A DNA stretch of 64,000 nt, taken from Lentilactobacillus kosonis. GTDB taxonomy: Bacteria > Bacillota > Bacilli > Lactobacillales > Lactobacillaceae. The translations under genes and the position numbers were made by a program. Location: the NCBI RefSeq assembly GCF_003864335.1, contig NZ_BEXA01000003.1, positions 62,001 to 126,000 of the forward strand, in the 5' to 3' direction. This document shows, piece after piece, positions 1 to 64,000 of this stretch. Under the pieces are notes generated by a model. That model ran no database searches. It was not told where the DNA came from and worked only from the letters and a program-made list of their open reading frames with translations. How positions within the stretch are numbered: the stretch's first letter is position 1; each line of letters opens with the position of its first letter.

Positions 1-326
1 GTAATGTGACTAGTACGTTTGTTAATTGGTGAAGCAGAACCCTTTGCACGAGGGCGGAAACGCTTGAGCGTTGGTCCTTCATTTACAAAAACTTCGCTTA
101 CATACAAATTATCACTGTCTAAGTCAAAATTGTTTTCTGCGTTAGCAACTGCAGATTTCAAAACTTTTGCTACCACTGGTGAAGCTCCACGAGGTGTGAA
201 GTCCAAGATAGCTGCTGCTTCAGCAACGTTCTTGCCTCTAATAAGATCAACTACAAGGCGGACCTTACGAGCGGCAATACGAACAGTTTTAGCAGTTGCT
301 TGTGCTGATGTAACTTGTTCAGCCAT
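1..326 (-). CDS. rplV: 50S ribosomal protein L22 (3' part missing)
   Basis: This gene encodes L22, a protein that binds 23S rRNA and lines the peptide exit tunnel. The visible part starts [20 protein letters not shown] and has the family pattern [13 protein letters not shown], then the assembly-loop region around [13 protein letters not shown]. The window edge cuts the gene before its C-terminus. The ATG at 326 is chosen because a strong AGGAGG ribosome binding site lies just upstream. It sits 17 bases downstream of rpsS, in the usual S10 operon order, and is co-transcribed with it. Identification is secure. Confidence 0.97.
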
Positions 327-343
327 TAGTTATCCTCCTTGCT

Positions 344-618
344 TTACTTAGTTTTCTTATCGTCACCACTGTGACCATGGAAAGTACGTGTTGGAACAAA
401 CTCACCGAGTTTATGTCCAACCATGTCTTCTTGAACATACACTGGTACATGTTTACGACCATCATAAACTGCGAATGTATATCCAATAAAACTTGGGAAA
501 ATCGTTGACCGACGAGACCAAGTCTTGATTACAGACTTCTTTTCTTGGTCTTTTTGAGCATCAACCTTTTTAAGTAAGTGCTCGTCAGCGAATGGTCCCT
601 TTTTAAGCTACGACTCAT
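344..618 (-). CDS. rpsS: 30S ribosomal protein S19, with a 1-base deletion
   Basis: S19 sits in the head of the 30S subunit next to S13. Read from the ATG at 618 the protein starts MSRSLK and then leaves frame. Adding one T to the T-run at 600-604 restores [17 protein letters not shown] through to the end [11 protein letters not shown], giving the normal 91 residues. The gene is essential, so the deletion in a homopolymer is almost certainly a sequence error rather than a real mutation. It lies between rplB and rplV as in other S10 operons, with a GAGG ribosome binding site ahead of the start. Confidence 0.93.
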
Positions 619-658
619 TTTGTGACCTCCTCTGTTGACATGCATTAAATGCTATTTA

Positions 659-1498
659 TTACATCTTCGATCCTTTACGACGACGAACGATAAATTTATC
701 AGAACGTGCCTTCTTAGAACGAGTCTTCTTACCAACTGTCTTCTTACCCCATGGTGATAATGGTGATGGAAGACCAACTGGAGCTTTACCTTCACCACCA
801 CCATGTGGGTGATCGTTAGGGTTCATTACAGATCCACGAACGTGTGGACGTTGGCCCTTGTAACGAGTACGTCCAGCTTTACCAACATTAACAAGTTCAT
901 GTTCTTCATTACCAACAGCACCAATAGTGGCACGGTTAACAGAAAGAATCATACGAACTTCGCCTGAAGATAATCTAACAAGTACGTATTTACCGTCACG
1001 ACCTAATAATTGAGCTGATGTACCAGCAGAACGAACAAGTTGTCCACCCTTACCAGGCTTTAACTCAATATTATGAATAACTGATCCGACAGGAATGTTT
1101 GCAAGTGGCAATGTGTTACCAGTCTTAATATCAGCGTTAGGACCTGATTCAACTTTGTCCCCTACCTTCAAGCCTTTAGGTGCGATGATGTATGCTTTGA
1201 TACCATCTTCATACACGATAAGGGCAATATTAGCAGTTCTGTTTGGATCATATTCAATAGCTTTAACAGTAGCTGTAATATCATCTTTATTACGTTTGAA
1301 ATCAATAATACGATATTGATTCTTGTTTCCGCCACCACGGTGACGAACAGTCATGTGACCGTAGTTATTACGGCCGGCAGTCTTGCTCTTTGATTCAAGC
1401 AATGACTTTTCAGGTTTTGACTTAGTGATATCACTGTAGTCAAGACTAGTCATGTTACGTCGACCATTACTGGTTGGCTTGTATGTCTTAATACCCAA
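659..1498 (-). CDS. rplB: 50S ribosomal protein L2
   Basis: L2 is a 23S rRNA-binding protein needed for subunit joining and peptidyl transferase activity. The frame is intact and encodes 279 residues, the usual length. It starts [17 protein letters not shown] and carries the C-terminal signature region with [14 protein letters not shown], where the conserved histidine lies near the peptidyl transferase centre, followed by a basic tail ending RRRKGSKM. It lies 27 bases after rplW with a GGAGGG ribosome binding site and is part of the S10 operon. Confidence 0.98.
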
Positions 1499-1525
1499 GA
1501 TGTTTCCCTCCTATATTAAGTATTT

Positions 1526-1813
1526 TTATTCTTCACCGAATAATTGGATTTCTTTTGAATCGTCGGTTAACTTAACGATTGCTTTACGACGCTTTTTAGT
1601 GAAGCCAACATATCTACCTTGGCGTTTTTCCTTACCTTTAACGTTCATAATGTTAACTTTAGTAACTTTAACATCAAAAATGTCTTCGATAGCTTTTTTC
1701 ACTTGGGTCTTAGTTGCTCGTACATCAACGTCGAAAGTGTACTTCTTGTCGTCCATCTTACTTGTTGATTCTTCGGTAATAACGGGACGTAAAATAATAT
1801 CGCGTGATTCCAT
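1526..1813 (-). CDS. rplW: 50S ribosomal protein L23
   Basis: L23 lies at the exit of the peptide tunnel and is the docking site for trigger factor and SRP. The 95-residue protein starts [20 protein letters not shown] and contains the family stretch [20 protein letters not shown], followed by the basic loop [20 protein letters not shown]. Its ATG overlaps the rplD stop codon by one base (TAATG), which points to translational coupling. Complete and typical. Confidence 0.98.
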
Positions 1814-2436
1814 TATGCGAGCACCTCCTCTACTTGAGAAAGGGCAGCTTTTGTAATAACGACTTTGTCGCTGTTAGCAACATCAAGTACGTTAACTCCC
1901 TTTGCAGGAACAACTTTAACGTTTTTAAGATTGCGAGCAGATAACAATGCTTTTTCGTTGTCGTCTTCCAAAACTACCAATGTCTTAGTTGCAACTTCCA
2001 ACTTGTCTAACATTGCAGAAAATTCTTTAGTCTTTGGTGCATCAAATGCAATAGCATCAAGAACTAGGAACTTGTCGTCTGCAACCTTTGCAGATAAAAC
2101 AGACTTCAATGCTAAACGAGTAACTTTACGTGGTAAATGGTATGCGTATGAACGTGGAGTAGGTCCAAAGACAATTCCACCGCCACGCCATTGTGGTGAA
2201 CGAATTGATCCTTGACGAGCTCTACCAGTACCTTTTTGACGCCATGGTTTCTTACCACCACCGCGAACAGCTGAACGGTTCTTAACAGCGTGAGTTCCTT
2301 GGCGCATTGAAGCACGTTGCATTAAGATTGTATCAAAAACTACGTTTTCGTTTGGTTCGATACCAAAGATAGCGTCATTTAATGAAACACTACCATTCTT
2401 ACTTCCATCTTGTTTATATAATGCTACATCAGTCAT
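1813..2436 (-). CDS. rplD: 50S ribosomal protein L4
   Basis: L4 binds 23S rRNA and its extended loop lines the exit tunnel. The 207-residue protein has the central loop with [20 protein letters not shown] and then [19 protein letters not shown], both diagnostic of bacterial L4. In some bacteria L4 also represses its own operon; nothing in this sequence tests that. It lies 20 bases downstream of rplC with a GGGAGG ribosome binding site, and its stop overlaps the rplW start. Confidence 0.98.
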
Positions 2437-2456
2437 TTATGGTTGCCTCCCTTCTA

Positions 2457-3089
2457 TTATTTTGCACCGCGAGCTGCGGTTTTAATTGTAATGTATGATT
2501 TGTTCGCTCCAGGTACGTTACCTTTAACCAAAATCACGTTGTTCTCAACATCAGCACGAACAACTTCAAGGTTCTGAATAGTAACAGTCTTGTTACCCAT
2601 TCGACCTGGTAGTTTCATACCAGCTGCAACACGGTTAATGATTGGTCCCAATGAACCTGGACGACGGTGATAACGAGAACCATGAGTTTCTGGTCCACGA
2701 CGTTGACCATCTTTATGAACGTTACCTTGGTATCCATGACCCTTAGTAATACCAGTTACATCAACGATGTCGCCTGGTTCAAAGATGTCAGCCTTAACTT
2801 CACCTGATAATTCGTAATCTCCCAGCTCAACATCTTTGATTTCTTTAATGAAGCGCTTAGGAGTAGTTTTTGCCTTCTTTGCATGACCTTCTGCTGGCTT
2901 GTTAGTAAGCACAGCACGTTTGTCTGCATAACCCAATTGAATAGCATCGTAACCGTCAGTTTCAGCAGTTTTAACTTGCATAACGACGTTAGGGCTAACT
3001 TCAATTACAGTAACGGGAACTAATTCTCCGTTGTCTGTGAAAACTTGGGTCATTCCAACTTTCTTTCCTAAGATTCCTTTTTTGGTCAT
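2457..3089 (-). CDS. rplC: 50S ribosomal protein L3
   Basis: L3 is an early assembly protein of the 50S subunit that reaches towards the peptidyl transferase centre. The 210-residue product starts [20 protein letters not shown] and has the conserved tip region [13 protein letters not shown] followed by KLPGRMGN. The frame is intact. It is the second gene of the S10 operon, 28 bases after rpsJ, with a GGAGGT ribosome binding site before the ATG at 3089. Confidence 0.98.
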
Positions 3090-3117
3090 GAGTACACCTC
3101 CAATTTAAATATAATTT

Positions 3118-3426
3118 TTATAACTTAATTTCAATATCCACACCACTTGGTAAGTCAAGCTTCATTAATGAGTCGACTGTCTTTGGTGTTGGATTAGTAA
3201 TATCGATTAAACGCTTATGTGTTAAGATCTCAAATTGTTCACGCGCATCCTTAAACTTATGTGGTGAGCTTAAAACAGTATAGATAGTACGTTCTGTTGG
3301 CAATGGAATTGGACCTGAAATAGTAGCTCCAGTTCTTTCTGCCGTAGCAACGATCTTTTCTGCTGATTGATCTAAAATACGATGTTCATATGCCTTTAAG
3401 CGAATACGAATCTTTTGTTTTGCCAT
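3118..3426 (-). CDS. rpsJ: 30S ribosomal protein S10
   Basis: S10 is a head protein of the 30S subunit; in many bacteria it also works as the antitermination factor NusE. The open frame extends upstream to 3516, but the ATG at 3426 is chosen because it gives [20 protein letters not shown], the standard S10 N-terminus, with a GGAGGG ribosome binding site nine bases ahead. That gives 102 residues, the family's length. It is the first gene of the S10 operon. Confidence 0.97.
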
Positions 3427-3584
3427 TGTGTTCCCTCCTTCGTCTATTTTAAAAATATGACTAACTCCGTGAAAATTACCGCCGCATCCATGGCAAAGCA
3501 TCCGGGTGTGTCGCAACCTTTCACATCAAAGCTATCATGTATCATTTTTTGAGCATACTTACCCTTAAAAACAATTACTAGAAC

Positions 3585-3613
3585 AGTGTACAAGAAAAGC
3601 TGCCTTATGACAA
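3585..3613 (-). promoter_or_regulatory. Promoter of the S10 operon
   Basis: On the minus strand TTGTCA (3608-3613), a 17-base spacer and TACACT (3585-3590) form a sigma-A-type promoter. The start would fall near 3578 and give a leader of about 150 bases before rpsJ. The -35 region lies in one arm of an imperfect inverted repeat (3606-3613 with 3649-3656). Position and match are good, but it is not proven. Confidence 0.6.
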
Positions 3614-3662
3614 GACCTATTACTGATAAATTTTAATTTGTAATGTTTTTGTCATAGGTAAT

Positions 3663-3693
3663 AAAAAAAGCGATGAGCTATGTAGCTCATCGC
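3663..3693 (-). terminator. Terminator after fusA
   Basis: A hairpin with 11-base arms (GCGATGAGCTA and its complement) is followed on the minus strand by seven T residues, a few bases after the fusA stop. It separates the str operon from the S10 operon. The remaining gap up to rpsJ holds only the S10 promoter and the inverted repeat noted there. Confidence 0.9.
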
Positions 3694-3701
3694 TTAAGGA
3701 A

Positions 3702-5804
3702 TTAATCTTCTGAAGATGCGTTTCCGCCGTTCTTCTTAATGATTTCTTCTTGAATGCTCTTTGGAACTGCTTCGTAGTGATCAAATGTCATAGTAAATGT
3801 ACCACGACCTTGTGATGCAGAACGTAAAGTAGTTGCATATCCAAACATTTCTGAAAGAGGAACAAAAGCATGAATTTCTTCTGATCCGGCAACAGCTTCC
3901 ATACCTTCAACACGACCACGACGGGCAGTAATTTGGCCCATGATATCACCCATGTACTCTTCTGGCACACGAACTTCAACCTTCATGATTGGTTCAAGGA
4001 TAACTGGAGCGGCCTTCTTAGCGGCTTCACGCAAAGCGATTGAAGCGGCAACCTTAAATGCGGCTTCACTTGAATCGACATCATGGTAACTACCATCGTA
4101 TAACTTGGCTTTCAAGTCAACCAAAGGATAACCGGCAAGGACACCGTTATTCATAGCTTCTCTCAAACCTTGTTCAACTGATGGAATGTACTCACGAGGA
4201 ACAACACCACCAACGATGGCATCTTCGAATTCAAAACCTTTACCTTCTTCATTAGGTGAAAATTCAACCCAAACATCACCATATTGACCTTTACCACCAG
4301 ATTGACGAACAAACTTACCTTGAGCTTGAACATCTTTGGTGAATGCTTCACGATATGAAACTTGTGGAGCACCAATAGTAGCTTCAACGTTAAATTCACG
4401 TTTCATACGATCAACAATAATGTCCAAGTGCAACTCACCCATTCCGGCGATAATTGTTTCACCAGTTTCAGGATTGGTTTCAGCATGGAATGAAGGATCT
4501 TCTTCAGCAAGCTTTTGAAGAGCAACATCCATTTTATCTTGGTCAGCCTTTGACTTAGGTTCAACGGCAACCTGGATAACTGGGTCAGGGAATTCCATTG
4601 ATTCCAAGTGAAGTGGATGATCTGGATCAGTTAAAGAATCACCAGTAGTAGTGTTCTTCAAGCCAATGGCAGCAGCGATATCACCTGAGAAAACTTCAGG
4701 AATTTCTTGACGTTGATTGGAATGCATTTGTAGCAAACGACCAACACGTTCACGTTTGTCCTTAGTTGAGTTAAGAACATATGATCCTGATTCAAGAGTA
4801 CCTTGATATACACGAATAAATGTTAAACGACCAACGAATGGGTCAGTAGCAACCTTAAATGCTAAGGCAGCAAATGGCTTGTCGTCTCCGGCAACCAATT
4901 CAACTGTTTCATCAGTATCAGGGTCAGTAGCGTTGTATGGTTTAACATCCAAAGGTGATGGCAAGTAATCAACAACCGCATCAAGCATCATTTGAACACC
5001 CTTGTTCTTAAATGCTGAACCAGCAAGAACTGGGAATAGTTCTAGCTTCAATGTACCCTTACGGATGGCAGCCTTAATTTCATCAACTGGAATTTCTTGA
5101 CCATCCAAGTATTTTTCCATGATGTCATCATCGATATCAGCTAACTGTTCGAGCATTTGTGCACGACGCTTTTCAGCTTCTTCCTTATATTCATCAGGAA
5201 TATCAACAGTATCCCATTCTGAACCAAGTTCGTCTTCATCGTAGATATCGGCCTTCATTTCAACAAGGTCAATAACTCCTTCGAATTCGTCTTCGGCACC
5301 GATGGGCATTTGAATAGCCAAAGCATTTGCTTGCAAACGGTCGCGAAGTGATTTAACAGAAAAATCAAAGTCCGCACCCATCTTATCCATCTTGTTCGCA
5401 AAAACAATTCTTGGAACACTGTAATCTGATGCTTGACGCCAAACCGTTTCAGTTTGAGGTTCAACACCAGCTTGAGCATCAAGAACAGCTACGGCACCAT
5501 CTAGAACACGAAGTGAACGTTCAACTTCAATAGTAAAGTCCACGTGTCCTGGGGTATCAATAATGTTGATACGGTGATCCTTCCATGCAGCTGTAGTAGC
5601 AGCGGAAGTAATAGTAATACCACGTTCTTGTTCTTGGTCCATCCAGTCCATTTGTGAAGCACCATCATGGGTTTCACCAATTTTGTGAATTTTACCGGTA
5701 TAGTACAAGATACGTTCAGTAGTAGTTGTTTTACCAGCATCGATATGCGCCATGATACCGATGTTACGAGTTTTTTCTAGCGGAAATTCTCGTTTGTTTG
5801 CCAT
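3702..5804 (-). CDS. fusA: Translation elongation factor G
   Basis: EF-G is the GTPase that drives translocation and, with RRF, ribosome recycling. The 700-residue frame is intact. G1 is [12 protein letters not shown] near residue 20, the switch region is RGITITSAA near 61, G3 is DTPGHVDF near 84 and G4 is NKMD near 138. Domains II to V follow, with the domain IV segment [15 protein letters not shown]. The ATG at 5804 has an AAGGAG ribosome binding site. It is the last gene of the rpsL-rpsG-fusA unit, about 90 bases after rpsG, and ends at a clear terminator. Confidence 0.98.
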
Positions 5805-5894
5805 TGTGTAACTCCTTCCGAAAATCGTGCTTACTTACAGGAAAAACGGTCTAGCGACCGCTATCCTAAAATTATTAGCAATGGTCTGTGCTTA

Positions 5895-6365
5895 TTACCA
5901 GCGGTAATGTGCAAATGCACGGTTAGCTTCAGCCATCTTATGAGTGTCTTCACGCTTCTTAACAGCAGCACCTGTGTTGTTAGCAGCATCCATGATTTCA
6001 CGTGCAAGTCGTTCAGTCATAGTATGTTCACCACGTAGACGAGCATAACTAACGATCCAACGAAGACCAAGAGTAGTACGACGGTCTGGACGAACTTCGA
6101 TTGGAACTTGGTAGTTTGATCCACCAACACGACGAGCCTTAACTTCAAGTACAGGCATAACGTTCTTCATAGCTTCTTCAAACACTTCAACTGGTTCGTT
6201 ACCAGTTTCTTCTTTAATCATATCGAACGCTGCATATAAAATCTTTGCAGATGTTCCTCGCTTACCGTCTAACATCATACGGTTAATCAAGCGAGTAACC
6301 AATTTAGAGTTGTACATTGGATCTGGAAGTACTTCTCTCTTTTGAACATTTCCTTTTCTAGGCAT
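5895..6365 (-). CDS. rpsG: 30S ribosomal protein S7
   Basis: S7 starts assembly of the 30S head by binding the 3' major domain of 16S rRNA. The 156-residue product starts [16 protein letters not shown] and ends [15 protein letters not shown], both typical. The conserved segment [20 protein letters not shown] is present near residue 81. The gene lies 54 bases downstream of rpsL in the str operon, with an AGGAGG ribosome binding site. Intact. Confidence 0.98.
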
Positions 6366-6419
6366 TTCGTTATCCTCCTATTAATAGATAGAACTTAATT
6401 TGAATTAATCGAATAGATA

Positions 6420-6833
6420 TTATTCTTTAGGCTTCTTTGTACCGTATTTAGAACGACTCTTACGACGATCTGTAACACCGGCAGTATCGAGGGCACCACG
6501 AATAACGTGATAACGAACACCAGGTAAATCTTTAACACGGCCTCCACGAATAAGAACAACACTATGTTCTTGCAAGTTGTGTCCAATACCTGGAATATAA
6601 GCAGTAACTTCGATCAAGTTTGACAAACGTACACGAGCGTACTTACGTAAAGCAGAGTTAGGCTTCTTTGGTGTCATAGTACCGACACGGGTAGCAACCC
6701 CACGCTTTTGAGGAGCAGGTACGTTAACTTGCTTCTTCTTGTAAGAGTTATAAGCATAGTTTAAAGCTGGTGCATCTGATTTAGAACTTCTAGATTTACG
6801 TCCTTTACGAACCAATTGGTTAATTGTAGGCAT
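6420..6833 (-). CDS. rpsL: 30S ribosomal protein S12
   Basis: S12 is the decoding-centre protein where streptomycin resistance mutations arise. The 137-residue product starts [15 protein letters not shown]. It contains [17 protein letters not shown], with the first key lysine in KKPNS, and [14 protein letters not shown] with a normal lysine just before it in the stretch VKDLPGVRY, so no resistance change is visible. It is the first gene of the str operon, with an AAAGGAG ribosome binding site. Confidence 0.98.
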
Positions 6834-6885
6834 CTAAAAAGTCTCCTTTCACAAATATCATTTATAGTATAAGTCCACACATCCA

Positions 6886-6923
6886 GGCGGTTCTTTTTTA
6901 GGTAAAAAAGAATGTGTACCGCC
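6886..6923 (-). promoter_or_regulatory. Hairpin in the rpsL leader
   Basis: On the minus strand GGCGGT and ACCGCC close a hairpin. Its inner stem is CTTTTTT/AAAAAAG with a four-base loop. It lies 53 bases before the rpsL start, so it would be in the leader of the str operon mRNA. No T-run follows, so it is not a simple terminator. Its role is unknown; autogenous control by S12 or S7 is only one possibility. The rest of the 6834-7074 gap shows no clear promoter. Confidence 0.45.
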
Positions 6924-7074
6924 CAACACTTTTTGCCAGAACAGTCAGCATGTCTGATCAATTCAGAAACCTGTTACAAAAAGCACCTTGTATAATTTAT
7001 CATGAGGATAGATTTCTGTCAATGTTGAATGTTTTATTACTTTTCCCCGTAATTAACTATCAGGGGGATATCAA

Positions 7075-7761
7075 ATGGAAATACTTAAACCAATTATTTT
7101 ATTTATTTTGGGTAGCTCAATAGCTTCATTCCTTGTGGTAATTGTAATTCGTGGACAACATTGCGAATCCATCTTATGGCCAAAATCACACTGTGATAGT
7201 TGTAATAATTCGTTAACCATCATTGAGCTTATTCCAATATTTAATTTTATATATTTACATGGCCTATGTCGATATTGCAAACAATCAATCAATCCAACAA
7301 GCTTTATTTCAGAAATTATTTTAGGTAGTCTATTTGCGTCTAGCATCTTTTACTCAACCTCAATTGAAATGATAACCATCAGTACTTGGATGTTATTCCT
7401 TAGTCTCGATGATTTAAACGATACTCAGGTGTCCAGACTAGCATTAGTCAGTTTTATAATCATCTGTATCTTATTTGGAAAACCACCGCTTGCCACTCTG
7501 ACGATCACCTTATCAATAATGATTGTTTTGATTTTGATAAACCGTCAGGAATTATTCATTGGGAATGCTGATATAGAATTCGGTGGTGCCTTAGTCTTAC
7601 TAATCGGCCTAAAGTTAACCTTACTGGCCATCTTTATCGCTTGTCTGCTTGCATTATCTTATATTTTCCTACGACACGACTGCCACTTAAAATTGCCTTT
7701 TGTTCCCTTCTTATCGGTCGCTTATTTAATAACCCAGCAAATTGAAAGTTTTATTTATTAA
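7075..7761 (+). CDS. A24-family prepilin peptidase, ComC-like
   Basis: This is a polytopic membrane aspartyl protease of the type that processes prepilins, in lactobacilli the ComGC-like pseudopilins of the DNA uptake machine. The 228-residue product has an N-terminal membrane segment, then two CxxC pairs (CDSCNN and CRYC, near residues 41-66), then further membrane segments. Two catalytic-type aspartates are visible, in SLDDLND and in GNADIEFGG, which stands for the usual GxGD motif. The G-N-A-D spelling is somewhat off consensus. The ATG at 7075 follows a GGGGG ribosome binding site. The gene stands alone, pointing against its ribosomal and polymerase neighbours. Confidence 0.85.
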   Translation: MEILKPIILFILGSSIASFLVVIVIRGQHCESILWPKSHCDSCNNSLTIIELIPIFNFIYLHGLCRYCKQSINPTSFISEIILGSLFASSIFYSTSIEMITISTWMLFLSLDDLNDTQVSRLALVSFIIICILFGKPPLATLTITLSIMIVLILINRQELFIGNADIEFGGALVLLIGLKLTLLAIFIACLLALSYIFLRHDCHLKLPFVPFLSVAYLITQQIESFIY

Positions 7762-7764
7762 AAA

Positions 7765-7801
7765 CAAAAAAGGTATCGAGATTAAATCTCGATACCTTTT
7801 T
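7765..7801. terminator. Bidirectional terminator between comC-like gene and rpoC
   Basis: GGTATCGAGATT and its complement form a 12-base stem (7772-7796). A-rich sequence lies on the left and a T-run on the right, so it can end both the plus-strand prepilin peptidase transcript and the minus-strand rpoBC transcript. Confidence 0.9.
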
Positions 7802-7819
7802 GCGAATAACTGGAATAAA

Positions 7820-10800
7820 TTACTTACCTTGTTCTTCGGCTTTCATTTTCTCTTCTAATTCACTAATTGAGTAAACTCCATCAGTTGATGAATCGCCAGT
7901 TTCTTCAGGTTTAATTCCACGGTAGTCACCCATACCAGTTCCGGCAGGAATTAACTTACCAATGATAACATTTTCTTTAAGTCCAACAAGCGGATCATTC
8001 TTACCACGAATAGCAGCGTCAGTAAGAACTCTAGTTGTTTCCTGGAATGAGGCAGCAGACAAGAAACTGTTAGTTTCAAGAGCAGCCTTAGTGATTCCAA
8101 GTAGTACAGGACGAGCAGTAGCAGGAACTGCACCAGAAACAACTGCATCAGCATTACTTTCTTTAAAGTCGTTGATATCCATCAGGGTACCTGGAAGAAC
8201 ATCTGTGTCACCTGGATCCATGATTCTAACCTTACGAAGCATTTGTCTAACCATGATTTCCACGTGCTTATCAGAAACTTCTACCCCTTGTTTACGATAA
8301 ACGTTTTGTACTTCATGTAGCAAGTAGTTTTCAGTTGAAAGAACATCACGAACTTTAAGAAGTTCTTTAGGATCAATAGAACCTTCATTAAGTGCTGCCC
8401 CACGGTGAATGTAATCACCTTCAGTAACTCTCATTCTAGCAGTCATTGGCACAGTATAAGTTCTAGTATCTGATTCACCCTTAATAGTAATCTCTTTGGT
8501 TCTCTCAGCAGGATTTTCTTCAATTGATTCAACCGTACCAGTTACTTCAGTGATTTCAGCTTTACCTTTAGGATTACGTGCTTCAACGATTTCTTGAACA
8601 CGAGGAAGTCCTTGAGTAATATCAGCGTTACCAGCAACACCACCAGTATGGAAGTTACGCATGGTTAACTGAGTACCTGGTTCACCAATTGATTGAGCAG
8701 CGACTGTACCAACTGCTTCACCAACTTCAACTTCATCACCAGTAGCCATGTTACGACCATAACATTTCTCACAAACCCCATGAACAGTGTTACAAGTAAA
8801 TGCAGAACGAATAGTAACTTCTTCGATACCAGCATCAACAATTGCTTGTCCCATTGCTTCATCGATCATTACTCCGGCAGGAACAATTACATCACCTGTC
8901 TTAGGGTTCTTAACAGTCTTCAATGCATAACGTCCAACGATTCGGTCATATAATGATTCAATCAATTCGTTACCATCAGTAATTTCACTGATAGTAAGAC
9001 CACGATCGGTACCACAGTCTTTTTCACGAACGATAACATCTTGGGCCACATCAACCAAACGACGAGTCAAGTAACCAGAGTTGGCAGTCTTAAGAGCTGT
9101 ATCGGTCATACCTTTACGAGCTCCATGGGTAGAAATGAACATTTCCAAAACAGAAAGTCCCTCACGGAAGTTTGCAGTGATAGGTAATTCCATGATTTCC
9201 CCGTTAGGAGCAGCCATCAATCCACGCATCCCGGCAAGCTGAGTAAAGTTAGAAACATTACCACGAGCTCCGGAATCACTCATCATGTAAATAGGGTTTT
9301 GAGGATCGAAGTTCTTCATAAGACGATCTTGAATTTCGTCCTTAGCATCATTCCAGATACCAATAACTCGTTCATAACGTTCTTGATCAGTAATCAATCC
9401 ACGACGGAATTGTTTAGTAACCATGCCAACCTTCTTATGAGCATCATCAATGATTTCTTGCTTGTCAGGAAGTTCAGTAACATCAACAATTCGACAGTAA
9501 GACCTGATTTAGTCGAATCGTCATAACCTAAGTCCTTCATTCTATCAAGTAGAAGAGAAGTTTCAGTTACCTTGTATTGTTTGTACACTTCGGCGATAAC
9601 ATCACTTAGGAAGCCCTTCTTAAACGGAAGAACTACTTCAGCGTCTTTAAGATGTTCATGGATATCTTCACCGGGTGCAAGGAAGTAATTATCATCAATG
9701 TAACCACCGATGTTAGTATCAGTTGGTTCATTCAAATATGGGAAACCTTCTGGCAGAATTTGGTTAAACAAAATCTTACCAACAGATGTCACCATAATTT
9801 TATCACGTTGATCATCAGTAAATGGCTTCTTAGGGTAAGCATCAACCTTGATACCAACTCTAGTATGCCAGTGAACTAATCCGTTTCTGAAAGCTAAGTC
9901 AGCTTCATCAGGAGAGTTAAAGATCATACCCTCACCAATCTTATTAACTTCTTCCATAGTTAGATAATAGTTACCGATAACCATATCTTGTGAAGGAACG
10001 ACAACTGGCTTTCCATCATTAGGAGCAAGGATATGTCCAGCAGCTAACATCAATAAACGTGATTCAGCTTGAGCTTCATCAGATAAAGGAACGTGGATGG
10101 CCATCTGGTCACCATCAAAATCGGCATTATAAGCTTCACACACAAGTGGATGCAAACGCATTGCCTTACCGGATACTAGAACTGGTTCGAATGCTTGAAT
10201 ACCTAAACGGTGAAGTGTAGGGGCCCGGTTTAATAGAACTGGATGTTCTTTAATAACGTCCTCTAATACACTAAATACATCATCATCTTGACGTTCGATT
10301 TTTCTCTTAGCGTTTTTAATGTTAGAAGCTAAGTTACGACCAACTAACTCTTTCATGATGAATGGCTTAAATAATTCCATAGCCATAGGAACTGGAAGTC
10401 CCATTTGGTTCATCTTCAAGTTAGGACCAACATCAATAACTGAACGGCCTGAGTAATCAACCCGCTTACCAAGTAAGTTTTGACGGAAACGTCCTTGCTT
10501 ACCTTTAAGCATGTGAGAAAGTGACTTAAGTGGACGGTTACCAGGACCAGCTACTGGACGGCCACGACGACCATTATCAATCAAAGCATCAACGGCTTCT
10601 TGCAGCATCCGTTTTTCGTTTTGAACGATAATTCCAGGAGCATTAAGATCAAGTAATCGTTTAAGACGATTGTTACGGTTAATAACTCGACGATATAAAT
10701 CATTCAAGTCAGAAGTAGCAAATCGGCCACCTTCAAGTTGAACCATAGGACGTAAGTCAGGTGGAATAACTGGAACAGTGTCCATTACCATCCATGAAAG

Positions 10801-11466
10801 ATCGTTATTTGAGTTAACGAAGGCTTCCAAGATATCCAAACGTCTTACGGCACGAGTCCGCTTTTGACCAGTTGCTTCCTTAAGTTCTTCCTTAAGTTCT
10901 TCAACTTCTTTTTTAACATCAACATTTTTTAATAATGTCTTAATTGCTTCAGCACCAATTTGGGCTTCAAAACGTGGACCATATTCTTGCTTCTTATCAC
11001 GGTATTCACGTTCTGAAAGTAATTGCTTGTTTTCCATTGGTGTGTTACCTGAGTCAGTAACAACGTATGAAGCAAAGTAAATAATTTCTTCAAGGGCACG
11101 TGGGCTCATATCAAGTACAAGACCCATTCGGCTAGGAATTCCTTTGAAGTACCAGATGTGAGTTACGGGTGCAGCTAATTCGATATGACCCATTCGTTCA
11201 CGACGAACCTTTGAACGGGTAACCTCAACACCACATCGATCACAGACAATTCCCTTATAACGAATCCGCTTGTACTTACCACAAGCACATTCCCAATCCT
11301 TGGTAGGACCAAAAATTCTTTCATCAAAAAGCCCATCTTTTTCAGGCTTTAAAGTCCGATAGTTGATTGTTTCTGGCTTCTTAACCTCACCATATGACCA
11401 ACTACGGATCTTATCAGGAGATGCTAGACCAATCTGCATACTTTCGAATTTGTTAACATCGACCAC
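7820..11466 (-). CDS. rpoC: RNA polymerase beta' subunit, with a 1-base deletion
   Basis: The beta' subunit carries the catalytic magnesium site of RNA polymerase. The N-terminal half holds the zinc-binding cysteines (CACGKYKR then CDRCG) and the active-site motif [12 protein letters not shown]. The frame breaks near 9492. The last in-frame residues are KSGLTV, and restoring one C to the plus strand (TCGAC read as TCCGAC) continues [12 protein letters not shown] into [10 protein letters not shown], the start of the downstream frame. Repaired length is 1215 residues, as expected. It follows rpoB by 15 bases. The gene is essential, so a sequence error is by far the likeliest cause. Confidence 0.95.
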
Positions 11467-11481
11467 TAGTTCAACCTCCCA

Positions 11482-14400
11482 TTACTGTTCGTTGTTCGTT
11501 TGCGTAGATTCTGCCTGTGATGCTGGCTTAGCAGCAGCTTCTTGCTGTGCCTTTTGTTCAGCCATCTTACTAATTGCATCAACATTTAAGACATCATCTT
11601 CTTCGTCTAAATCACGAAGTTCAATTTCTTTCTTGCTATTATCAAGCACTTTCATATCAAGACCAAGTGATTGAAGTTCTTTAACAAGAACTCGGAATGA
11701 TTCAGGACTCCTGGCTTAGGAATTGGTTCGCCCTTAACGATTGCTTCATAGGTCTTAACTCGTCCAGTAACATCATCAGACTTGTAAGTTAAGATTTCTT
11801 GCAATGTATAAGCGGCACCATAAGCTTCAAGAGCCCAAACTTCCATTTCACCAAAACGCTGTCCACCAAATTGTGCTTTACCACCAAGTGGTTGTTGAGT
11901 AACTAATGAGTAAGGTCCAATTGAACGAGCATGAATTTTGTCATCAACCATGTGGGCAAGCTTCATGTAATGCATAACCCCAACGGCGATTCGCTTGTCA
12001 AATGGTTCACCAGTTCGACCATCATAAACAACTGTCTTACCATCATCAGCCATTCCGGCTTCTTTAACAGCATCCCAGATATCACTATCACGAGCACCAT
12101 CGAAAACTGGTGTAGCAATGTGAATACCTAATTTCTTAGCAGCCATTCCTAAATGGATTTCCAAAACTTGTCCAATGTTCATACGTGAAGGCACACCCAT
12201 GGGACTAAGCATGATATCAATTGGTGTTCCATCTGGTAAGTAAGGCATATCTTCTTCAGGAATAACCACTGAAACAGTACCCTTGTTACCATGACGACCG
12301 GCCATCTTGTCACCAACTTGAAGTTTACGTTTTTGAGCGATGTAAACTCGAATCATCTTGTTAACACCAGGTGATAATTCATCACCATTTTCTCTAGTAA
12401 ACACTTTAACGTCTTGGACTGTACCGCCACCACCATGAGGAACTCTCAATGACGTATCACGAACTTCACGCGATTTTTCACCAAAGATGGCATGTAGCAA
12501 TCTTTCTTCAGCAGATAATTCAGTAACTCCCTTAGGTGTTACCTTACCAACTAAGATGTCACCATCATGAACTTCAGCACCAATCATAACAGTACCGTTT
12601 TCATCAAGGTTCTTAAGTGCATCTTCACCAACATTAGGTAATTCACGAGTCATTTCCTCAGGTCCTAATTTAGTATCCCGAGTTTCTGATTCATATTCTT
12701 CAATATGAATTGAAGTATAAACATCGTCCTTAACTAATCGCTCATTAATAGCGATGGCATCTTCGAAGTTATATCCTTGCCAAGTCATAAAGGCAACAAC
12801 TGGGTTTTGACCAAGAGCAAGCTCTCCACCCTCCATTGATGGACCGTCAGCTAAGATTTCGTCAGCATCAACTTTATCGCCAACTTTAACAATTGGACGT
12901 TGGTTATAGTTCTTACCACCATTTGAACGATGGAATTTCATCAACTTATAATTGTCTAATGTGCCGTCTTCACGACGAACTCGGATTTCACGAGAATCAA
13001 CGTATTCAACAGTTCCATCATATTTACAAATTAATGCCACTCCAGAGTCATGGGCAGCTTTATATTCAATACCAGTACCGATCAATGGTGCATGGGGATC
13101 AACCAAAGGAACAGCTTGACGTTGCATGTTAGCACCCATCAAGGCACGGTTAGAATCATCATTTTCCAAGAAAGGAATACATGCAGTGGCAACGGCAACT
13201 ACTTGTTTTGGCGAAACATCCATGTAGTCAATGTTATCGATATTAGTTTCAATGTTATTTGATTGAGAACGGGCCATAACAACGTCATTTACAAATGAAC
13301 CGTCGTCAGTCAATGGTGAATTGGCCTGAGCGATAACAAAGTTATCTTCTTCATCTGCAGTTAAATAGTCAATTCGGTCAGTAACCTTATGAGTAGTCCA
13401 ATCAACACGACGATATGGTGTTTCAATGAAGCCATAACGGTTAATGCGAGCATAACTAGATAAACTGTTAATCAAACCGATGTTAGGTCCTTCAGGAGTC
13501 TCAATAGGACACATACGGCCGTAATGGGTATAGTGAACGTCACGAACTTCATATCCGGCACGATCACGAGTCAAACCACCAGGTCCAAGGGCTGATAAAC
13601 GACGTTTATGTGTCAATTCGCCCAATGGGTTAGTTTGATCCATGAATTGGGAAAGTTGTGATGAACCAAAGAATTCTTTAATTGAAGCAACAACTGGTCG
13701 AATGTTAATCAATTGTTGTGGAGTTACAGTTGAAGAATCTTGAATTGACATTCTTTCGCGAACAACACGTTCCATTCTTGAAAGTCCAATTCTAAATTGG
13801 TTTTGCAATAGTTCCCCAACCGAACGAATCCGTCGATTACCCAAGTGATCAATATCGTCAGTTGAACCAATACCTTCTTGTAAGTTAAAGAAGTAGTTCA
13901 TTGAAGCAATAATATCAGCGGGAGTAATGTGCTTGAAGTCAAGACTAATGTTGTCATTACCAATAACAGGGACAACTCTTTCAGGATCATTTTCAGATTG
14001 AACTTTAATGATTTGAACAGTCATTGGTTCAGTAACAACAGCTTCTTCAGAAGGGTTAAATGTGTAAGCCTTGAAGTCTTTGTTATCAAGATAAGGAGCT
14101 AAGTCCTTCATTACATCTTTAGTAATTAAAGTTCCTTTTTGAGCAATAACTTCACCAGTTTCTGGATCAGCTAATGTTTCAGCAAGAGTAAGACCTAATA
14201 AACGAGTCTTTAAACTTAGTTTTTTATTAGTTTTGTAACGACCAACTGGAGCCATGTCGTAACGTTTTGGATCGAAGAAACGGGCAGTTAGCAAGCTTCT
14301 TGATGAGTCAGCAGTTTTAGGTTCACCTGGCCGTAAACGCTCGTAGATGTCCTTCAATGACTCTTCAACACGTGAATCATCAGTATCTTTGTGGACATCC

Positions 14401-15067
14401 TTTCAAGAGTAAGTTCCAAACTATCATTATCACCAAAGATTTCGCTGATTTCTGAATCTGAGCCGAAACCTAAGGCACGAACTAATTCCGTTAACGGAAT
14501 CTTACGAGTTCTATCAATACGTACGTATGAAACGCCCTTTGCATCAGTTTCAAATTCCAACCATGCACCACGGTTAGGGATGATGGTCGTTCCAAAGGAA
14601 ACCTTACCGTTCTTATCATTTTCTTCATGGTAATAAACCCCTGGAGAACGAACTAATTGAGAAACGATAACTCGTTCTGCACCATTGATGATAAAAGTAC
14701 CTTGATTAGTCATCAATGGGAAGTCCCCAAAGAACACATCCTGAGTCTTGATTTCGCCAGTTTCGTGGTTGGTCAACTTCAGAGTAATGTGTAATGGAGC
14801 TGAATAGTTGGCTTCATGTTCGCGAGCCTCGTCAACGGTATACTTTGGTTCCAAAAGTTGATAATCAACAAACTCTAAGGATAGCTTTCCTTGGAAATCG
14901 TCAATTGGCATAATGCCGTCAAATGTTTCCCTTAATCCATCATCCAAAAACCAATTATATGAATCACTTTGGATTTCAATCAGATTAGGTAAATCAAGCA
15001 CTTCTTTAATCCGTGCATAACTTCGACGGGTGCGGTGTTTTCCATATTTAACTAAATGTCCTGCCAA
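11482..15067 (-). CDS. rpoB: RNA polymerase beta subunit, with two 1-base deletions
   Basis: This is the beta subunit of RNA polymerase. The rifampicin-binding region reads [16 protein letters not shown] then [13 protein letters not shown], with no known resistance change visible. Two frame breaks exist, near 14400 (GGG read as GG in LERDVHKD) and near 11705 (CCC read as CC in PGVPESFRVL). With both repaired the product is about 1195 residues and ends in a Q/A-rich tail, [19 protein letters not shown] at 15076 is too close to the GAGAGG ribosome binding site. The TTG at 15067, giving [16 protein letters not shown], matches the family start. Both deletions look like read errors. Confidence 0.95.
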
Positions 15068-15158
15068 GTTTTTCACCTCTCACAAAAATTCCAGAATCGA
15101 AATGTTACAGTTTGATTACAATTTTGCTTTTTTTTAGCAAATTCACCGGATTTTAAGC

Positions 15159-15195
15159 AAAAAAAATCCAAAAACAAGCTACGACTTGCTTTTGG
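15159..15195 (-). terminator. Terminator after clpC
   Basis: An 11-base stem (CCAAAAGCAAG with a G-T pair) is followed on the minus strand by a run of eight T residues, 120 bases after the clpC stop. It separates ctsR-clpC from rpoBC. In the remaining 15068-15158 interval, which should hold the rpoB promoter, I see no convincing -35/-10 pair. Confidence 0.75.
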
Positions 15196-15317
15196 TTTTT
15201 ATGCAGGTCAACCCGGACAATAGATCGCGCCGACCATTTCGATTCACAACAAATACAACAACTAATATAACAACTTATCTAATCAATGTCAATAATTTGC
15301 TTGTCTCGAAAACTATT

Positions 15318-17807
15318 CTACTTTTTACCTTTAACCAAATCCTTACGTTCCGGTTTCTTAACGGAAATTGTGATTTGATCATTACGACCACCAACCGTTA
15401 CTGAATCTCCTGGAACAATTTCTTTAGCTAATAGTTTAGCGCTTAAACTGTCCTCAAGCTGAGTTTGGATAGCTCTTCTAATTGGTCGAGCGCCATACTC
15501 AGGGTCATAACCATTCTTAGCAATGATATTAATAGCAGTTTTGGTTACCTTAATATCAATTCCTTGATCATGGATTCGTTTAACAACTGGTTTAGTCATT
15601 AAATTAACAATTTTAGCAAGTTCATCCTTAGTTAATGAATGGAAGATAACAGTTTCATCAATCCGGTTCAAGAACTCAGGCCTGAAGTTTTGCTTTAATT
15701 CTTCCTGAATAGTTGACTTCATTGCTTCGTAATCTTCAGTTGCTTCATCAGCACCAAAACCAACCGTCTTCTTATCACGAAGAGTTGTAGCACCTAAGTT
15801 AGAAGTCATAATAATTACTGTGTTTCTAAAATCGATCTTGCGGCCCTTAGAATCAGATAAGTAACCATCATCCAGCACTTGTAATAGTAAATTAAATACG
15901 TCCGGATGAGCCTTTTCAACCTCATCAAATAGGACAACTGAGTATGGTTTCTGCCGAACTTTTTCAGTTAATTGGCCGCCTTCATCATAACCAACATATC
16001 CAGGAGCCGAGCCAATTAATCGACTAGTTGAATACTTCTCCATGAACTCGCTCATATCAACTCTAATAATATCGTTTTCTGAGCCAAACACGGCTTCGGC
16101 GACAGCCTTAGCTAATTCAGTCTTACCAACTCCTGTTGGCCCAAGAAACATAAAGGAGCCAATTGGACGGTTAGGATCCTTAAGGCCACTTCTAGCCCGC
16201 CGAATTGATCTAGATACGGCCGAAACCGCCTCTTCTTGACCAATTACCCGCTTATGCAAAACGTTTTCCAAGTTAACCAATCGATCTGCTTCAGTTTGCG
16301 TCATTTGAGTTACTGGAATTCCAGTCCACTCAGAAACAACTGCAGCAACATCATCGGCAGTTTCTTTTGCCTTATAGCTTTGTTGTTCGTCAGAATCAGT
16401 ACTTTTAGCCAATTTGGCCTCAAGGTCATTCACTTGCTTGCGCAATTTAGCAGCCGCTTCATAATCTTGAGAAAGCAATGCTTCGTTTAACTCACTATAT
16501 AGTTCAGAAACTTTTTGGTGGTCCGTTTTAACCTTACCAGTTTCTAACTTATCAATTCTAACCTTGGCAGCTGCTTCATCCATCAGATCAATTGCCTTAT
16601 CAGGCAAGAATCGGTCCGAGATGTATCGGTTAGAAAGTGAGACCGCTGCTTCCAAAGCCCCATCGGTAATCTCTACCTGATGATGAGCTTCATATTTAGG
16701 GCGTAATCCCTTGATAATTTCCAGCGTTTCATCAGCACTAGGTTCGTTAACCGTTACCTTGGCGAAACGACGTTCTAACGCTGAATCAGATTCAATGTAT
16801 TTTTGGTATTCATCAAGCGTAGTGGCTCCAATTAATTGCAATTCACCACGAGCTAGGGCTGGCTTTAAGATGTTAGAAGCATCAATGGCACCTTCAGCGC
16901 CACCAGCACCAATTAACGTATGCAATTCATCAATAAACAAGATAATTTGACCATCTTGATAAATTTCATCAATAACTTTCTTTAGTCGATCCTCAAACTC
17001 ACCACGATACTTAGTACCTGCAACTAAAGAACCCATGTCAAGCATCATTAAGCGCTTGTTTTCCATGTCTGATGGCACTTCACCGTTAACAATTTTTTGT
17101 GCCAATCCTTCAGCAATCGCAGTTTTACCAACTCCGGGTTCGCCAATTAAAACAGGGTTATTCTTGGTTCGGCGAGCAAGAATTTGGATAACCCGCTTAA
17201 CTTCTAAATCACGACCAATGGTAGGATCTAGTTTATCTTCACGAGCCAACTCAGTTAGATCACGAGCCAAGGAATCAATGGTTGGTGTAGCAGAACCATC
17301 TTGCTTATTAGTTTGACCGTTTTGACGACGGTTATTTTTATTATTAGGAGATATTGAATTACCGCTCACTCCCATTTTACGTAACGTTACTTTTCTAATT
17401 TGTGCTAAATCCAAACCAAGATTAGTCAAAATTCTTGAAGACAGTGCTTCATCATCAGTTAGTAATGCTAATAAAATATGTTCAGTTCCAACTTTGGGAA
17501 CTCCATTACGCTTAGCAAAGTCCCCGGCTTGAGCAAGAACTTCTTTAGCCTTTGGAGAGTACGGTAAATAATCATTCGAATCAAGATCCTTTAAAGTACC
17601 ATATCCAGCAAATCGTTCTACTTCTTCAACGATATCCTCAGAAGTTACTGAAAACTGTGAAAGTGCCTTGTAGGCAATTCCGTTAGTTTCCATTAATAAC
17701 CCAAGAAGTAAGTGTTCCGTTCCAATTGCTTGGTGTTTGAAACGCTTTGCCTGTTGTTGAGCTACTGAAAGAACATTCTTTGCGCTTGGTGTGAATAAAT
17801 TATCCAT
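15318..17807 (-). CDS. clpC: ATP-dependent Clp protease ATPase subunit ClpC
   Basis: ClpC is the HSP100 unfoldase that feeds proteins to ClpP. The 829-residue product has a Clp N-domain (residues 1-145), AAA module 1 with Walker A GEPGVGKT, a middle coiled coil with a UVR-like segment ([20 protein letters not shown]), AAA module 2 with GPTGVGKT, and the ClpP-docking tripeptide in TVGFGADE. It is complete. It follows ctsR by 15 bases, so it shares the CtsR-controlled heat-shock promoter upstream. No mcsA or mcsB lies between, as is usual in lactobacilli. Confidence 0.96.
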
Positions 17808-17822
17808 ATATACCCTCGCTTC

Positions 17823-18290
17823 CTAGCGGTCATACTTCAGCCGATTTAAAATTGAAATCATTATATTGGCTCGCAGTATATCCGTTAATTCATTATTGTT
17901 CAAGTCAATTGCACTTTTATCAATTGCAGAAAGAATTATACTCGCTTCTTTCCGATTGATTAATTCATTATTATATAACGTCGAAACGATGGTTTCACTA
18001 TCTCTTTTAGAAAGCCCGTTCCCGATGGCGCTAATTAACGAATCTAAAATTTCAATATCATCTAGCAGATTAACCTTTTCAATTCTAATGTAGCCCCCAC
18101 CGCCACGTTTACTCTCGACAATGTAACCATTTTGAATAGTAAATCGCGTATTGATCACATAATTTATCTGTGAAGGCACGACGTCAAATAAACCGGCAAT
18201 TTCCGAGCGACGAATCTTAACAGTCTCATTTTCCGCTAGAATCTTTTTCAAATACTTCTCAATTAAATCTGAAATGTTTTCGTCAGCCAT
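17823..18290 (-). CDS. ctsR: Heat-shock repressor CtsR
   Basis: CtsR represses class III heat-shock genes (clp, and in lactobacilli often hsp18 or groE) by binding tandem heptamers. The open frame reaches a TTG at 18302, but the ATG at 18290, giving MADENISDLIEKYLKKILAE, has a GGGTGAT ribosome binding site and fits the family; that makes 155 residues. The winged-helix glycine loop appears as ESKRGGGGYIRIEK near residue 60, the segment that reads the operator minor groove and senses heat. A CtsR box lies directly upstream, so the gene should be autoregulated together with clpC. Confidence 0.95.
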   Translation of the reverse strand: MADENISDLIEKYLKKILAENETVKIRRSEIAGLFDVVPSQINYVINTRFTIQNGYIVESKRGGGGYIRIEKVNLLDDIEILDSLISAIGNGLSKRDSETIVSTLYNNELINRKEASIILSAIDKSAIDLNNNELTDILRANIMISILNRLKYDR

Positions 18291-18304
18291 ATAATCACCC
18301 AATC

Positions 18305-18321
18305 TTTGACTAATCCTGACT
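18305..18321 (-). promoter_or_regulatory. CtsR operator
   Basis: On the minus strand AGTCAGG-ATT-AGTCAAA matches the CtsR box of two direct heptamers, consensus RGTCAAA, three bases apart. The second heptamer is a near-perfect match; the first differs at its last two bases. It overlaps the transcription start predicted by the promoter at 18325-18352 and lies 15 bases before the ctsR start codon, an ideal position for repression. Confidence 0.85.
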
Positions 18322-18324
18322 ATT

Positions 18325-18352
18325 ATTATACAAACTCAGCCCTAAATTGCAA
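18325..18352 (-). promoter_or_regulatory. Promoter of ctsR-clpC
   Basis: TTGCAA (18347-18352), a 16-base spacer and a perfect TATAAT (18325-18330) on the minus strand. The CtsR operator covers the start site. Confidence 0.8.
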
Positions 18353-18374
18353 TTAATAACTACCAACGAAAAAA

Positions 18375-18448
18375 TCGGGAAAACAAGATTTGAACTTGCG
18401 ACCCCTACGCCCCGAACGTAGTGCTCTACCAAGCTGAGCTATTTCCCG
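18375..18448 (-). tRNA. tRNA-Pro (anticodon CGG)
   Basis: The cloverleaf is complete on the minus strand. The acceptor CGGGAAA pairs with TTTCCCG, the anticodon stem CTACG/CGTAG closes loop TTCGGGG, and the T-arm is GTTCAAATC. CCA is not encoded. It lies beyond the terminator at 18521-18551, so it is outside the main tRNA operon. A TATAAT stands 15-20 bases upstream on the minus strand, but I see no good -35. Confidence 0.93.
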
Positions 18449-18520
18449 ATAAATACCAACTATTCAATTACTACCTATTATAGTAGCACATTCTTTAAAT
18501 TATATTATGGAAAAACTAAA

Positions 18521-18551
18521 CAGGACATGAAGTCTTAAGCTTCATGTCCTG
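18521..18551 (-). terminator. Terminator of the tRNA operon
   Basis: A 12-base perfect stem (CAGGACATGAAG and complement) with a short loop lies 60 bases after tRNA-Pro(TGG). The T-run on the minus strand is interrupted (TGTTTAGTTTTT), so termination may be moderate. Confidence 0.7.
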
Positions 18552-18612
18552 CATTTTATTCATAACCAAAATCAATCATCGATAAACTAACTAATGGTTA
18601 ACTTATTAACTA

Positions 18613-18686
18613 TCGGGAAGACAGGATTCGAACCTGCGACCCCCTGGTCCCAAACCAGGTGCTCTACCAAGCTGAGCTACTTCCCG
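18613..18686 (-). tRNA. tRNA-Pro (anticodon TGG)
   Basis: Complete cloverleaf on the minus strand: acceptor CGGGAAG/CTTCCCG, anticodon stem CCTGG/CCAGG with loop TTTGGGA, and T-loop GTTCGAATC. It is the last gene of the seven-tRNA operon and shares much of its sequence with tRNA-Pro(CGG). Confidence 0.96.
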
Positions 18687-18714
18687 AAATATGCCAAAAA
18701 TTGACATAAAAAAA

Positions 18715-18788
18715 TGCACCCAGTAGGAGTCGAACCTACAACCTTCTGATTCGTAGTCAGACACTCTATCCAGTTGCGCTATGGGTGC
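18715..18788 (-). tRNA. tRNA-Arg (anticodon ACG)
   Basis: Complete cloverleaf on the minus strand: acceptor GCACCCA/TGGGTGC with discriminator A, anticodon stem TCTGA/TCAGA with loop CTACGAA, and T-loop GTTCGACTC. The A34 would be edited to inosine, as known for this isoacceptor. Confidence 0.96.
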
Positions 18789-18832
18789 AAAATAAATATA
18801 TAAATGTAAGTGATGCTCCGTCCGGAGACGGA

Positions 18833-18904
18833 AGCGGAAGACGGGATTCGAACCCGCGACCCCCACCATGGCAAGGTGATGTTCTACCACTGAACTACTT
18901 CCGC
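18833..18904 (-). tRNA. tRNA-Gly (anticodon GCC)
   Basis: Complete cloverleaf on the minus strand: acceptor GCGGAAG/CTTCCGC, anticodon loop TTGCCAT, and T-loop GTTCGAATC. The CCA end is not encoded. Confidence 0.96.
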
Positions 18905-18908
18905 AAAA

Positions 18909-18982
18909 TGCCGACTAGACGATTCGAACGCCCGACCTCTTCATTACTAGTGAAGCGCTCTAACCAACTGAGCTAAGTCGGC
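18909..18982 (-). tRNA. tRNA-Thr (anticodon AGT)
   Basis: Cloverleaf on the minus strand: acceptor GCCGACT/AGTCGGC with discriminator A, anticodon stem CTTCA/TGAAG with loop CTAGTAA, and T-loop GTTCGAATC. The T-stem (GGGCG/CGTCT) uses two G-T pairs, slightly weak but acceptable. Confidence 0.94.
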
Positions 18983-18998
18983 ATAAAAATGGAACAAC

Positions 18999-19080
18999 TG
19001 CGGGCGAAGGGATTCGAACCCCCACGTCAATAGACACTAGAACCTAAATCTAGCGCGTCTGCCAGTTCCGCCACGCCCGC
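18999..19080 (-). tRNA. tRNA-Leu (anticodon TAG)
   Basis: A class II tRNA of 82 bases with a long variable arm, on the minus strand. The acceptor is GCGGGCG/CGCCCGC and the anticodon stem CTAGA/TCTAG closes loop TTTAGGT. Confidence 0.96.
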
Positions 19081-19102
19081 AATACTTCCGAAAAACCGGC
19101 AA

Positions 19103-19175
19103 TGAGCCGTGGCAGTCTCGAACTGCCGACCCTCTGATTAAAAGTCAGATGCTCTACCAACTGAGCTAACGGCTC
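19103..19175 (-). tRNA. tRNA-Lys (anticodon TTT)
   Basis: Complete cloverleaf on the minus strand: acceptor GAGCCGT/ACGGCTC with discriminator A, anticodon stem TCTGA/TCAGA with loop CTTTTAA, and T-loop GTTCGAGAC. Confidence 0.96.
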
Positions 19176-19178
19176 ATA

Positions 19179-19251
19179 TGGAGGATACAGGGATCGAACC
19201 TGTGACCTCCTGCTTGTAAGGCAGATGCTCTCCCAGCTGAGCTAATCCTCC
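19179..19251 (-). tRNA. tRNA-Val (anticodon TAC)
   Basis: First gene of the tRNA operon on the minus strand: acceptor GGAGGAT/ATCCTCC with discriminator A, anticodon loop CTTACAA, and T-loop GTTCGATCC. It is followed in order by Lys, Leu, Thr, Gly, Arg and Pro. Confidence 0.96.
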
Positions 19252-19304
19252 ATGATACGTTTATTAAAAATGGATGATAGAGACATCATCAACGCAACTA
19301 TTAA

Positions 19305-19333
19305 ATTATATCATCGCTATCAAACCGCGTCAA
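19305..19333 (-). promoter_or_regulatory. Promoter of the seven-tRNA operon
   Basis: TTGACG (19328-19333), a 17-base spacer and TATAAT (19305-19310) with an extended -10 TG, on the minus strand, about 47 bases before tRNA-Val. This is the strongest-looking promoter of the region. The rest of the 19252-19492 gap shows no gene. Confidence 0.85.
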
Positions 19334-19492
19334 TAACTAATTTCAACAATTTACTAAGTCGTCATTTCCAATTTTTCGACAAGAATTATTATAGCGTATC
19401 TTAGGTTTTTATGGGAAGCCTTTTTTAGCATTTTTTTCATTTTTATTTGCAAAGCTTAAAATCACTGCGATCTTCACATCATTAATCACGGT

Positions 19493-19535
19493 AAAAAACA
19501 CTGACCAATAAAGGGATTGTCCCTATTAGTCAGTG
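19493..19535 (-). terminator. Terminator after serS
   Basis: A long stem built on CACTGAC/GTCAGTG and AGGGA/TCCCT with a short loop is followed on the minus strand by six T residues, 15 bases after the serS stop. Confidence 0.88.
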
Positions 19536-19549
19536 CTCTTAGTTAATAA

Positions 19550-20839
19550 TTAATTTTGTTTTTCAATCTTAGTCTTACCATGCATGTACGGTACCAACAC
19601 ATCCGGAATAGTAACTGTGCCGTCAGCGTTTTGGTAATTTTCTAAAATAGCAGCCACTGCTCGCCCAACAGCTAAGCCAGATCCATTCAATGTATGAATG
19701 AATTGAAGTTTGCCTTCATCGTCTCGGTATTGGATATGAGCTCGGCGTGCCTGAAAATCAGTCGTATTAGAGCAGCTAGAAATTTCTCGATAACGATTCT
19801 GGGCTGGAAACCAAACTTCCAAATCGTTGGTCTTAGCTGCGGTAAAACTCATGTCTCCTGTAGTCAAAGTAATTACGTGATATGCCAAACCTAACTTTTG
19901 TAGCAACGACTCTGCCTGGTGAGTTAAGTCTTCAAGAGCATCCCATGATTGTTCTGGCTTAGTAAACTTCACCATCTCGACCTTATTAAATTGATGAAGT
20001 CTAATTAATCCTCTGGTATCCTTACCAGCACTACCGGCTTCGGATCTAAAAGCTGGTGACAATGCCGTTACTGACATTGGCAACTTTTCCGCTGGTAATA
20101 CTTCTTCTCTATGATAGTTAACCAATGGCACTTCAGCAGTTGGTATCAAAGTATATTCTCGGTCACCATCCATAGTTTCATATCCAGATTTATTTTCCTT
20201 AAACTTCGGAAATTGTCCAGTTCCAAACATTGCATCTTCGCTGACCATGTAAGGCGTTAACATTTCTTGATACCCAGCCTTAGCATTTTCATCTAAGAAG
20301 AAATTATAAACAGCCCGTTCTAGTAAAGCCCCGTCACCAACATAGTAAACAAACCGACTACCAGAAACCTTAGCAGCTCGTTCAAAATCTAAAATTCCAA
20401 GATCTTCACCAATTTCGAAGTGTTCCTTGGGTTGAAAATCATAGCTAGGAATTTCGCCAACTTTCCTCAATTCCACTGCACCCTCTTCAGTCAAACCAAC
20501 TGGAACATCATCAGCTGGCACATTAGGTAAGTGCGCAATTAAATCTTTTTGGTCAGTTTCAATTTGGCGAAGTTGTTCATCAAGGCCCTTAATTTCAGCT
20601 CCAACTTCTTTCATATCGTTAATGGCGGTTGAAGTGTCTTCTTTATTGCGCTTAAGCTGTGAAATTTGTTCAGAAACTTCATTTCGCTTAGCCTTAAGTG
20701 ACTCAGATTGTACAATTAATTCTCTTCGTTTGGCATCAAAAGTTAATAATTCATCGATTTTCTCTGGCTTAACATTTCTGGTTGCTAACTTATCCTTAAA
20801 AAATTGTGGATCTTTTCTAATTAATTTAATATCTAACAT
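19550..20839 (-). CDS. serS: Seryl-tRNA synthetase
   Basis: This class II synthetase charges tRNA-Ser. The 429-residue product starts [20 protein letters not shown]. It has the N-terminal antiparallel coiled coil that grips the long variable arm (residues 30-100), motif 2 around [20 protein letters not shown] and motif 3 in [19 protein letters not shown]. Frame and length are normal. It is a single-gene unit controlled by the T-box leader upstream and ends at its own terminator. Confidence 0.97.
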
Positions 20840-20860
20840 AACTTATCCCTCCGAAAGTAT

Positions 20861-21073
20861 AAAAAAGGACCCCTCGTCATTGGGACGAAGGATCCTGTTC
20901 GCGGTACCACCCATGTTTTTAGCCTATATTCCAGCTAAACACTCTAAGTATGGTAACGGCATACAACCGTGCAGAATTACCTGCCCATTTTATCGTACTG
21001 GAAGTTTCGATAACAATTCTCACCAACCATTGTCTCTCTGAAATCTACTTAAAGGTACGAAACGTTTTTAACT
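20861..21073 (-). promoter_or_regulatory. T-box riboswitch, serine-specific
   Basis: This leader senses uncharged tRNA-Ser. On the minus strand it has the T-box core GTGGTACCGCG (20900-20910) and then a terminator (AGGATCCTTCGTC with its partner, T-run at 20861-20866). In stem I the lower helix CGTAC/GTACG and an AGTA motif flank a specifier loop that reads TCC followed by A at 21000-21002, a serine codon in the right register. The same layout is seen in the asparagine T-box of this window. Expected effect: serS is read through when serine tRNA is uncharged. Confidence 0.93.
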
Positions 21074-21079
21074 GATTAA

Positions 21080-21108
21080 AGTATAACTAATCCAATGAAA
21101 GACTGCAA
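21080..21108 (-). promoter_or_regulatory. Promoter of serS T-box leader
   Basis: TTGCAG (21103-21108), a 17-base spacer and TATACT (21080-21085) on the minus strand, just beyond the end of the upstream kinase gene. The start falls at the 5' end of the T-box leader. Confidence 0.75.
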
Positions 21109-21111
21109 TCA

Positions 21112-21750
21112 TTAAATGGCTAGTTCATTGATTTTATCATCGATCAAACCAAGCACTTGCTTGCGATCACTTTCATTTTCTACAAAATCATAACGATCAC
21201 CGTCAATTTGAATTTTTGGTGATTTATCATAACTATCATACCAGTTAGAATATCTAGAGTTCAAATCTTTATAGTACTCAAATAAGCTAGGATCTGTGTC
21301 AATTTGTTCATATGGTCGTCCACGCTTTTGAATTCGTTCAAGCATGGTATCAAATGAAATATTGATGTGAATCAACAAATCAGGGTTCTTTGAATGTTTA
21401 GAACTAGGCATCTCTTGCATCATATTTTGCAATAATGAATCGTAAATTTGCACCTCAGTATCAGTCGAACGTCCCAAATCTGCATTTAAATGAAATAATA
21501 ACGAATCCTCGAAAATCGATCGATCCATTACACTTTGGCCATCCTGCCAAGCTTGCTTGATGTCATCCATTCTTCGATTCAAAAAATCAATTTGTAGTAA
21601 AAAAGCATACTTTTTAGGATTTTCGTAAAACAATGGCAAGATTTTATTATTATCAACCGACTCGTAGTAAGCAGGCGTGCTTAGATGGTCTGACAACATT
21701 TGTGTCAAAGACGTCTTGCCCGCTCCAATAGTTCCAGCTAACACTAGCAT
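21112..21750 (-). CDS. Deoxynucleoside kinase (dAK/dGK family)
   Basis: The product phosphorylates deoxynucleosides for salvage. Lactobacilli use related deoxyadenosine and deoxyguanosine kinases, sometimes as a tandem pair, but only one gene is present here. The 212-residue protein starts with the P-loop GTIGAGKTS, has the DRSIFED motif (near residue 76, the ERS-type site), and the lid segment RIQKRGRPYEQ near residue 140. Which base it prefers cannot be told by eye. It is intact and stands between the lacD-like gene and the serS leader, probably as its own unit. Confidence 0.9.
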   Translation of the reverse strand: MLVLAGTIGAGKTSLTQMLSDHLSTPAYYESVDNNKILPLFYENPKKYAFLLQIDFLNRRMDDIKQAWQDGQSVMDRSIFEDSLLFHLNADLGRSTDTEVQIYDSLLQNMMQEMPSSKHSKNPDLLIHINISFDTMLERIQKRGRPYEQIDTDPSLFEYYKDLNSRYSNWYDSYDKSPKIQIDGDRYDFVENESDRKQVLGLIDDKINELAI

Positions 21751-21833
21751 TATAAGTACCCCTTATTCGCAATTATTAATTAACACTATATATTGTACTA
21801 TCTTAAACAAGGGTTATCAATATCTAGTATTAA

Positions 21834-22877
21834 CTATTTCAATTCAGAGATATCTTCCACTTCAATATTGTCTAGACCGCCATACACGTCATACCATGGA
21901 ATTGCCGTTTCATTAAGAATCGTCGTTAATCCAGTGACGTTTTTAGTTCCTCGATCCTTCAACCAATCAATTAATGCTTCCCGGCCGTCCTTAACAAAAA
22001 TGTTAATTCCATCAATCCAAGTTGCTCGACCACTAAGAACTCCAGAGAATGGCACCTTAGCATCTCCAGCAAGTCTTAATTCTCTTTGGAACGTGTCCAT
22101 CGGCACCCCAGCACTCAAGTAAATAAATGGGCGTGTAGCTTCTTCACCCATTGTCTTCATGTACTCTTGGGCCTCTGCTTCAGTATAAGCAGCCTCTTCA
22201 AGTTCAGGATTCCATTCTTTAATGTACTTAGGATTAAATGGCACTTCCATTTTCAAGACATCAATATGGTACTTATCCTGAGTGAATTCCTTCATAGACT
22301 TTATGACTAATTCCGGCTTGATCTTAGCAAATTCCAACGAATCGGCAGCATAACGATCATCATAGGTAACAACTTCAAAGAACGTTGGTACTTGGGCAGC
22401 GATTGCTTCAGTTCCATAACGTTCAGCAAATGCTCGTTTTAAATCGTTGATCTCATCAGGATCATTAGGATTATAGTAAACCAATACCTTGAGGGCGTCA
22501 GCGCCCTTTTCAATCATAATTTGAGCTGATTGTTCTGGGATCAATGCTGGTTGTCTGCCTGGAGTATCTGCATCATAACCAGTCTTTTCGTAAGACATGA
22601 TTAATCCGGTTTCATCTGCCTTGGCAGCAATTCCCTTAAAGCCCATTTGTTCGTCCAATAAAACTGCTGAGCTAAGTGGACTTAAATATTCGGAAACTGT
22701 TTCCTTGAAGTCATATACCATGTTCATTGACCATAGTTTACCAGCATCTTCAGCTGCTTGCTTAGTTGCTTTTACAAGTGATCCTCGTTGGTCAATAGCT
22801 AAAGCATCAATTACCCCGTGATCATTGGTAAGTTTTAACATTCGTTCATACTTACCCTTTGAAATAAATTTTTTCAT
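21834..22877 (-). CDS. lacD: Tagatose 1,6-bisphosphate aldolase (LacD-type)
   Basis: This class I aldolase splits tagatose 1,6-bisphosphate into two triose phosphates; the family also acts on fructose 1,6-bisphosphate. The start at 22877 (MKKFISKGKYERMLKLTNDH) is chosen for its AAGGTGGGG ribosome binding site, giving 347 residues. Visible family segments are DALAIDQRGSL near residue 25, the probable Schiff-base lysine region GADALKVLVYYNP near 125, VLKMEVPFN near 207 and LSAGVPMDTFQRELRLA near 255. No lacABC or galactose genes adjoin, so its role may be wider than lactose metabolism. Confidence 0.88.
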   Translation of the reverse strand: MKKFISKGKYERMLKLTNDHGVIDALAIDQRGSLVKATKQAAEDAGKLWSMNMVYDFKETVSEYLSPLSSAVLLDEQMGFKGIAAKADETGLIMSYEKTGYDADTPGRQPALIPEQSAQIMIEKGADALKVLVYYNPNDPDEINDLKRAFAERYGTEAIAAQVPTFFEVVTYDDRYAADSLEFAKIKPELVIKSMKEFTQDKYHIDVLKMEVPFNPKYIKEWNPELEEAAYTEAEAQEYMKTMGEEATRPFIYLSAGVPMDTFQRELRLAGDAKVPFSGVLSGRATWIDGINIFVKDGREALIDWLKDRGTKNVTGLTTILNETAIPWYDVYGGLDNIEVEDISELK

Positions 22878-22919
22878 ATAAATCCCCACCTTTATCATTA
22901 GATATACCAATTAGTTTCA

Positions 22920-22948
22920 ATAATACATAAATCGGCTCAAAACGTCAA
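22920..22948 (-). promoter_or_regulatory. Promoter of the lacD-like gene
   Basis: TTGACG (22943-22948), a 17-base spacer and TATTAT (22920-22925) on the minus strand, about 43 bases before the start codon. Confidence 0.75.
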
Positions 22949-22968
22949 CGAAAACCCTCTACAAACGC

Positions 22969-23003
22969 AAACTGGTCTATTCCATAACGGAATAGACAGT
23001 TTG
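22969..23003 (-). terminator. Inverted repeat after the lysine permease gene
   Basis: A near-perfect stem (GTCTATTCC/GGAATAGAC, extended by AAACTG-type ends) lies 10 bases after the permease stop. It lacks a good T-run, so it is either a weak terminator or a transcript-stabilising hairpin. Confidence 0.5.
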
Positions 23004-23012
23004 ATTAACTAT

Positions 23013-24488
23013 TTAGTTTTGATCATTCAACTCTGAAAGATTTTGTTCTTCATTTGAAGGACTAACATCTACCTTATCAAGTGGAATAACTTTAGTATGA
23101 TGCTTGAACTTGTAAGCCAAGTAAAGAATGACTACTAAAGGAACACTCATGTAAGTTACTAAAATCTGGACCCAATCAAAATTAGCAAAAGCTTGCGGGT
23201 TTTGTCCAACAATAACTAATACACATAGAATCAAGCAAAGTACTGGTCCAAATGGGAACCACTTAGCATGATATTTCAATTCAGATAACTGATGTCCTTG
23301 CTTAATGAAAGCTCGTCTGAAGCGATAATGAGAAATTGCGATTCCAAACCAAGCAATAAATCCAGTTAACCCAGATGCTGCCACTAACCACATGTAAATT
23401 TTAGGACCTGCAATACTAGAAACAAATGTTAATAATGAAACAAATGTCGTTATCAATAACGCATTGTAAGGAATTCCATTGGAACCAGTCTTACCAAGAG
23501 CCTTTGGTGCATAGCCACTATTTGACAATGAATATAGCATCCGAGTTGATGCATACATCCCTGAGTTAGCTGATGAGATAACTGAAGTTAAAATAACTGC
23601 GTTCATAATACTTGCGGCGGCAGCTAATCCAGCTCGTTGAAATACCAGTGTGAATGGACTAATAGCAATATCGCTAGCACTAGATCCTAATAGTGAATGA
23701 CTAGTGTAAGGTAAGATGGCGGCAATAACTGCAATTGCTAAAATATAAAATAAGATAATCCGCCAGAACACTTCATTAATTGCTTTTGGCACACTATGTG
23801 TTGGATCCTGTGATTCACCAGCTGTGATTCCAACTAGTTCAGTTCCTTGAAATGAGAAACCAGCTACTACGAAAACTGAAATAATTGGCGAAATTCCACC
23901 AACGAATGGCGCATCTTTAATAGTAAAATTTCGAAGACCAATAAAGTGGCCACCCATGATTCCAAAAATCGTCAACAGACCTATTACCAAGAAGATAATG
24001 ATTGTGACTACTTTAATCAACGACATCCAGAATTCTGTTTCACCAAATGTCTTAACTGACATTGCGTTAATTAGGAATATCAAAGCCAACGCAACTCCAC
24101 TCCAAATCCAAGATGGAACGTCCGGTAACCAGAACTTCATAACTAACGCAACAGTACTAACATCAACTGCAACCGTGATTGCCCAATTAAACCAATAGTT
24201 CCAACCCATGGCAAATCCTAATGCTGGATCAACATACTTAGCTGAATAAGCAGCGAAGGATCCGGAAATTGGCATATTAGTTGCCATTTCCCCAAGACTA
24301 GTCATCAAGAAGTACACCATCAGGCCCATCAAACCATATGCAACCAAAGCCCCTCCAGGGCCAGCAACACTAATTGCTGAACCACTAGCGACAAATAGTC
24401 CCGTTCCAATACACCCACCTAAGGCAATCATCGACACATGTCGTGACTTTAGCCCCCGCTGAACCTGATCATTAGAATTATCACTCAT
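23013..24488 (-). CDS. lysP: Lysine permease, APC family
   Basis: This is an amino acid/proton symporter of the APC superfamily with about 12 membrane helices. The ATG at 24488 (MSDNSNDQVQRGLKSRHVSM) is chosen for its GGGAGAGA ribosome binding site, giving 491 residues. It carries the unwound helix 1 motif GGCIGTGLFVASG near residue 26 and the GFSFQGTELVGITAGE segment near 220. The family alone would not fix the substrate. The lysine riboswitch directly upstream makes lysine the expected cargo. It is followed by an inverted repeat and the aldolase gene. Confidence 0.92.
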   Translation of the reverse strand: MSDNSNDQVQRGLKSRHVSMIALGGCIGTGLFVASGSAISVAGPGGALVAYGLMGLMVYFLMTSLGEMATNMPISGSFAAYSAKYVDPALGFAMGWNYWFNWAITVAVDVSTVALVMKFWLPDVPSWIWSGVALALIFLINAMSVKTFGETEFWMSLIKVVTIIIFLVIGLLTIFGIMGGHFIGLRNFTIKDAPFVGGISPIISVFVVAGFSFQGTELVGITAGESQDPTHSVPKAINEVFWRIILFYILAIAVIAAILPYTSHSLLGSSASDIAISPFTLVFQRAGLAAAASIMNAVILTSVISSANSGMYASTRMLYSLSNSGYAPKALGKTGSNGIPYNALLITTFVSLLTFVSSIAGPKIYMWLVAASGLTGFIAWFGIAISHYRFRRAFIKQGHQLSELKYHAKWFPFGPVLCLILCVLVIVGQNPQAFANFDWVQILVTYMSVPLVVILYLAYKFKHHTKVIPLDKVDVSPSNEEQNLSELNDQN

Positions 24489-24531
24489 AAAACTCTCTCC
24501 CAATCCTTCAAAGTATCATAGAGTTTCAAGT

Positions 24532-24768
24532 ACAAAAAAAGATCTTCCTCAAGAATATTGAAGAAGACCCCTTAATTTCAACATCTTGATAGCACCCCGT
24601 AGTAAACAACTACGACAGTTCTTAACTTATTGAGTTAAGCCCCAATCAACAATCGGAAAAGCAATTGCTGATTTCGGCGAACATCCCTTTCACTTTCAAT
24701 CGTCACTTCTGTTCAAGTTCCTGAAAGCTACTCTTAATGATCGCGCCTCTACTTCGAATATTTATTAT
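24532..24768 (-). promoter_or_regulatory. Lysine riboswitch (L box) with terminator
   Basis: The minus strand carries the L-box landmarks in order: GTAGAGGCGCGA near the 5' end, AAGAGTA, then AAAGGGATG with TTCGCCGAA, then CTGTCG and GGGTGCTATC. A terminator follows (GGTCTTCTTCAA with TTGAGGAAGATC and seven or more T residues at 24532-24540), about 45 bases before the permease start. High lysine should favour the terminator and shut off uptake. Confidence 0.93.
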
Positions 24769-24786
24769 TAAATTTTTACAACTGCC

Positions 24787-24815
24787 AGTGTACTCCTTAA
24801 AACGAATTTTGACAA
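24787..24815 (-). promoter_or_regulatory. Promoter of the lysine riboswitch and lysP
   Basis: TTGTCA (24810-24815), a 17-base spacer and TACACT (24787-24792) on the minus strand. Both hexamers and the spacing are identical to the S10 operon promoter proposed at 3585-3613. Confidence 0.65.
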
Positions 24816-24841
24816 ATTTAATCACATTTTGTCTAATCAAT

Positions 24842-25345
24842 TCATTTTTTACTAATTTGAAGTGACCAAATTGATTTAGCTTTTAACGCCAGTGGATCCA
24901 TCAGTTGAACTTCTTCCACAAAGTTTAGTCGCTTTAATAAATCCATAGAACGTTGGTTTTCTAAAAAGACTTCCGCCTGTAGATGATCAATTCCATTCTT
25001 GGGTAGCCGTTTAATCAAAGTGTTTAACGAATTAAACATGATTCCCAGCCCCCAATAATTAGGCTCAAGATAATAACTGATTTCTCGGCCAGTATCGTCA
25101 ATTTCACCTTCATCAATCAGTATTTCGTTGAATAAGATTCCGCCGACAACTTGACCTGATCTCTCAATTGCATATTCATCGGCCATCGCAAGTTCTTGCA
25201 CAAACATCTTATTGGTAAACTTGCTCAACGATTCACCGAGTCCCTGAATAATCTCAGGTCTATTACGTAATTCCACTACTATTTCTTGGTCAGAATTATC
25301 CATTGGCCTGACTAAAATATCATGCATTGTGAATTTTTCAATCAT
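24842..25345 (-). CDS. GNAT-family N-acetyltransferase
   Basis: The product is a 167-residue acetyltransferase of the RimJ/RimL-like type, transferring acetyl from acetyl-CoA to an unknown amine. It has the family's pattern ISYYLEPNYWGLGIMFNSLN near residue 90, where the usual RGxG acetyl-CoA loop reads WGLGIM, and VFLENQRSMDLLKRLNFVEE near 125. The ATG at 25345 has a GGTGG ribosome binding site nine bases ahead. It is separated from the upstream PAP2 gene by a terminator, so it needs its own promoter, which I do not see. Substrate unknown. Confidence 0.8.
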   Translation of the reverse strand: MIEKFTMHDILVRPMDNSDQEIVVELRNRPEIIQGLGESLSKFTNKMFVQELAMADEYAIERSGQVVGGILFNEILIDEGEIDDTGREISYYLEPNYWGLGIMFNSLNTLIKRLPKNGIDHLQAEVFLENQRSMDLLKRLNFVEEVQLMDPLALKAKSIWSLQISKK

Positions 25346-25363
25346 TAATTGTCACCACCCGAT

Positions 25364-25388
25364 AAAAAAAGAGGCGTCATCCGCCTCT
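25364..25388 (-). terminator. Terminator after the PAP2 phosphatase gene
   Basis: A seven-base stem (AGAGGCG/CGCCTCT) with a short loop, followed on the minus strand by seven T residues. It begins at the stop codon of the PAP2 gene. Confidence 0.85.
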
Positions 25389-26074
25389 TAGATCTTTGAA
25401 TTTGAAATAAAGTTAATTTGCTTTAAGTTCGGAGCATATAACGAGTACAAAATTTCAGCTAATTGTAACCAAGTATAAGCAACAAAGCCTGCTCCAATAG
25501 TATCAGTCGGATAATGAGCGTTTAAATACACCCGTGAAAACATGACTAACATTAACCCAATTATTAGAATTGCTCTAATCAATATTCGAACACTTGCCTT
25601 GCCAATTAGTGGTACTACAAATATCCAAATTATTGCCAACACAATGAATGCACCTAATACGTGACCACTAGGAAAACTATAGCCATCATCAGTAGCCATA
25701 TGTAATGGTGGACGATCACGTTTAACGACATTCTTAATTATAAAACCAATCACGTCAGCGCCACCTAGTGTAAAGATTGCAAACAAGGCCGGAATTTTGT
25801 ATTTGAATCCCCATAAGAAAAACGCAATTATCAAAATCCAAAAGATATCCATCTTAGGACTAGCTAAAAATGAAATCATCGTGTAAAAGCCTTCTAGTGG
25901 CTGACTGACAGCCTTTCCTTGAATCCCTGTGGTAATCATTGAATCAAGAAACTGAAGATAATCAAAATTCATTGATACTGAAACTGCAATAAATGCCGTT
26001 AGCAAAAAGCTAACAATTAATTTAGCCCATCGATTATGATCAGGTTCGATAAACATATAATCTTCGTCATACAT
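25388..26074 (-). CDS. PAP2-family membrane phosphatase
   Basis: This is a membrane phosphatase of the phosphatidate or undecaprenyl-pyrophosphate phosphatase type. The 228-residue protein has about six membrane segments and all three PAP2 motifs: KNVVKRDRP near residue 113, FPSGH near 134 and SRVYLNAHYPTD near 185, the last with the catalytic histidine. The substrate cannot be settled; undecaprenyl pyrophosphate or a membrane lipid phosphate is likely. It is a single-gene unit with its own terminator. Confidence 0.9.
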   Translation of the reverse strand: MYDEDYMFIEPDHNRWAKLIVSFLLTAFIAVSVSMNFDYLQFLDSMITTGIQGKAVSQPLEGFYTMISFLASPKMDIFWILIIAFFLWGFKYKIPALFAIFTLGGADVIGFIIKNVVKRDRPPLHMATDDGYSFPSGHVLGAFIVLAIIWIFVVPLIGKASVRILIRAILIIGLMLVMFSRVYLNAHYPTDTIGAGFVAYTWLQLAEILYSLYAPNLKQINFISNSKI

Positions 26075-26269
26075 TTAAAAACAATCCTCTCTTAACATAT
26101 ACTAACGTTGAGTATATCACAGTTAATCACTATGTTTGATACCTCAAAATTGATTTATCATTCTTTTAATTAAATTGATCAAGAAAATCAGATATTTTTA
26201 CAAGCATTTACTTTTAATTACCATCACTTTTTAACAGTTATGTCACCATCATTGAGTTTAATTTATAAG

Positions 26270-27154
26270 TTACTTTACTATGCTTAGCGGACTGACGACT
26301 GTTTTTCGTCCAAAAATTGCTAAGTCACCATCTAGTGTCTTAGCCTTGATGTTTATTAGCTTCGGATTAACACCTGCAATTAAGATATCACCGTCTTGAG
26401 AACTTGCCGTCATCTTACGATTAAACTTACTATCGTTAATCGTGATGTCTCCATCGCCACTTACGGCTCTCAGCTCACTAAACACCGAGCCCTTAATATC
26501 AATATCGCTATCGTTAGCTGTTATTAAGCTTTTATTAGCAGTAAAACTACTATGTTCCACATAAATATCACCATCTGACATCGTTGCCTCAACATTTGGT
26601 GCAGTAACTCGGGACAACGTAACATCTCCACTACTATCAAGCGAAAGTTTATGCTTAACGTTGACTTGATTTAAATTGACCTCAGCATCACCATTTAGCG
26701 AAATTTGATTAACATTCAGGTGATCAATTGAAATAGAATCTGATGAATTTCCTGAAACAGATTTTAAGGACAGCTTATTAGGCACGGTCACTTGAACCAA
26801 ATTTCTGCGAGTATTGAGGACTGGATGTAATTCAAATCCTATTGAATTACGTTCATTGACATTATTATTTATTTTCAAAACTTTGTTAGCTGAATCCTTA
26901 TGAATTTTAATACTGCTTATATAATGAACCCTAACTTGTCTGACGTTTCCCTTTTTAATAATTATCGGATCATCAGACTGAAGCTTAATTGAATCGACAT
27001 TCGGAAAGCTCTCGGTTACATATTTAGAATTATCGATTCTAAATCCACCATTTTGCCAATAAATATTTTTACTGCCTCCCTTGGAATATCCTAGGCCAAA
27101 TAAAAAGGTCCCTACGATTACCAAAACCACTCCAGTAATTAGCATTTTTTTCAT
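26270..27154 (-). CDS. DUF4097 beta-strand repeat protein
   Basis: The product is a membrane-anchored protein with one N-terminal helix (MKKMLITGVVLVIVGTFLFG) followed by right-handed beta-type repeats ending in DGDI-like turns (SDGDIYVE, SGDGDITIND, SQDGDILIAG, TLDGDLAIFG). This is typical of the DUF4097 family found beside PadR and HAAS genes, often tied to envelope stress. A perfect AGGAGG precedes the ATG at 27154. The next HAAS frame runs into it without a stop, which looks artificial. Past the stop, one more repeat (LNSNDGDITVKK to 26224) reads on if two single-base losses are repaired, so the true end may be 26224. Confidence 0.8.
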   Translation of the reverse strand: MKKMLITGVVLVIVGTFLFGLGYSKGGSKNIYWQNGGFRIDNSKYVTESFPNVDSIKLQSDDPIIIKKGNVRQVRVHYISSIKIHKDSANKVLKINNNVNERNSIGFELHPVLNTRRNLVQVTVPNKLSLKSVSGNSSDSISIDHLNVNQISLNGDAEVNLNQVNVKHKLSLDSSGDVTLSRVTAPNVEATMSDGDIYVEHSSFTANKSLITANDSDIDIKGSVFSELRAVSGDGDITINDSKFNRKMTASSQDGDILIAGVNPKLINIKAKTLDGDLAIFGRKTVVSPLSIVK

Positions 27155-27165
27155 TGGTAATCCTC

Positions 27166-27777
27166 CTATTTTTCGTCCCCGATTTTTCGGTACCACTTTA
27201 CTGTATATCCACTTTGAAATGGTAGAAGTTATGTGAATAACTAAATCTATAAACCATTTGCCAATAGGAACCGCCACTGTAAATATTCCCAAAACTGCTA
27301 ATCCGATTCCTAGATAATACATTCCCGTCCACAAACTGGCCGGAAGTAACGTAACCCCAGCAAATAGCGATCCAAATGCCATAACTACTAATCCAATTAG
27401 CATCATTGCCAGTCCAAAAATGATTCCTACTACCGCAATAATCACCCCAATACCAACAAGAACCAACGCAATTGCTAAGGGAATCGTAACTGGTGTCGAT
27501 AGTAATGCTAAGACAATTAACCATATCGTTTTGGCATCTGACTTAGACTTTTTGACACGTTTATCATTATCAGTAACAGATTCATTTTCTTTAATTGAAT
27601 AGTCAGCCAAAATTTTTCTAGCTAATTGTTTGGGTAATCCAAGTTCACTAACCGCGGCATCATAATCTTTAAAGCCACCATCCTGTAAATATTCACGGTA
27701 AAATCCACTGCATTCTGTCGTTCATCCATTGATAAATTATGTAGATATGATGTTAGTTCATCAATATATCTATCCAT
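27166..27777 (-). CDS. HAAS/DUF1700 membrane protein, two indels
   Basis: The N-terminus MDRYIDELTSYLHNLSMDER is the HAAS domain, which in this family links PadR-type control to membrane partners. The frame breaks at the A-run 27700-27703 (plus strand). Adding one base gives FYREYLQDGGFKDYDAAVSE and LGLPKQLARKILADYS. A hydrophobic block of about four helices follows. Removing one A from the run at 27169-27173 puts a TAG right at the ribosome binding site of the next gene, giving a 203-residue protein of normal length. Without that repair the gene is fused in frame to the DUF4097 gene. It follows padR by two bases. Confidence 0.78.
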
Positions 27778-27779
27778 AT

Positions 27780-28091
27780 TTACTCACTTCCCCCTAGTAA
27801 TAGATCAACTTGCGTTTTAAAAGTTGTCCATTCATTTTTTTATTTTTTCAAATCGTTCTTTACCTTGAACCGTAATCCGGTAATAACGTCGATTTCGACC
27901 TTGATATGGTTCGTCGTAAGTTTCTAAAAATCATTCTTGGTCAGCCTTCTCAAGACCGGATACATTGTAGATTCCGATACAGGTAAATATTCCTGCACCT
28001 TTTGTGTCAACGAATATCCGTAATAATCGGCTTCTTTAAGTAGCGCTAATACACTGCCATCTAATAATTCTGACGTTATTTGAATTGCCAT
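27780..28091 (-). CDS. PadR-family transcription regulator, two compensating indels
   Basis: This is a winged-helix regulator. The readable start MAIQITSELLDGSVLALLKE and EYLPVSESTMYPVLRRL is standard PadR. The frame then hits a stop because the T-run at 27926-27930 (A-run on the plus strand) has lost one base. Repaired, it continues LETYDEPYQGRNRRYYRITV, the wing. A second indel, one extra A at 27835-27841, restores the original frame, so the total length is a multiple of three and gives 103 residues. It heads the padR-HAAS-DUF4097 unit and probably represses it. The A/T-rich repeats upstream are candidate operators but not distinct. Confidence 0.82.
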
Positions 28092-28173
28092 ACTATCACC
28101 TCTGTAATACTATACATCATATAATATACTTTTAAATATATCATAACGATTAATTTGTGCCTGGTCAACCCAC

Positions 28174-28206
28174 AAAAAAGAGTGAGACAAATGTCTCACT
28201 CTTTTT
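28174..28206 (-). terminator. Terminator after the ThrE-type exporter genes
   Basis: A perfect stem (AGAGTGAGAC/GTCTCACTCT with A/T extensions) and a T-run. It works for the minus-strand exporter genes; the plus-strand side also has five T residues, but no plus-strand gene precedes it. Confidence 0.88.
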
Positions 28207-28214
28207 AAATTAGC

Positions 28215-28679
28215 TTATCTACGTTTAACTCGCCTCAGGCGTATGGCCCGTCGCACTTTATTATCAATTTTCAGGCATAGTTCGGCGACAATAAAGCCTA
28301 ACGCAATCGAACCAGCAATCCAAATTACCTCGGACAAGTACGAGAAGGCTGCCTCATAGTGACCAGTTGCAAAACTCTTGATTGAATTATAAGCCTGGCC
28401 TCCTGGGACCAAAGGAACTAATCCTGGAACATCAAATAAAATAGCTGGCATTTTTTTAATTCTAGCAAACACGATCGAGCAGACCCCAATCGTTAAGCCA
28501 CCTAGGAAGTTGGCCGACCCAAGGCCACCATTAACCTGCATCATCATATAATAAACTAACCACCCAATCACTCCAACAAATCCAGCAGAGTTGAGGGCCT
28601 TATGTGGCAGGTTAACGATAATGCCAAACCCAACCGCGGCTAAGTACACACATACTATTTTAACGATAAAATCTGTCAT
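28215..28679 (-). CDS. ThrE-type exporter, small subunit (DUF3815/YjjB-like)
   Basis: This is the C-terminal half of a threonine/serine exporter, here a separate 154-residue membrane protein with about five helices. It has the segment FDVPGLVPLVPGGQAYNSIK near residue 81, where the P-G-x-x-x-x-x-P-G motif is typical of the fold. It lies 10 bases after the partner gene that supplies the larger half. The pair is likely to export small amino acids or, as in some relatives, dicarboxylates; the substrate is not readable from the sequence. Confidence 0.85.
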   Translation of the reverse strand: MTDFIVKIVCVYLAAVGFGIIVNLPHKALNSAGFVGVIGWLVYYMMMQVNGGLGSANFLGGLTIGVCSIVFARIKKMPAILFDVPGLVPLVPGGQAYNSIKSFATGHYEAAFSYLSEVIWIAGSIALGFIVAELCLKIDNKVRRAIRLRRVKRR

Positions 28680-28689
28680 GAATTACTCC

Positions 28690-29445
28690 TCAGAAAAAAT
28701 GTAGACCAATTGCAACTCCGAAGCCTAATGCGCAAGCACTAATCAAAGCTTCAATTCCACGAGCTGGGCCACTGATTAAATTACCAGACAAAGCGTCACG
28801 AACCGCATTGGTTATAGGAATTCCCGGCACTAAAGGCATCATTGCGCCAATGATAATATCATCGGATTGCGACCCAATACCTAATCTAACTGAAATAATT
28901 GCGGCAGCTGCAATCACAACCGCAGCTATAAATTCACTTAAAAATCTAATTCTAATGTAAATACTCAAAAAATAATAAATCGACCAGCCAAGCATACCAA
29001 CGATTCCCGTAATTATTAAATCCGTTGGATCATTACGAAACACCACCACTAACGGTCCTGAAATCAGAGCGGCCCCCAGCATCTGTAGCCATATAGGAAA
29101 TCGATTTATAATATCGTCGATGTGCTTCAATTGATAATTAAATTTATCGATATCAATCTTATGATTGGCAAAATCTCGGGATAGTTCATTAACCTTCGCA
29201 ACCTTTTCCATGTCAAATTCCCGTTTTTCAATCTGACCTACCTTAGCCCCAGCTCCATTACTACCAGACATGATAATTCCCGTTAACGTTACGTATGCAG
29301 AGACATCTGGCAAGCCGGCATTAACCGCAATCCGGTTAATCGTATCGTTTACTCGATTCATTTCAGAACCACTTTCAATCATTATTGTACCGGCTAATAC
29401 ACAAGTATCAATCACGCGCTGTTCATATTCATCAAATTTTGCCAA
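28690..29445 (-). CDS. ThrE-type exporter, large subunit (DUF1212/YjjP-like)
   Basis: The 251-residue product has a soluble N-terminal domain (residues 1-115) and then about five membrane helices. It includes MMPLVPGIPITNAVRDALSG near residue 200, the matching P-G-I-P motif of the ThrE fold. The start is a TTG at 29445 (MAKFDEYEQRVIDTCV), supported by a GGAGAG ribosome binding site seven bases ahead. It is co-transcribed with the small subunit downstream and lies 23 bases after the CDF transporter gene, with which it may share a transcript. Confidence 0.85.
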   Translation of the reverse strand: MAKFDEYEQRVIDTCVLAGTIMIESGSEMNRVNDTINRIAVNAGLPDVSAYVTLTGIIMSGSNGAGAKVGQIEKREFDMEKVAKVNELSRDFANHKIDIDKFNYQLKHIDDIINRFPIWLQMLGAALISGPLVVVFRNDPTDLIITGIVGMLGWSIYYFLSIYIRIRFLSEFIAAVVIAAAAIISVRLGIGSQSDDIIIGAMMPLVPGIPITNAVRDALSGNLISGPARGIEALISACALGFGVAIGLHFF

Positions 29446-29468
29446 TTTATACTCTCCAATATTGAAAA

Positions 29469-30377
29469 TTAAATATCTTCACCTTGATCATAAATAATGT
29501 CTTCATCTTTTCCCCGATCAGCTTCAGCCTGAATAGTAATATGACAAATATCATATTTTTGTCTCAATACCGCTTCAATCTCCCGATAAATCGGCTGAGC
29601 TTCACTGATTTTCATATCATGTAAATTAACGTGTGCTGAAAACACAATATTATGTTCATCGATTAGCCAAGCGTGAACATGATGGACATTGTAGACCCCG
29701 TCAATTTTTAACAAGTCATTCTTGATCTGTTCGTAATCAAGTTTTGGAGCCCCTTCCATCAAAATTCGGTTGGTCTGACGAATAATTGGCCAGGATTCAT
29801 ATGCAATATACCCAGCTACTAAAATCGTAACCAACGGATCAACCCAGTTCCAATGAAAAATTTGAATCAAAATACCACCAACAATAATAGCCACTGATGA
29901 TAGGGCATCACTCATAATGTGTAGATAAGTCGCCTTCATATTAAGATTATGCTTAGCCCCTGAATTCAGTAATAAAGCTGAAGCGGCATTTGCCAATAGA
30001 CCGATTACTGCCACGGTCAACATCACTGGCCCATCAATTGGTTCAGGATGTGAGAATCGTCTCACGGCCTCAACAATCAAAATAAGACAAATGATTACCA
30101 AGGCAATCGAGTTTAAAAACGCCGTAATGATCTGCGCCCGTTTATAACCATATGTATTACTTTCATCCTGATTTCTCAAACTAATTCGACTAGCCGCGTA
30201 ACTTATGACAATGGACAAACTATCTCCTAAATTATGAAAGGCATCAGAAACCAACGATAAACTTCCAGAGAAAATTCCACCAATAAATTCGGCAATTGTT
30301 ATCAACACATTTAGGACTGTGACCACAAAAAACCTGCTTCTGGACATTTCTTCGTGATTGTGACTATGTTCAATCAT
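29469..30377 (-). CDS. Cation diffusion facilitator (zinc/cadmium exporter)
   Basis: This is a CzcD/ZitB-type proton antiporter that exports divalent metals. The 302-residue protein has a short His-rich start (MIEHSHNHEE), six membrane helices, the metal site pair DAFHNLGD (helix 2) and HIMSDALSS (helix 5), and a cytoplasmic tail. The HxxxD and HxxxD arrangement points to zinc, with cadmium or cobalt also possible. The ATG at 30377 is preferred over a GTG at 30386 because GGAG lies eight bases before it. A terminator-ended RNA gene lies just upstream; a weak own promoter may stand around 30400-30450. Confidence 0.9.
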   Translation of the reverse strand: MIEHSHNHEEMSRSRFFVVTVLNVLITIAEFIGGIFSGSLSLVSDAFHNLGDSLSIVISYAASRISLRNQDESNTYGYKRAQIITAFLNSIALVIICLILIVEAVRRFSHPEPIDGPVMLTVAVIGLLANAASALLLNSGAKHNLNMKATYLHIMSDALSSVAIIVGGILIQIFHWNWVDPLVTILVAGYIAYESWPIIRQTNRILMEGAPKLDYEQIKNDLLKIDGVYNVHHVHAWLIDEHNIVFSAHVNLHDMKISEAQPIYREIEAVLRQKYDICHITIQAEADRGKDEDIIYDQGEDI

Positions 30378-30457
30378 ATTAATCACTCCAATCTAGACAT
30401 CATTATCTCATTGATGAAGTGACAATTCCATACTCACTATCAATAATCTTGCCAAAC

Positions 30458-30690
30458 AAAAAAGGCTAGGACAAATGTCCTAGCCTTCCTTGGAGGGAAC
30501 CCTACACCTTGCTTTTTTAATTAAATTACACTCCGTTCATAATCGAATCCTGACTCAGCTTAAGCTGAGTACTCAAAGTGCTTTGCTCGCACGCTAAATT
30601 CATTATCATGTTCTTAAAAAGTTACAATCCAACATTAGTCTACAAACGACAATCCAATTAATTCAACAATGGTGGTGTAAGGTTCCCCCT
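30458..30690 (-). ncRNA. Independent structured RNA gene, 6S-like in outline
   Basis: A minus-strand RNA of about 200 bases is predicted. Its 5' segment GGGGGAACCTTACACC (30674-30689) pairs over 16 positions with GGTGTAGGGTTCCCTCC (30492-30508), closing a rod-like structure. Inside are a partly paired AATTAATT/AATTTAATT region and a terminal arm with the palindrome ACTCAGCTTAAGCTGAGT. A strong terminator (GGCTAGGAC/GTCCTAGCC plus six T) follows at 30458-30485. No open frame fits. A closing stem, a middle bulge and a terminal arm are the outline of 6S RNA, but I cannot match the sequence to 6S, tmRNA, RNase P or SRP RNA by eye. A leader for the CDF gene is the alternative. Confidence 0.55.
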
Positions 30691-30696
30691 ATAATT

Positions 30697-30725
30697 AGGG
30701 TAGCATTCCCCAACCAAATTAACAA
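30697..30725 (-). promoter_or_regulatory. Promoter of the structured RNA gene
   Basis: TTGTTA (30720-30725), a 17-base spacer and TACCCT (30697-30702) with an extended -10 TG, on the minus strand. The start would fall right at the 5' strand of the closing stem near 30690. Confidence 0.5.
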
Positions 30726-30736
30726 TTGAAACGCTC

Positions 30737-30958
30737 TTAAGGGTGGCAACGTTTGAGAACTGTTTTTAGTTCTGACATTGGGGTCCCAGTCTCAAGAAAA
30801 CTGTCAATGGTATTAAGCCAGAATCGATCAGTATCATCTAAGACAACTGCTTGGCTTTCGGCAGTCAAATGACCAATCAAACCATTTTTAGCATATGTTT
30901 CAACTGACGCCATTTCAACATCGTAGCGGTGCGCAAATTCACTAATTGATAATTCCAT
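30737..30958 (-). CDS. Small MerR-like winged-helix protein
   Basis: The 73-residue product starts MELSISEFAHRYDVEMASVE and continues TYAKNGLIG, which follows the pattern of a MerR-type N-terminal HTH (helix, turn, then a Y-x-x-x-G-L-I wing). It then ends at about the point where MerR proteins begin their dimer helix. It lacks any effector domain, so it may be a stand-alone DNA-binding or anti-regulator protein, or a remnant. The gene sits immediately upstream of the structured RNA gene. Function unknown. Confidence 0.6.
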   Translation of the reverse strand: MELSISEFAHRYDVEMASVETYAKNGLIGHLTAESQAVVLDDTDRFWLNTIDSFLETGTPMSELKTVLKRCHP

Positions 30959-31020
30959 TTCTCTTCTCCAAATTTTAAAATACCAGAATATTCTAACAAA
31001 TTTGGAGCGAAAAGCAATCC

Positions 31021-31416
31021 CTATTCAATCATTCGCCAATTTCCTTCGGCCGCTTTTGAGATTTGATTTAAAAAGTGTAGTACACTTTTGGACCTAGTCT
31101 CGTTATGCTCGTTCAGCAAGTTGAGCCCTTCACCAGTGATCATGGGTTCACTAAGCGAAAAACCATCTGCTGATTGATTGCCAGTTGAAAACGCCATTAC
31201 CGTGTTACCATCATCAATTTCGGTGATAATAAAGAACATGCTAAAATCATCATCTTCTTTCATGTAAGCCGGCATGGCCCAAATGCCATCAGCAATTTCG
31301 ATTAACTCCTCATTTTCATACCGATAATCACGGTGGTTCTTTTTGGTAATTTTTTTATCAAGTACAAACATCATTTTGGCAAACGCAGCGTCACCCATTT
31401 TAATATCATCTTTCAT
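31021..31416 (-). CDS. Hypothetical protein, 131 residues
   Basis: I do not recognise a family. The protein is acidic and soluble, with no membrane segment. Notable stretches are IADGIWAMPAYMKEDDDFSM near residue 44 and HFLNQISKAAEGNWRMIE at the end. The second ATG (31416, MKDDIKMGDAAFAK) is chosen because AAAGGA lies nine bases before it; an ATG two codons upstream is too close. It lies between two likely single-gene units with no clear operon partner. Confidence 0.55.
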   Translation of the reverse strand: MKDDIKMGDAAFAKMMFVLDKKITKKNHRDYRYENEELIEIADGIWAMPAYMKEDDDFSMFFIITEIDDGNTVMAFSTGNQSADGFSLSEPMITGEGLNLLNEHNETRSKSVLHFLNQISKAAEGNWRMIE

Positions 31417-31493
31417 TGTCATTCATCCTTTCAAAATTAAAAAGGAGCGAAAAGATTCTATTACTTAATCTCTTCACTCTTTTACCTATTAGT

Positions 31494-32084
31494 TTAAGCA
31501 AACGAAAGGTCAGGAACTACAGCTTCACGCTGCATATGATAATATCGATGATCACCGATCATTTGAATACCAACATCCTTGAATCCTTTTCGCTCATACA
31601 ATTTTTTGGCATTAGGATTTTCAAAATCAACGTTTAATCCAATTACTGATTCACCATCATTTTCCGCCATTTTGGGAATAGCGTTCAATAGTTTCGAACC
31701 AATTCCCATCCCTTGATAATCGGGGTCGACCGCAATCGAATCCAAGTACCATTCGTCAGAATTAGTCTCTGAGTCAGAAATCAGTGGTTGATCAAATTCA
31801 GCACAGTTTTTAGATAAGTCGTACAGAACTTGGTTAACAGCATCTTCGTTATCACTTGGATAACCAAATGCCACTCCCACAACTTGACCATCGGCCTCGG
31901 CCACCACAGTGGTTGCTTTTTCACCCAGATATTCATCTGTTTGATAAGCACCTGTGATGACCTTCTCTAATCCAGGTTCGGGAACGTCTTCAAGTTCACT
32001 CAATTCCATCTCATCATAAATAATATCTATCAGCGGCGCTATCTGACCAGCGTCATCTTGCTGTGCTTCTCTAATGGTTATCAA
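31494..32084 (-). CDS. GNAT-family N-acetyltransferase
   Basis: The 196-residue protein has the complete GNAT core: EWYLDSIAVDPDYQGMGIGS near residue 108-129, where QGMGIG is the acetyl-CoA phosphate loop (usual Q/RxxGxG/A), and VDFENPNAKKLYERKGFKDV near 150-170, the C-terminal motif. The N-terminus MITIREAQQDDAGQIAPLID is also standard. Substrate unknown. The gene stands alone between the 131-residue hypothetical gene and the DUF1003 gene, 86 bases after the latter. Confidence 0.85.
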   Translation of the reverse strand: MITIREAQQDDAGQIAPLIDIIYDEMELSELEDVPEPGLEKVITGAYQTDEYLGEKATTVVAEADGQVVGVAFGYPSDNEDAVNQVLYDLSKNCAEFDQPLISDSETNSDEWYLDSIAVDPDYQGMGIGSKLLNAIPKMAENDGESVIGLNVDFENPNAKKLYERKGFKDVGIQMIGDHRYYHMQREAVVPDLSFA

Positions 32085-32170
32085 AAAATCCTCCTAAAAT
32101 TAAATCATTCATCATAGTCATAAGCAAAAGGATACCTATAATGGTTAAATTTGTCAAAAACTAACTCCGA

Positions 32171-32899
32171 TTAATCATTTTCTTTATCCTTTTGTAAAGA
32201 ATCAATCTCGCTTCTAATTTGTCCTAAAATCTCGATCTCTAACTTTTGGATTTCCAAAGTATGGGGAATCTGATTCTGGGCCAAGTTATCAAGTTTCGCA
32301 TGCAAAATTCTTAGTTCGTGTTCCGACTTCAAATTAACATGATAATCATTTTCTGAATTCATTCGATCGCGATCAGCTGCTCGGTTCTGACTCATCATAA
32401 TGATTGGTGCTTGAATGGCAGCAATACAACTTAATGCTAAGTTAAGTAAGATAAATGGAAACGGATCAAAATGAACTCCAAATAAACTCAACCCGTTAAT
32501 TAGCATCCAAACAATCAACACTAATGAAAATATTAAAATAAATCCCCAGCTACCACCAAATCTGGCAACCGCATCCGATACTTTTTGTCCCATGGTTAAA
32601 CTCTTATTCAACGTATCATTGACATCGATAATGTCATAATCATCGCTTTGCATCGCTTTAGTTAACCGCCGATTAATCTTATTAGTTTGTTTAACATCGG
32701 CATTAATTAAACCGTCCACCCGCATCAGTTGATATTTAAGTAAATGATGATCACAAATAAAGTCCGTTACCTTCGCCTCAGGATAATCACCCTTAATCAA
32801 ATTCCTAACGGCTGGATCGAGCTCTCTAAGTAATCGGCCATCTGTGATTGGATGAGTCCGGTGGTCAACGATACACGCTACTTGTTGTTCTTGTTCCAT
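32171..32899 (-). CDS. DUF1003 membrane protein
   Basis: The 242-residue product has a soluble N-terminal part, the DUF1003 core with two membrane helices (FILIFSLVLIVWMLINGLSL and FPFILLNLALSCIAAIQAP) near residues 120-170, the conserved SQNRAADRDRMNSENDYHVN after them, and a C-terminal coiled coil. The ATG at 32899 has a GGGAGGA ribosome binding site. Some members are linked to magnesium or other cation handling, but the function is not established. Confidence 0.85.
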   Translation of the reverse strand: MEQEQQVACIVDHRTHPITDGRLLRELDPAVRNLIKGDYPEAKVTDFICDHHLLKYQLMRVDGLINADVKQTNKINRRLTKAMQSDDYDIIDVNDTLNKSLTMGQKVSDAVARFGGSWGFILIFSLVLIVWMLINGLSLFGVHFDPFPFILLNLALSCIAAIQAPIIMMSQNRAADRDRMNSENDYHVNLKSEHELRILHAKLDNLAQNQIPHTLEIQKLEIEILGQIRSEIDSLQKDKEND

Positions 32900-32924
32900 C
32901 AAAATTCCTCCCAAAAATATCAGT

Positions 32925-32959
32925 AAAAAAGTCCTACCGATATTATATCAGTAAGACTT
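32925..32959 (-). terminator. Terminator after the 58-residue protein gene
   Basis: An imperfect stem (AAGTC-TAC-GATA with partners) followed on the minus strand by six T residues, between the small protein gene and the DUF1003 gene. Confidence 0.75.
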
Positions 32960-33013
32960 CTACGATCATTAGAATTTTAAAAACTAGTTAGTCGCCAACA
33001 TCATAACAGTTAA

Positions 33014-33190
33014 TTATGCCTTTACTAAATCTTGCTTAGCATCTAGAAGTGCAGCCTTCAAGGCACGGATATGCTCTGCAGTTCCTTCATCATGCTTGGA
33101 TGCATTCATCCAAGTTAACACACTTAAGTTAGTTTCCATTTCAGCAATAATTTTTTGAATAGCCTGGTCAGATTCCCCATTGGTAGACAT
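33014..33190 (-). CDS. Small hypothetical protein, 58 residues
   Basis: The protein starts MSTNGESDQAIQKIIAEMET, is mostly helical and soluble, and has no motif I recognise. The ATG at 33190 is well supported by an AGGAGG ribosome binding site seven bases upstream; an open frame continues to 33226 without a better start. A good promoter (33222-33250) and a terminator bracket it, so it is a genuine single-gene unit. Confidence 0.7.
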   Translation of the reverse strand: MSTNGESDQAIQKIIAEMETNLSVLTWMNASKHDEGTAEHIRALKAALLDAKQDLVKA

Positions 33191-33221
33191 GTCTAGTCTC
33201 CTCCTAATATTTGATAACGAT

Positions 33222-33250
33222 ATCATAACCGATATTTCGCTTTATCTCAA
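33222..33250 (-). promoter_or_regulatory. Promoter of the 58-residue protein gene
   Basis: TTGAGA (33245-33250), a 17-base spacer and TATGAT (33222-33227) on the minus strand, 32 bases before the start codon. Confidence 0.7.
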
Positions 33251-33339
33251 CCCAAATGGCCCACTTTTCATACTTTTATAATTTTTTCACATAGTAATCA
33301 ATTTAACCCTATGCTTATAGGCTTTTAAATGAGAGTAAC

Positions 33340-34214
33340 CTAATCAAAATACTGTTTCATGTCACTTGGAAGATCCACATTAAATTTCAATTCTTTATTA
33401 GAGAACGGATCAATAAATGATAGCTTGGCAGCATGTAATGCTTGCCGGTCAATCCCTAATTCCATTGGTCCTGAATATAGTTCATCTCCGATCAAGGGAT
33501 GCCCGATTGATGCAAAGTGTACCCGAATTTGATGAGTCCTACCAGTATGCAAGACAACTCTCACGGTCGTGTAACTTTTACTATCACTAATTTTCCAATA
33601 TTCCGTTCTAGCTGGTTTTCCATCATCAGAAATCATTTGACCAAAGCCAACATCTCGTTTAGCAATTGGCTTATCGATTTCCGCATGGTCTGATAATCCA
33701 GTACCAGATACTACAGCAACATATTCTTTAAAAATTTCTTTTTCATCCATTAACACATTTGCAAGACTGTTAGCCAGTCGATGCTTAGCCACTAACACCA
33801 CGCCACTAGTGAATCGATCTAATCTAGTAATGATGTGAGGAACTAAGTTTTCTTCATGATTTTCCAACCAGTGGCCTTTAACTCGATTAACTAATGTATC
33901 CGTTCGGTTAGCCGGACCTGGAACAACTGTTAGGCCAGCAGGTTTGTTAACCACTAACCAGTTTTTGTCTTCATATAAAACATCTAATTCAGCATCACTA
34001 GCCGGAACGTCCAGATCACCTTGTTCTGGTGGAAATCTAACGCTCACGACATCCCCTTCGCTAACTCTAGCATCTGAGACTGGCCGGTTGTTCAGATAGA
34101 ATTTTCCATCACCATCTCGAAGGTCCTTATACATTCGATGACTAATACCAACACTATTTAGAAATTTTCTTAATGTTTCAGTTGGACCTTGGTTATATTC
34201 AAATCGATTTTCAT
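33340..34214 (-). CDS. RluA-family 23S/tRNA pseudouridine synthase, 1-base deletion
   Basis: The product isomerises uridine to pseudouridine in an RNA that cannot be named here. The catalytic motif is HIITRLDRFTSG near residue 125, with the aspartate in RLD. Other family segments are NKPAGLTVVPG near 93 and LHTGRTHQIRVHFASIGHPL near 225. The frame opens without a start codon until one base is added to the run at 34201-34203. Then the ATG at 34214 gives MKIDFEYNQGPTETLRKFLN, a typical S4-like N-terminus, with AAGGA ahead. Repaired length is 291 residues. Confidence 0.9.
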
Positions 34215-34342
34215 CTATTATTTTCCTTGCTTCCCGGTTTAAATTTAAAATTAATTTTAATAACTGATTGCGAGCGTAATTATATCACAGTTCCTGATTG
34301 GACAACTGGGGCTTAATATTTCGATTAATTTTATAAATTAAC

Positions 34343-34495
34343 ATTGTGCACAATTTTTTTGTAGACGTTTAAACCCCAATTGCCTCTAAGTGTGAATGAT
34401 AATTTATTAATTCACAAGACAGGCTTCTTTGAAAATTAGGCTTTAATGCGCTTACATTTAGATATATAATGAATATACAAGTTCATTTGTGAACT
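34343..34495 (+). promoter_or_regulatory. NADH oxidase promoter region with palindromes
   Basis: A perfect TATAAT at 34465-34470 with a weak TTTAAT 17 bases upstream is the probable promoter. Three inverted repeats lie around it: TTGTGCACAA (34343-34352), TGTGAAT with ATTCACA 12 bases apart (34391-34416), and AGTTCA-TTTG-TGAACT (34480-34495) just after the start site. The TGTGAA/TTCACA halves resemble those of the NADH-sensing repressor Rex, but none has the standard Rex spacing. No gene is seen in 34215-34527. Confidence 0.5.
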
Positions 34496-34527
34496 GATTA
34501 ATTACCTATTTTGGGGAGGAATTTAAA

Positions 34528-35865
34528 ATGAAAATTGCTGTAATTGGTTGTACTCACGCTGGTACCTTTGCAATCAAAACTGTCTTAGCTGAACATCCTG
34601 ATGCCGAAGTAACGGTTTATGAAAAGAATGACAACATCTCATTTCTTTCATGTGGAATTGCCCTTTATCTTGGGGGAGAAGTTAAGGACCCACAAGGATT
34701 ATTTTATTCAAGTCCTGAAGAACTTAGCAAACTTGGCGCAACCGTTAAGATGCAACATTCAGTTGAAAGCGTTGATCCCGATAAAAAAGAATTAACTGTT
34801 AAAAATCTCGAAGACAACACTGAATTCACTGATACTTACGACAAGTTGGTGGTTACCAGCGGTTCATGGCCAGTTATTCCTCCAATTCCTGGAGTAGATA
34901 ATAAGAACGTTTACCTTTGCAAAAACTATGGTCACGCTAAAGCCTTATTTGAAAAAGCCAAAGATGCTAAACGGATTATTGTAATTGGTGCTGGTTATAT
35001 TGGTGCCGAACTGGCTGAAGCTTATAGTAAGAGCGGTCACGATGTTACCTTACTCGATGGTGCTGATCGTGTAATGCCTAAGTATTTTGATAGCGAATTT
35101 ACTGATGTCATTGAACAAGATTTCAGAGATCACGGTGTAACCTTAGGATTAGGTGAAAAAGTTCAAGAAATTTCTGGCGATGACGTTGCCACTGTTAAAA
35201 CAGATAAGAACAGTTATGAAGCTGATTTAGTTGTTCTATGTGTTGGCTTCAGACCAAATAACGACTTAGTAAAAGGTAAGTTAGATATGACTGATAACGG
35301 GGCTTTAATCACTAATGATTATATGCAAACTTCAAACCCTGATATCTATGCTGCTGGTGATAGCGTGGCTGTTCACTACAACCCTACTCACGGATTAGCT
35401 TATATTCCATTGGCTACTAATGCGGTTCGTCAAGGAATCTTAGTTGGTAAAAACATTGAAACCCCAACCGTTAAATATATCGGAACCCAATCATCATCAG
35501 GATTGAAGTTATACGATCAAATCATGGTTTCAACAGGATTAACCCTAGATTCTGCTAAACGTGCTGGCATCAATGCCGACCGAGTTGTGGTTAAAGATAA
35601 TTACCGTCCAGAATTCATGCCAACCACCGCTGAAGTCTTAATGTCCTTAGTTTACGATAAGGACAGCCGTAAAATTCTTGGCGGTTCATTGATGAGTACT
35701 TACGACATTTCTCAATCAGCTAATACATTGTCAGTATGTATTCAAGATGGTGATACCATTGATGAATTGGCAATGGTCGATATGCTATTCCAACCACAAT
35801 TTGACAGACCATTCAACTACCTCAACATTTTAGCTCAGGCTGCTCAAGCCAAAGCTGACAAATAA
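34528..35865 (+). CDS. nox: NADH oxidase, water-forming type
   Basis: This FAD enzyme re-oxidises NADH with oxygen, a main route of NAD regeneration in aerated lactobacilli. The 445-residue protein starts MKIAVIGCTHAGTFAIKTVL, the FAD-binding fold. It carries the single redox cysteine in SFLSCGIALYLGG near residue 42, the NADH-binding fold IIVIGAGYIGAELAEAYSKS near 152, and the second FAD motif IYAAGDSVAVHY near 275. The one active-site cysteine fits the four-electron, water-forming class. A close relative, CoA-disulfide reductase, is less likely. The GGGGAGG ribosome binding site decides the start. Confidence 0.92.
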   Translation: MKIAVIGCTHAGTFAIKTVLAEHPDAEVTVYEKNDNISFLSCGIALYLGGEVKDPQGLFYSSPEELSKLGATVKMQHSVESVDPDKKELTVKNLEDNTEFTDTYDKLVVTSGSWPVIPPIPGVDNKNVYLCKNYGHAKALFEKAKDAKRIIVIGAGYIGAELAEAYSKSGHDVTLLDGADRVMPKYFDSEFTDVIEQDFRDHGVTLGLGEKVQEISGDDVATVKTDKNSYEADLVVLCVGFRPNNDLVKGKLDMTDNGALITNDYMQTSNPDIYAAGDSVAVHYNPTHGLAYIPLATNAVRQGILVGKNIETPTVKYIGTQSSSGLKLYDQIMVSTGLTLDSAKRAGINADRVVVKDNYRPEFMPTTAEVLMSLVYDKDSRKILGGSLMSTYDISQSANTLSVCIQDGDTIDELAMVDMLFQPQFDRPFNYLNILAQAAQAKADK

Positions 35866-35894
35866 TTTAATCGGCTAATTATTAAAATTTAATT

Positions 35895-35923
35895 TTGTAA
35901 ACCATTTTTGAAAACGTTATAAT
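35895..35923 (+). promoter_or_regulatory. Promoter of the YbjQ gene leader
   Basis: TTGTAA (35895-35900), a 17-base spacer and TATAAT (35918-35923), 30 bases after the NADH oxidase stop. The start would be near 35930. Confidence 0.75.
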
Positions 35924-35929
35924 TAAGCT

Positions 35930-36023
35930 GCATCGTGATAAGGATCTTTTTCAACCACATGAAAAACCTAATTTCGATGTTTGCCCCACCGATCACGCAA
36001 ATTGCTTAGGTTGGTGGGGTTTT
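35930..36023 (+). promoter_or_regulatory. Structured leader with terminator before the YbjQ gene
   Basis: The transcript would begin with a helix GCATCG/CGATGT enclosing a small hairpin (TTTTTCA/TGAAAAA). A GC-rich stem CCCCACC (35984-35990) with GGTGGGG (36013-36019) and a T-run follows. AACCTAA (35965-35971) is a perfect complement of TTAGGTT (36006-36012), which adjoins the terminator's second arm, so two competing folds are possible. This looks like an attenuator or riboswitch, but I do not match it to a known class. Confidence 0.5.
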
Positions 36024-36055
36024 CTATAGAATCTTTATAACTAAGGAGAATTCAT

Positions 36056-36378
36056 ATGGCAGATAATTTTATCGTTACAACAACTGAAAATATTCCAGGT
36101 AAAGATTACGAAGTAATTGGTGAAGTCTTTGGACTAACCACTCAATCAAAAAACGTGGTTCGCAATATCGGCGCAGGTTTAAAAAACATCGTTGGTGGCG
36201 AAATTAAAGACTACACTAACATGCTAGAGGAAGCTCGAGACGTTGCTGTTAATCGGTTACGTGATAACGCCAAAAAATGGGTGCTGATGCAGTTGTCATG
36301 ATGCGTTTCGACTCAGGTTCTATTGGTACTGATATGCAATCCGTCGCTGCTTATGGCACGGCAGTTAAATTTAAATAG
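36056..36378 (+). CDS. YbjQ/DUF74 family protein, 1-base deletion
   Basis: This small protein forms pentameric, beta-rich assemblies in relatives and is often labelled heavy-metal-binding; its real function is unknown. The readable part starts [20 protein letters not shown] and has [20 protein letters not shown] near residue 30. After NAKK the frame fails because the A-run near 36272 has six rather than seven A residues. Repaired, it ends [20 protein letters not shown] then a short tail, giving 107 residues. An AAGGAG ribosome binding site precedes the ATG. Confidence 0.88.
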
Positions 36379-36386
36379 TTAAACAT

Positions 36387-36419
36387 AAAATGGTTTCCTA
36401 AATTGGAAGCCATTTTTTT
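36387..36419 (+). terminator. Terminator after the YbjQ gene
   Basis: A stem AAATGG-TTCC with GGAA-CCATTT and a run of seven T residues, eight bases after the repaired stop. Confidence 0.85.
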
Positions 36420-36468
36420 ATCAACTTTTTAATGAATCCTAAATTAATCTATAGTATCGTTTTAATAT

Positions 36469-36504
36469 AGAAGATTTAAGAGAAGATTTAAGAGAAGATT
36501 TAAG
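36469..36504 (+). repeat. Three exact 12-base tandem repeats before crcB
   Basis: AGAAGATTTAAG occurs three times without change at 36469, 36481 and 36493, directly followed by the AGGAG ribosome binding site of the first crcB gene. The array lies in the leader or promoter of the crcB pair. Copy number could vary by slippage. Confidence 0.9.
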
Positions 36505-36516
36505 AGGAGTTTTAAT

Positions 36517-36908
36517 ATGGATGAATTATTAATTGCATTATTTGCAATTTTGGGTGGCATGGCCCGATTTGGCGTAGATAACTTAATTTCCGTCAGTAAC
36601 TTGCCCCTTGCTACCTTACTAATCAATTTAAGTGGTTGCTTTTTGTTGGCCTTAATTAATACCACGATTGCCATATCCCAACGTTTTCCTGCTCAATTAT
36701 CATTGGCGATGGGAACTGGAATGATTGGCGCCTTCACAACATTCTCAACATTCAGTATTGAAATCGTCAAACTATTTATCAATCACCATCCTATCATTGC
36801 CCTCATGTACTTGATTTTAAGTATTGGTCTAGGAATCATCTTGGCTAGCCTTGGTAACTTATTAGGCAAAAAATCACCTCACATACAATGCGAGGTGATC
36901 AAAGATGA
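36517..36908 (+). CDS. crcB1: CrcB/Fluc fluoride channel subunit 1, likely 1-base deletion
   Basis: This is a small membrane protein of dual-topology fluoride channels that lower cytoplasmic fluoride. It has four helices, with the central GTGMIGAFTTFSTFSIE near residue 67 carrying the conserved phenylalanine box. As read, the frame runs past the next gene's start to 36972 with a nonsense tail. With one more A in the run near 36868 it ends at a TGA overlapping the ATG of the second crcB gene (ATGA), giving 130 residues, the normal length. The two genes together form an antiparallel heterodimer. Confidence 0.88.
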
Positions 36909-37255
36909 ATTCATATTTATTAATTGGTCTTGGAGCGGCTGTTGGTGCAGTTGCCAGATACGATGTCACTAAATTAATTAATCGCCATAAAGAAACTATT
37001 TTTCCAACTGCGACCCTCATCATTAATTTACTGGGAGCATTTTTATTAGGCATCTTCACGACCCACTTAATTCATGATCCTTCTTGGTTGTCATTATTAG
37101 GAACTGGCCTTTGCGGCGGTTTCACCACATTTTCAACAATGGCCAACGAATGCTTGATTATGTGGCAAGAACGCACTTTCCACGCGCTCCTATGGTACTT
37201 ATCATTAACCATTATTGGTGGTATTGGATTGGCGACCTTAGGATTACTTATTTAG
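36905..37255 (+). CDS. crcB2: CrcB/Fluc fluoride channel subunit 2
   Basis: Second subunit of the fluoride channel pair. The 116-residue protein has four membrane helices, starts MNSYLLIGLGAAVGAVARYD and has the pore signature LGTGLCGGFTTFSTMANECL near residue 65. Its ATG overlaps the repaired stop of crcB1, which points to coupled translation. Its 3' end overlaps the convergent acetyltransferase gene by eight bases. No fluoride riboswitch was found upstream of the pair. Confidence 0.93.
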   Translation: MNSYLLIGLGAAVGAVARYDVTKLINRHKETIFPTATLIINLLGAFLLGIFTTHLIHDPSWLSLLGTGLCGGFTTFSTMANECLIMWQERTFHALLWYLSLTIIGGIGLATLGLLI

Positions 37256-37798
37256 GATGAATCCGCGTTTTGATATACCACCGGAAAATAACCCCGCCAT
37301 AATTTCTAATTAATGCTAAGTATTCATTAGGATCAACATCACCATTGAAACTCAACAATTCATAGTCAGTATGACCTTCAGTCAAAGTGAAATCGGCTGG
37401 GACAAAGCCATTCTTCAGATAAAATGCTTTTCGTTTCAGTCGCTGCTCATAATTGGGCGCGGCTGTTTTTACTTCCTCGATAATTAAAGCAAGTTTATTA
37501 CCAACGTATTGTTGTTTAATTGCCATCAATGCTTGACTACCATAACCTTGCGAACGATTGCTTGGATCAATTGCTAAGAAAAAAACATATGTTAATTTAT
37601 GATGCGTAATACAGTAGGTTAAACCTACCCAGCGATTATCATCATAGATACCCCAAAATCGACATTTTCATGTTTAGCATTTTTCAGCAAATACCACAGT
37701 GGAATTTGTTCATCCTTTGGAAATGCATGCTTAAACAGATGTCTCACCTTAACAAAATCAGTTGATTGCCGATTAATGGTAATTAACTTAAGACTCAT
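37248..37798 (-). CDS. GNAT-family acetyltransferase, 1-base deletion
   Basis: The start MSLKLITINRQSTDFVKVRH has an AAGGAGG ribosome binding site. After KHENVDF the frame shifts because the run at 37655-37658 (plus strand) lacks one base. Repaired, it continues YDDNRWVGLTYCITHHKLTY and VFFLAIDPSNRSQGYGSQAL, the acetyl-CoA loop region, then reaches the downstream frame (MAIKQQYVGNKLALIIEEVK). Repaired length is 183 residues. The late motif KRKAFYLKNGFVPADFTL is also GNAT-like. Substrate unknown. Confidence 0.85.
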
Positions 37799-37855
37799 AT
37801 AAACCTCCTTGTTCCTGAGTATTATGAACCATCATGCCAGATTTAATTCCAAAAG

Positions 37856-38932
37856 TCACTTATCATTTGCCAATTTAAAGCTCAAAACAACCGGGTTGTG
37901 ATCCGAATGCGCAAAATGTAGATTTTTCACATGAATTCGTTCTGGAATCACATTTTTAGAAACTATAAAACCATCTGCAAATGAAACATATGTTTCACCT
38001 TGCTTATACCTCATATTGTTATTTCTAACTGACGGAACTTTAGCTTGTCGCAAGCCATTAGTCACTAATTTAAATTCTTTAGGAATCTTAGCAACTGGAA
38101 ATGGATGTGTCCAACTTAGCCGTTTTGAGGTGGTATTGAATACCGCGGGACTGTTTTGAAGCATATCGTGATTGTAATCACCACCTACCATCACATAATT
38201 TCCATGTTTAGCCTCAATTTTCATTCGATTAAACACTTTGGCTAGCTGTGCGTTCATCACCTTTTGATTCTTAGTAAATGCCGATAAATGCACATTAATT
38301 AATGATAAGCGTTTACCATTGTCAACTGGAATTCTGGTTACGGAAATTGCTCGATCTAAATCCACAATTTTACTGAAGTTGGTATCAATTGGCAATTTAT
38401 ACCTGGTACTCTTAGTAATCTGCGTTTTAGTCAAGGTCACAATGCCAGACTTGGCTTTGCCAATTGGCCTAGTTACTGGATAAAACAGATAAGCCGAATC
38501 ATAATTTTGGGCAAACACATGTGAATATGCGGGCAAGTTTTGCGTTAACCAATGATATTCATTAACATGTTGTGCTCGATCGCCATCAGTATCAACTTCT
38601 TGAAACGACACCAAATCGGGATTTTCCGATTTAACTGCGCCAACAAATGCCTTCATCCCCTGTTCCACGCTTCGTTTACTAAATGCACGCGAATAGTAGC
38701 CGCCGTCCATAAAGAACGTGTAATTATGCGGATATGATCCGTAACCAATATTAAATGTCATGGCTTTATATGACTTATTAACTTTCATTTTTTGTGCGCT
38801 TCGATTAACCACTGCTAACTTTTGATTATCTGGGATTCGATGATAACTACCAAATACATAAGCTACATAACCCCCAACAATTATTAATATCACTATGATT
38901 ACCCAAAACGACCACTTCAATATTTTTTTCAT
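37856..38932 (-). CDS. Membrane-anchored endonuclease/exonuclease/phosphatase family protein
   Basis: The 358-residue product has one N-terminal membrane helix (residues 5-27) and an extracytoplasmic EEP hydrolase domain. Metal and catalytic motifs are visible: TFNIGYG near residue 58, the glutamate in SFQEVDTDG near 110, INVHLSAF near 210, GGDYNHDML near 250, and the final histidine in FAHSDHNPVVLSF. The family includes sphingomyelinases, DNases and lipid phosphatases, so the substrate is open. The start is placed at the second of two adjacent ATGs (38932) for better spacing from GGGG; 38935 is equally possible. Confidence 0.85.
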   Translation of the reverse strand: MKKILKWSFWVIIVILIIVGGYVAYVFGSYHRIPDNQKLAVVNRSAQKMKVNKSYKAMTFNIGYGSYPHNYTFFMDGGYYSRAFSKRSVEQGMKAFVGAVKSENPDLVSFQEVDTDGDRAQHVNEYHWLTQNLPAYSHVFAQNYDSAYLFYPVTRPIGKAKSGIVTLTKTQITKSTRYKLPIDTNFSKIVDLDRAISVTRIPVDNGKRLSLINVHLSAFTKNQKVMNAQLAKVFNRMKIEAKHGNYVMVGGDYNHDMLQNSPAVFNTTSKRLSWTHPFPVAKIPKEFKLVTNGLRQAKVPSVRNNNMRYKQGETYVSFADGFIVSKNVIPERIHVKNLHFAHSDHNPVVLSFKLANDK

Positions 38933-38970
38933 CATATTCCCCACTAATATCTTTATAAATTCACCAAAAT

Positions 38971-39013
38971 AAAAGACCAATTACGCCAAGATTTTCTGGG
39001 TAATAGGTCTTTT
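38971..39013 (-). terminator. Terminator after the MFS transporter gene
   Basis: A stem AAAAGACC-ATTA with its partner TAAT-GGTCTTTT around an 18-base loop, eight bases after the transporter's stop; a T-rich tail follows on the minus strand. Confidence 0.7.
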
Positions 39014-39020
39014 CTAATTT

Positions 39021-40208
39021 CTACGCTACTCGATGTTTAACCGATCTAATCATCGCAAACCCAATGATAATTGTCACTACCGAAATTGCCATTAGGATCA
39101 TCATGGTTGTGGTCCATCCATTAAGAGCTCCTTCGATGATTCCAAATAATGTTGGCCCAACACTAGCTAAAACGTAACCGATAGCTTGAACTAACCCGCC
39201 AATTGCCCCGGCGTCTTGTGGAGTATCGGAAATTACCGAGATCATGGTCAACGATAATGAGAACGATGCTGAAGTCGTAATACCGATAATTGCGCAGGCA
39301 ATTACCTGAAGTGCCACATTACTACCAACGAATGCTAACATCCCAATTCCCAAAATATAACCAATTAATTGTAATGTCATGACCATAATTAACTTAGCAT
39401 GGCTTTCAGTAGCTCTAGGAACAAAATATGCAAACGGAACGCCCGTTAGTTGAAAGACTCCAAATAAAATTCCGGCGGTTGCTGCTGAAATACCGCTAGC
39501 AGTTAGCACGCTTGGAACCCATGCCACTAATGTATAAAAGACAAATGATTGCATGCCCATAAAACCAGCTAGGAACCAAATCTCCGGTTTCTTCCAGTGT
39601 TTAGTTCTGGGCTGTTTACTTAAGTTATCCGTTTTGAGCCTCTTAATTTGCTGATTAGGATTTTCACCAACGAATAGCCAGCAAATAACCGCAATAATCG
39701 CTGGAATTGAAAATAGCTGAATCGTAAATCGCCATCCCAAGGCGTTAGCGATTGGAACTGAAATTGCCCCAGCAACTGCTGACAACAAACTAAGTGATGA
39801 GGTATAAATTCCATTCAGTTTTGCCGACTGCTCTGGGTGCCACTCAATAATTAGTGTTGGCATTAATACGTTTAACATCGAAATCGCGGTCCCAACTAAA
39901 ATAGTTCCCGCAAACAAACTCCATGTCGTATACACCCGTAAGATATTAGCCACGGCTAGTAGCAATAAGGCAATTTTTAACGTCATGCTTGTCCCAATCC
40001 GATCGATTATTCTAGATACTAAAATCGATAGTCCGGCAAAACACAGCAATGGGATTGTTGTTAAAACTCCCATTTGGCCATTACTCAATTTTAATGACGC
40101 TTGAATCGTACTAACCAACGGTGGTAATCCTGTGATGGTTAGCCGCAAATTGGCTGCCAGCATAAAAATCATAAACGTAAAATTAATGCCTTTTCGTGAA
40201 TTACTCAT
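39021..40208 (-). CDS. MFS transporter, CynX/NimT-like
   Basis: The 395-residue protein has 12 predicted helices. The N-terminal segment NLRLTITGLPPLVSTI is typical of the cyanate/nitroimidazole (CynX/NimT) group, and the loop between helices 2 and 3 reads SRIIDRIGTSMT, a variant of the GxxxDRxG motif. Substrate unknown. The ATG at 40208 is chosen over a TTG at 40220, although its spacing from GGGAGGG (14 bases) is long; the TTG is almost on top of the ribosome binding site. Confidence 0.82.
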   Translation of the reverse strand: MSNSRKGINFTFMIFMLAANLRLTITGLPPLVSTIQASLKLSNGQMGVLTTIPLLCFAGLSILVSRIIDRIGTSMTLKIALLLLAVANILRVYTTWSLFAGTILVGTAISMLNVLMPTLIIEWHPEQSAKLNGIYTSSLSLLSAVAGAISVPIANALGWRFTIQLFSIPAIIAVICWLFVGENPNQQIKRLKTDNLSKQPRTKHWKKPEIWFLAGFMGMQSFVFYTLVAWVPSVLTASGISAATAGILFGVFQLTGVPFAYFVPRATESHAKLIMVMTLQLIGYILGIGMLAFVGSNVALQVIACAIIGITTSASFSLSLTMISVISDTPQDAGAIGGLVQAIGYVLASVGPTLFGIIEGALNGWTTTMMILMAISVVTIIIGFAMIRSVKHRVA

Positions 40209-40319
40209 AAGTTTGAACAATCCCTCCCGAATATTTTTTAATTAAATCAACATTATTATTAATAATTAAGCTTAACATTCCATCGATTAACGTGACAAGC
40301 TCTAATCACAGTGAAGCCA

Positions 40320-40356
40320 CAAAAAAAGAGCTCCCAAATTTTTCTGGAATCTCTTA
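40320..40356 (-). terminator. Terminator of the liv operon
   Basis: AAGAG-TTCCA pairs with TGGGA-CTCTT and is followed on the minus strand by seven T residues, 12 bases after the CBS-ACT gene stop. Confidence 0.75.
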
Positions 40357-40367
40357 ATTAAAAATTT

Positions 40368-41018
40368 TTATATCCGTTCTTTATAATGAATCGCTTCTTG
40401 AGCTTGAAAACCAGCCTGAGTCAGCTTATTCACTACTGCCTTACCATCAACCTGATCCACATGAATTTCAACCACCTTAACTTCACCTTGATGAGTAACC
40501 ATTAAGGTTTGGATATTCAGGTTATTGTCCTTCATTACTTCACCGATTTCAAAAATAATTCCCGAATGATCCTGGTTGATGAATACCTGAACAACTGTTG
40601 CGGTTTCCGCGTAATCGGTTACGTCTAAGAAAGCGTCTAGAATATCGTTATTAGTAATAATCCCAACTAACTCATCGCCTTCCATGACTGGAAGAACTCC
40701 GATTTGAGCTTGGCGCATGACATAAATCGCATCCTCCAAGAATTCATTTTCATTAATGGTCTCAACGTCCTTAGACATCACATCGGCGACCGTCATTTGA
40801 TTTAGTAAGTAGTTCATTTCATAAATGGATAAACTTGTCGCCGATGACGGGGTTGCCCGTTCAATATCATGTTGCGTGATAATACCGGCTAACTGACCAT
40901 CATTAATCACAGGTAATCGATGGATATCCTGTTCTTTCATTTTACTAATCGCAACGCTAATTTTGGTATCTGGTGTTACCGTACTAACTTTCTTAGTCAT
41001 AAAATCCGCGACTGTCAT
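40368..41018 (-). CDS. CBS-CBS-ACT regulatory protein (AcuB-like)
   Basis: The 216-residue soluble protein has two CBS domains (about residues 1-65 and 75-135; LPVINDGQLAGIITQHDIER and LPVMEGDELVGIITNNDILD) and then an ACT-type domain (about 140-210, VVQVFINQDHSGIIFEIGEV). CBS pairs bind adenine nucleotides and ACT domains bind amino acids. It lies four bases downstream of livF as the last gene of the branched-chain uptake operon. An allosteric sensor for leucine, isoleucine or valine acting on the transporter or on a regulator is therefore a fair inference, not shown. Confidence 0.88.
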   Translation of the reverse strand: MTVADFMTKKVSTVTPDTKISVAISKMKEQDIHRLPVINDGQLAGIITQHDIERATPSSATSLSIYEMNYLLNQMTVADVMSKDVETINENEFLEDAIYVMRQAQIGVLPVMEGDELVGIITNNDILDAFLDVTDYAETATVVQVFINQDHSGIIFEIGEVMKDNNLNIQTLMVTHQGEVKVVEIHVDQVDGKAVVNKLTQAGFQAQEAIHYKERI

Positions 41019-41022
41019 TTAA

Positions 41023-41727
41023 TTACCCCCCTAGATATGCTTTTTGAACTTCGCTATTGGCTAATAATTCATCCCCAGTGCCAGTTAACATAATTTCACC
41101 AGTGGCTACCACATAAGCACGATCCGAAATCGACAGAGCTTTTTTGGCATTCTGTTCAATTAACAAAACCGTGGTGCCTGCTTTATTGATTTCCTTGATA
41201 ATATCAAAGATTTCATTAATGAAGATTGGCGCTAATCCCATGGATGGTTCATCCAATAAAATCAATTTGGGATTGGCCATTAATGCTCTTCCCATAACCA
41301 ACATCTGTTGTTCACCACCAGATAATGTAGCGGCATCCTGGTTTTGCCGTTCTTTTAAAATTGGAAACCGATCAAATACCTGGTGGTAATTTTCTTGAAC
41401 CCGTTGTTTACCTTTGGTTAAAAAGGCGCCCATTTGTAGGTTTTCCATCACAGATAACCCCGCAAAGACGTGTCGGCCTTCAGGAACTTGTGAGATCCCC
41501 GCACCCACGATTTTAGGCGCGCTATCTTTTTGAATATTGCGACCAAGGTACGTGATCGTGCCACCTTTGGCTTTGAGTAACCCTGAGATGGTTTTTAAAA
41601 TGGTGGTTTTTCCTGCCCCATTAGCACCAATGAGCGAAACAATTTCTCCTTCATTGATTTCAAACGACACATCTTTAACCGCGTTAATCACGCCGTAATT
41701 TACGCTTAAATTATCAACTTTCAGCAT
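41023..41727 (-). CDS. livF: Branched-chain amino acid ABC transporter ATPase LivF
   Basis: This is one of two ATPases of the LIV-type uptake system. The 234-residue protein has Walker A GANGAGKTT near residue 34, the signature LSGGEQQML near 135 and Walker B LILLDEPSMGLAP near 154. The family feature HVFAGLSVMENLQMGAF near 85 fits LivF. Frame intact. It follows livG by two bases. Confidence 0.95.
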   Translation of the reverse strand: MLKVDNLSVNYGVINAVKDVSFEINEGEIVSLIGANGAGKTTILKTISGLLKAKGGTITYLGRNIQKDSAPKIVGAGISQVPEGRHVFAGLSVMENLQMGAFLTKGKQRVQENYHQVFDRFPILKERQNQDAATLSGGEQQMLVMGRALMANPKLILLDEPSMGLAPIFINEIFDIIKEINKAGTTVLLIEQNAKKALSISDRAYVVATGEIMLTGTGDELLANSEVQKAYLGG

Positions 41728-41729
41728 GG

Positions 41730-42509
41730 TTACTCTTCCTTTCCCAAGTATGCAGTAATCACATCTTGATTATGTTTAATATATTCAGGACTGCCTGAAG
41801 CCAACAATGAGCCATGGTCTAACACATAGATTCGTTGAGCAACATTCATTACTAAGGACATATCATGCTCAATTAATAGAATCGTGATGTGGAATGTCCT
41901 TTGAATCTTAATAATTAAACGGGTCAAATCAGCAGTTTCTTCAGGATTCATCCCAGCTGCTGGTTCATCTAAAAATAAGATTTGCGGCTTGGTAGCAAGT
42001 GCACGAACAATTTCCAATCGGCGTTGAATTCCATAAGGTAGGTTTTTAGCTTTAGTACTTAGCTGATCGGTTAAGTCGAAAATGGATAATAACTCAATTG
42101 CTGCTTGTTTCATCTCAGCTTCAGTCTTGTAATAGTGTGGTGTTCTGAAGATTGAATTAATAAATCCTTCATGATATCGACTAGTCATCGCAATCATGAC
42201 ATTGTCCAGAACAGATAACTCTTTAAACAACCGAATGTTTTGAAATGTTCGCGCTAATCCCATTTGAGACACTTCATACGCAGGAACTTTATTCAATGTT
42301 TGCGTGCCGGTTTTACCTGTCAGAACAATTGAACCAGACGAAGGCTGAATCACACCTGTCAACAAATTAAACAATGTAGTCTTACCGGCTCCATTAGGAC
42401 CAATCAACGCAACTAATTCATCACTATCCAAGTACATCGACACATCTGAAACTGCTGTTAGGCCGCCAAAATTTTTAATTAAGTGATCAACTCTCAATAA
42501 GTTTGTCAT
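41730..42509 (-). CDS. livG: Branched-chain amino acid ABC transporter ATPase LivG
   Basis: This is the second ATPase of the LIV system. The 259-residue protein has Walker A GPNGAGKTT near residue 37, LPYGIQRRLEIVRALATKP (the LivG form of the signature) near 151, and Walker B ILFLDEPAAGMNPEET near 172. The long insert with GFINSIFRTPHYYKTE near 113 is typical of LivG. Its ATG overlaps the repaired stop of livM (ATGA). Confidence 0.95.
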   Translation of the reverse strand: MTNLLRVDHLIKNFGGLTAVSDVSMYLDSDELVALIGPNGAGKTTLFNLLTGVIQPSSGSIVLTGKTGTQTLNKVPAYEVSQMGLARTFQNIRLFKELSVLDNVMIAMTSRYHEGFINSIFRTPHYYKTEAEMKQAAIELLSIFDLTDQLSTKAKNLPYGIQRRLEIVRALATKPQILFLDEPAAGMNPEETADLTRLIIKIQRTFHITILLIEHDMSLVMNVAQRIYVLDHGSLLASGSPEYIKHNQDVITAYLGKEE

Positions 42510-43458
42510 TCGGAAACCTCCTTTGGCTTACGTCTGAATGCCTTAGTTAATGACAATTCCCAAGTGCCCATCAATCCAGATGGTTTGAACACCATGATCA
42601 AAATCAATGCAATCGCATAGATTACCATTCGCAATGTTCCAAAATTTGCAAGATAGTATCGATAACTCCTAATACAGTTGCTGCTACAAATGTTCCAGTA
42701 ATACTCCCAACACCACCAAGAACAACAATAATTAAGATTGAAATTGAGGCCATAATATTAAAATCATTCGGACCGATTGTTTGAATATACGAAGCATGCA
42801 GCGAACCCGCAATGGCCGCGGTTGCTGCTCCCAAGACAAACGCTGCCAGTTTCCATTTAAAGACATTAATTCCAACGGATTCAGCAGCAATTTCATCTTC
42901 TCTAACCGACTTCACTGCTCGACCGCCCTGACTCCGAATGAAATTCAAAATAATAATCGTGGTTAGACATACCATTACATATACCGTTGGCCAAGCCGCC
43001 AATGCTGGAATGTTAAATATTCCGGCAGCCCCGCCAGTAATTTTTAAGTTGTTAATAATAATCCGAATAATTTCGGCTGCTCCCATTGTCGCAATCGCAA
43101 GGTAATCGCCGCGCAACCGCAAGGTCGGAATACCAACAATCAACGCAACGATAATGGTTAAGATAACCCCAACGACCAATGAGATATAAAATCCTGCGGG
43201 TGATTCAACACTGCTGGTAATAATGGCGGTTGAGTATGCCCCAATAGCCATGAAGCCCGCATGCCCCAGTGAGAACTGACCAGCAAACCCAATAATTAAA
43301 TTCAACCCGGTTGCCAGAATAATGTTAATACCAATCGTGACTAACATATTTTCAATAAAGGCATTAATGACCCCAACTAGGATCAACGTATTCATTAAGT
43401 AAAAGCCAGCAATCATAATTACAATCCAAGCTACATTGGCTTTCCAATTTGCTTTCAT
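42506..43458 (-). CDS. livM: Branched-chain amino acid ABC permease LivM, 1-base deletion
   Basis: This is one of two membrane subunits of the LIV transporter. It has many helices, the segment IIGFAGQFSLGHAGFMAIGA near residue 55 (LivM signature) and the ATPase-contact loop AVKSVREDEIAAESVGIN near 182. Near the end the frame stops early because the run by 42648 lacks one base. Repaired, QNFGTLRMVIYAIALILIMV continues and the gene ends in a TGA overlapping livG, giving 317 residues. The ATG at 43458 is chosen for its AGGTG ribosome binding site. Confidence 0.9.
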
Positions 43459-43467
43459 CAATTTCAC

Positions 43468-44344
43468 CTACACTTTTTCCTTCACATTTTTGCCAAAGAT
43501 TCCTGCTGGTAGCACTAAAAGAATGATAATCAGTACCCCATATACCACCGCATCTTTGTAAGCTGATAAACCAATCGATTGAAATAGTGTTTCAAGCATT
43601 CCAATCAGGAATCCCCCAACTGAAGCCCCTGGAACTGAACCAATTCCACCTAAACGGCAGCCACGAATGCTTTGATTCCAGGAGTCATTCCCATCAATGG
43701 ATCAATCGAGTTGTAGTAAAGGCCAATCAAGACCCCAGCAGCCCCCGCCAGTGACGAGCCTAATGCAAACGTAAATGAAATTGTTCGGTTAATATTAATC
43801 CCGACCATTTCTGCAGCGTCAGAATCCACTGACACTGCTCGCATGGCTTTGCCCATTTTGGTTTGCTTAATAATCAATTGAAGTAAAATCATTAACACAC
43901 AAGCAGTGACCAAAATTAAAACTTGGATATTAGAGATCAATACTCCACCAATATTGTAGTTATGTTGGGCAATAATTTGAGGGAAGTCTCTTGTATCGGA
44001 AGTGAAGAAATAAGCCATCCCATTTTCCAACAAGAAAGATACTCCAATCGCCGTAATTAAAGCTGTGATTCTTGGTGCGTGTCGCAATGGTCGGTAAGCA
44101 AAGTACTCAATAATCACTCCACTGATTGCGCCCACCACCATTGAACTAAGTAGCGCTTCAATAAAATTAAAGTGCCAAGTATTGATTGAGTAGTATCCCC
44201 AAAACGCTCCCAGCATGTAAATATCTCCATGTGCAAAGTTAATCAGCTTAATAATGCCGTAAACCATTGTGTAACCCAAAGCCAGCAATGCGTAAATACT
44301 GCCTAGCGATAATCCATTAATAACTTGTTGAAAAATGTTTGCAC
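43468..44344 (-). CDS. livH: Branched-chain amino acid ABC permease LivH, two 1-base deletions
   Basis: This is the other membrane subunit of the LIV transporter. The family N-terminus QQVINGLSLGSIYALLALGY and the coupling loop AMRAVSVDSDAAEMVGININ are clear. Two bases are missing. One lies in the run at 44331-44335: adding a T on the minus strand links the coding frame to a GTG start at 44344 (MQTFFQQVING), which sits behind a perfect AAAGGAGGAGA ribosome binding site. The other lies near 43652-43654, after KAFVAAV; repaired, it continues LGGIGSVPGASVGGFLIGML. Repaired length is 292 residues, as usual. Confidence 0.9.
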
Positions 44345-44383
44345 AATTCTCTCCTCCTTTAAAATAAATGAACATTAAATTGA

Positions 44384-45575
44384 TTATTTAATTTCATACG
44401 TTTTTGAAACTTTACCGTTAGTCAATTGTTCGATTGCAATTGGCTTTTCAGGATCATGGTTCTTATTGATCGTAATGTCACCAGTTACACCGTTAAAGTT
44501 CTCAATTTTGCTAAGTCCTTCAGCAATCTTAGTTGAATCGGCCGATTTTTCGATTTCAATTGCTTGCTTGATCATGTTAATCGAATCGTATGCAAGCGCG
44601 GAGAAGTTGGAGCTTCAGCATGATACTTTTTCTCGTAATCAGCCATGAACTTCTTAGCAACTGGATTATTTGCTGATGCCTTGATTGAAATGGTGTTGTG
44701 TAATAAACGTTGTGCGCATTTTTATTACCGGCAATTTGAGCCAACTTAGGATCAGCCATTCCATCAGTCCCGATGATTGGCACCTTAATTCCTGCTTGAC
44801 GAGCTTGTTTCACAATCAGGCCAACTTCGGTGTAATAGCCAGGAACGTAAATCGCATCCACTTTTTTATTCTTAAATGATGTCAGAATTGCGTTAAAATC
44901 TTTATCGCCTTCGGTATAGGCTTGGGTATCAACTACCTTACCTTTAAATGAGTTCTTAAACGCTTTTTGCAATCCCGTTCCGTAATCAGTGGAATTATCG
45001 TACAATACAGCAACCCGTCTGGCCTTCAAATCATTGTATGCAAACTTAGCTCCGATTCCTCCTTGGAAATTGTTTTGATAACATGCTCTAAATACATATG
45101 GTTGAACCTTACCGCTCTTTTGCAATGTAAAATTAGGATCCGTAGCTGACGGACTAACGGCTGGAACTGCGGCTTTAGTAATATTAGGAATTTGAGCGGT
45201 CCCAGCATTGGTGGTTGCAGTTCCAACAATTGCATTAACTTTGTTATTGTTAACCAATTGGGTTGCGACAGAGGCTGAGGTGTTAGTTGAGGTTTTATTA
45301 TCCTTGATGATCAACTGAACTTTTTTCTTCTTACCGTTAACGTTAATGCCGCCGTCCTTGTTGATTTGATCGACGGCCATTTTAATTCCTTGATTCATTT
45401 GGTTCCCATAACCTCCGGCGGCTCCAGACAACTCCATATTTTCACCAATCTTAATTGTATTACCGGTTTGAGGATTACCCTTGCTACTTGATGTTGCTGC
45501 ACTACATCCAGCAAACACCACCGCCATTGCGACCATTGAAGCTATGTAACTGATTTTTTTGATTGTACTTTTCAT
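44384..45575 (-). CDS. livK: Branched-chain amino acid-binding lipoprotein LivK/LivJ, two 1-base deletions
   Basis: This is the substrate-binding lipoprotein of the LIV transporter. A signal peptide ends in the lipobox FAGC, with the lipidated cysteine at residue 23, then a serine-rich linker. The periplasmic-binding fold follows, with IKIGENMELSGAAGGYGNQM and NAIVGTATTNAGTAQIPNIT. The frame breaks at 44688-44690 and at 44604-44605, each a lost T on the minus strand. Repaired, the segment reads SIKASANNPVAKKFMADYEK and then TFSALAYDSINMIKQAIEIE, giving 397 residues. First structural gene of livKHMGF. Confidence 0.92.
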
Positions 45576-45654
45576 AATGAATTCCTACTTTCTCTTCTAA
45601 ATTATTAGTTAGTTTTGGCACCCAAATTTACTCTCCCCCTTTGGATTTTGGGCA

Positions 45655-45736
45655 TAAAAAAACCTCATTCTTTAACGAATGAGGTTTGGATATTTTCCAG
45701 TGAGCCCTCATCATTAAAGATGCAAAATAAGGGCTC
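45655..45736 (-). promoter_or_regulatory. Attenuator terminator and competing stems of the liv operon
   Basis: On the minus strand a terminator stem (AAACCTCATTC/GAATGAGGTTT, T-run at 45655-45660) lies 80 bases before livK. Upstream is a stem GAGCCCT/AGGGCTC (45702-45736). Its ATGAGG can instead pair with CCTCAT of the terminator (antiterminator), and its CATCTTTAAT is a perfect 10-base complement of ATTAAAGATG in the leader peptide's leucine codons (45791-45800). These alternatives are the layout of ribosome-mediated attenuation. The terminator is clear; the switching is inference. Confidence 0.65.
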
Positions 45737-45760
45737 AACTGTTTGATTAATTTAGGAATG

Positions 45761-45883
45761 TTACAATTCCCTAATCAAAGTCGGGTCCTTCATCTTTAAT
45801 AATAAGGCTAAATCTTGGACGGCAGAGATTGCCGCAGGTTGATAACTATTTGAATATGGATTTGCTTGCTTATTGATCAACAT
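45761..45883 (-). CDS. Leucine-rich leader peptide of the liv operon, 40 residues
   Basis: A short frame with a strong AGGAGG ribosome binding site eight bases before its ATG (45883) encodes MLINKQANPYSNSYQPAAIS and then AVQDLALLLKMKDPTLIREL. Eleven of its 40 residues are branched-chain: seven Leu, three Ile, one Val. Four leucine codons (all TTA) fall within five codons, LALLL. Its stop codon lies inside a hairpin (GGAAT/ATTCC, extended by TTGATT/AATCAA). It lies between the operon promoter and the attenuator, with no other gene. It is inferred to be a leader peptide whose translation reports leucine supply; a free-standing small protein is the alternative. Confidence 0.7.
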   Translation of the reverse strand: MLINKQANPYSNSYQPAAISAVQDLALLLKMKDPTLIREL

Positions 45884-45924
45884 GTCGGTAACCTCCTGTA
45901 TCCTAGATTTATTTGGATAGACTT

Positions 45925-45952
45925 AGTATAGGTTATTCTAATTAAATGTCAA
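45925..45952 (-). promoter_or_regulatory. Promoter of the liv operon
   Basis: A perfect TTGACA (45947-45952), a 16-base spacer and TATACT (45925-45930) on the minus strand, about 40 bases before the leader peptide start. It is among the best promoters in the window. Confidence 0.85.
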
Positions 45953-46272
45953 CGTTTTTAATAAAATTACTTTATTTGTTATTTATCCAAAAAGATTGCT
46001 TCTATATAATGGCAATCCAAAAATATACCATCGCTTTGCATAGCTTAAGATTAGCTATTAACATGGATCATCTTACCCAAAAATTATTACTAAGGATAAT
46101 TAGAATTGCATTAATCTCCAAAATTAGCCATATATTTGGTCAAAAAAATATTTAATTCAAATATTTTTTTATTATTAGTGTACAAACGTTATTTCTCTTT
46201 ATTATCAACGATTAGTGCGCAGAATTCTTCCCAATTTGGCTCTAAAAATTTCTATTTTTTTATTTTTCATAC
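45953..46272. other. Gene-free AT-rich interval
   Basis: This interval separates the divergent liv and asn units. It holds an AT-only hairpin at 46142-46170 (AAAAAAATATTT and its complement, five-base loop) that could end transcription in either direction. A 69-codon frame on the plus strand (45946-46155) has no ribosome binding site and overlaps the liv promoter, so I do not call it a gene. Confidence 0.6.
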
Positions 46273-46313
46273 TTTACAAGTTAAATTTCCTGTGCTAAAT
46301 TTTAACTTGTAAA
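46273..46313. repeat. 13-base inverted repeat before the Asn T-box
   Basis: TTTACAAGTTAAA (46273-46285) and its exact complement TTTAACTTGTAAA (46301-46313) flank a 15-base centre. It sits immediately upstream of the T-box leader, where the promoter should be. TTTACA in the left arm could be a -35 but no good -10 follows. It is a candidate operator for a second layer of asn control. Confidence 0.6.
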
Positions 46314-46314
46314 T

Positions 46315-46600
46315 TTGAAACATTAAAAAACGCAAAGAAAGACGAGTAAGATATTTCAACCTTCCAGTGAGTCGGGATTAGTGGAAACCCGATAAGTTCT
46401 TGATATATCTGAAAAACACTTTCTAGTTTCTCTCTGAACCAGCCAGCAATGACTTCAAGTAGGAGCAGACGTAAAACCGGAACGTTATCCTCGGTGGAGT
46501 ATGTTAGTACTCTTATTGAGGTGGCTTATTTTAGATAAGCAACTTGGGTGGTACCGCGAAAAGTCTTTCGTCCCTTGGCTGGGGATGAAAGGCTTTTTTT
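46315..46600 (+). promoter_or_regulatory. T-box riboswitch, asparagine-specific
   Basis: The leader of asnA-asnS. Stem I base pairs GAAAG (46337-46341) with CTTTC (46419-46423). Above it an AGTA motif faces the specifier loop, which reads AAC followed by A (46415-46417), an asparagine codon in the same register as the serine codon of the serS T-box. The T-box core TTGGGTGGTACCGCG is at 46544-46558 and a terminator (AAGTCTTTCGTCCC with its partner, seven T) at 46561-46600. Uncharged tRNA-Asn should switch the operon on. Confidence 0.93.
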
Positions 46601-46638
46601 GTTCCCAAAAAATAAAAAATGAAGAGGAGCAACACATT

Positions 46639-47646
46639 ATGCAATTAATTATCCCTACGGATTACGATCCTAAATTATCAGTTAAAACTACTCAAGAGGC
46701 TATTCGCTACATTCGGGAAACTTTCCAAGACGAATTTGGTCAACAAATGAACCTATCTCGGGTATCAGCCCCAATGGCCGTTAAAAAATCATCAGGTTTA
46801 AACGATAACTTAAATGGTGTTGAAACGCCAGTTTCATTCACAATGAAAGAAATTCCTGGTGAAACTATCGAAATCGTTCACTCACTTGCTAAATGGAAAC
46901 GTTGGGCCTTGAAACGTTTCAACTTCGAAGTCCACACTGGGCTTTACACCAACATGAATGCCATTCGTAAGGATGAAGATTTGGATAACATTCATTCAAT
47001 TTACGTTGACCAATGGGACTGGGAAAAGGTCATCACTAAAGAAGAACGCACTGAAGAGACCTTAAAGAGTACCGTTCGGCAAATTTTTAAAGTTATCAAA
47101 CATATGGAACATGAAGTTTGGTACAAGTATCCCGAAGCCGTTTACCACCTACCAGACGAAATTCACTTTGTGACTACTCAAGAGCTTGAAGATCGTTATC
47201 CTGACCTTGACCGTCAATCACGTGAAGATGCTATCTGTAAAGAACTTGGTTGTGTCTTCTTGATGAAAATTGGTGGCCCAATGAAGAGTGGTAAAAAGCA
47301 CGATGGTCGCGCCCCCGACTACGATGACTGGGAATTAAACGGTGATATCTTATTCTGGTATGAACCATTACAACGTTCGCTTGAAGTTTCAAGCATGGGA
47401 ATCCGGGTAAGTCCAGAATCAATGGCTAAACAACTTAAAATGGCCGATGCTGAAGATCGCCTAGAATACCCCTACCACAAAGCATTAATGAACGAAGAAC
47501 TTCCTTACACTATTGGTGGTGGGATTGGTCAATCACGTTTATGTATGTTACTTCTTGGCAAGGCGCATGTTGGTGAAGTCCAAGCGAGTGTTTGGCCTGA
47601 CGAAATGATTGAAAAATGTGCAGCTGCTGGAATTCAGATTCTGTAG
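46639..47646 (+). CDS. asnA: Aspartate-ammonia ligase (asparagine synthetase A)
   Basis: This enzyme makes asparagine from aspartate, ammonia and ATP. It resembles class II aminoacyl-tRNA synthetases. The open frame begins far upstream in the T-box, but the ATG at 46639 ([20 protein letters not shown]) has a GAGGAG ribosome binding site and gives the standard 335 residues. Core segments are [13 protein letters not shown] near residue 80, [12 protein letters not shown] near 125 and the late motif [20 protein letters not shown] near 300. First gene of the Asn T-box operon; asnS follows after 10 bases. Confidence 0.96.
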
Positions 47647-47656
47647 GAGGAATATT

Positions 47657-48951
47657 TTGGAAACTATTAGAATCATCGATTCACCAAAACATGTTAACGA
47701 AATTGTTAAAATCGGCGTTTGGGTCACTAACAAACGAAGTAGCGGCAAAATCGCCTTTCTCCAACTTCGAGACGGTAGTGGTTTCTTCCAAGGAGTTGTG
47801 TTAAAAAATAACATTTCCGAAGAAAAATTCACCCAGGCCAAAGAACTCCGTCAAGAAACCAGCTTATATGTGACTGGTGAAATTCATGAGGATAAGCGAT
47901 CTCATTTCGGATATGAAATCCAAATTAATGATTTTGAAATTGTTGGCGAAAGTGAAGATTACCCCATCACTCCTAAAGAACATGGAATTGATTTTTACTA
48001 GATCATCGTCATCTCTGGCTACGGTCAAGTAAACCTAACGCTATTATGAAGATTAGAAACGAAGTTCTCCATGCGGCCAATGAATTCTTCTATCAGCAAG
48101 GATTCACTAAATTTGACGCGCCAATCCTAACTGGTTCAGCTCCTGAAGGTACGACCGAGTTATTTGAAACCGACTACTTCGGTAAAAACGCCTACCTCTC
48201 TCAAACTGGGCAACTTTACGGTGAAGCTGGTGCCATGGCCTTAGGTAAAATTTACACCCTCGGACCAACCTTTAGAGCTGAAAAATCCAAAACTCGTCGT
48301 CATTTAACCGAATTTTGGCAACTCGAACCAGAAATGGCTTGGTGGCATCAAGACCAGAGCTTGGAACTTCAAGAACAAATGGTTGCTTATTTGGTTCAGG
48401 CTGTGATTGATAATTGTCAACCAGAATTAAAAATCTTGGATCGCGATGTTGACGTCCTCAAGAAGTACACTCAGCTACCTTATCCTCGTATCTCTTACGA
48501 TGACGCAATTAAGTTACTCCAAGACAATGACTTTGATGTTAAATGGGGAATTGACTTTGGTTCGCCAGAAGAAACTTTCTTGGCCAACCACTTCGATAAA
48601 CCAGTCTTCGTTATGAATTACCCTAAAGATATTAAGGCGTTTTATATGCAACCACATCCAACCAGAGACGATTTAGTTGTCTGTGCCGACTTGCTTGCTC
48701 CTGAAGGCTACGGTGAAATCATCGGTGGTTCTGAACGTTCTGCTGATTACGATTACATCTTAGGTCGCTTAAAGGAGACGGGCCAAGACTTAAGCAACTA
48801 CGAATGGTACCTTGATTTATTAAGATATGGCGCCGTTCCTCATTCAGGATTTGGAATGGGCCTCGAAAGATTTCTAACTTGGATTACCCTTCAAGACCAC
48901 CTACGTGAAGTCATTCCCTTCCCAAGAATGTTAAATCGCTTAAATCCATAA
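47657..48951 (+). CDS. asnS: Asparaginyl-tRNA synthetase, 1-base deletion
   Basis: This class IIb synthetase charges tRNA-Asn. The start is a TTG at 47657 ([20 protein letters not shown]) with an AGGAGG ribosome binding site. The N-terminal OB fold binds the anticodon. After KEHGIDF the frame stops because the T-run at 47992-47996 has five rather than six T residues. Repaired, it reads [20 protein letters not shown] into the catalytic domain. Motif 2 is [20 protein letters not shown] and motif 3 is [15 protein letters not shown]. Repaired length is 431 residues. It follows asnA, so synthesis and use of asparagine are co-regulated. Confidence 0.94.
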
Positions 48952-48952
48952 T

Positions 48953-49000
48953 AAAAAACCGCTGATTACTTTCTTTCTCGCTAGTAATCAACGGTTTTTA
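48953..49000 (+). terminator. Terminator after asnS
   Basis: A stem AAAAACCG-TGATTAC with GTAATCA-CGGTTTTT around a 14-base loop, just after the asnS stop. Confidence 0.85.
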
Positions 49001-49041
49001 TTATGGTAAGCTTTAGTGAAACTATCTTTAGGAGGAAGCAT

Positions 49042-49167
49042 ATGAGAGATAAATACGCTACCGCCACTGCTGTGCTCCACATTATTAGTGGAGCCCTGCT
49101 TACCATTAGTGGTGCCACACTGCTCGCTTCAGGCATCGTCCAAGCCAGCAAACCAAATACAAAATAA
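49042..49167 (+). CDS. Small membrane protein, 41 residues
   Basis: A short frame starting MRDKYATATAVLHIISGALL and continuing TISGATLLASGIVQASKPNT, ending in K. It has an excellent AGGAGG ribosome binding site seven bases before the ATG and its own terminator directly after the stop, so it is likely to be translated. A single hydrophobic segment (residues 10-35, rich in small residues) suggests a membrane peptide. I recognise no family. It lies between the asnS terminator and the converging MerR gene; its promoter is not clear. Type I toxin or small regulatory membrane peptide are possibilities only. Confidence 0.62.
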   Translation: MRDKYATATAVLHIISGALLTISGATLLASGIVQASKPNTK

Positions 49168-49171
49168 CGCA

Positions 49172-49198
49172 GACGTCCTGCCATTTGGTAGGACGTTT
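49172..49198 (+). terminator. Terminator after the 41-residue protein gene
   Basis: ACGTCCT-CCA pairs with TGG-AGGACGT, then TTTT. It begins a few bases after the stop codon and also separates the gene from the converging MerR gene. Confidence 0.75.
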
Positions 49199-49201
49199 TG
49201 C

Positions 49202-49669
49202 TTAATCAGCTTTGATTGTTTGCTTAGCCAATTCCATTTGATATCTTTCATGCTCTTTGGCGTCAACTTGAGTCGTGCCTGGAATAAAGTGAATCGATTC
49301 GGTTCCCGCCTCAGCAGCAGTTTGATAATACCACTTCTTCCACCGCAGAAACGCCAAATTAGCCTCAAGTTCTTTAATCTGCTGTTCTAATTGGTCTTCT
49401 TGATCTTCCATAAAAGCTAATCGCTGATTAAGTGTAATATCGCCTTCCATACACCAGTCAATAAATTTACCGATCTCTTTTATTTTAATACCAGACATCT
49501 TTAGACAATTAATCACTTCAATATATCCTAAATCATCGTCAGTAAATTGACGCCGACCAGCAGCATCCCGCTTCGCAAATGGCAATAATCCTTCTTTATC
49601 ATAGTACCGAATTGCGTCAGCTGATACGTTCATTTGTTTTGCGATATCGCCCACTGAATATTTTTTCAT
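49202..49669 (-). CDS. MerR-family regulator of the adjacent SDR gene
   Basis: The 155-residue protein has the MerR N-terminal HTH (MKKYSVGDIAKQMNVSADAI then RYYDKEGLLPF) and a long C-terminal dimer coiled coil. There is no cysteine cluster for metals. The ATG at 49669 has an AAGGAGA ribosome binding site and drops a 10-residue upstream extension. It is divergent from the short-chain dehydrogenase gene, and a textbook MerR promoter with a 19-base spacer lies between them. The type resembles aldehyde-responsive AdhR-like regulators, but the effector is unknown. Confidence 0.9.
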   Translation of the reverse strand: MKKYSVGDIAKQMNVSADAIRYYDKEGLLPFAKRDAAGRRQFTDDDLGYIEVINCLKMSGIKIKEIGKFIDWCMEGDITLNQRLAFMEDQEDQLEQQIKELEANLAFLRWKKWYYQTAAEAGTESIHFIPGTTQVDAKEHERYQMELAKQTIKAD

Positions 49670-49678
49670 ACTTTCTCC

Positions 49679-49709
49679 TTGACTTGGAGTTAACTCCAAC
49701 TGATAGACT
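49679..49709 (+). promoter_or_regulatory. MerR-type promoter with 19-base spacer
   Basis: TTGACT (49679-49684) and TAGACT (49704-49709) are 19 bases apart, too far for normal sigma-A use. The spacer holds the perfect palindrome TGGAGTTAACTCCA. This is the classic MerR arrangement in which the regulator twists the DNA to align both hexamers. It faces the SDR gene. Confidence 0.9.
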
Positions 49710-49740
49710 GAATTATATCATATCCAAAGGAGAAATTATT

Positions 49741-50471
49741 ATGACAAAACCATTAATCGTTATTACCGGTGCCAGCTCTGGCTTTGGTGCTGAAATCGCT
49801 AAACTTTTCAATGCGGCTGGCTACCCAGAATTATTACTAGGCCGGCGGACAGAGAAGATTACCTCACTACCATTAAACTTCGATCAAGTAATGGTCGAGG
49901 CAGTGGATGTAACCGACCAAGAACAATTTAAAGCTGCTATTACTAAAGCCGAAGCAAAATTTGGCCCAGTTGATTTATTAGTAAATAATGCCGGCGTAAT
50001 GCTATTGGGCAACGTTCAAACTCAATCATCTAAGGAATGGCAACAAATGCTTGATACCAACGTAATGGGTGTGCTAAACGGTACTCAAATCGTTCTTTCC
50101 GGAATGGTGGCTCGTGAACATGGAACCATTATCAACATGTCATCATTAGCTGGTAAGAAGACCTTCGTTAACCACGCTGCCTACGTCGCATCAAATTCGG
50201 CGTTCATGGTCTTAGCGAAACCATTCGGGAGGAAGTTTCTGGTAGCAACGTTCGAATTTCATTAGTTGCCCCGGGAGCTGCTGAAACCGAATTATTAACT
50301 CACGTTACTGACGAAAACGCTTTGACTGACTACAATGCTTGGAAGGATACCATGGGCGGAATTACCCTTGATCCAGTCCATGTGGCCGAATCAGTTAAAT
50401 TCATTTATGATATGCCACAAGAAGTTAACATTCGTGAAGTAGATATTGCCGCTACTCGTCAAGATTCATAA
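49741..50471 (+). CDS. Short-chain dehydrogenase/reductase, 1-base deletion
   Basis: This is an NAD(P)-dependent oxidoreductase of the YdfG-like group. The 243-residue repaired protein starts MTKPLIVITGASSGFGAEIA, with the TGxxxGxG cofactor loop, then NNAGV near residue 83, the catalytic serine in NMSSLAG near 138 and tyrosine in AAYVASK near 150. The lysine of YxxxK is restored only by adding one A at 50193-50195; as read the frame shifts to a stop at 50265. The rest reads SLVAPGAAETELLTHV. An AAAGGAG ribosome binding site precedes the ATG. Controlled by the adjacent MerR protein. Confidence 0.9.
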
Positions 50472-50483
50472 TTTATACCACAT

Positions 50484-50519
50484 AAAAACTCCAGATAGGA
50501 TATCCTGTCTGGAGTTTTG
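50484..50519. terminator. Terminator between SDR and pepN
   Basis: AAAACTCCAGA and its near-complement TCTGGAGTTTT with an AGGA/TCCT inner pair. Converging genes end on both sides, so it serves both. Confidence 0.85.
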
Positions 50520-50530
50520 CGTTACATAAT

Positions 50531-53066
50531 TTATTTAACTGAATCAGCAACCGCTGCGTTAACAGCTACCTTTTCAGCTTCAACCAAGTTGACTCTAGTT
50601 TCGATGATATGAATGTCCATTTCAATTTCTCGAGTTAATCCGGGCGTATTTAACTTTGGTTCAAAGAATTCTTTAAATTCAGATAGTCTTGATGAGGTTT
50701 TAAATACCCGTGAAGTAACCGTAATAAAGGTTGCGAATTCCATATCACCACCCACGGTATCCTCTAACCACTGCCAATCTTTTCTAATCCAATCCCAATC
50801 AGCTTGTTGGCCATCATCATTAGATAACACACCAGCGTACCAACCACGAAGATCTTGGGGCTTGATAGTTCCTGCATCTTCAAACTTATCGACGATTTTA
50901 GCAATTAGTTTTTGATCAGGGGTACTAGTTAACGCTGCTCTGATATCGGCTTTGTAGCTGGCGTCAGAAGTTTGCACATAGGTACTCAATAGTTCATCAA
51001 ATAATGATTCACTACCATAATTCTTAATTTCATTTCTTAATACAAAAGCCCGCACATCCGCTGGTAATGCATCTAAGTGATCACGATTATCGATAAATAA
51101 TTTATGCGCAGCTGCAATTGAATCGGCATTCTTAGCGTACAATGATGCGCTTAAAACATATGGCCGAGTCAATTGATCATCATTAGACTCACCAGCTTTT
51201 AATTGCCAACCTAACCGAGCAACTTGATTCTTACTTAACTTATCATATAACTTACGTAAGGTTGCTTCTTCATCTGAATCTGGTGTCACAAATTTCCGTA
51301 AGTCACCAGCGATTTGGTACAAGATTGCATTAACAATGTTTGACTTACTGTCCGCAAAATTAGCTAACAATGGCACGATGCTAGCATAAGAGATTTGGCG
51401 ACCTTCAGCCAATAAGCGTAAGTCTTGTAACACTTGAAGCTGATCAATTGGAGCTAAGCTGGTAGCACTAGCTAAAATGTCGTTAAGTAACGTTTCATCA
51501 TACTTCACAATGAAGTGAGAATTGTTACCAACGTTAATTCTAAATGGTTTCCCATTTTGTTGGCGCAATTTTGAGTAATTACCAAGATTAATTGTCTTAT
51601 CTGCAAAAATTTCGGGAGCAATTTCGTAATTACTGTTAAGTGGAATCTGCCATTGCCGGCCAGCTTCTTTACCCTCACCAATGAAGAACTGTTGTTGTGA
51701 AAGCACTAAATCACCATTTTCAACTTTAGCTTCCACAACTGGATACCCAGGTTGTTCCAGCCATGAATTCATAATGCTTCCAACATCTAATCCGGAAGCA
51801 TCCCCCAAGAGCAGCCCATAGGTCTGATCCCTTGGCATTATCGAATTTATGCGCAGCAAAGTAATTCTTTAATCCCGCTCTTAAATTATCGTCACCTAAT
51901 AATGCCCGCACCATAACTAACATTCTGGCACCTTTGGCATAAACGATAGCTGGATCGAATAACGCATCAATTTCAGCTGGGTTACTAACCTCAACGTGAA
52001 CTGGTTGAACCCCATCAGTTGCATCCCTTTGTAAAGCCATTGGTGCATCTGAAGTTTGGAATAATTCCCAAATATGCCAGTCAGGTTCAATGGCATCAAT
52101 TGAAACATATTCCATCATGTTAGCAAAACTTTCGTTTAACCATAGGTCGTCCCACCACTTCATGGTTACCAGATCACCAAACCATTGATGAGCTAGTTCA
52201 TGAGCGATTACTGTTGCCACCACTTGTTTAGTTTCAAGGGCGGTATTATCAGGATCTAACAATAAATAAGCTTCTCGGTAAGTTACTAATCCCCAGTTTT
52301 CCATGGCCCCGGCTGAAAAGTCAGGTAATGCTAATTGCCAAGAATGTGGTAGTGGATATGGAGTTTGGTAAAAGTCCTCGTAAAATTCAATTGATCGCTT
52401 AGCGATGTCTAAGGCAAAGTCTAATTCATTGGCTTTATGAGCCTTAGTAGCAAAGACCCCAACTTTAACCCCGCTCTTAGTGGTTGTGGTTTTGCTTTGT
52501 AGATCACCAAAGGCAAATGCAATTAGGTAAGTTGACATTCTTACTGTGGTATCAAAGTAGTGAACGCCAGCTTCTTCCTTAATTTCTGGCATGTTGGCCA
52601 AGATGGTCTCACCTGCTTGCTCGTCAAACTTAATTGCAAGATCAAAGGTTGCCTTGGCTTCTGGCTCATCAACTGATGGAAATGCCTGGCGGGCGAACGT
52701 GGTTTCAAATTGCGTACCGATGATTTGTTTCTTTTCGCCGTCAACTTCATAATATGAAGGATAAATTCCCATCATACTGTCAGTCAATTTGGCACTATAC
52801 GAAATGGTAACTTTAATAGCCCCTGTCGTACCCGCTTCAACGTAAAATGCATCGTTAGCGTCATCCTTAGTGAAGTTAACTGGATTACCGTCTACTTCGA
52901 CCCGTTCAATATTTAAAAATTTTTGATGAAGTGAGATTCTTTCTGATTCAGCTTTTCCGGTAATCGTCGTTTTACCACTGAATTGTTTTTGTTTACGATT
53001 AATATCTAAATAAATATCATAATGTTCTGGTTGGAATGTCTCATAAAAATGGGTTATTGCAGTCAT
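50531..53066 (-). CDS. pepN: Aminopeptidase N, 1-base insertion
   Basis: This M1 zinc metallopeptidase removes N-terminal residues from peptides, central to peptide use in lactobacilli. The start at 53066 gives MTAITHFYETFQPEHYDIYL. Motifs are GAMEN (near residue 248), HELAHQWFGD (near 285, zinc ligands) and NESFANMMEY. Near 51802-51806 the run has five rather than four bases (plus strand CCCCC), which shifts SDLWAALGDASGLDVGSIMN out of frame. With one base removed the protein is 844 residues, the family's length. It is a single-gene unit with a bidirectional terminator after it. Confidence 0.95.
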
Positions 53067-53236
53067 GAGTATCTCCTTAGCTTTATTAGAATTACCCTCA
53101 TTATACCAACATTTGATCGGAGTGCTAAAATTTTGGGCTATTTTAATTAGCAATCTTTTAAGAATTAACGCTCCTGTTAAGATTACAACCAAATCTGCTA
53201 TGATATCTATAACATCAACAGAACGGAGTAATTAAA

Positions 53237-53652
53237 ATGAAAAAGTCTGACTGCATCTTTTGCCAACTAACTAATATTCCAATTGTGTTAGAGAACGAAT
53301 TAGCCGTGGCCTTTTGGGACATCCACCCAGTTAGGAAGGGACACCTATTAGTTGTTTTAAAGGACCATAAACAAAACTACTTTGAACTTGATCAATCCGA
53401 AATTTTAGCCATGGACGATTTAGTTCGTCGGGGTAAACAACTAATCGATTCCAAATACTCGCCCACTGGTTACAATATTGGAATTAACGTTGGTGAAGAT
53501 GCGGGACAAACCGTCATGCACTGCCATTTTCACTTGATTCCGAGATATCCGGGAGACGTGAAAATCCCGCCGGGGGTATTCGGAATATGCTTCCCCAAGC
53601 AATTAATAAAATAAAAAAAAGCAAAACATCACTTCTTTTAAGGTTCCCTTAA
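53237..53652 (+). CDS. HIT-family nucleotide hydrolase, 1-base deletion
   Basis: HIT proteins hydrolyse nucleoside phosphoramidates and dinucleotides. The catalytic triad motif VMHCHFHLIPRY near residue 92-103 has the H-x-H-x-H form. The N-terminus MKKSDCIFCQLTNIPIVLEN carries a CxxC pair that binds zinc in some members. After PGDVK the frame is off by one because the A-run at 53561-53564 lacks a base. Repaired, it reads NPAGGIRNMLPQAINKIKKS to a stop at 53652, giving about 138 residues. The exact C-terminus is less sure. Confidence 0.85.
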
Positions 53653-53695
53653 ACAACATTCGCTATTCTAATAACAATACAAAAAAGGAAAGCGG

Positions 53696-53965
53696 GTGTT
53701 TGAGATGTCAGTTCTATTAGATGATAAAAAAATCTCGAAAAATATTGTGGCTGGACAACCAGTTAAGGTGTTCTACCCATTTGTAATTGTTAAAACAGAA
53801 ACCGGAAAAATGGTCAAAGTTAATCTATCAAGTGGCGAAAAAAGTGACTCAATGTTTTGGGAAGTCATGCAGCGAATTTTAGACTCTAAGGTATGGATTC
53901 CCATCGGCAAACATTACCACCAAATTTTAGATAACGGCTGGGAAGCTACGGCTGATCCAGTATAA
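53696..53965 (+). CDS. Hypothetical protein, 89 residues
   Basis: A GTG start at 53696 has an AAAGGA ribosome binding site six bases ahead; an in-frame ATG at 53705 is the alternative. The protein is soluble and beta-rich, with VKVFYPFVIVKTETGKMVKV near residue 23 and ILDSKVWIPIGKHYHQILDN near 61. I recognise no family. It follows the HIT gene by about 40 bases and may share its transcript; a terminator follows at once. Confidence 0.55.
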   Translation: MFEMSVLLDDKKISKNIVAGQPVKVFYPFVIVKTETGKMVKVNLSSGEKSDSMFWEVMQRILDSKVWIPIGKHYHQILDNGWEATADPV

Positions 53966-53970
53966 AAATA

Positions 53971-54007
53971 AAAATGATCTCCGCAACTAACTTGCGGGGA
54001 TCATTTT
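53971..54007. terminator. Bidirectional terminator at 54.0 kb
   Basis: AAAATGATC-CCGCAA with TTGCGG-GATCATTTT and a five-base loop. It lies between the 89-residue protein gene and the converging rhodanese-like gene. Confidence 0.88.
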
Positions 54008-54022
54008 ATATTTAAATTACAA

Positions 54023-54391
54023 TTATTTAGCCGGCTCCAATGGTAATTTCATACCCTTCCAGCCTTCCAAGGCGCCAGCTAATTCAAATGCTTTGAATTC
54101 GTGAGATAACAACATCAACAAAGCGGTCTTACCAAGAGTTGTTCCACCAGTCCAGTCATAAACCACGTAAGTCTTATCATGGTCTAATTCATCAAGATGA
54201 TCAGCAAGATCCTTAGCAGCAATTGGTAGTGCACCTTTAATTTGGTCACCCTTAACTTGCTTAGGTGCATTCCGAACATCCAATACAACGATGTCAGAGT
54301 CATCGGGGTTCTTGAGACTTTCAAGAACCTTAAAGTGGTCAATGTATAAGCTTAAGTATGTTTCTAGTAATTCAATCTTTTTAGTTTCCAT
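54023..54391 (-). CDS. Rhodanese-like protein lacking the active-site cysteine
   Basis: The 122-residue protein has the rhodanese fold: DIVVLDVRNAPKQVKGDQIK near residue 35 and GALPIAAKDLADHLDELD near 55. At the active-site loop, where C-x-x-G-x-R/T is expected, it reads VVYDWTGGTTLGKTALLMLL, with aspartate and tryptophan and no cysteine. Sulfur transfer is therefore unlikely, and a binding or regulatory role is the inference. The start METKKIELLETYLSLYID at 54391 has a GGGAG ribosome binding site. It overlaps the 3' end of marR and shares its promoter. Confidence 0.85.
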   Translation of the reverse strand: METKKIELLETYLSLYIDHFKVLESLKNPDDSDIVVLDVRNAPKQVKGDQIKGALPIAAKDLADHLDELDHDKTYVVYDWTGGTTLGKTALLMLLSHEFKAFELAGALEGWKGMKLPLEPAK

Positions 54392-54899
54392 TATTTTCAT
54401 TCTCCCTATTAACTAACAATTTCTGTAGTAAATAACTAAATTGGAACTGTTCGTCATTCGTTAGCCGGCTAAATAACCGATTAACGAAATCAAAATTGGC
54501 CGGTAAAAAATGATCTAATAACTCGTCTCCGTGATCAGTGATGCGAATAATTGAGCTTCTTTGGTCAATTTCCGATGCCAGCTTAACAATCATTCCATCC
54601 GCAACCATTCCGCGAATCAACTTACTGGCTGTAGCCTTGGTGGATGATAACTTCTGGGCAATCAGCGATGGACTCAACCCATTGTCACCTGCTCGGCGCA
54701 AAAACATCAATATTAAAAATCTAGATTCAGATAGATGATGATCTTGTAGCAAATCAGCATATGCGCCATCAATTTCACTGTACACTCTTTGAAACGTAAT
54801 AAATGATAATACGTTGTCAGGTTCACTATTGGCAACCTGTTGATTCATTTCTTTAATTCTCTCAATACTGGGAACATCTGAAAAATCATATGGCTCCAT
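54381..54899 (-). CDS. MarR-family regulator of the rhodanese-like gene
   Basis: The 172-residue protein has the MarR winged helix: LSESRFLILMFLRRAGDNGL, PSLIAQKLSSTKATASKLIR (recognition helix) and the wing KLASEIDQRSSIIRITDHGD. The start MEPYDFSDVPSIERIKEMNQ at 54899 follows a GAGG ribosome binding site. Its stop overlaps the rhodanese-like gene. A perfect palindrome TTAGCCGGCTAA lies just after its promoter -10 and, unusually, again inside its own coding region (54461-54472). It is probably autoregulated. Confidence 0.9.
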   Translation of the reverse strand: MEPYDFSDVPSIERIKEMNQQVANSEPDNVLSFITFQRVYSEIDGAYADLLQDHHLSESRFLILMFLRRAGDNGLSPSLIAQKLSSTKATASKLIRGMVADGMIVKLASEIDQRSSIIRITDHGDELLDHFLPANFDFVNRLFSRLTNDEQFQFSYLLQKLLVNRENENNGN

Positions 54900-54921
54900 T
54901 TTGCACCTCACATTATTTTGA

Positions 54922-54965
54922 TTAGCCGGCTAACTAAATATAACACAGGTTAATTTTGGACGCAA
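54922..54965 (-). promoter_or_regulatory. Promoter and operator of marR-rhodanese unit
   Basis: TTGCGT (54960-54965), a 17-base spacer and TATATT (54937-54942) with an extended -10 TG, on the minus strand. Four bases downstream lies the 12-base palindrome TTAGCCGGCTAA (54922-54933), a likely MarR operator covering the start site. Confidence 0.75.
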
Positions 54966-55063
54966 CTATAAATAAAAGTTTTTATGCTAAGGTATAATCT
55001 CCAGTAAATCCGCTAAATTCATTATTTATTCACGAAGTAGTTTCCTGAATAAATGTTTTAGTA

Positions 55064-55100
55064 TTGACAACTGAATTATGTAGTTTAGAATACTACATAA
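55064..55100 (+). promoter_or_regulatory. degV promoter overlapped by an inverted repeat
   Basis: A perfect TTGACA (55064-55069), a 16-base spacer and TAGAAT (55086-55091). A nine-base inverted repeat TTATGTAGT/ACTACATAA (55076-55100, seven-base centre) covers the -10, so a repressor could block this promoter. The regulator is not identified. Confidence 0.7.
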
Positions 55101-55129
55101 TTATTAAAACTAGATTCAGGAGATACATT

Positions 55130-55981
55130 ATGCAACCTAAAATTGGATTATTAGTCGACTCTGCCTTAGATATTCCTTCAGAAGTAGCAGTCCAAGATAA
55201 CGTAGAAATCGTACCTTTAGTAGTGACTGTCAAGGATTCAGAATTTCTTGATCGGGAGACTATTACCCCAGACGAAGTTTATCACTGGATGGATCAGGAT
55301 ATCGTGCCTAAGACGGCCAGCCCCACAATTGAATTAGTTTCAAATTCAATCGCTAAATTAACTGCTAAAGGTTTCAAAGAAATCATTGCTATTACAATTT
55401 CAAGTGGTCTTTCCGTAACGAACAATGTCTTTAAACAGGCCACTGTGTTATATCCGGATATTAGCATTACTGTAATTGATTCAAAAAACATTGGGATTGG
55501 TGGTGGATTAATTGCCACTTACGCGGAAGATTTAATTAATAATCAGCAATCTTTCGGTCGAATAATCAAGGCCGTTAATCAGTCGGTTGCCAAAAGTCAC
55601 GTATATTTTTACATTCCGTCATTAAAATATTTACGACTTGGTGGTAGAATTGGACGAGTAGCAGGAATAGTTGGTTCAGCACTAAGTATTAAGCCAATCA
55701 TTTCTTGTAACCCAGAAGGAATCTATTATCCGGTTGCTAAGGCTCGATCCGAGAAAAAAGCAATCGATAAGTTAGTAAATCTCGCATTAGACGATACTCG
55801 GGGACATTCCCAAATTAGAGTTGCCGTTGCCCAAGGAGCTGATCCCGAATTAATGCAGACAGTCACTGAAATGATTCGTTCTCAGTTACCAAACCAGTTT
55901 GTCTATAATGGCGATGTATCTCCTGCCTTGGGAGTTCATACAGGTCCTGGCTTAGTGGGCATTGCCGTACAAATTGATTAA
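55130..55981 (+). CDS. DegV-family fatty acid-binding protein
   Basis: DegV/FakB proteins hold a fatty acid and present it to the kinase FakA. The 283-residue protein starts MQPKIGLLVDSALDIPSEVA and has the family signature TASPTIELVSNSIAK near residue 63, ITISSGLSVTNNVFKQA near 90 and GGRIGRV near 170. The ATG at 55130 has a CAGGAG ribosome binding site; the longer frame from 55064 starts inside the promoter and is rejected. The DUF1836 gene follows in the same direction. Confidence 0.9.
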   Translation: MQPKIGLLVDSALDIPSEVAVQDNVEIVPLVVTVKDSEFLDRETITPDEVYHWMDQDIVPKTASPTIELVSNSIAKLTAKGFKEIIAITISSGLSVTNNVFKQATVLYPDISITVIDSKNIGIGGGLIATYAEDLINNQQSFGRIIKAVNQSVAKSHVYFYIPSLKYLRLGGRIGRVAGIVGSALSIKPIISCNPEGIYYPVAKARSEKKAIDKLVNLALDDTRGHSQIRVAVAQGADPELMQTVTEMIRSQLPNQFVYNGDVSPALGVHTGPGLVGIAVQID

Positions 55982-56003
55982 ACCTGTAAAGGAGCGATGC
56001 TTG

Positions 56004-56504
56004 GTGTCAAACCCTAATTCACAGACACCCCAGTTGCCACTATGGCATGAATTACCAAATTTTAGTTTGCATTTGGATCAAGTCATTGACATTACTAACA
56101 CATATGTAGAACCAATTGTTGGTGAGAGACTAACAAAGACCATGATGCACAACTATTTTAAATCCGGCGTTTTAGTGTCACCGCAAGGAAAACTATATGG
56201 CCAGATTCAATTGGCCGGTGCAATCATTGTTGACTTATTAAAGAAGATTTTTACTCTCAGCGAGATTTCAGCTGGATTAAAAATCATGCTCAAAGACACA
56301 TCGCCTCAGACTGCTTACGACACTTTTGTAAATATCTTTAATGAACAGGCCAGTCGAGAATCGCTTAGTTCAAAAGCGCTAACCAACTTGGATATTGAAA
56401 CTGCCACCCCAATTATTCAGATGGAATATGCGGCAGTGGAATCAATTCTGTTCTGGTTGGACTCACGGAAAATTTTATATGATAATATCGATGCAGAAGT
56501 ATAA
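56004..56504 (+). CDS. DUF1836 protein
   Basis: The 166-residue protein has a MerR-like N-terminal helix-turn-helix feel (LTKTMMHNYFKSGVLVSPQG near residue 48) and belongs to the Firmicutes DUF1836 family, function unknown, probably DNA-binding. It starts at GTG 56004 (MSNPNSQTPQLPLWHELPNF) with GGAG nine bases ahead; the adjoining TTG at 56001 is equally possible. It lies 22 bases after degV, so the two are likely one operon. Confidence 0.82.
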   Translation: MSNPNSQTPQLPLWHELPNFSLHLDQVIDITNTYVEPIVGERLTKTMMHNYFKSGVLVSPQGKLYGQIQLAGAIIVDLLKKIFTLSEISAGLKIMLKDTSPQTAYDTFVNIFNEQASRESLSSKALTNLDIETATPIIQMEYAAVESILFWLDSRKILYDNIDAEV

Positions 56505-56540
56505 AAAAGGAACGGCCCTTATATGGGCCGTTCCTTTTTT
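56503..56540. terminator. Bidirectional terminator after DUF1836
   Basis: A 12-base stem (AAGGAACGGCCC and complement) with A- and T-runs on either side, starting at the DUF1836 stop. Confidence 0.92.
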
Positions 56541-56541
56541 A

Positions 56542-56700
56542 TTAGATAAATGGCCGCTTAATTCCAGCGACGTAAGATCTTTGACCATTCCTAATTGGTT
56601 GAACCATAATTTTTGGTAGTGGCCATGATTCAATAACTTGGCCACTACCAAGGTAATCATTAACGTCACCATACTAGTAGGATCCATGAATTACGGTTTT
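56542..56700 (-). pseudogene. C-terminal remnant of a secreted NlpC/P60- or CHAP-like hydrolase
   Basis: Read on the minus strand in one frame, the region gives KTVIHGSY, an in-frame TAG (56674-56676), then YGDVNDYLGSGQVIESWPLP and KIMVQPIRNGQRSYVAGIKR ending PFI. The pattern Y-L-G-S-G-Q-V-I-E and the closing K-R-P-F resemble the last 50 residues of cell-wall peptidases. There is no start and no upstream domain. A 13-base inverted repeat (TTGGTAGTGGCCA, 56613-56651) lies within it. It ends at the shared terminator. It could also be a broken end of the neighbouring secreted protein family. Confidence 0.45.
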
Positions 56701-56770
56701 TCAAAAATTGTCACAGCCTTCTTAGTTATGTCAATGACCGATTTAATAAGATTATTAAGGTTCAATATTA

Positions 56771-57752
56771 CTATTTAATGCCTAAGACATATAAAGAAAC
56801 TGACTTATTTGTATTAATGTCAGCCACTCTACCAATTCCAATAGTATTCACCTTTGACTTAAATAGATAGTTGTCTTTCATCTCTCTGTTTGTTTTATTA
56901 AGCACCTCAGAACTGACATCAAAATTGGCCAGTTGTTCAGCTAAGCTAACATTTGGGAAGCTTGCTCCACTATCATCATCCAATACGTCATCTAAACTAT
57001 TTTCAACTTCATATGTCTTAGTAATTCCAGAAACGTTTGTCGATTCAGCTAAATCAAAGGCATCGGGCTGTTCATCATCCGTATAGTGGGGCTGATTTTC
57101 CCATGCTAAATCGTCATAAACCTGCTCTTGAGCAATTCTATCATACTGGTCATCTTCTTTAATTGGCTGAAGTCCACGATTTTCTCGTTCGTAATTTAAT
57201 AAGGATAAGAACTTACTTCGATATTCTGTTAAATTAAATGCATCTTGAGAAGTCATTGAATTATTCGTTGTTGTAATTGTATTTGTTGTATTGGTGCCTG
57301 AAATTTGTGTATTGCCGGTGCCGGTATTCGTAGTTCCATCATCATTAGTTGTGGTCACAGCGGTTACTGGTACCTTAGCTGGTGTAACATCCTTCCTAGG
57401 ATCATTTACTTTCACTAACCAATTAGCATATACCCACCCACTAACCTTGCCGTTAGTAATGTAGCCATACCACTGATTTTTACCGTTCCGTTTAAACCGA
57501 TACTTCTTAGTGAACTTAAACGTTATTCTTTTATATTTTGAGTGACTCAAGTTAGCAACTTTTTTATTTAAATTAGTATTCGAATACAAATATCCCTTAC
57601 GCACTTTTACATATGTATTACTTGGTTCTTTAATTCGTCTGATAATCACAGGCTTTTGAAATTTTACTTTAGCATGCGAAGGCATTGGATTTGTCACACC
57701 TCCAACTACAATGATGCCTCCAATAATGATACTTAATACTTTTTTTTTGCAC
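56771..57752 (-). CDS. Secreted CAP-domain-like protein, likely 1-base insertion at start
   Basis: The protein has a signal sequence or membrane helix, then an SH3-like surface module (tyrosine- and lysine-rich, KKYRFKRNGKNQWYGYITNG near residue 80), a Thr/Asn-rich linker, and a C-terminal domain starting FLSLLNYERENRGLQPIKED that resembles a CAP/SCP fold. The usual frame opens at a TTG (57793) without a ribosome binding site. A GTG at 57752 behind GGGAGAG fits far better (MQKKVLSIIIGGIIVVGGVT) if the nine-base A-run is one base too long. Then the length is 326 residues. Role at the cell surface, unknown. Confidence 0.72.
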
Positions 57753-57915
57753 GGTAAACTCTCCCTCAAAGTAAGTAATATGGATTTTTTCAATCCAAAA
57801 TTTAATTATACTTGCTTACCCATAAAATGCCTACTTTTCAAAAAAATAAATTTAAATAAATTTGAGTGGCAAAACCTTTATAACAATGGATTTCAATTAC
57901 ATGCGCAAAACAATC

Positions 57916-57990
57916 AACAGGTACCTTTTATAAAATCCTTGCATTTTTAACAGGTACCTTTTTATAATATGTTTTCGAAAGGTACCTGTT
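57916..57990 (+). promoter_or_regulatory. Promoter and triple operator of the marR-ABC exporter unit
   Basis: TTGCAT (57939-57944), an 18-base spacer and TATAAT (57963-57968). AACAGGTACCTTTT occurs at 57916-57929 and again inside the spacer at 57949-57962. Its inverse AAAGGTACCTGTT lies after the start site at 57978-57990. Three copies of a GGTACC-centred site around one promoter indicate repressor control, most likely by the MarR protein encoded next. The rest of 57753-57915 shows nothing. Confidence 0.8.
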
Positions 57991-58006
57991 GAAAGGAGAA
58001 AAAATT

Positions 58007-58555
58007 ATGAGTTTGACTAGTAAGGACCTATACCGAAAATTATTACAATTTCAATGGTTGATTAATCGAAAGCAAACCCAGACTACCAAGACCAATGGTC
58101 CCCTAGCCGACACAACCCGTGGTCAAGGCAGAGTAATTGCAACATTAAAGGTCCAGGAAGAACTAAGCACTAAAGGATTAGCATTTATATTACGTATCAG
58201 TGTGCCGTCCTTAAATGAATTGCTTAGCAAGCTTGAAAAAGGGGGATATATTTCCCGAACCCCTTCTGAAAGCGATCATCGAGTGATGATTATTAGGTTA
58301 ACTGATAAGGGAAAACAAGTTAAACAAAATAGTATGGATTATGATGATATATTTAAATCCCTTAACGATGAAGAAAAGATTGCATTCGCTGCTTCACTCA
58401 GTAAACTAGTGACCTCTTTGGAATCAGATTTAGGAACTGCATCTGACGATAATCAAAATGCATTCCTCAATAAATCATCAGATCCATTAAGTGCAGAGCA
58501 ATTCGATGAATTTCTTGAAGCTCGGAAGAATAAGCCAGATCAATCTAAAAAATAA
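58007..58555 (+). CDS. MarR-family regulator of the ABC exporter
   Basis: The 182-residue protein starts MSLTSKDLYRKLLQFQWLIN, and its winged helix includes TKGLAFILRISVPSLNELLS (recognition region) and the wing RTPSESDHRVMIIRLTDKGK. A basic, glycine-containing N-terminal part (DTTRGQGRVIATLK) and an acidic C-terminal tail are extra to the core. The ATG at 58007 follows an AAAGGAGA ribosome binding site. It heads the unit with the two ABC half-transporters and should repress it through the three GGTACC sites. Confidence 0.9.
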   Translation: MSLTSKDLYRKLLQFQWLINRKQTQTTKTNGPLADTTRGQGRVIATLKVQEELSTKGLAFILRISVPSLNELLSKLEKGGYISRTPSESDHRVMIIRLTDKGKQVKQNSMDYDDIFKSLNDEEKIAFAASLSKLVTSLESDLGTASDDNQNAFLNKSSDPLSAEQFDEFLEARKNKPDQSKK

Positions 58556-58580
58556 ATAATATCGATCTAATCACAATCAA

Positions 58581-58626
58581 AAGCGTTGCTGTAGCAATTC
58601 TGCAAAATTGCGACGCTTATTTTTTA
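58581..58626 (+). terminator. Terminator or attenuator between marR and the ABC genes
   Basis: AAGCGT pairs with ACGCTT, with an inner AGCAATT/AATTGC-type stem, followed by six T residues. It lies 50 bases before the first ABC gene, so it would reduce read-through into the exporter. Confidence 0.75.
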
Positions 58627-58677
58627 TACCCAAATTTCATATCATGGCACTGATTTCTGCCATTCGGAGGAAAAATA

Positions 58678-60393
58678 ATGTTCACTCAAATTAAACGATT
58701 ACCAATTTTTCAAACGATAATTGCCATTCTGTTCTTACTAGTTCAATCAGCAACTTCCCTATATCTACCATATATTACTGCGCGAATTATTAACAACGGT
58801 ATCGCAAAAGGCAACACAAATTACATTTGGCTGCAAGGTGTCATCATGATTGGCGTTGCCATAATTGGTCTCATAGGTTCAATGCTTAGCAGCTGGCTAT
58901 TCGTTAAAATCAGTTACACCGTTGGTGGCGAGATTCGCTCTGATTTATATCGTAAAATCCTGAGCTTCTCCAAAGCTGAATTTGACATCTTCGGTTCAGC
59001 GTCATTGATCACTCGAAATACTGATGATGTCAATCAAATTCAAACTCTCATCCAAACTGGAACTCAATTTTTGTTAATGGCTCCTATCCAAATGATTGGT
59101 GGGATTATTATGACTTGGGTTCTGTCACCAAGATTTGCAATGGTATTTATTATTGCCATCCCATTCTTAGTAATAATTTTCGCAGTGATTTATAAGAAGG
59201 TCTCCCCCATTTATGGAAAAATTCAATTTTTCCTTGATAAATTAAATCTTACCTTCCGTGAAGGGCTCACAGGAATTCACGTGATTCGCGCCTTCAATAA
59301 AGAAACATCCGAATTTGAAAAATACAGTAACTTGAATAAAGCATATGCTAAAAACTCAGTTGTCGCCGGGACTATCATGGGATTCTTCATTCCAGCATTA
59401 TCATTAATTCTTAATTTTGCCGCTCTTTTCATTGTCTGGTTGGGAGCTCAATTTGTTACCAACGGAACCATGAATGTCGGTAATATTGTCGGAGCCGTTA
59501 GTTATTCCACCCAGATTATCTCTGGCTTCGCAACCATTAGCTACATCATTATGATGATTCCTCGAGGACAAACATCAGCAAACCGAGTCAATGCTGTCCT
59601 AAATCAACCACTGTCAATTGATGACAATGGAGTCAACGCTGAAGAATCAACGGATAAAAGCTTGGTATTTGAAAACGTTGATTATCGATTTGAAGGAGCC
59701 GAGAAGAAGGCCCTTTCTGATATTAATTTCTCGGTTAAATCTGGTCAGACTTTAGCAATCATCGGTTCAACCGGTGATGGTAAGTCAACACTCGTTAATT
59801 TGATTTCCAGACTATATGACGTGGAAAGCGGTCAGGTGATTTTGAATGGCGCCAACGTCAAAGACATCTCACAAGAAAAGCTTCATGATCAGATTAGTTA
59901 TGTTCCTCAAAATACAATGCTGTTCTTCGGCACGATTCGGTCAAACATGCTAGTCGGTAAGCCAGATGCTACCGATGATGAAATCTGGCAAGCATTAGAA
60001 ATGGCGGAAGCTAAAGGATTCGTTGACGCATTAGATAATGGTTTGGACAGTATGGTCGCAAAAGCAGGTGATAACTTCTCGGGTGGTCAAAAGCAACGTC
60101 TATGTATCGCCCGGGCTTTACTCAAACAAGCCGATGTCTATGTATTTGATGACTCATTCTCTGCTCTCGACTTTAAAACTGATACCGCCGTTCGATATAA
60201 TATGAAAACTCGGACCGACTCTGCTATGACCATCATTGTTGCTCAACGAATTTCAACCATCACCACTGCTGATATCATAGTTGTCCTTGACCAAGGAACG
60301 GTTGCTGGCTTAGGTACTCACGAAGAACTAAAAGAATCGAACCCGGTATACCAGCAAATCATGAAATCACAATCATACCAGGAGGCAAAATAA
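58678..60393 (+). CDS. ABC exporter half-transporter A (degenerate catalytic site)
   Basis: This is one half of a heterodimeric exporter of the LmrCD/BmrCD type. The 571-residue protein has six helices (residues 15-300) and an ATPase domain with Walker A GSTGDGKST near residue 363, signature FSGGQKQRLC near 465 and Walker B VYVFDDSFSALD near 488. The residue after the Walker B aspartate is aspartate, not the catalytic glutamate, so this site is expected to be weak, as is normal for one half of such pairs. An excellent GGAGG ribosome binding site decides the start. Substrate unknown, possibly drugs or lipids. Confidence 0.92.
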   Translation: MFTQIKRLPIFQTIIAILFLLVQSATSLYLPYITARIINNGIAKGNTNYIWLQGVIMIGVAIIGLIGSMLSSWLFVKISYTVGGEIRSDLYRKILSFSKAEFDIFGSASLITRNTDDVNQIQTLIQTGTQFLLMAPIQMIGGIIMTWVLSPRFAMVFIIAIPFLVIIFAVIYKKVSPIYGKIQFFLDKLNLTFREGLTGIHVIRAFNKETSEFEKYSNLNKAYAKNSVVAGTIMGFFIPALSLILNFAALFIVWLGAQFVTNGTMNVGNIVGAVSYSTQIISGFATISYIIMMIPRGQTSANRVNAVLNQPLSIDDNGVNAEESTDKSLVFENVDYRFEGAEKKALSDINFSVKSGQTLAIIGSTGDGKSTLVNLISRLYDVESGQVILNGANVKDISQEKLHDQISYVPQNTMLFFGTIRSNMLVGKPDATDDEIWQALEMAEAKGFVDALDNGLDSMVAKAGDNFSGGQKQRLCIARALLKQADVYVFDDSFSALDFKTDTAVRYNMKTRTDSAMTIIVAQRISTITTADIIVVLDQGTVAGLGTHEELKESNPVYQQIMKSQSYQEAK

Positions 60394-60397
60394 CACC

Positions 60398-62181
60398 ATG
60401 CAAAACTTTAATCCAAGTTCACCTGCCCATCTATCTATATGGACAAGCATCAAGAAGTTAAGTAAGTACCTTAAAAATCAACTTGGTTGATCATTTTAAC
60501 TGTTCTATCAGTTATTCTTGGAACCGTCGCCTCCGTATTCTCGCCCAAAATATTGGGTGATGCCACTAACATTATCTTTGCAGGGGCACACAGACAAGGT
60601 GGAATTAATTTTTCATCATTGGAGACTACCATCTGTATCCTAGTTGGTTTATATGTAGTCACGTTCTTAACTTCATTCTTACAACAACGCTTCATGGTAG
60701 TGATTACCCAAAGCATTACTCAACGAATGCGGCGTGATTTGCGAGCTAAATTAAATCGTTTACCAATTAGTTATTTCGACCAACATCAAAACGGTGAGCT
60801 GATGAGCATCGCCACCAATGATGTTGATAATATTGTGAACGGATTCCAACAAAGTATCACTAGCATCATTTCAAGTGTTATTACTTTTGTTGGGGTCTTC
60901 ATCATGATGATTACTATTAGCCCAATCCTCACGCTAATTGTTTGTATTATAATTCCAGGAATGGTGCTAATCACTAGAATCATTACTCCTAGAACTCAAC
61001 AATATAATATGAATTACTTTGGCTCACTCGGTAAATTAAATAGCCAAGTTGAAGAAAGCCTCCAAGGTTTTACCGTCATTAAAAGTTTTAATGGTACCAA
61101 AAACGCCTTTAAAAAATTCGACTCCGCAAATGAAGCCATGGTGAAAAATGGTTGACTTGCCGCCTTTGTAGGTAGCTTAAGTATGCCAGTAATGACCTTG
61201 CTTCAAAATGTGGTTTATGTATTAGTGGCTGCTGTCGGATCTGTTCAAGTTGTTGCGGGCAAATTATTATTGGGTAATGTCCAAGCATTCCTTCAATATT
61301 CAGCACAATTTTCATCCCCATTAATGCAAGTATCTCAAGTTTGGAACACCCTGATTTCAATGCTCACATCAGTTGATCGCATTTTCGCCGTGCTTGATGC
61401 CGATGAAATCGATGAAACATTGGGAGAATATCCAGATCAACCTGACAAGGATAGCAAGGTGGTCTTCGAACACGTTCAATTTGGTTACGATGATAATAAT
61501 CTGTTGATGAAGGATTTCAATATGAACGTGAAGCCTTCTCAAATGACAGCCATCGTTGGTGAAACTGGTGCCGGAAAGACCACCATCATTAACTTGCTGG
61601 AACGATTCTATGAAATTAATGATGGTTCATTGAGAATCGATGGTAAAGATATTCGAAATGAATCCCGCCACGATTTAAGATCCAAAATCTCAATCGTCCT
61701 TCAAGACACATGGTTATTCTCTGGGACCATATTTGATAACATCAAATATGGTAACGAAAAGGCCACCGATGAAGAAGTATATGCTGCTGCTAAAGCTGCT
61801 TACGCGGATGACTTTATTGAAAAATTACCTGATGGTTACGATACAGTCCTAAACGAAAATGCCGACAATATTTCTCAAGGTCAACGTCAATTACTAACAA
61901 TTGCTCGGGCATTTATTGCCAATCCAGATATTCTAATTTTGGACGAAGCCACTTCCAACGTCGATAGTCGAACTGAATTGATTGTTCAAGAAGCAATGAA
62001 ACGACTATTAAAAGACCGAACCAGCTTCGTTATCGCCCATCGATTATCAACAATCTATGATGCCGACCAAATTTTGGTTATGGATCACGGAGACATTGTT
62101 GAAACTGGGACGCATACTGAATTGCTATCGCATGATGGCCCATACCATCAGTTATACGATAGTCAATATGCAACTAACTAG
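60398..62181 (+). CDS. ABC exporter half-transporter B (catalytic), broken by deletion and TGA
   Basis: This is the partner half. It starts MQNFNPSSPAHLSIWTSIKK at 60398 after GGAGG. Near 60486 one base is lost; restoring it joins KNQLG to LIILTVLSVILGTVASVF. At 61153-61155 an in-frame TGA interrupts MVKNG-x-LAAFVGSLSM, where tryptophan (TGG) is expected. The ATPase domain is complete: Walker A GETGAGKTT near residue 387, signature ISQGQRQLL and Walker B LILDEATSNVD with the catalytic glutamate. Repaired length is 594 residues. If the TGA is real, the exporter is inactive. Confidence 0.88.
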
Positions 62182-62188
62182 TTGCCAC

Positions 62189-62234
62189 AAAATAACCCAC
62201 ATTAGATAAATTATCTGATGTGGGTTATTTTTGT
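62189..62234. terminator. Bidirectional terminator after the ABC exporter
   Basis: AAAATAACCCACAT with ATGTGGGTTATTTT around an inner AGATAA/TTATCT pair. It lies between the exporter and the converging SnoaL-like gene. Confidence 0.9.
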
Positions 62235-62254
62235 AGCTATTTAATTATTGAACT

Positions 62255-62836
62255 CTATTTAATCCATTCTTCTGCTTTATCGTAGACTGGCTTAACTGTT
62301 TCAGGCTTATCAGAACCAATGCCGTCATTACCAATCTTGCCACCTGCTTTAATCCGAGTGTAAGCTAACCAGCGGTATGATACCCGCAGTCCCTTCAACA
62401 AATCTTGATCGATGTGCAAATCAGTTCCTGGAACCACTGGAGTTAATGTATCAGCGTTATCAATACTGGTGAGGTCACTAATCTTCCAAACATCGCCACG
62501 CTTTTCAACTCGGTAAACTAAGGTCATGAATGATTCAACGATTGCATCATCACCATCTAAATCGACCCAATGACGAGTTGTTGACGACAATTCAACGTAT
62601 GCCCGATTGCCATTTTGATAAACCAACGGGGTGCCAAAAGTCCCCACCATTGGCTTACTGTAATCAAAATCAACTGGATGACGACCAACAAAGGTGTCGT
62701 GAGCTAATCCGCTTTGCCAACTGGTGGTGACTGTTGCGTCATCCCAATAAGAATTCGCCAAAGCATCATCCAAATGCTTGCCCCGTGCTGATCGTTCCTT
62801 TAAAACTAACTGACTAATTTCTTCAAAATCTGTCAT
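62255..62836 (-). CDS. SnoaL/NTF2-like protein
   Basis: The 193-residue soluble protein has the cone-shaped NTF2-like fold expected from an N-terminal helix with SYWDDATVTTSWQSG (near residue 28) and a beta-rich part with RHWVDLDGDDAIVESFMTLV near 88 and VYRVEKRGDVWKISDLTSID near 107. The family includes dehydratases, isomerases and binding proteins. No single catalytic motif tells which. It stands alone between two terminators, followed by the dipeptidase gene upstream on the same strand. Confidence 0.75.
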   Translation of the reverse strand: MTDFEEISQLVLKERSARGKHLDDALANSYWDDATVTTSWQSGLAHDTFVGRHPVDFDYSKPMVGTFGTPLVYQNGNRAYVELSSTTRHWVDLDGDDAIVESFMTLVYRVEKRGDVWKISDLTSIDNADTLTPVVPGTDLHIDQDLLKGLRVSYRWLAYTRIKAGGKIGNDGIGSDKPETVKPVYDKAEEWIK

Positions 62837-62918
62837 GGTTATGCCTCCGAATTATTATGGTCAAATTATAGGTTTACGTTTATTAAGTGTCAATTAATAC
62901 TTAATCACATTAATCACC

Positions 62919-62955
62919 CAAAAAGACCTCATCCCAAATTGGGTTGAGGTCTTTA
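62919..62955 (-). terminator. Terminator after the C69 dipeptidase gene
   Basis: AAAGACCTCA-CCCAA pairs with TTGGG-TGAGGTCTTT; A-rich sequence on the left gives a T-run on the minus strand. Confidence 0.88.
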
Positions 62956-62979
62956 TTGTTACGATATAATCAATAATCT

Positions 62980-64000
62980 TTAGTCATTCAATGTGAATTG
63001 AAGTTTCATCTTAGGTTCGCCTAATGCTAGCATTTGACCTAATAATGTGTTGGCATTTTTGACATACAGGTCTGCCATCTTTTGGTTAACACTTTCAAGA
63101 TAACTCTGAACATCACTTTCTGAATCATGGTTAGCATCAGCGTCAATTTGGATATGGCGACATTCAGCAACTGTATTTTCTTCAAAAAGGTTCTCTTGAT
63201 CTTCATACAAACCAAAGTTATCATCACCCATGAGGGCCATAACATTGGTTAACCAGTATACCTTAGTAGGATCGGTTTCTGGTTTGGTATCACGATATGA
63301 TGCCGGCGTGTCTTTAACGTTAGCATAGAATGGCACCACCGCATTAAAGGTGTTAGGACCAAAGGCTAACCAATGGATACCAGCAATTTCTGCTGGCACA
63401 TCATTACGAATTTGTAAGATATGCAATTCTTGGTTACGGTTAATTCCAATTGGGCGGAATTGCTTCTTTTCAACCTCAGTCCCAGTCCCATAAGGGTCAA
63501 ATGGCGTATTTTGGTAATGGGAACTCAAAACAAACTTAAGATCCTCAACGCTGATTTTTTTATCAGTTCGGCAAATAAATGGCAAATCTTGGTCGATTGG
63601 TTCATTGTCGATTTCAGGATTAAAGTACATTTGACCATACCAAGCTCGAGGGTTGTTATAACGAGTATCCTTGATAGTCGAACTACCAAAGATATGGCGC
63701 AAGTTAACCCCTTCTGAATCAGGGTTTAAGTGATATTTGTTAATTAATTCAGGTAAATCATCAGCGAAAATTGTATCAGCTGAATCAAAATCATAATCGT
63801 CAATGTTAAAGCGATTAGGAGCAATCACATAGGCATCATCAGGAATCTTAATGGCAGCCCAATGGTGACCGGCGATTGATTCGAAGTACCAAACTTCATC
63901 CTTATCAGAGAAAGCCATCGCGTTAGTTTCATAAGTTCCGTATTGTTCGAGCAATGCACCTAGGCGTTTGACTCCTTCACGTGCGGAGTGGATGTAAGGC
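62980..64000 (-). CDS. C69-family dipeptidase (5' part outside the window)
   Basis: This is a dipeptidase of the PepD type (peptidase C69, Ntn-hydrolase), which cleaves broad dipeptides in lactic acid bacteria. The window starts inside the gene at [20 protein letters not shown]. Conserved segments follow: [55 protein letters not shown], and [20 protein letters not shown]. The catalytic N-terminal cysteine lies beyond 64000. The visible frame is intact and ends QFTLND. Identity is firm; which PepD paralogue is not. Confidence 0.93.

Follow-up and report, generated by a model that had tools for sequence, protein, structure and literature searches.

An RNA leader that is very probably a leucine-responsive, ribosome-mediated transcription attenuator precedes the branched-chain amino acid (BCAA) uptake operon liv of Lentilactobacillus kosonis. 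The mechanism it represents, leader-peptide attenuation, is a known one, here placed on an uptake operon. The leader lies on the minus strand of the window, the 64,000-nucleotide stretch of contig NZ_BEXA01000003.1 (positions 62,001 to 126,000, assembly GCF_003864335.1) that was analysed, and what is observed in it and its relatives is the sequence itself, a retained short frame with its leucine codons, compensatory base changes and a link to livK and leu genes. Its stability relative to shuffled sequences and its recurrence before livK in many species confirm that the element is real and beyond chance.

All elements of the leader and of the operon are located on the minus strand. The promoter (TTGACA-N16-TATACT, 45925..45952) agrees with the consensus at 11 of 12 positions, TTGACA being at 45952-45947 and TATACT at 45930-45925 with a 16-nt spacer. 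It is the best of 12 promoter-like sites in a scan of 44500-51500, where the other sites agree at 9 positions; such sites are not enriched overall in this region (12 vs. 19.5 expected in shuffles), and the same scan counted 7 terminators vs. 5.7 expected. By sequence comparison, the promoter arrangement is alike in the leaders of the genus relatives. The Shine-Dalgarno (SD) sequence AGGAGG (45892..45897) is followed by a frame of 40 codons, MLINKQANPYSNSYQPAAISAVQDLALLLKMKDPTLIREL (45761..45883), which begins with the ATG at 45883, reads ...QDLALLLKMKDPTLIREL and stops at TAA (45763-45761). No Pfam family was found in the leader peptide at E <= 0.001. The regulatory codons TTA GCC TTA TTA TTA (LALLL, 45797..45811), of which LLL is kept in relatives, open segment 1a (45791..45811), which extends to the residues KM and is the predicted partner of segment 2b in the OFF state. 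Segment 1b (AAGGACCCGAC, 45780..45790) is the partner of segment 2a (GTTGAGCCCTT, 45729..45739) in nine pairs; a variable apical hairpin with five modelled pairs (45740..45779) separates the two. Segment 2b (CATCTTTAATGATGAGGGCTCA, 45701..45722) can pair with 1a (OFF), with 2a (hairpin 2) or with terminator arm 3 (antiterminator, ON). The intrinsic terminator, AAACCTCATTC-GTTAAA-GAATGAGGTTT and a U run (45656..45687), was identified by terminator scan and covariation and ends approximately 80 nt upstream of the livK ATG (45575).

An earlier, sequence-only reading of this DNA had described the promoter, the 40-codon frame with AGGAGG and its cluster of TTA leucine codons, the terminator 80 bases ahead of livK and a perfect 10-base complement between the leader and the next stem. 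All of these are present; ATTAAAGATG (45800-45791) matches the reverse complement of CATCTTTAAT (45722-45713) at every base. The complementarity on which it based its antiterminator, of ATGAGG (45711-45706) to CCTCAT (45684-45679) of the terminator at 45687-45660, exists as well, but the antiterminator is longer than claimed, CATCTTTAATGATGAGG forming 17 pairs with CCTCATTCGTTAAAGAATG around two single-base bulges. The folding of the leader has a z score of -6.95 against 200 dinucleotide shuffles, none of which was equally stable.

The first gene downstream is livK (44577..45575), which encodes a substrate-binding protein (Peripla_BP_6, E 4.3e-42), and livH, livM and livG follow (41730..44375), with BPD_transp_2 domains in two proteins and ABC_tran in one; the liv names were assigned from Pfam domain type and gene order. 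The livK open frame stops here at 332 aa, vs. 397-398 aa in most genus relatives, and LivK of one of them (G023) is a single frame of 397 aa. Broken or overlapping frames are seen in livK (44384-45575), in the livH/livM region (42506-44375) and in a neighbouring long gene (50531-53192), and in this 83%-complete assembly indel errors seem likelier than decay. The leader is situated between livK and a divergent region that starts with a T-box leader (46324-46578, plus strand, 118 bits), behind which stands a gene that we take to be asnA-like. The window also has a Lysine riboswitch (24582-24759, minus strand, 121.6 bits) and an S10-Clostridia ribosomal leader barely over threshold (3440-3537, 36.8 vs. 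35.1 bits).

Covariation was read from an alignment (A3) of 70 livK leaders, 69 of them distinct, from 70 sources selected at a stricter cut-off, the rows being related to each other; the selection avoided the seven antisense self-matches of an earlier alignment (A2), and one misaligned row (L115) was retained. In the OFF structure, comprising the 1:2 helix, the apical hairpin and the terminator, 95.2% of the cells are paired across the 70 leaders and 30 of 41 pairs have two-sided changes. The 252 cells with two-sided changes compare with a mean of 57 in shuffles (0 of 500 as high) and 15-59 in slid controls, a figure biased towards this structure since A3 was fitted to it. Two-sided changes occur in four of the nine 1b:2a pairs (98.7% of cells paired), in all five modelled pairs of the apical hairpin and, among relatives, in eight of the ten pairs of the terminator helix. 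The antiterminator was outside the fitting of the alignment. Its 17 pairs are formed in 84.5% of cells vs. 28-51% when slid, and two-sided changes fill 44 cells vs. a shuffled mean of 18.8 (0 of 500 shuffles as high; 8-28 when slid). Nine antiterminator pairs have such changes, a number that 9 of 500 shuffles and one of the slid versions also attain (5-9 when slid), and the level of further pair types was reached by 45 of 500 shuffles. For hairpin 2 (2a:2b), 87.2% of cells are paired, with covariation no higher than in shuffles. Compensatory changes among the competing helices thus mark both the OFF structure and the antiterminator.

In the proposed mechanism, a ribosome supplied with plentiful leucyl-tRNA would pass the LALLL codons, after which 1a and 1b would pair with 2b and 2a (or 2a with 2b), leaving arm 3 free; the terminator (3:4) would then form and transcription would end before livK. 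If leucyl-tRNA is short, the ribosome would stall on LALLL and cover 1a. Segments 1b and 2a would still pair and hold 2b from folding back, and 2b would then pair with the emerging arm 3, so that no terminator would form and liv would be transcribed. Without translation the long 1:2 helix would be expected, and transcription would end. We infer the stalling, the read-through, the leucine response and the order of the pairing events. As segment 2 can fold on itself, covering the leucine codons may not be enough to release the antiterminator, and 1b:2a together with the apical hairpin must hold hairpin 2 off. A pairing like 1b:2a with an apical hairpin is part of the architecture of his-type attenuators, and because the second hairpin competes, release probably needs a his-type rearrangement. 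The mechanism as first read, with stalling at the leucine codons freeing the antiterminator, is probably right in outline: the leucine codons and the compensatory changes support it, but competing hairpin 2 probably adds a his-type step. Of the three observations that this first reading named as refuting it, the two that sequence comparison addresses turned out the other way: relatives keep the frame with its leucine codons, and compensatory changes are present in the competing helices.

Folding models appear to back the switch only partly, in 19 of 57 family leaders and in none of the 12 genus leaders at equilibrium. In the genus leaders the predicted energy is -16.4 to -19.7 kcal/mol for the self-fold of segment 2 and -19.0 to -22.8 kcal/mol for its duplex with the terminator region. 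When the complete leader was folded at equilibrium with a ribosome masking various codons, the terminator won at every position in 12 of 12 leaders, hence the switch would have to act co-transcriptionally. For co-transcriptional folding, the transcript was cut just ahead of terminator closure and its upstream part masked up to the leading edge of the ribosome. With the ribosome on the second leucine codon, the best fold combined the antiterminator with 1b:2a in seven of the seven genus leaders shown; moving the A site to the last leucine codon left the antiterminator as the best fold in three of the seven, with hairpin 2 best in four, including the leader of the window.

A first scan of ribosome positions, in which any upstream pairing of the terminator arm was counted, was dropped because some leaders scored high without a ribosome, which was attributed to pairing of the SD sequence. 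The scans that replaced it count the specific antiterminator pairs, the genus scan averaging four ribosome footprints and the family scan using one with a slightly different transcript cut. In the 12 genus leaders, an A site placed on the first Leu of LALLL gives a mean antiterminator probability of 0.58, compared with 0.05 when it lies four codons further upstream and 0.09 without a ribosome; for the leader of the window it is 0.60 at the first Leu vs. 0.00 without a ribosome. The exceptions are L012, with 0.82 in the absence of a ribosome, and L010 and L014, which peak at just 0.21 and 0.15. For the family scan, 60 of the 70 rows were left after a 92% identity filter, by which the row of the window was dropped in favour of the near-identical L039, and three were skipped for having too few core pairs. 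The median of the resulting 57 leaders lies at 0.01-0.02 in the stretch five to nine codons ahead of LLL. It is 0.71-0.90 between four codons ahead of the first LLL codon and one codon past it, staying at about 0.9 from two codons ahead of LLL up to its second codon, and is down to 0.02-0.06 at five to eight codons past the first LLL codon (0.03 at six); without a ribosome the median is 0.17 and the mean 0.40. A peak of at least 0.2 is reached in 47 of the 57, and 43 of these 47 peak within three codons before to one after LLL, a position that carries little meaning where the value is high throughout. The antiterminator is at 0.5 or above already without a ribosome in 25 leaders and never reaches 0.2 in 10; three of the other 22 stay at 0.5 or above with the ribosome at the stop codon, leaving the 19 that behave as the model requires.

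The distribution of the leader follows that of livK. Within the genus, leader DNA was found in 12 of 24 genomes and LivK in exactly those 12, counting as leader-bearing one genome (G017) in which the leader, at a contig end, and LivK are on separate contigs. Each of the 12 leaders shows an SD-like run and an ATG, and its peptide carries LALLLK(M/I/K)KDPTL behind a variable N-terminus. A covariance model built from them (R1) gave hits at E <= 0.01 in 84 of 397 family genomes, and in 70 of these the hit was scored as a livK leader, 69 directly upstream of the gene and one (G017) at the contig end. Nine R1 matches (L105, L110, L111, L113, L114, L116, L118, L119 and L120), with no leucine leader or no fitting gene downstream, were taken as chance, and four more weak ones (G026, G386, G047 and G186 contig 36) were left out of inspection. 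A second model (R2), made from the 70 livK leaders and applied to the regions upstream of the remaining LivK genes, added 12 genomes, so that the leader is present in 82 of the 111 LivK genomes of the family sample: 77 of 77 in 11 genera, 5 of 11 in g33 and g37 and 0 of 23 in g10, g13, g16 and g27. LivK is merely 46-57% identical to that of the window in 28 of the 29 genomes without the leader; in the remaining one (G085) it is 61% identical and the contig ends approximately 230 bases upstream.

The leader is present at 79 of the 80 named LivK loci that scored best out of 413 and so are the closest to LivK of the window; the 80th has just 48 bases ahead of the match. Family genomes and named contigs overlap, and the two fractions, 82/111 and 79/80, are two views of similar species. 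The 79 loci belong to Lentilactobacillus, Liquorilactobacillus, Pediococcus, Secundilactobacillus, Bombilactobacillus, Lactobacillus, Lactiplantibacillus (including L. plantarum, L210), Levilactobacillus, Lacticaseibacillus and Loigolactobacillus. L. melliventris and L. kimbladii each have two livK loci approximately 5 kb apart, with leaders of their own (L198/L235 and L202/L244). In an order-wide R2 search of 395 genomes, matches better than E 4.8e-5 were confined to Lactobacillaceae; five weaker ones were outside the family, and one of these (G614) was inspected. No match to the leader was found in the plasmid collection.

The persistence of the frame and its leucine codons in relatives, through synonymous changes, bears on the possibility that the leader is simply a structured RNA, such as a riboswitch or a protein-binding site, in which the short ORF is incidental. 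The leader RNA is indeed strongly folded, and conservation of the KDP(T) motif is largely at the nucleotide level: in several relatives the RNA after LLL falls into a different frame (LALLLQRRT, LALLLNSRTQH) or beyond the stop (LALLLNT). Against this, 76 of 77 automatically called leaders retain LLL, the single exception being VAVLII, while the codons of the triplet swap synonymously between TTA, TTG, CTA, CTC and CTG. These 77 were drawn from 79 loci of livK, leuA and one further type; two leaders missed by the automatic filter (L097 and L098) have frames that by eye both end AALLLTKKDPVT. In the named loci, LLL is found in 75 of 79, the rest reading IIIALL (3) and VAVLII (1), and an SD sequence, a start and a short ORF accompany 79 of the 79 loci with an R2 match, under a permissive filter and with one doubtful frame (L255). 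The leaders of this set and of the 63 R3 loci described below were chosen by a script that takes L/I/V runs with an SD-like run upstream and so favours such frames. Wobble pairs are retained at positions where stronger pairing would remove a leucine codon: at the second base of the first triplet codon, U stands opposite G in 65 of 69 sequences, and C there would pair better and lose the leucine. The SD-like run and the start codon are kept despite the varying N-terminal peptide, 50 of 56 leaders before leuA or leuB end exactly in ALLL-stop, and in the leader every Rfam family stays below its gathering score. An incidental ORF is accordingly improbable. As the peptide after LLL is often not kept where the RNA is, the leucines look to be kept for translation and much of the remaining leader for RNA pairing.

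Translation could also matter by another route, if the leader were a nascent-chain arrest peptide that stalls the ribosome by its own sequence and not by shortage of leucyl-tRNA. Within Lentilactobacillus the sequence (D/N)LALLLK.KDPTL is well conserved, as such a peptide would be; between genera, however, the flanking residues diverge (AALLLTKKDPVT, LVALLLERRT, FALLL-stop) and the leucine run persists, and at some other LivK-type genes isoleucine runs stand in for it. We give peptide-specific arrest slightly less credit still than an incidental ORF. That the leader is a T-box, which senses uncharged tRNA directly and without an ORF, here leucyl-tRNA, can practically be dismissed, even though T-boxes are a usual solution in Lactobacillales and the window itself has one at 46324-46578, for the scan that picks up the latter detects no T-box in the leader.

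Searches for other known regulators of the leader gave nothing either. T-box RF00230 has no covariance-model match in the leader and is absent from the 13 matches obtained up to E 10 across 45560-45960, and known Rfam families give sub-threshold matches far under their gathering scores (e.g., 21.3 vs. 100 bits). Rfam at gathering scores likewise gave no match in 20 regions upstream of LivK genes, of which 19 had drawn nothing from R2 at E <= 1 and one (L153) a weak R2 match of 0.0021. The CodY box has the consensus AATTTTCNGAAAATT. Membership in the CodY regulon was rejected, as no box lies between 42647 and 57833 and the window has 15 matches with up to three mismatches vs. 18.1 expected.

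Leucine-dependent attenuation, the reading preferred here for livK, apparently extends to other genes, with the livK leader being one member of a leucine regulon in Lactobacillaceae. Leaders of 17-24 codons that end ALLL-stop before a leuA-like gene were met in the R1 and R2 searches. Ten of these were built into a covariance model (R3), which at E <= 0.001 gave hits in 145 of 397 family genomes, livK leaders being among the hits. In 63 inspected R3 loci the next gene is leuA-like (45), leuB-like (11), an MFS transporter (3), of SBP_bac_3 type (2), a short PEP_mutase-like frame (1) or unclassed (1). These classes were read from protein starts, with Pfam checks of one leuA-type, one leuB-type, all three MFS and one of the two SBP_bac_3 proteins and the PEP_mutase-like frame; the checked leuA-type protein has an HMGL-like and a homocitrate-synthase-type second domain, and the leuA label does not fix its reaction. 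In two loci the gene after the leuA-like one begins like leuB. The 56 leaders before leuA or leuB types end in ALLL-stop (50), VLLL-stop (3) or one extra residue (2), with one uncalled. A livK-type leucine leader also precedes an SBP_bac_5 (oligopeptide-type) binding protein (G118, L273).

Since the codons that would sense leucine also serve as a strand of the OFF helix, codon choice is tied to RNA pairing in evolution, and shifts of specificity from Leu to Ile can be traced. One genome (G080) has two LivK loci with leaders reading ...RLIIIKD and ...RALLLFA (L133 and L134), an apparent change of specificity (LIII vs. LLL). The leader of L. apis reads IIIALL, and in another family of the order (G614, L272) a LivK-like binding protein is preceded by a terminator and by the leader MFSLSQNIIIIIKSRA, in which five codons are for Ile. 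The leader before the short PEP_mutase-like frame (L337, G349) has a valine-leucine run, ...ATVVVVLLLS. In genus g16 another leucine leader, which uses CTC/CTT codons, reads ...SSQALLLLLML and has a terminator of its own, precedes a more distant LivK in 5 of 14 LivK genomes (L168, L170, L171, L172 and L173); R2 gives no match there at E <= 1, and this leader is possibly convergent. Taken together, we consider it likely that a Lactobacillaceae-wide family of leucine-attenuator RNAs, with no Rfam match, works as a regulon in which liv, leuA, leuB and, in single lineages, other transporters (MFS, family-5 and family-3 solute-binding) are coupled to leucyl-tRNA charging, with codons and helices co-evolving and specificity drifting to Ile or mixed BCAA.

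In the his, leu and ilv attenuators of enterobacteria, several segments alternate in pairing, and a stall on regulatory codons shifts the balance from terminator to antiterminator. Alternating pairing and the stall-driven shift are common to these and to the model of the liv leader; unlike in them, segment 1a of the liv leader would pair with 2b directly, which places the regulatory codons inside the OFF helix. In Gram-positive bacteria, leader-peptide attenuation controls BCAA synthesis in S. aureus, where it is leucine-dependent, and in L. monocytogenes, ilv-leu leader-peptide attenuators are predicted in Lactococcus lactis, Streptococcus and Corynebacterium, and a 2018 review suggests this as a common control of Gram-positive BCAA synthesis (PMC5794164, PMC6123439). 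Compared by their described features, these attenuators have, similarly to the liv leader, a leader with BCAA codons, a terminator and a competing antiterminator, but they control biosynthesis, whereas the liv leader precedes an ABC uptake operon in Lactobacillaceae. Histidine leader peptides of hisS/hisZ and his operons are reported for Firmicutes (PMC2965389, PMC9413887), and T-boxes are named as the commonest histidine control in Lactobacillales (PMC9413887). The Firmicutes His leaders are leader peptides outside Proteobacteria like the liv leader, and differ from it by amino acid and hosts. T-boxes precede LIVCS (brnQ) transporters of BCAA, also in lactobacilli, and thus share amino-acid-responsive antitermination of BCAA uptake with the liv leader; the words livK and livJ are absent from the main text of the paper that describes them (PMC2494555). 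Neither for a liv operon nor for Lactobacillaceae leu genes was a leader-peptide attenuator found in an incomplete open-access library, which leaves most subscription journals outside and makes this weak evidence.

In the Gram-positive literature covered here, then, leader peptides are described for BCAA synthesis and T-boxes for uptake in lactobacilli, and here a leader peptide stands before an uptake operon. No HMGL-like (leuA-type) gene was found in the 83%-complete assembly of the window's genome, and for this reason uptake may be the main leucine source of the organism. Leaders of this kind stand before the uptake operon in many genera of food and gut lactobacilli and apparently also before a set of leucine genes, a likely regulon where T-boxes might have been expected. 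The liv leader probably turns leucine import on under leucine shortage, with the same kind of switch before leucine-making genes in relatives.
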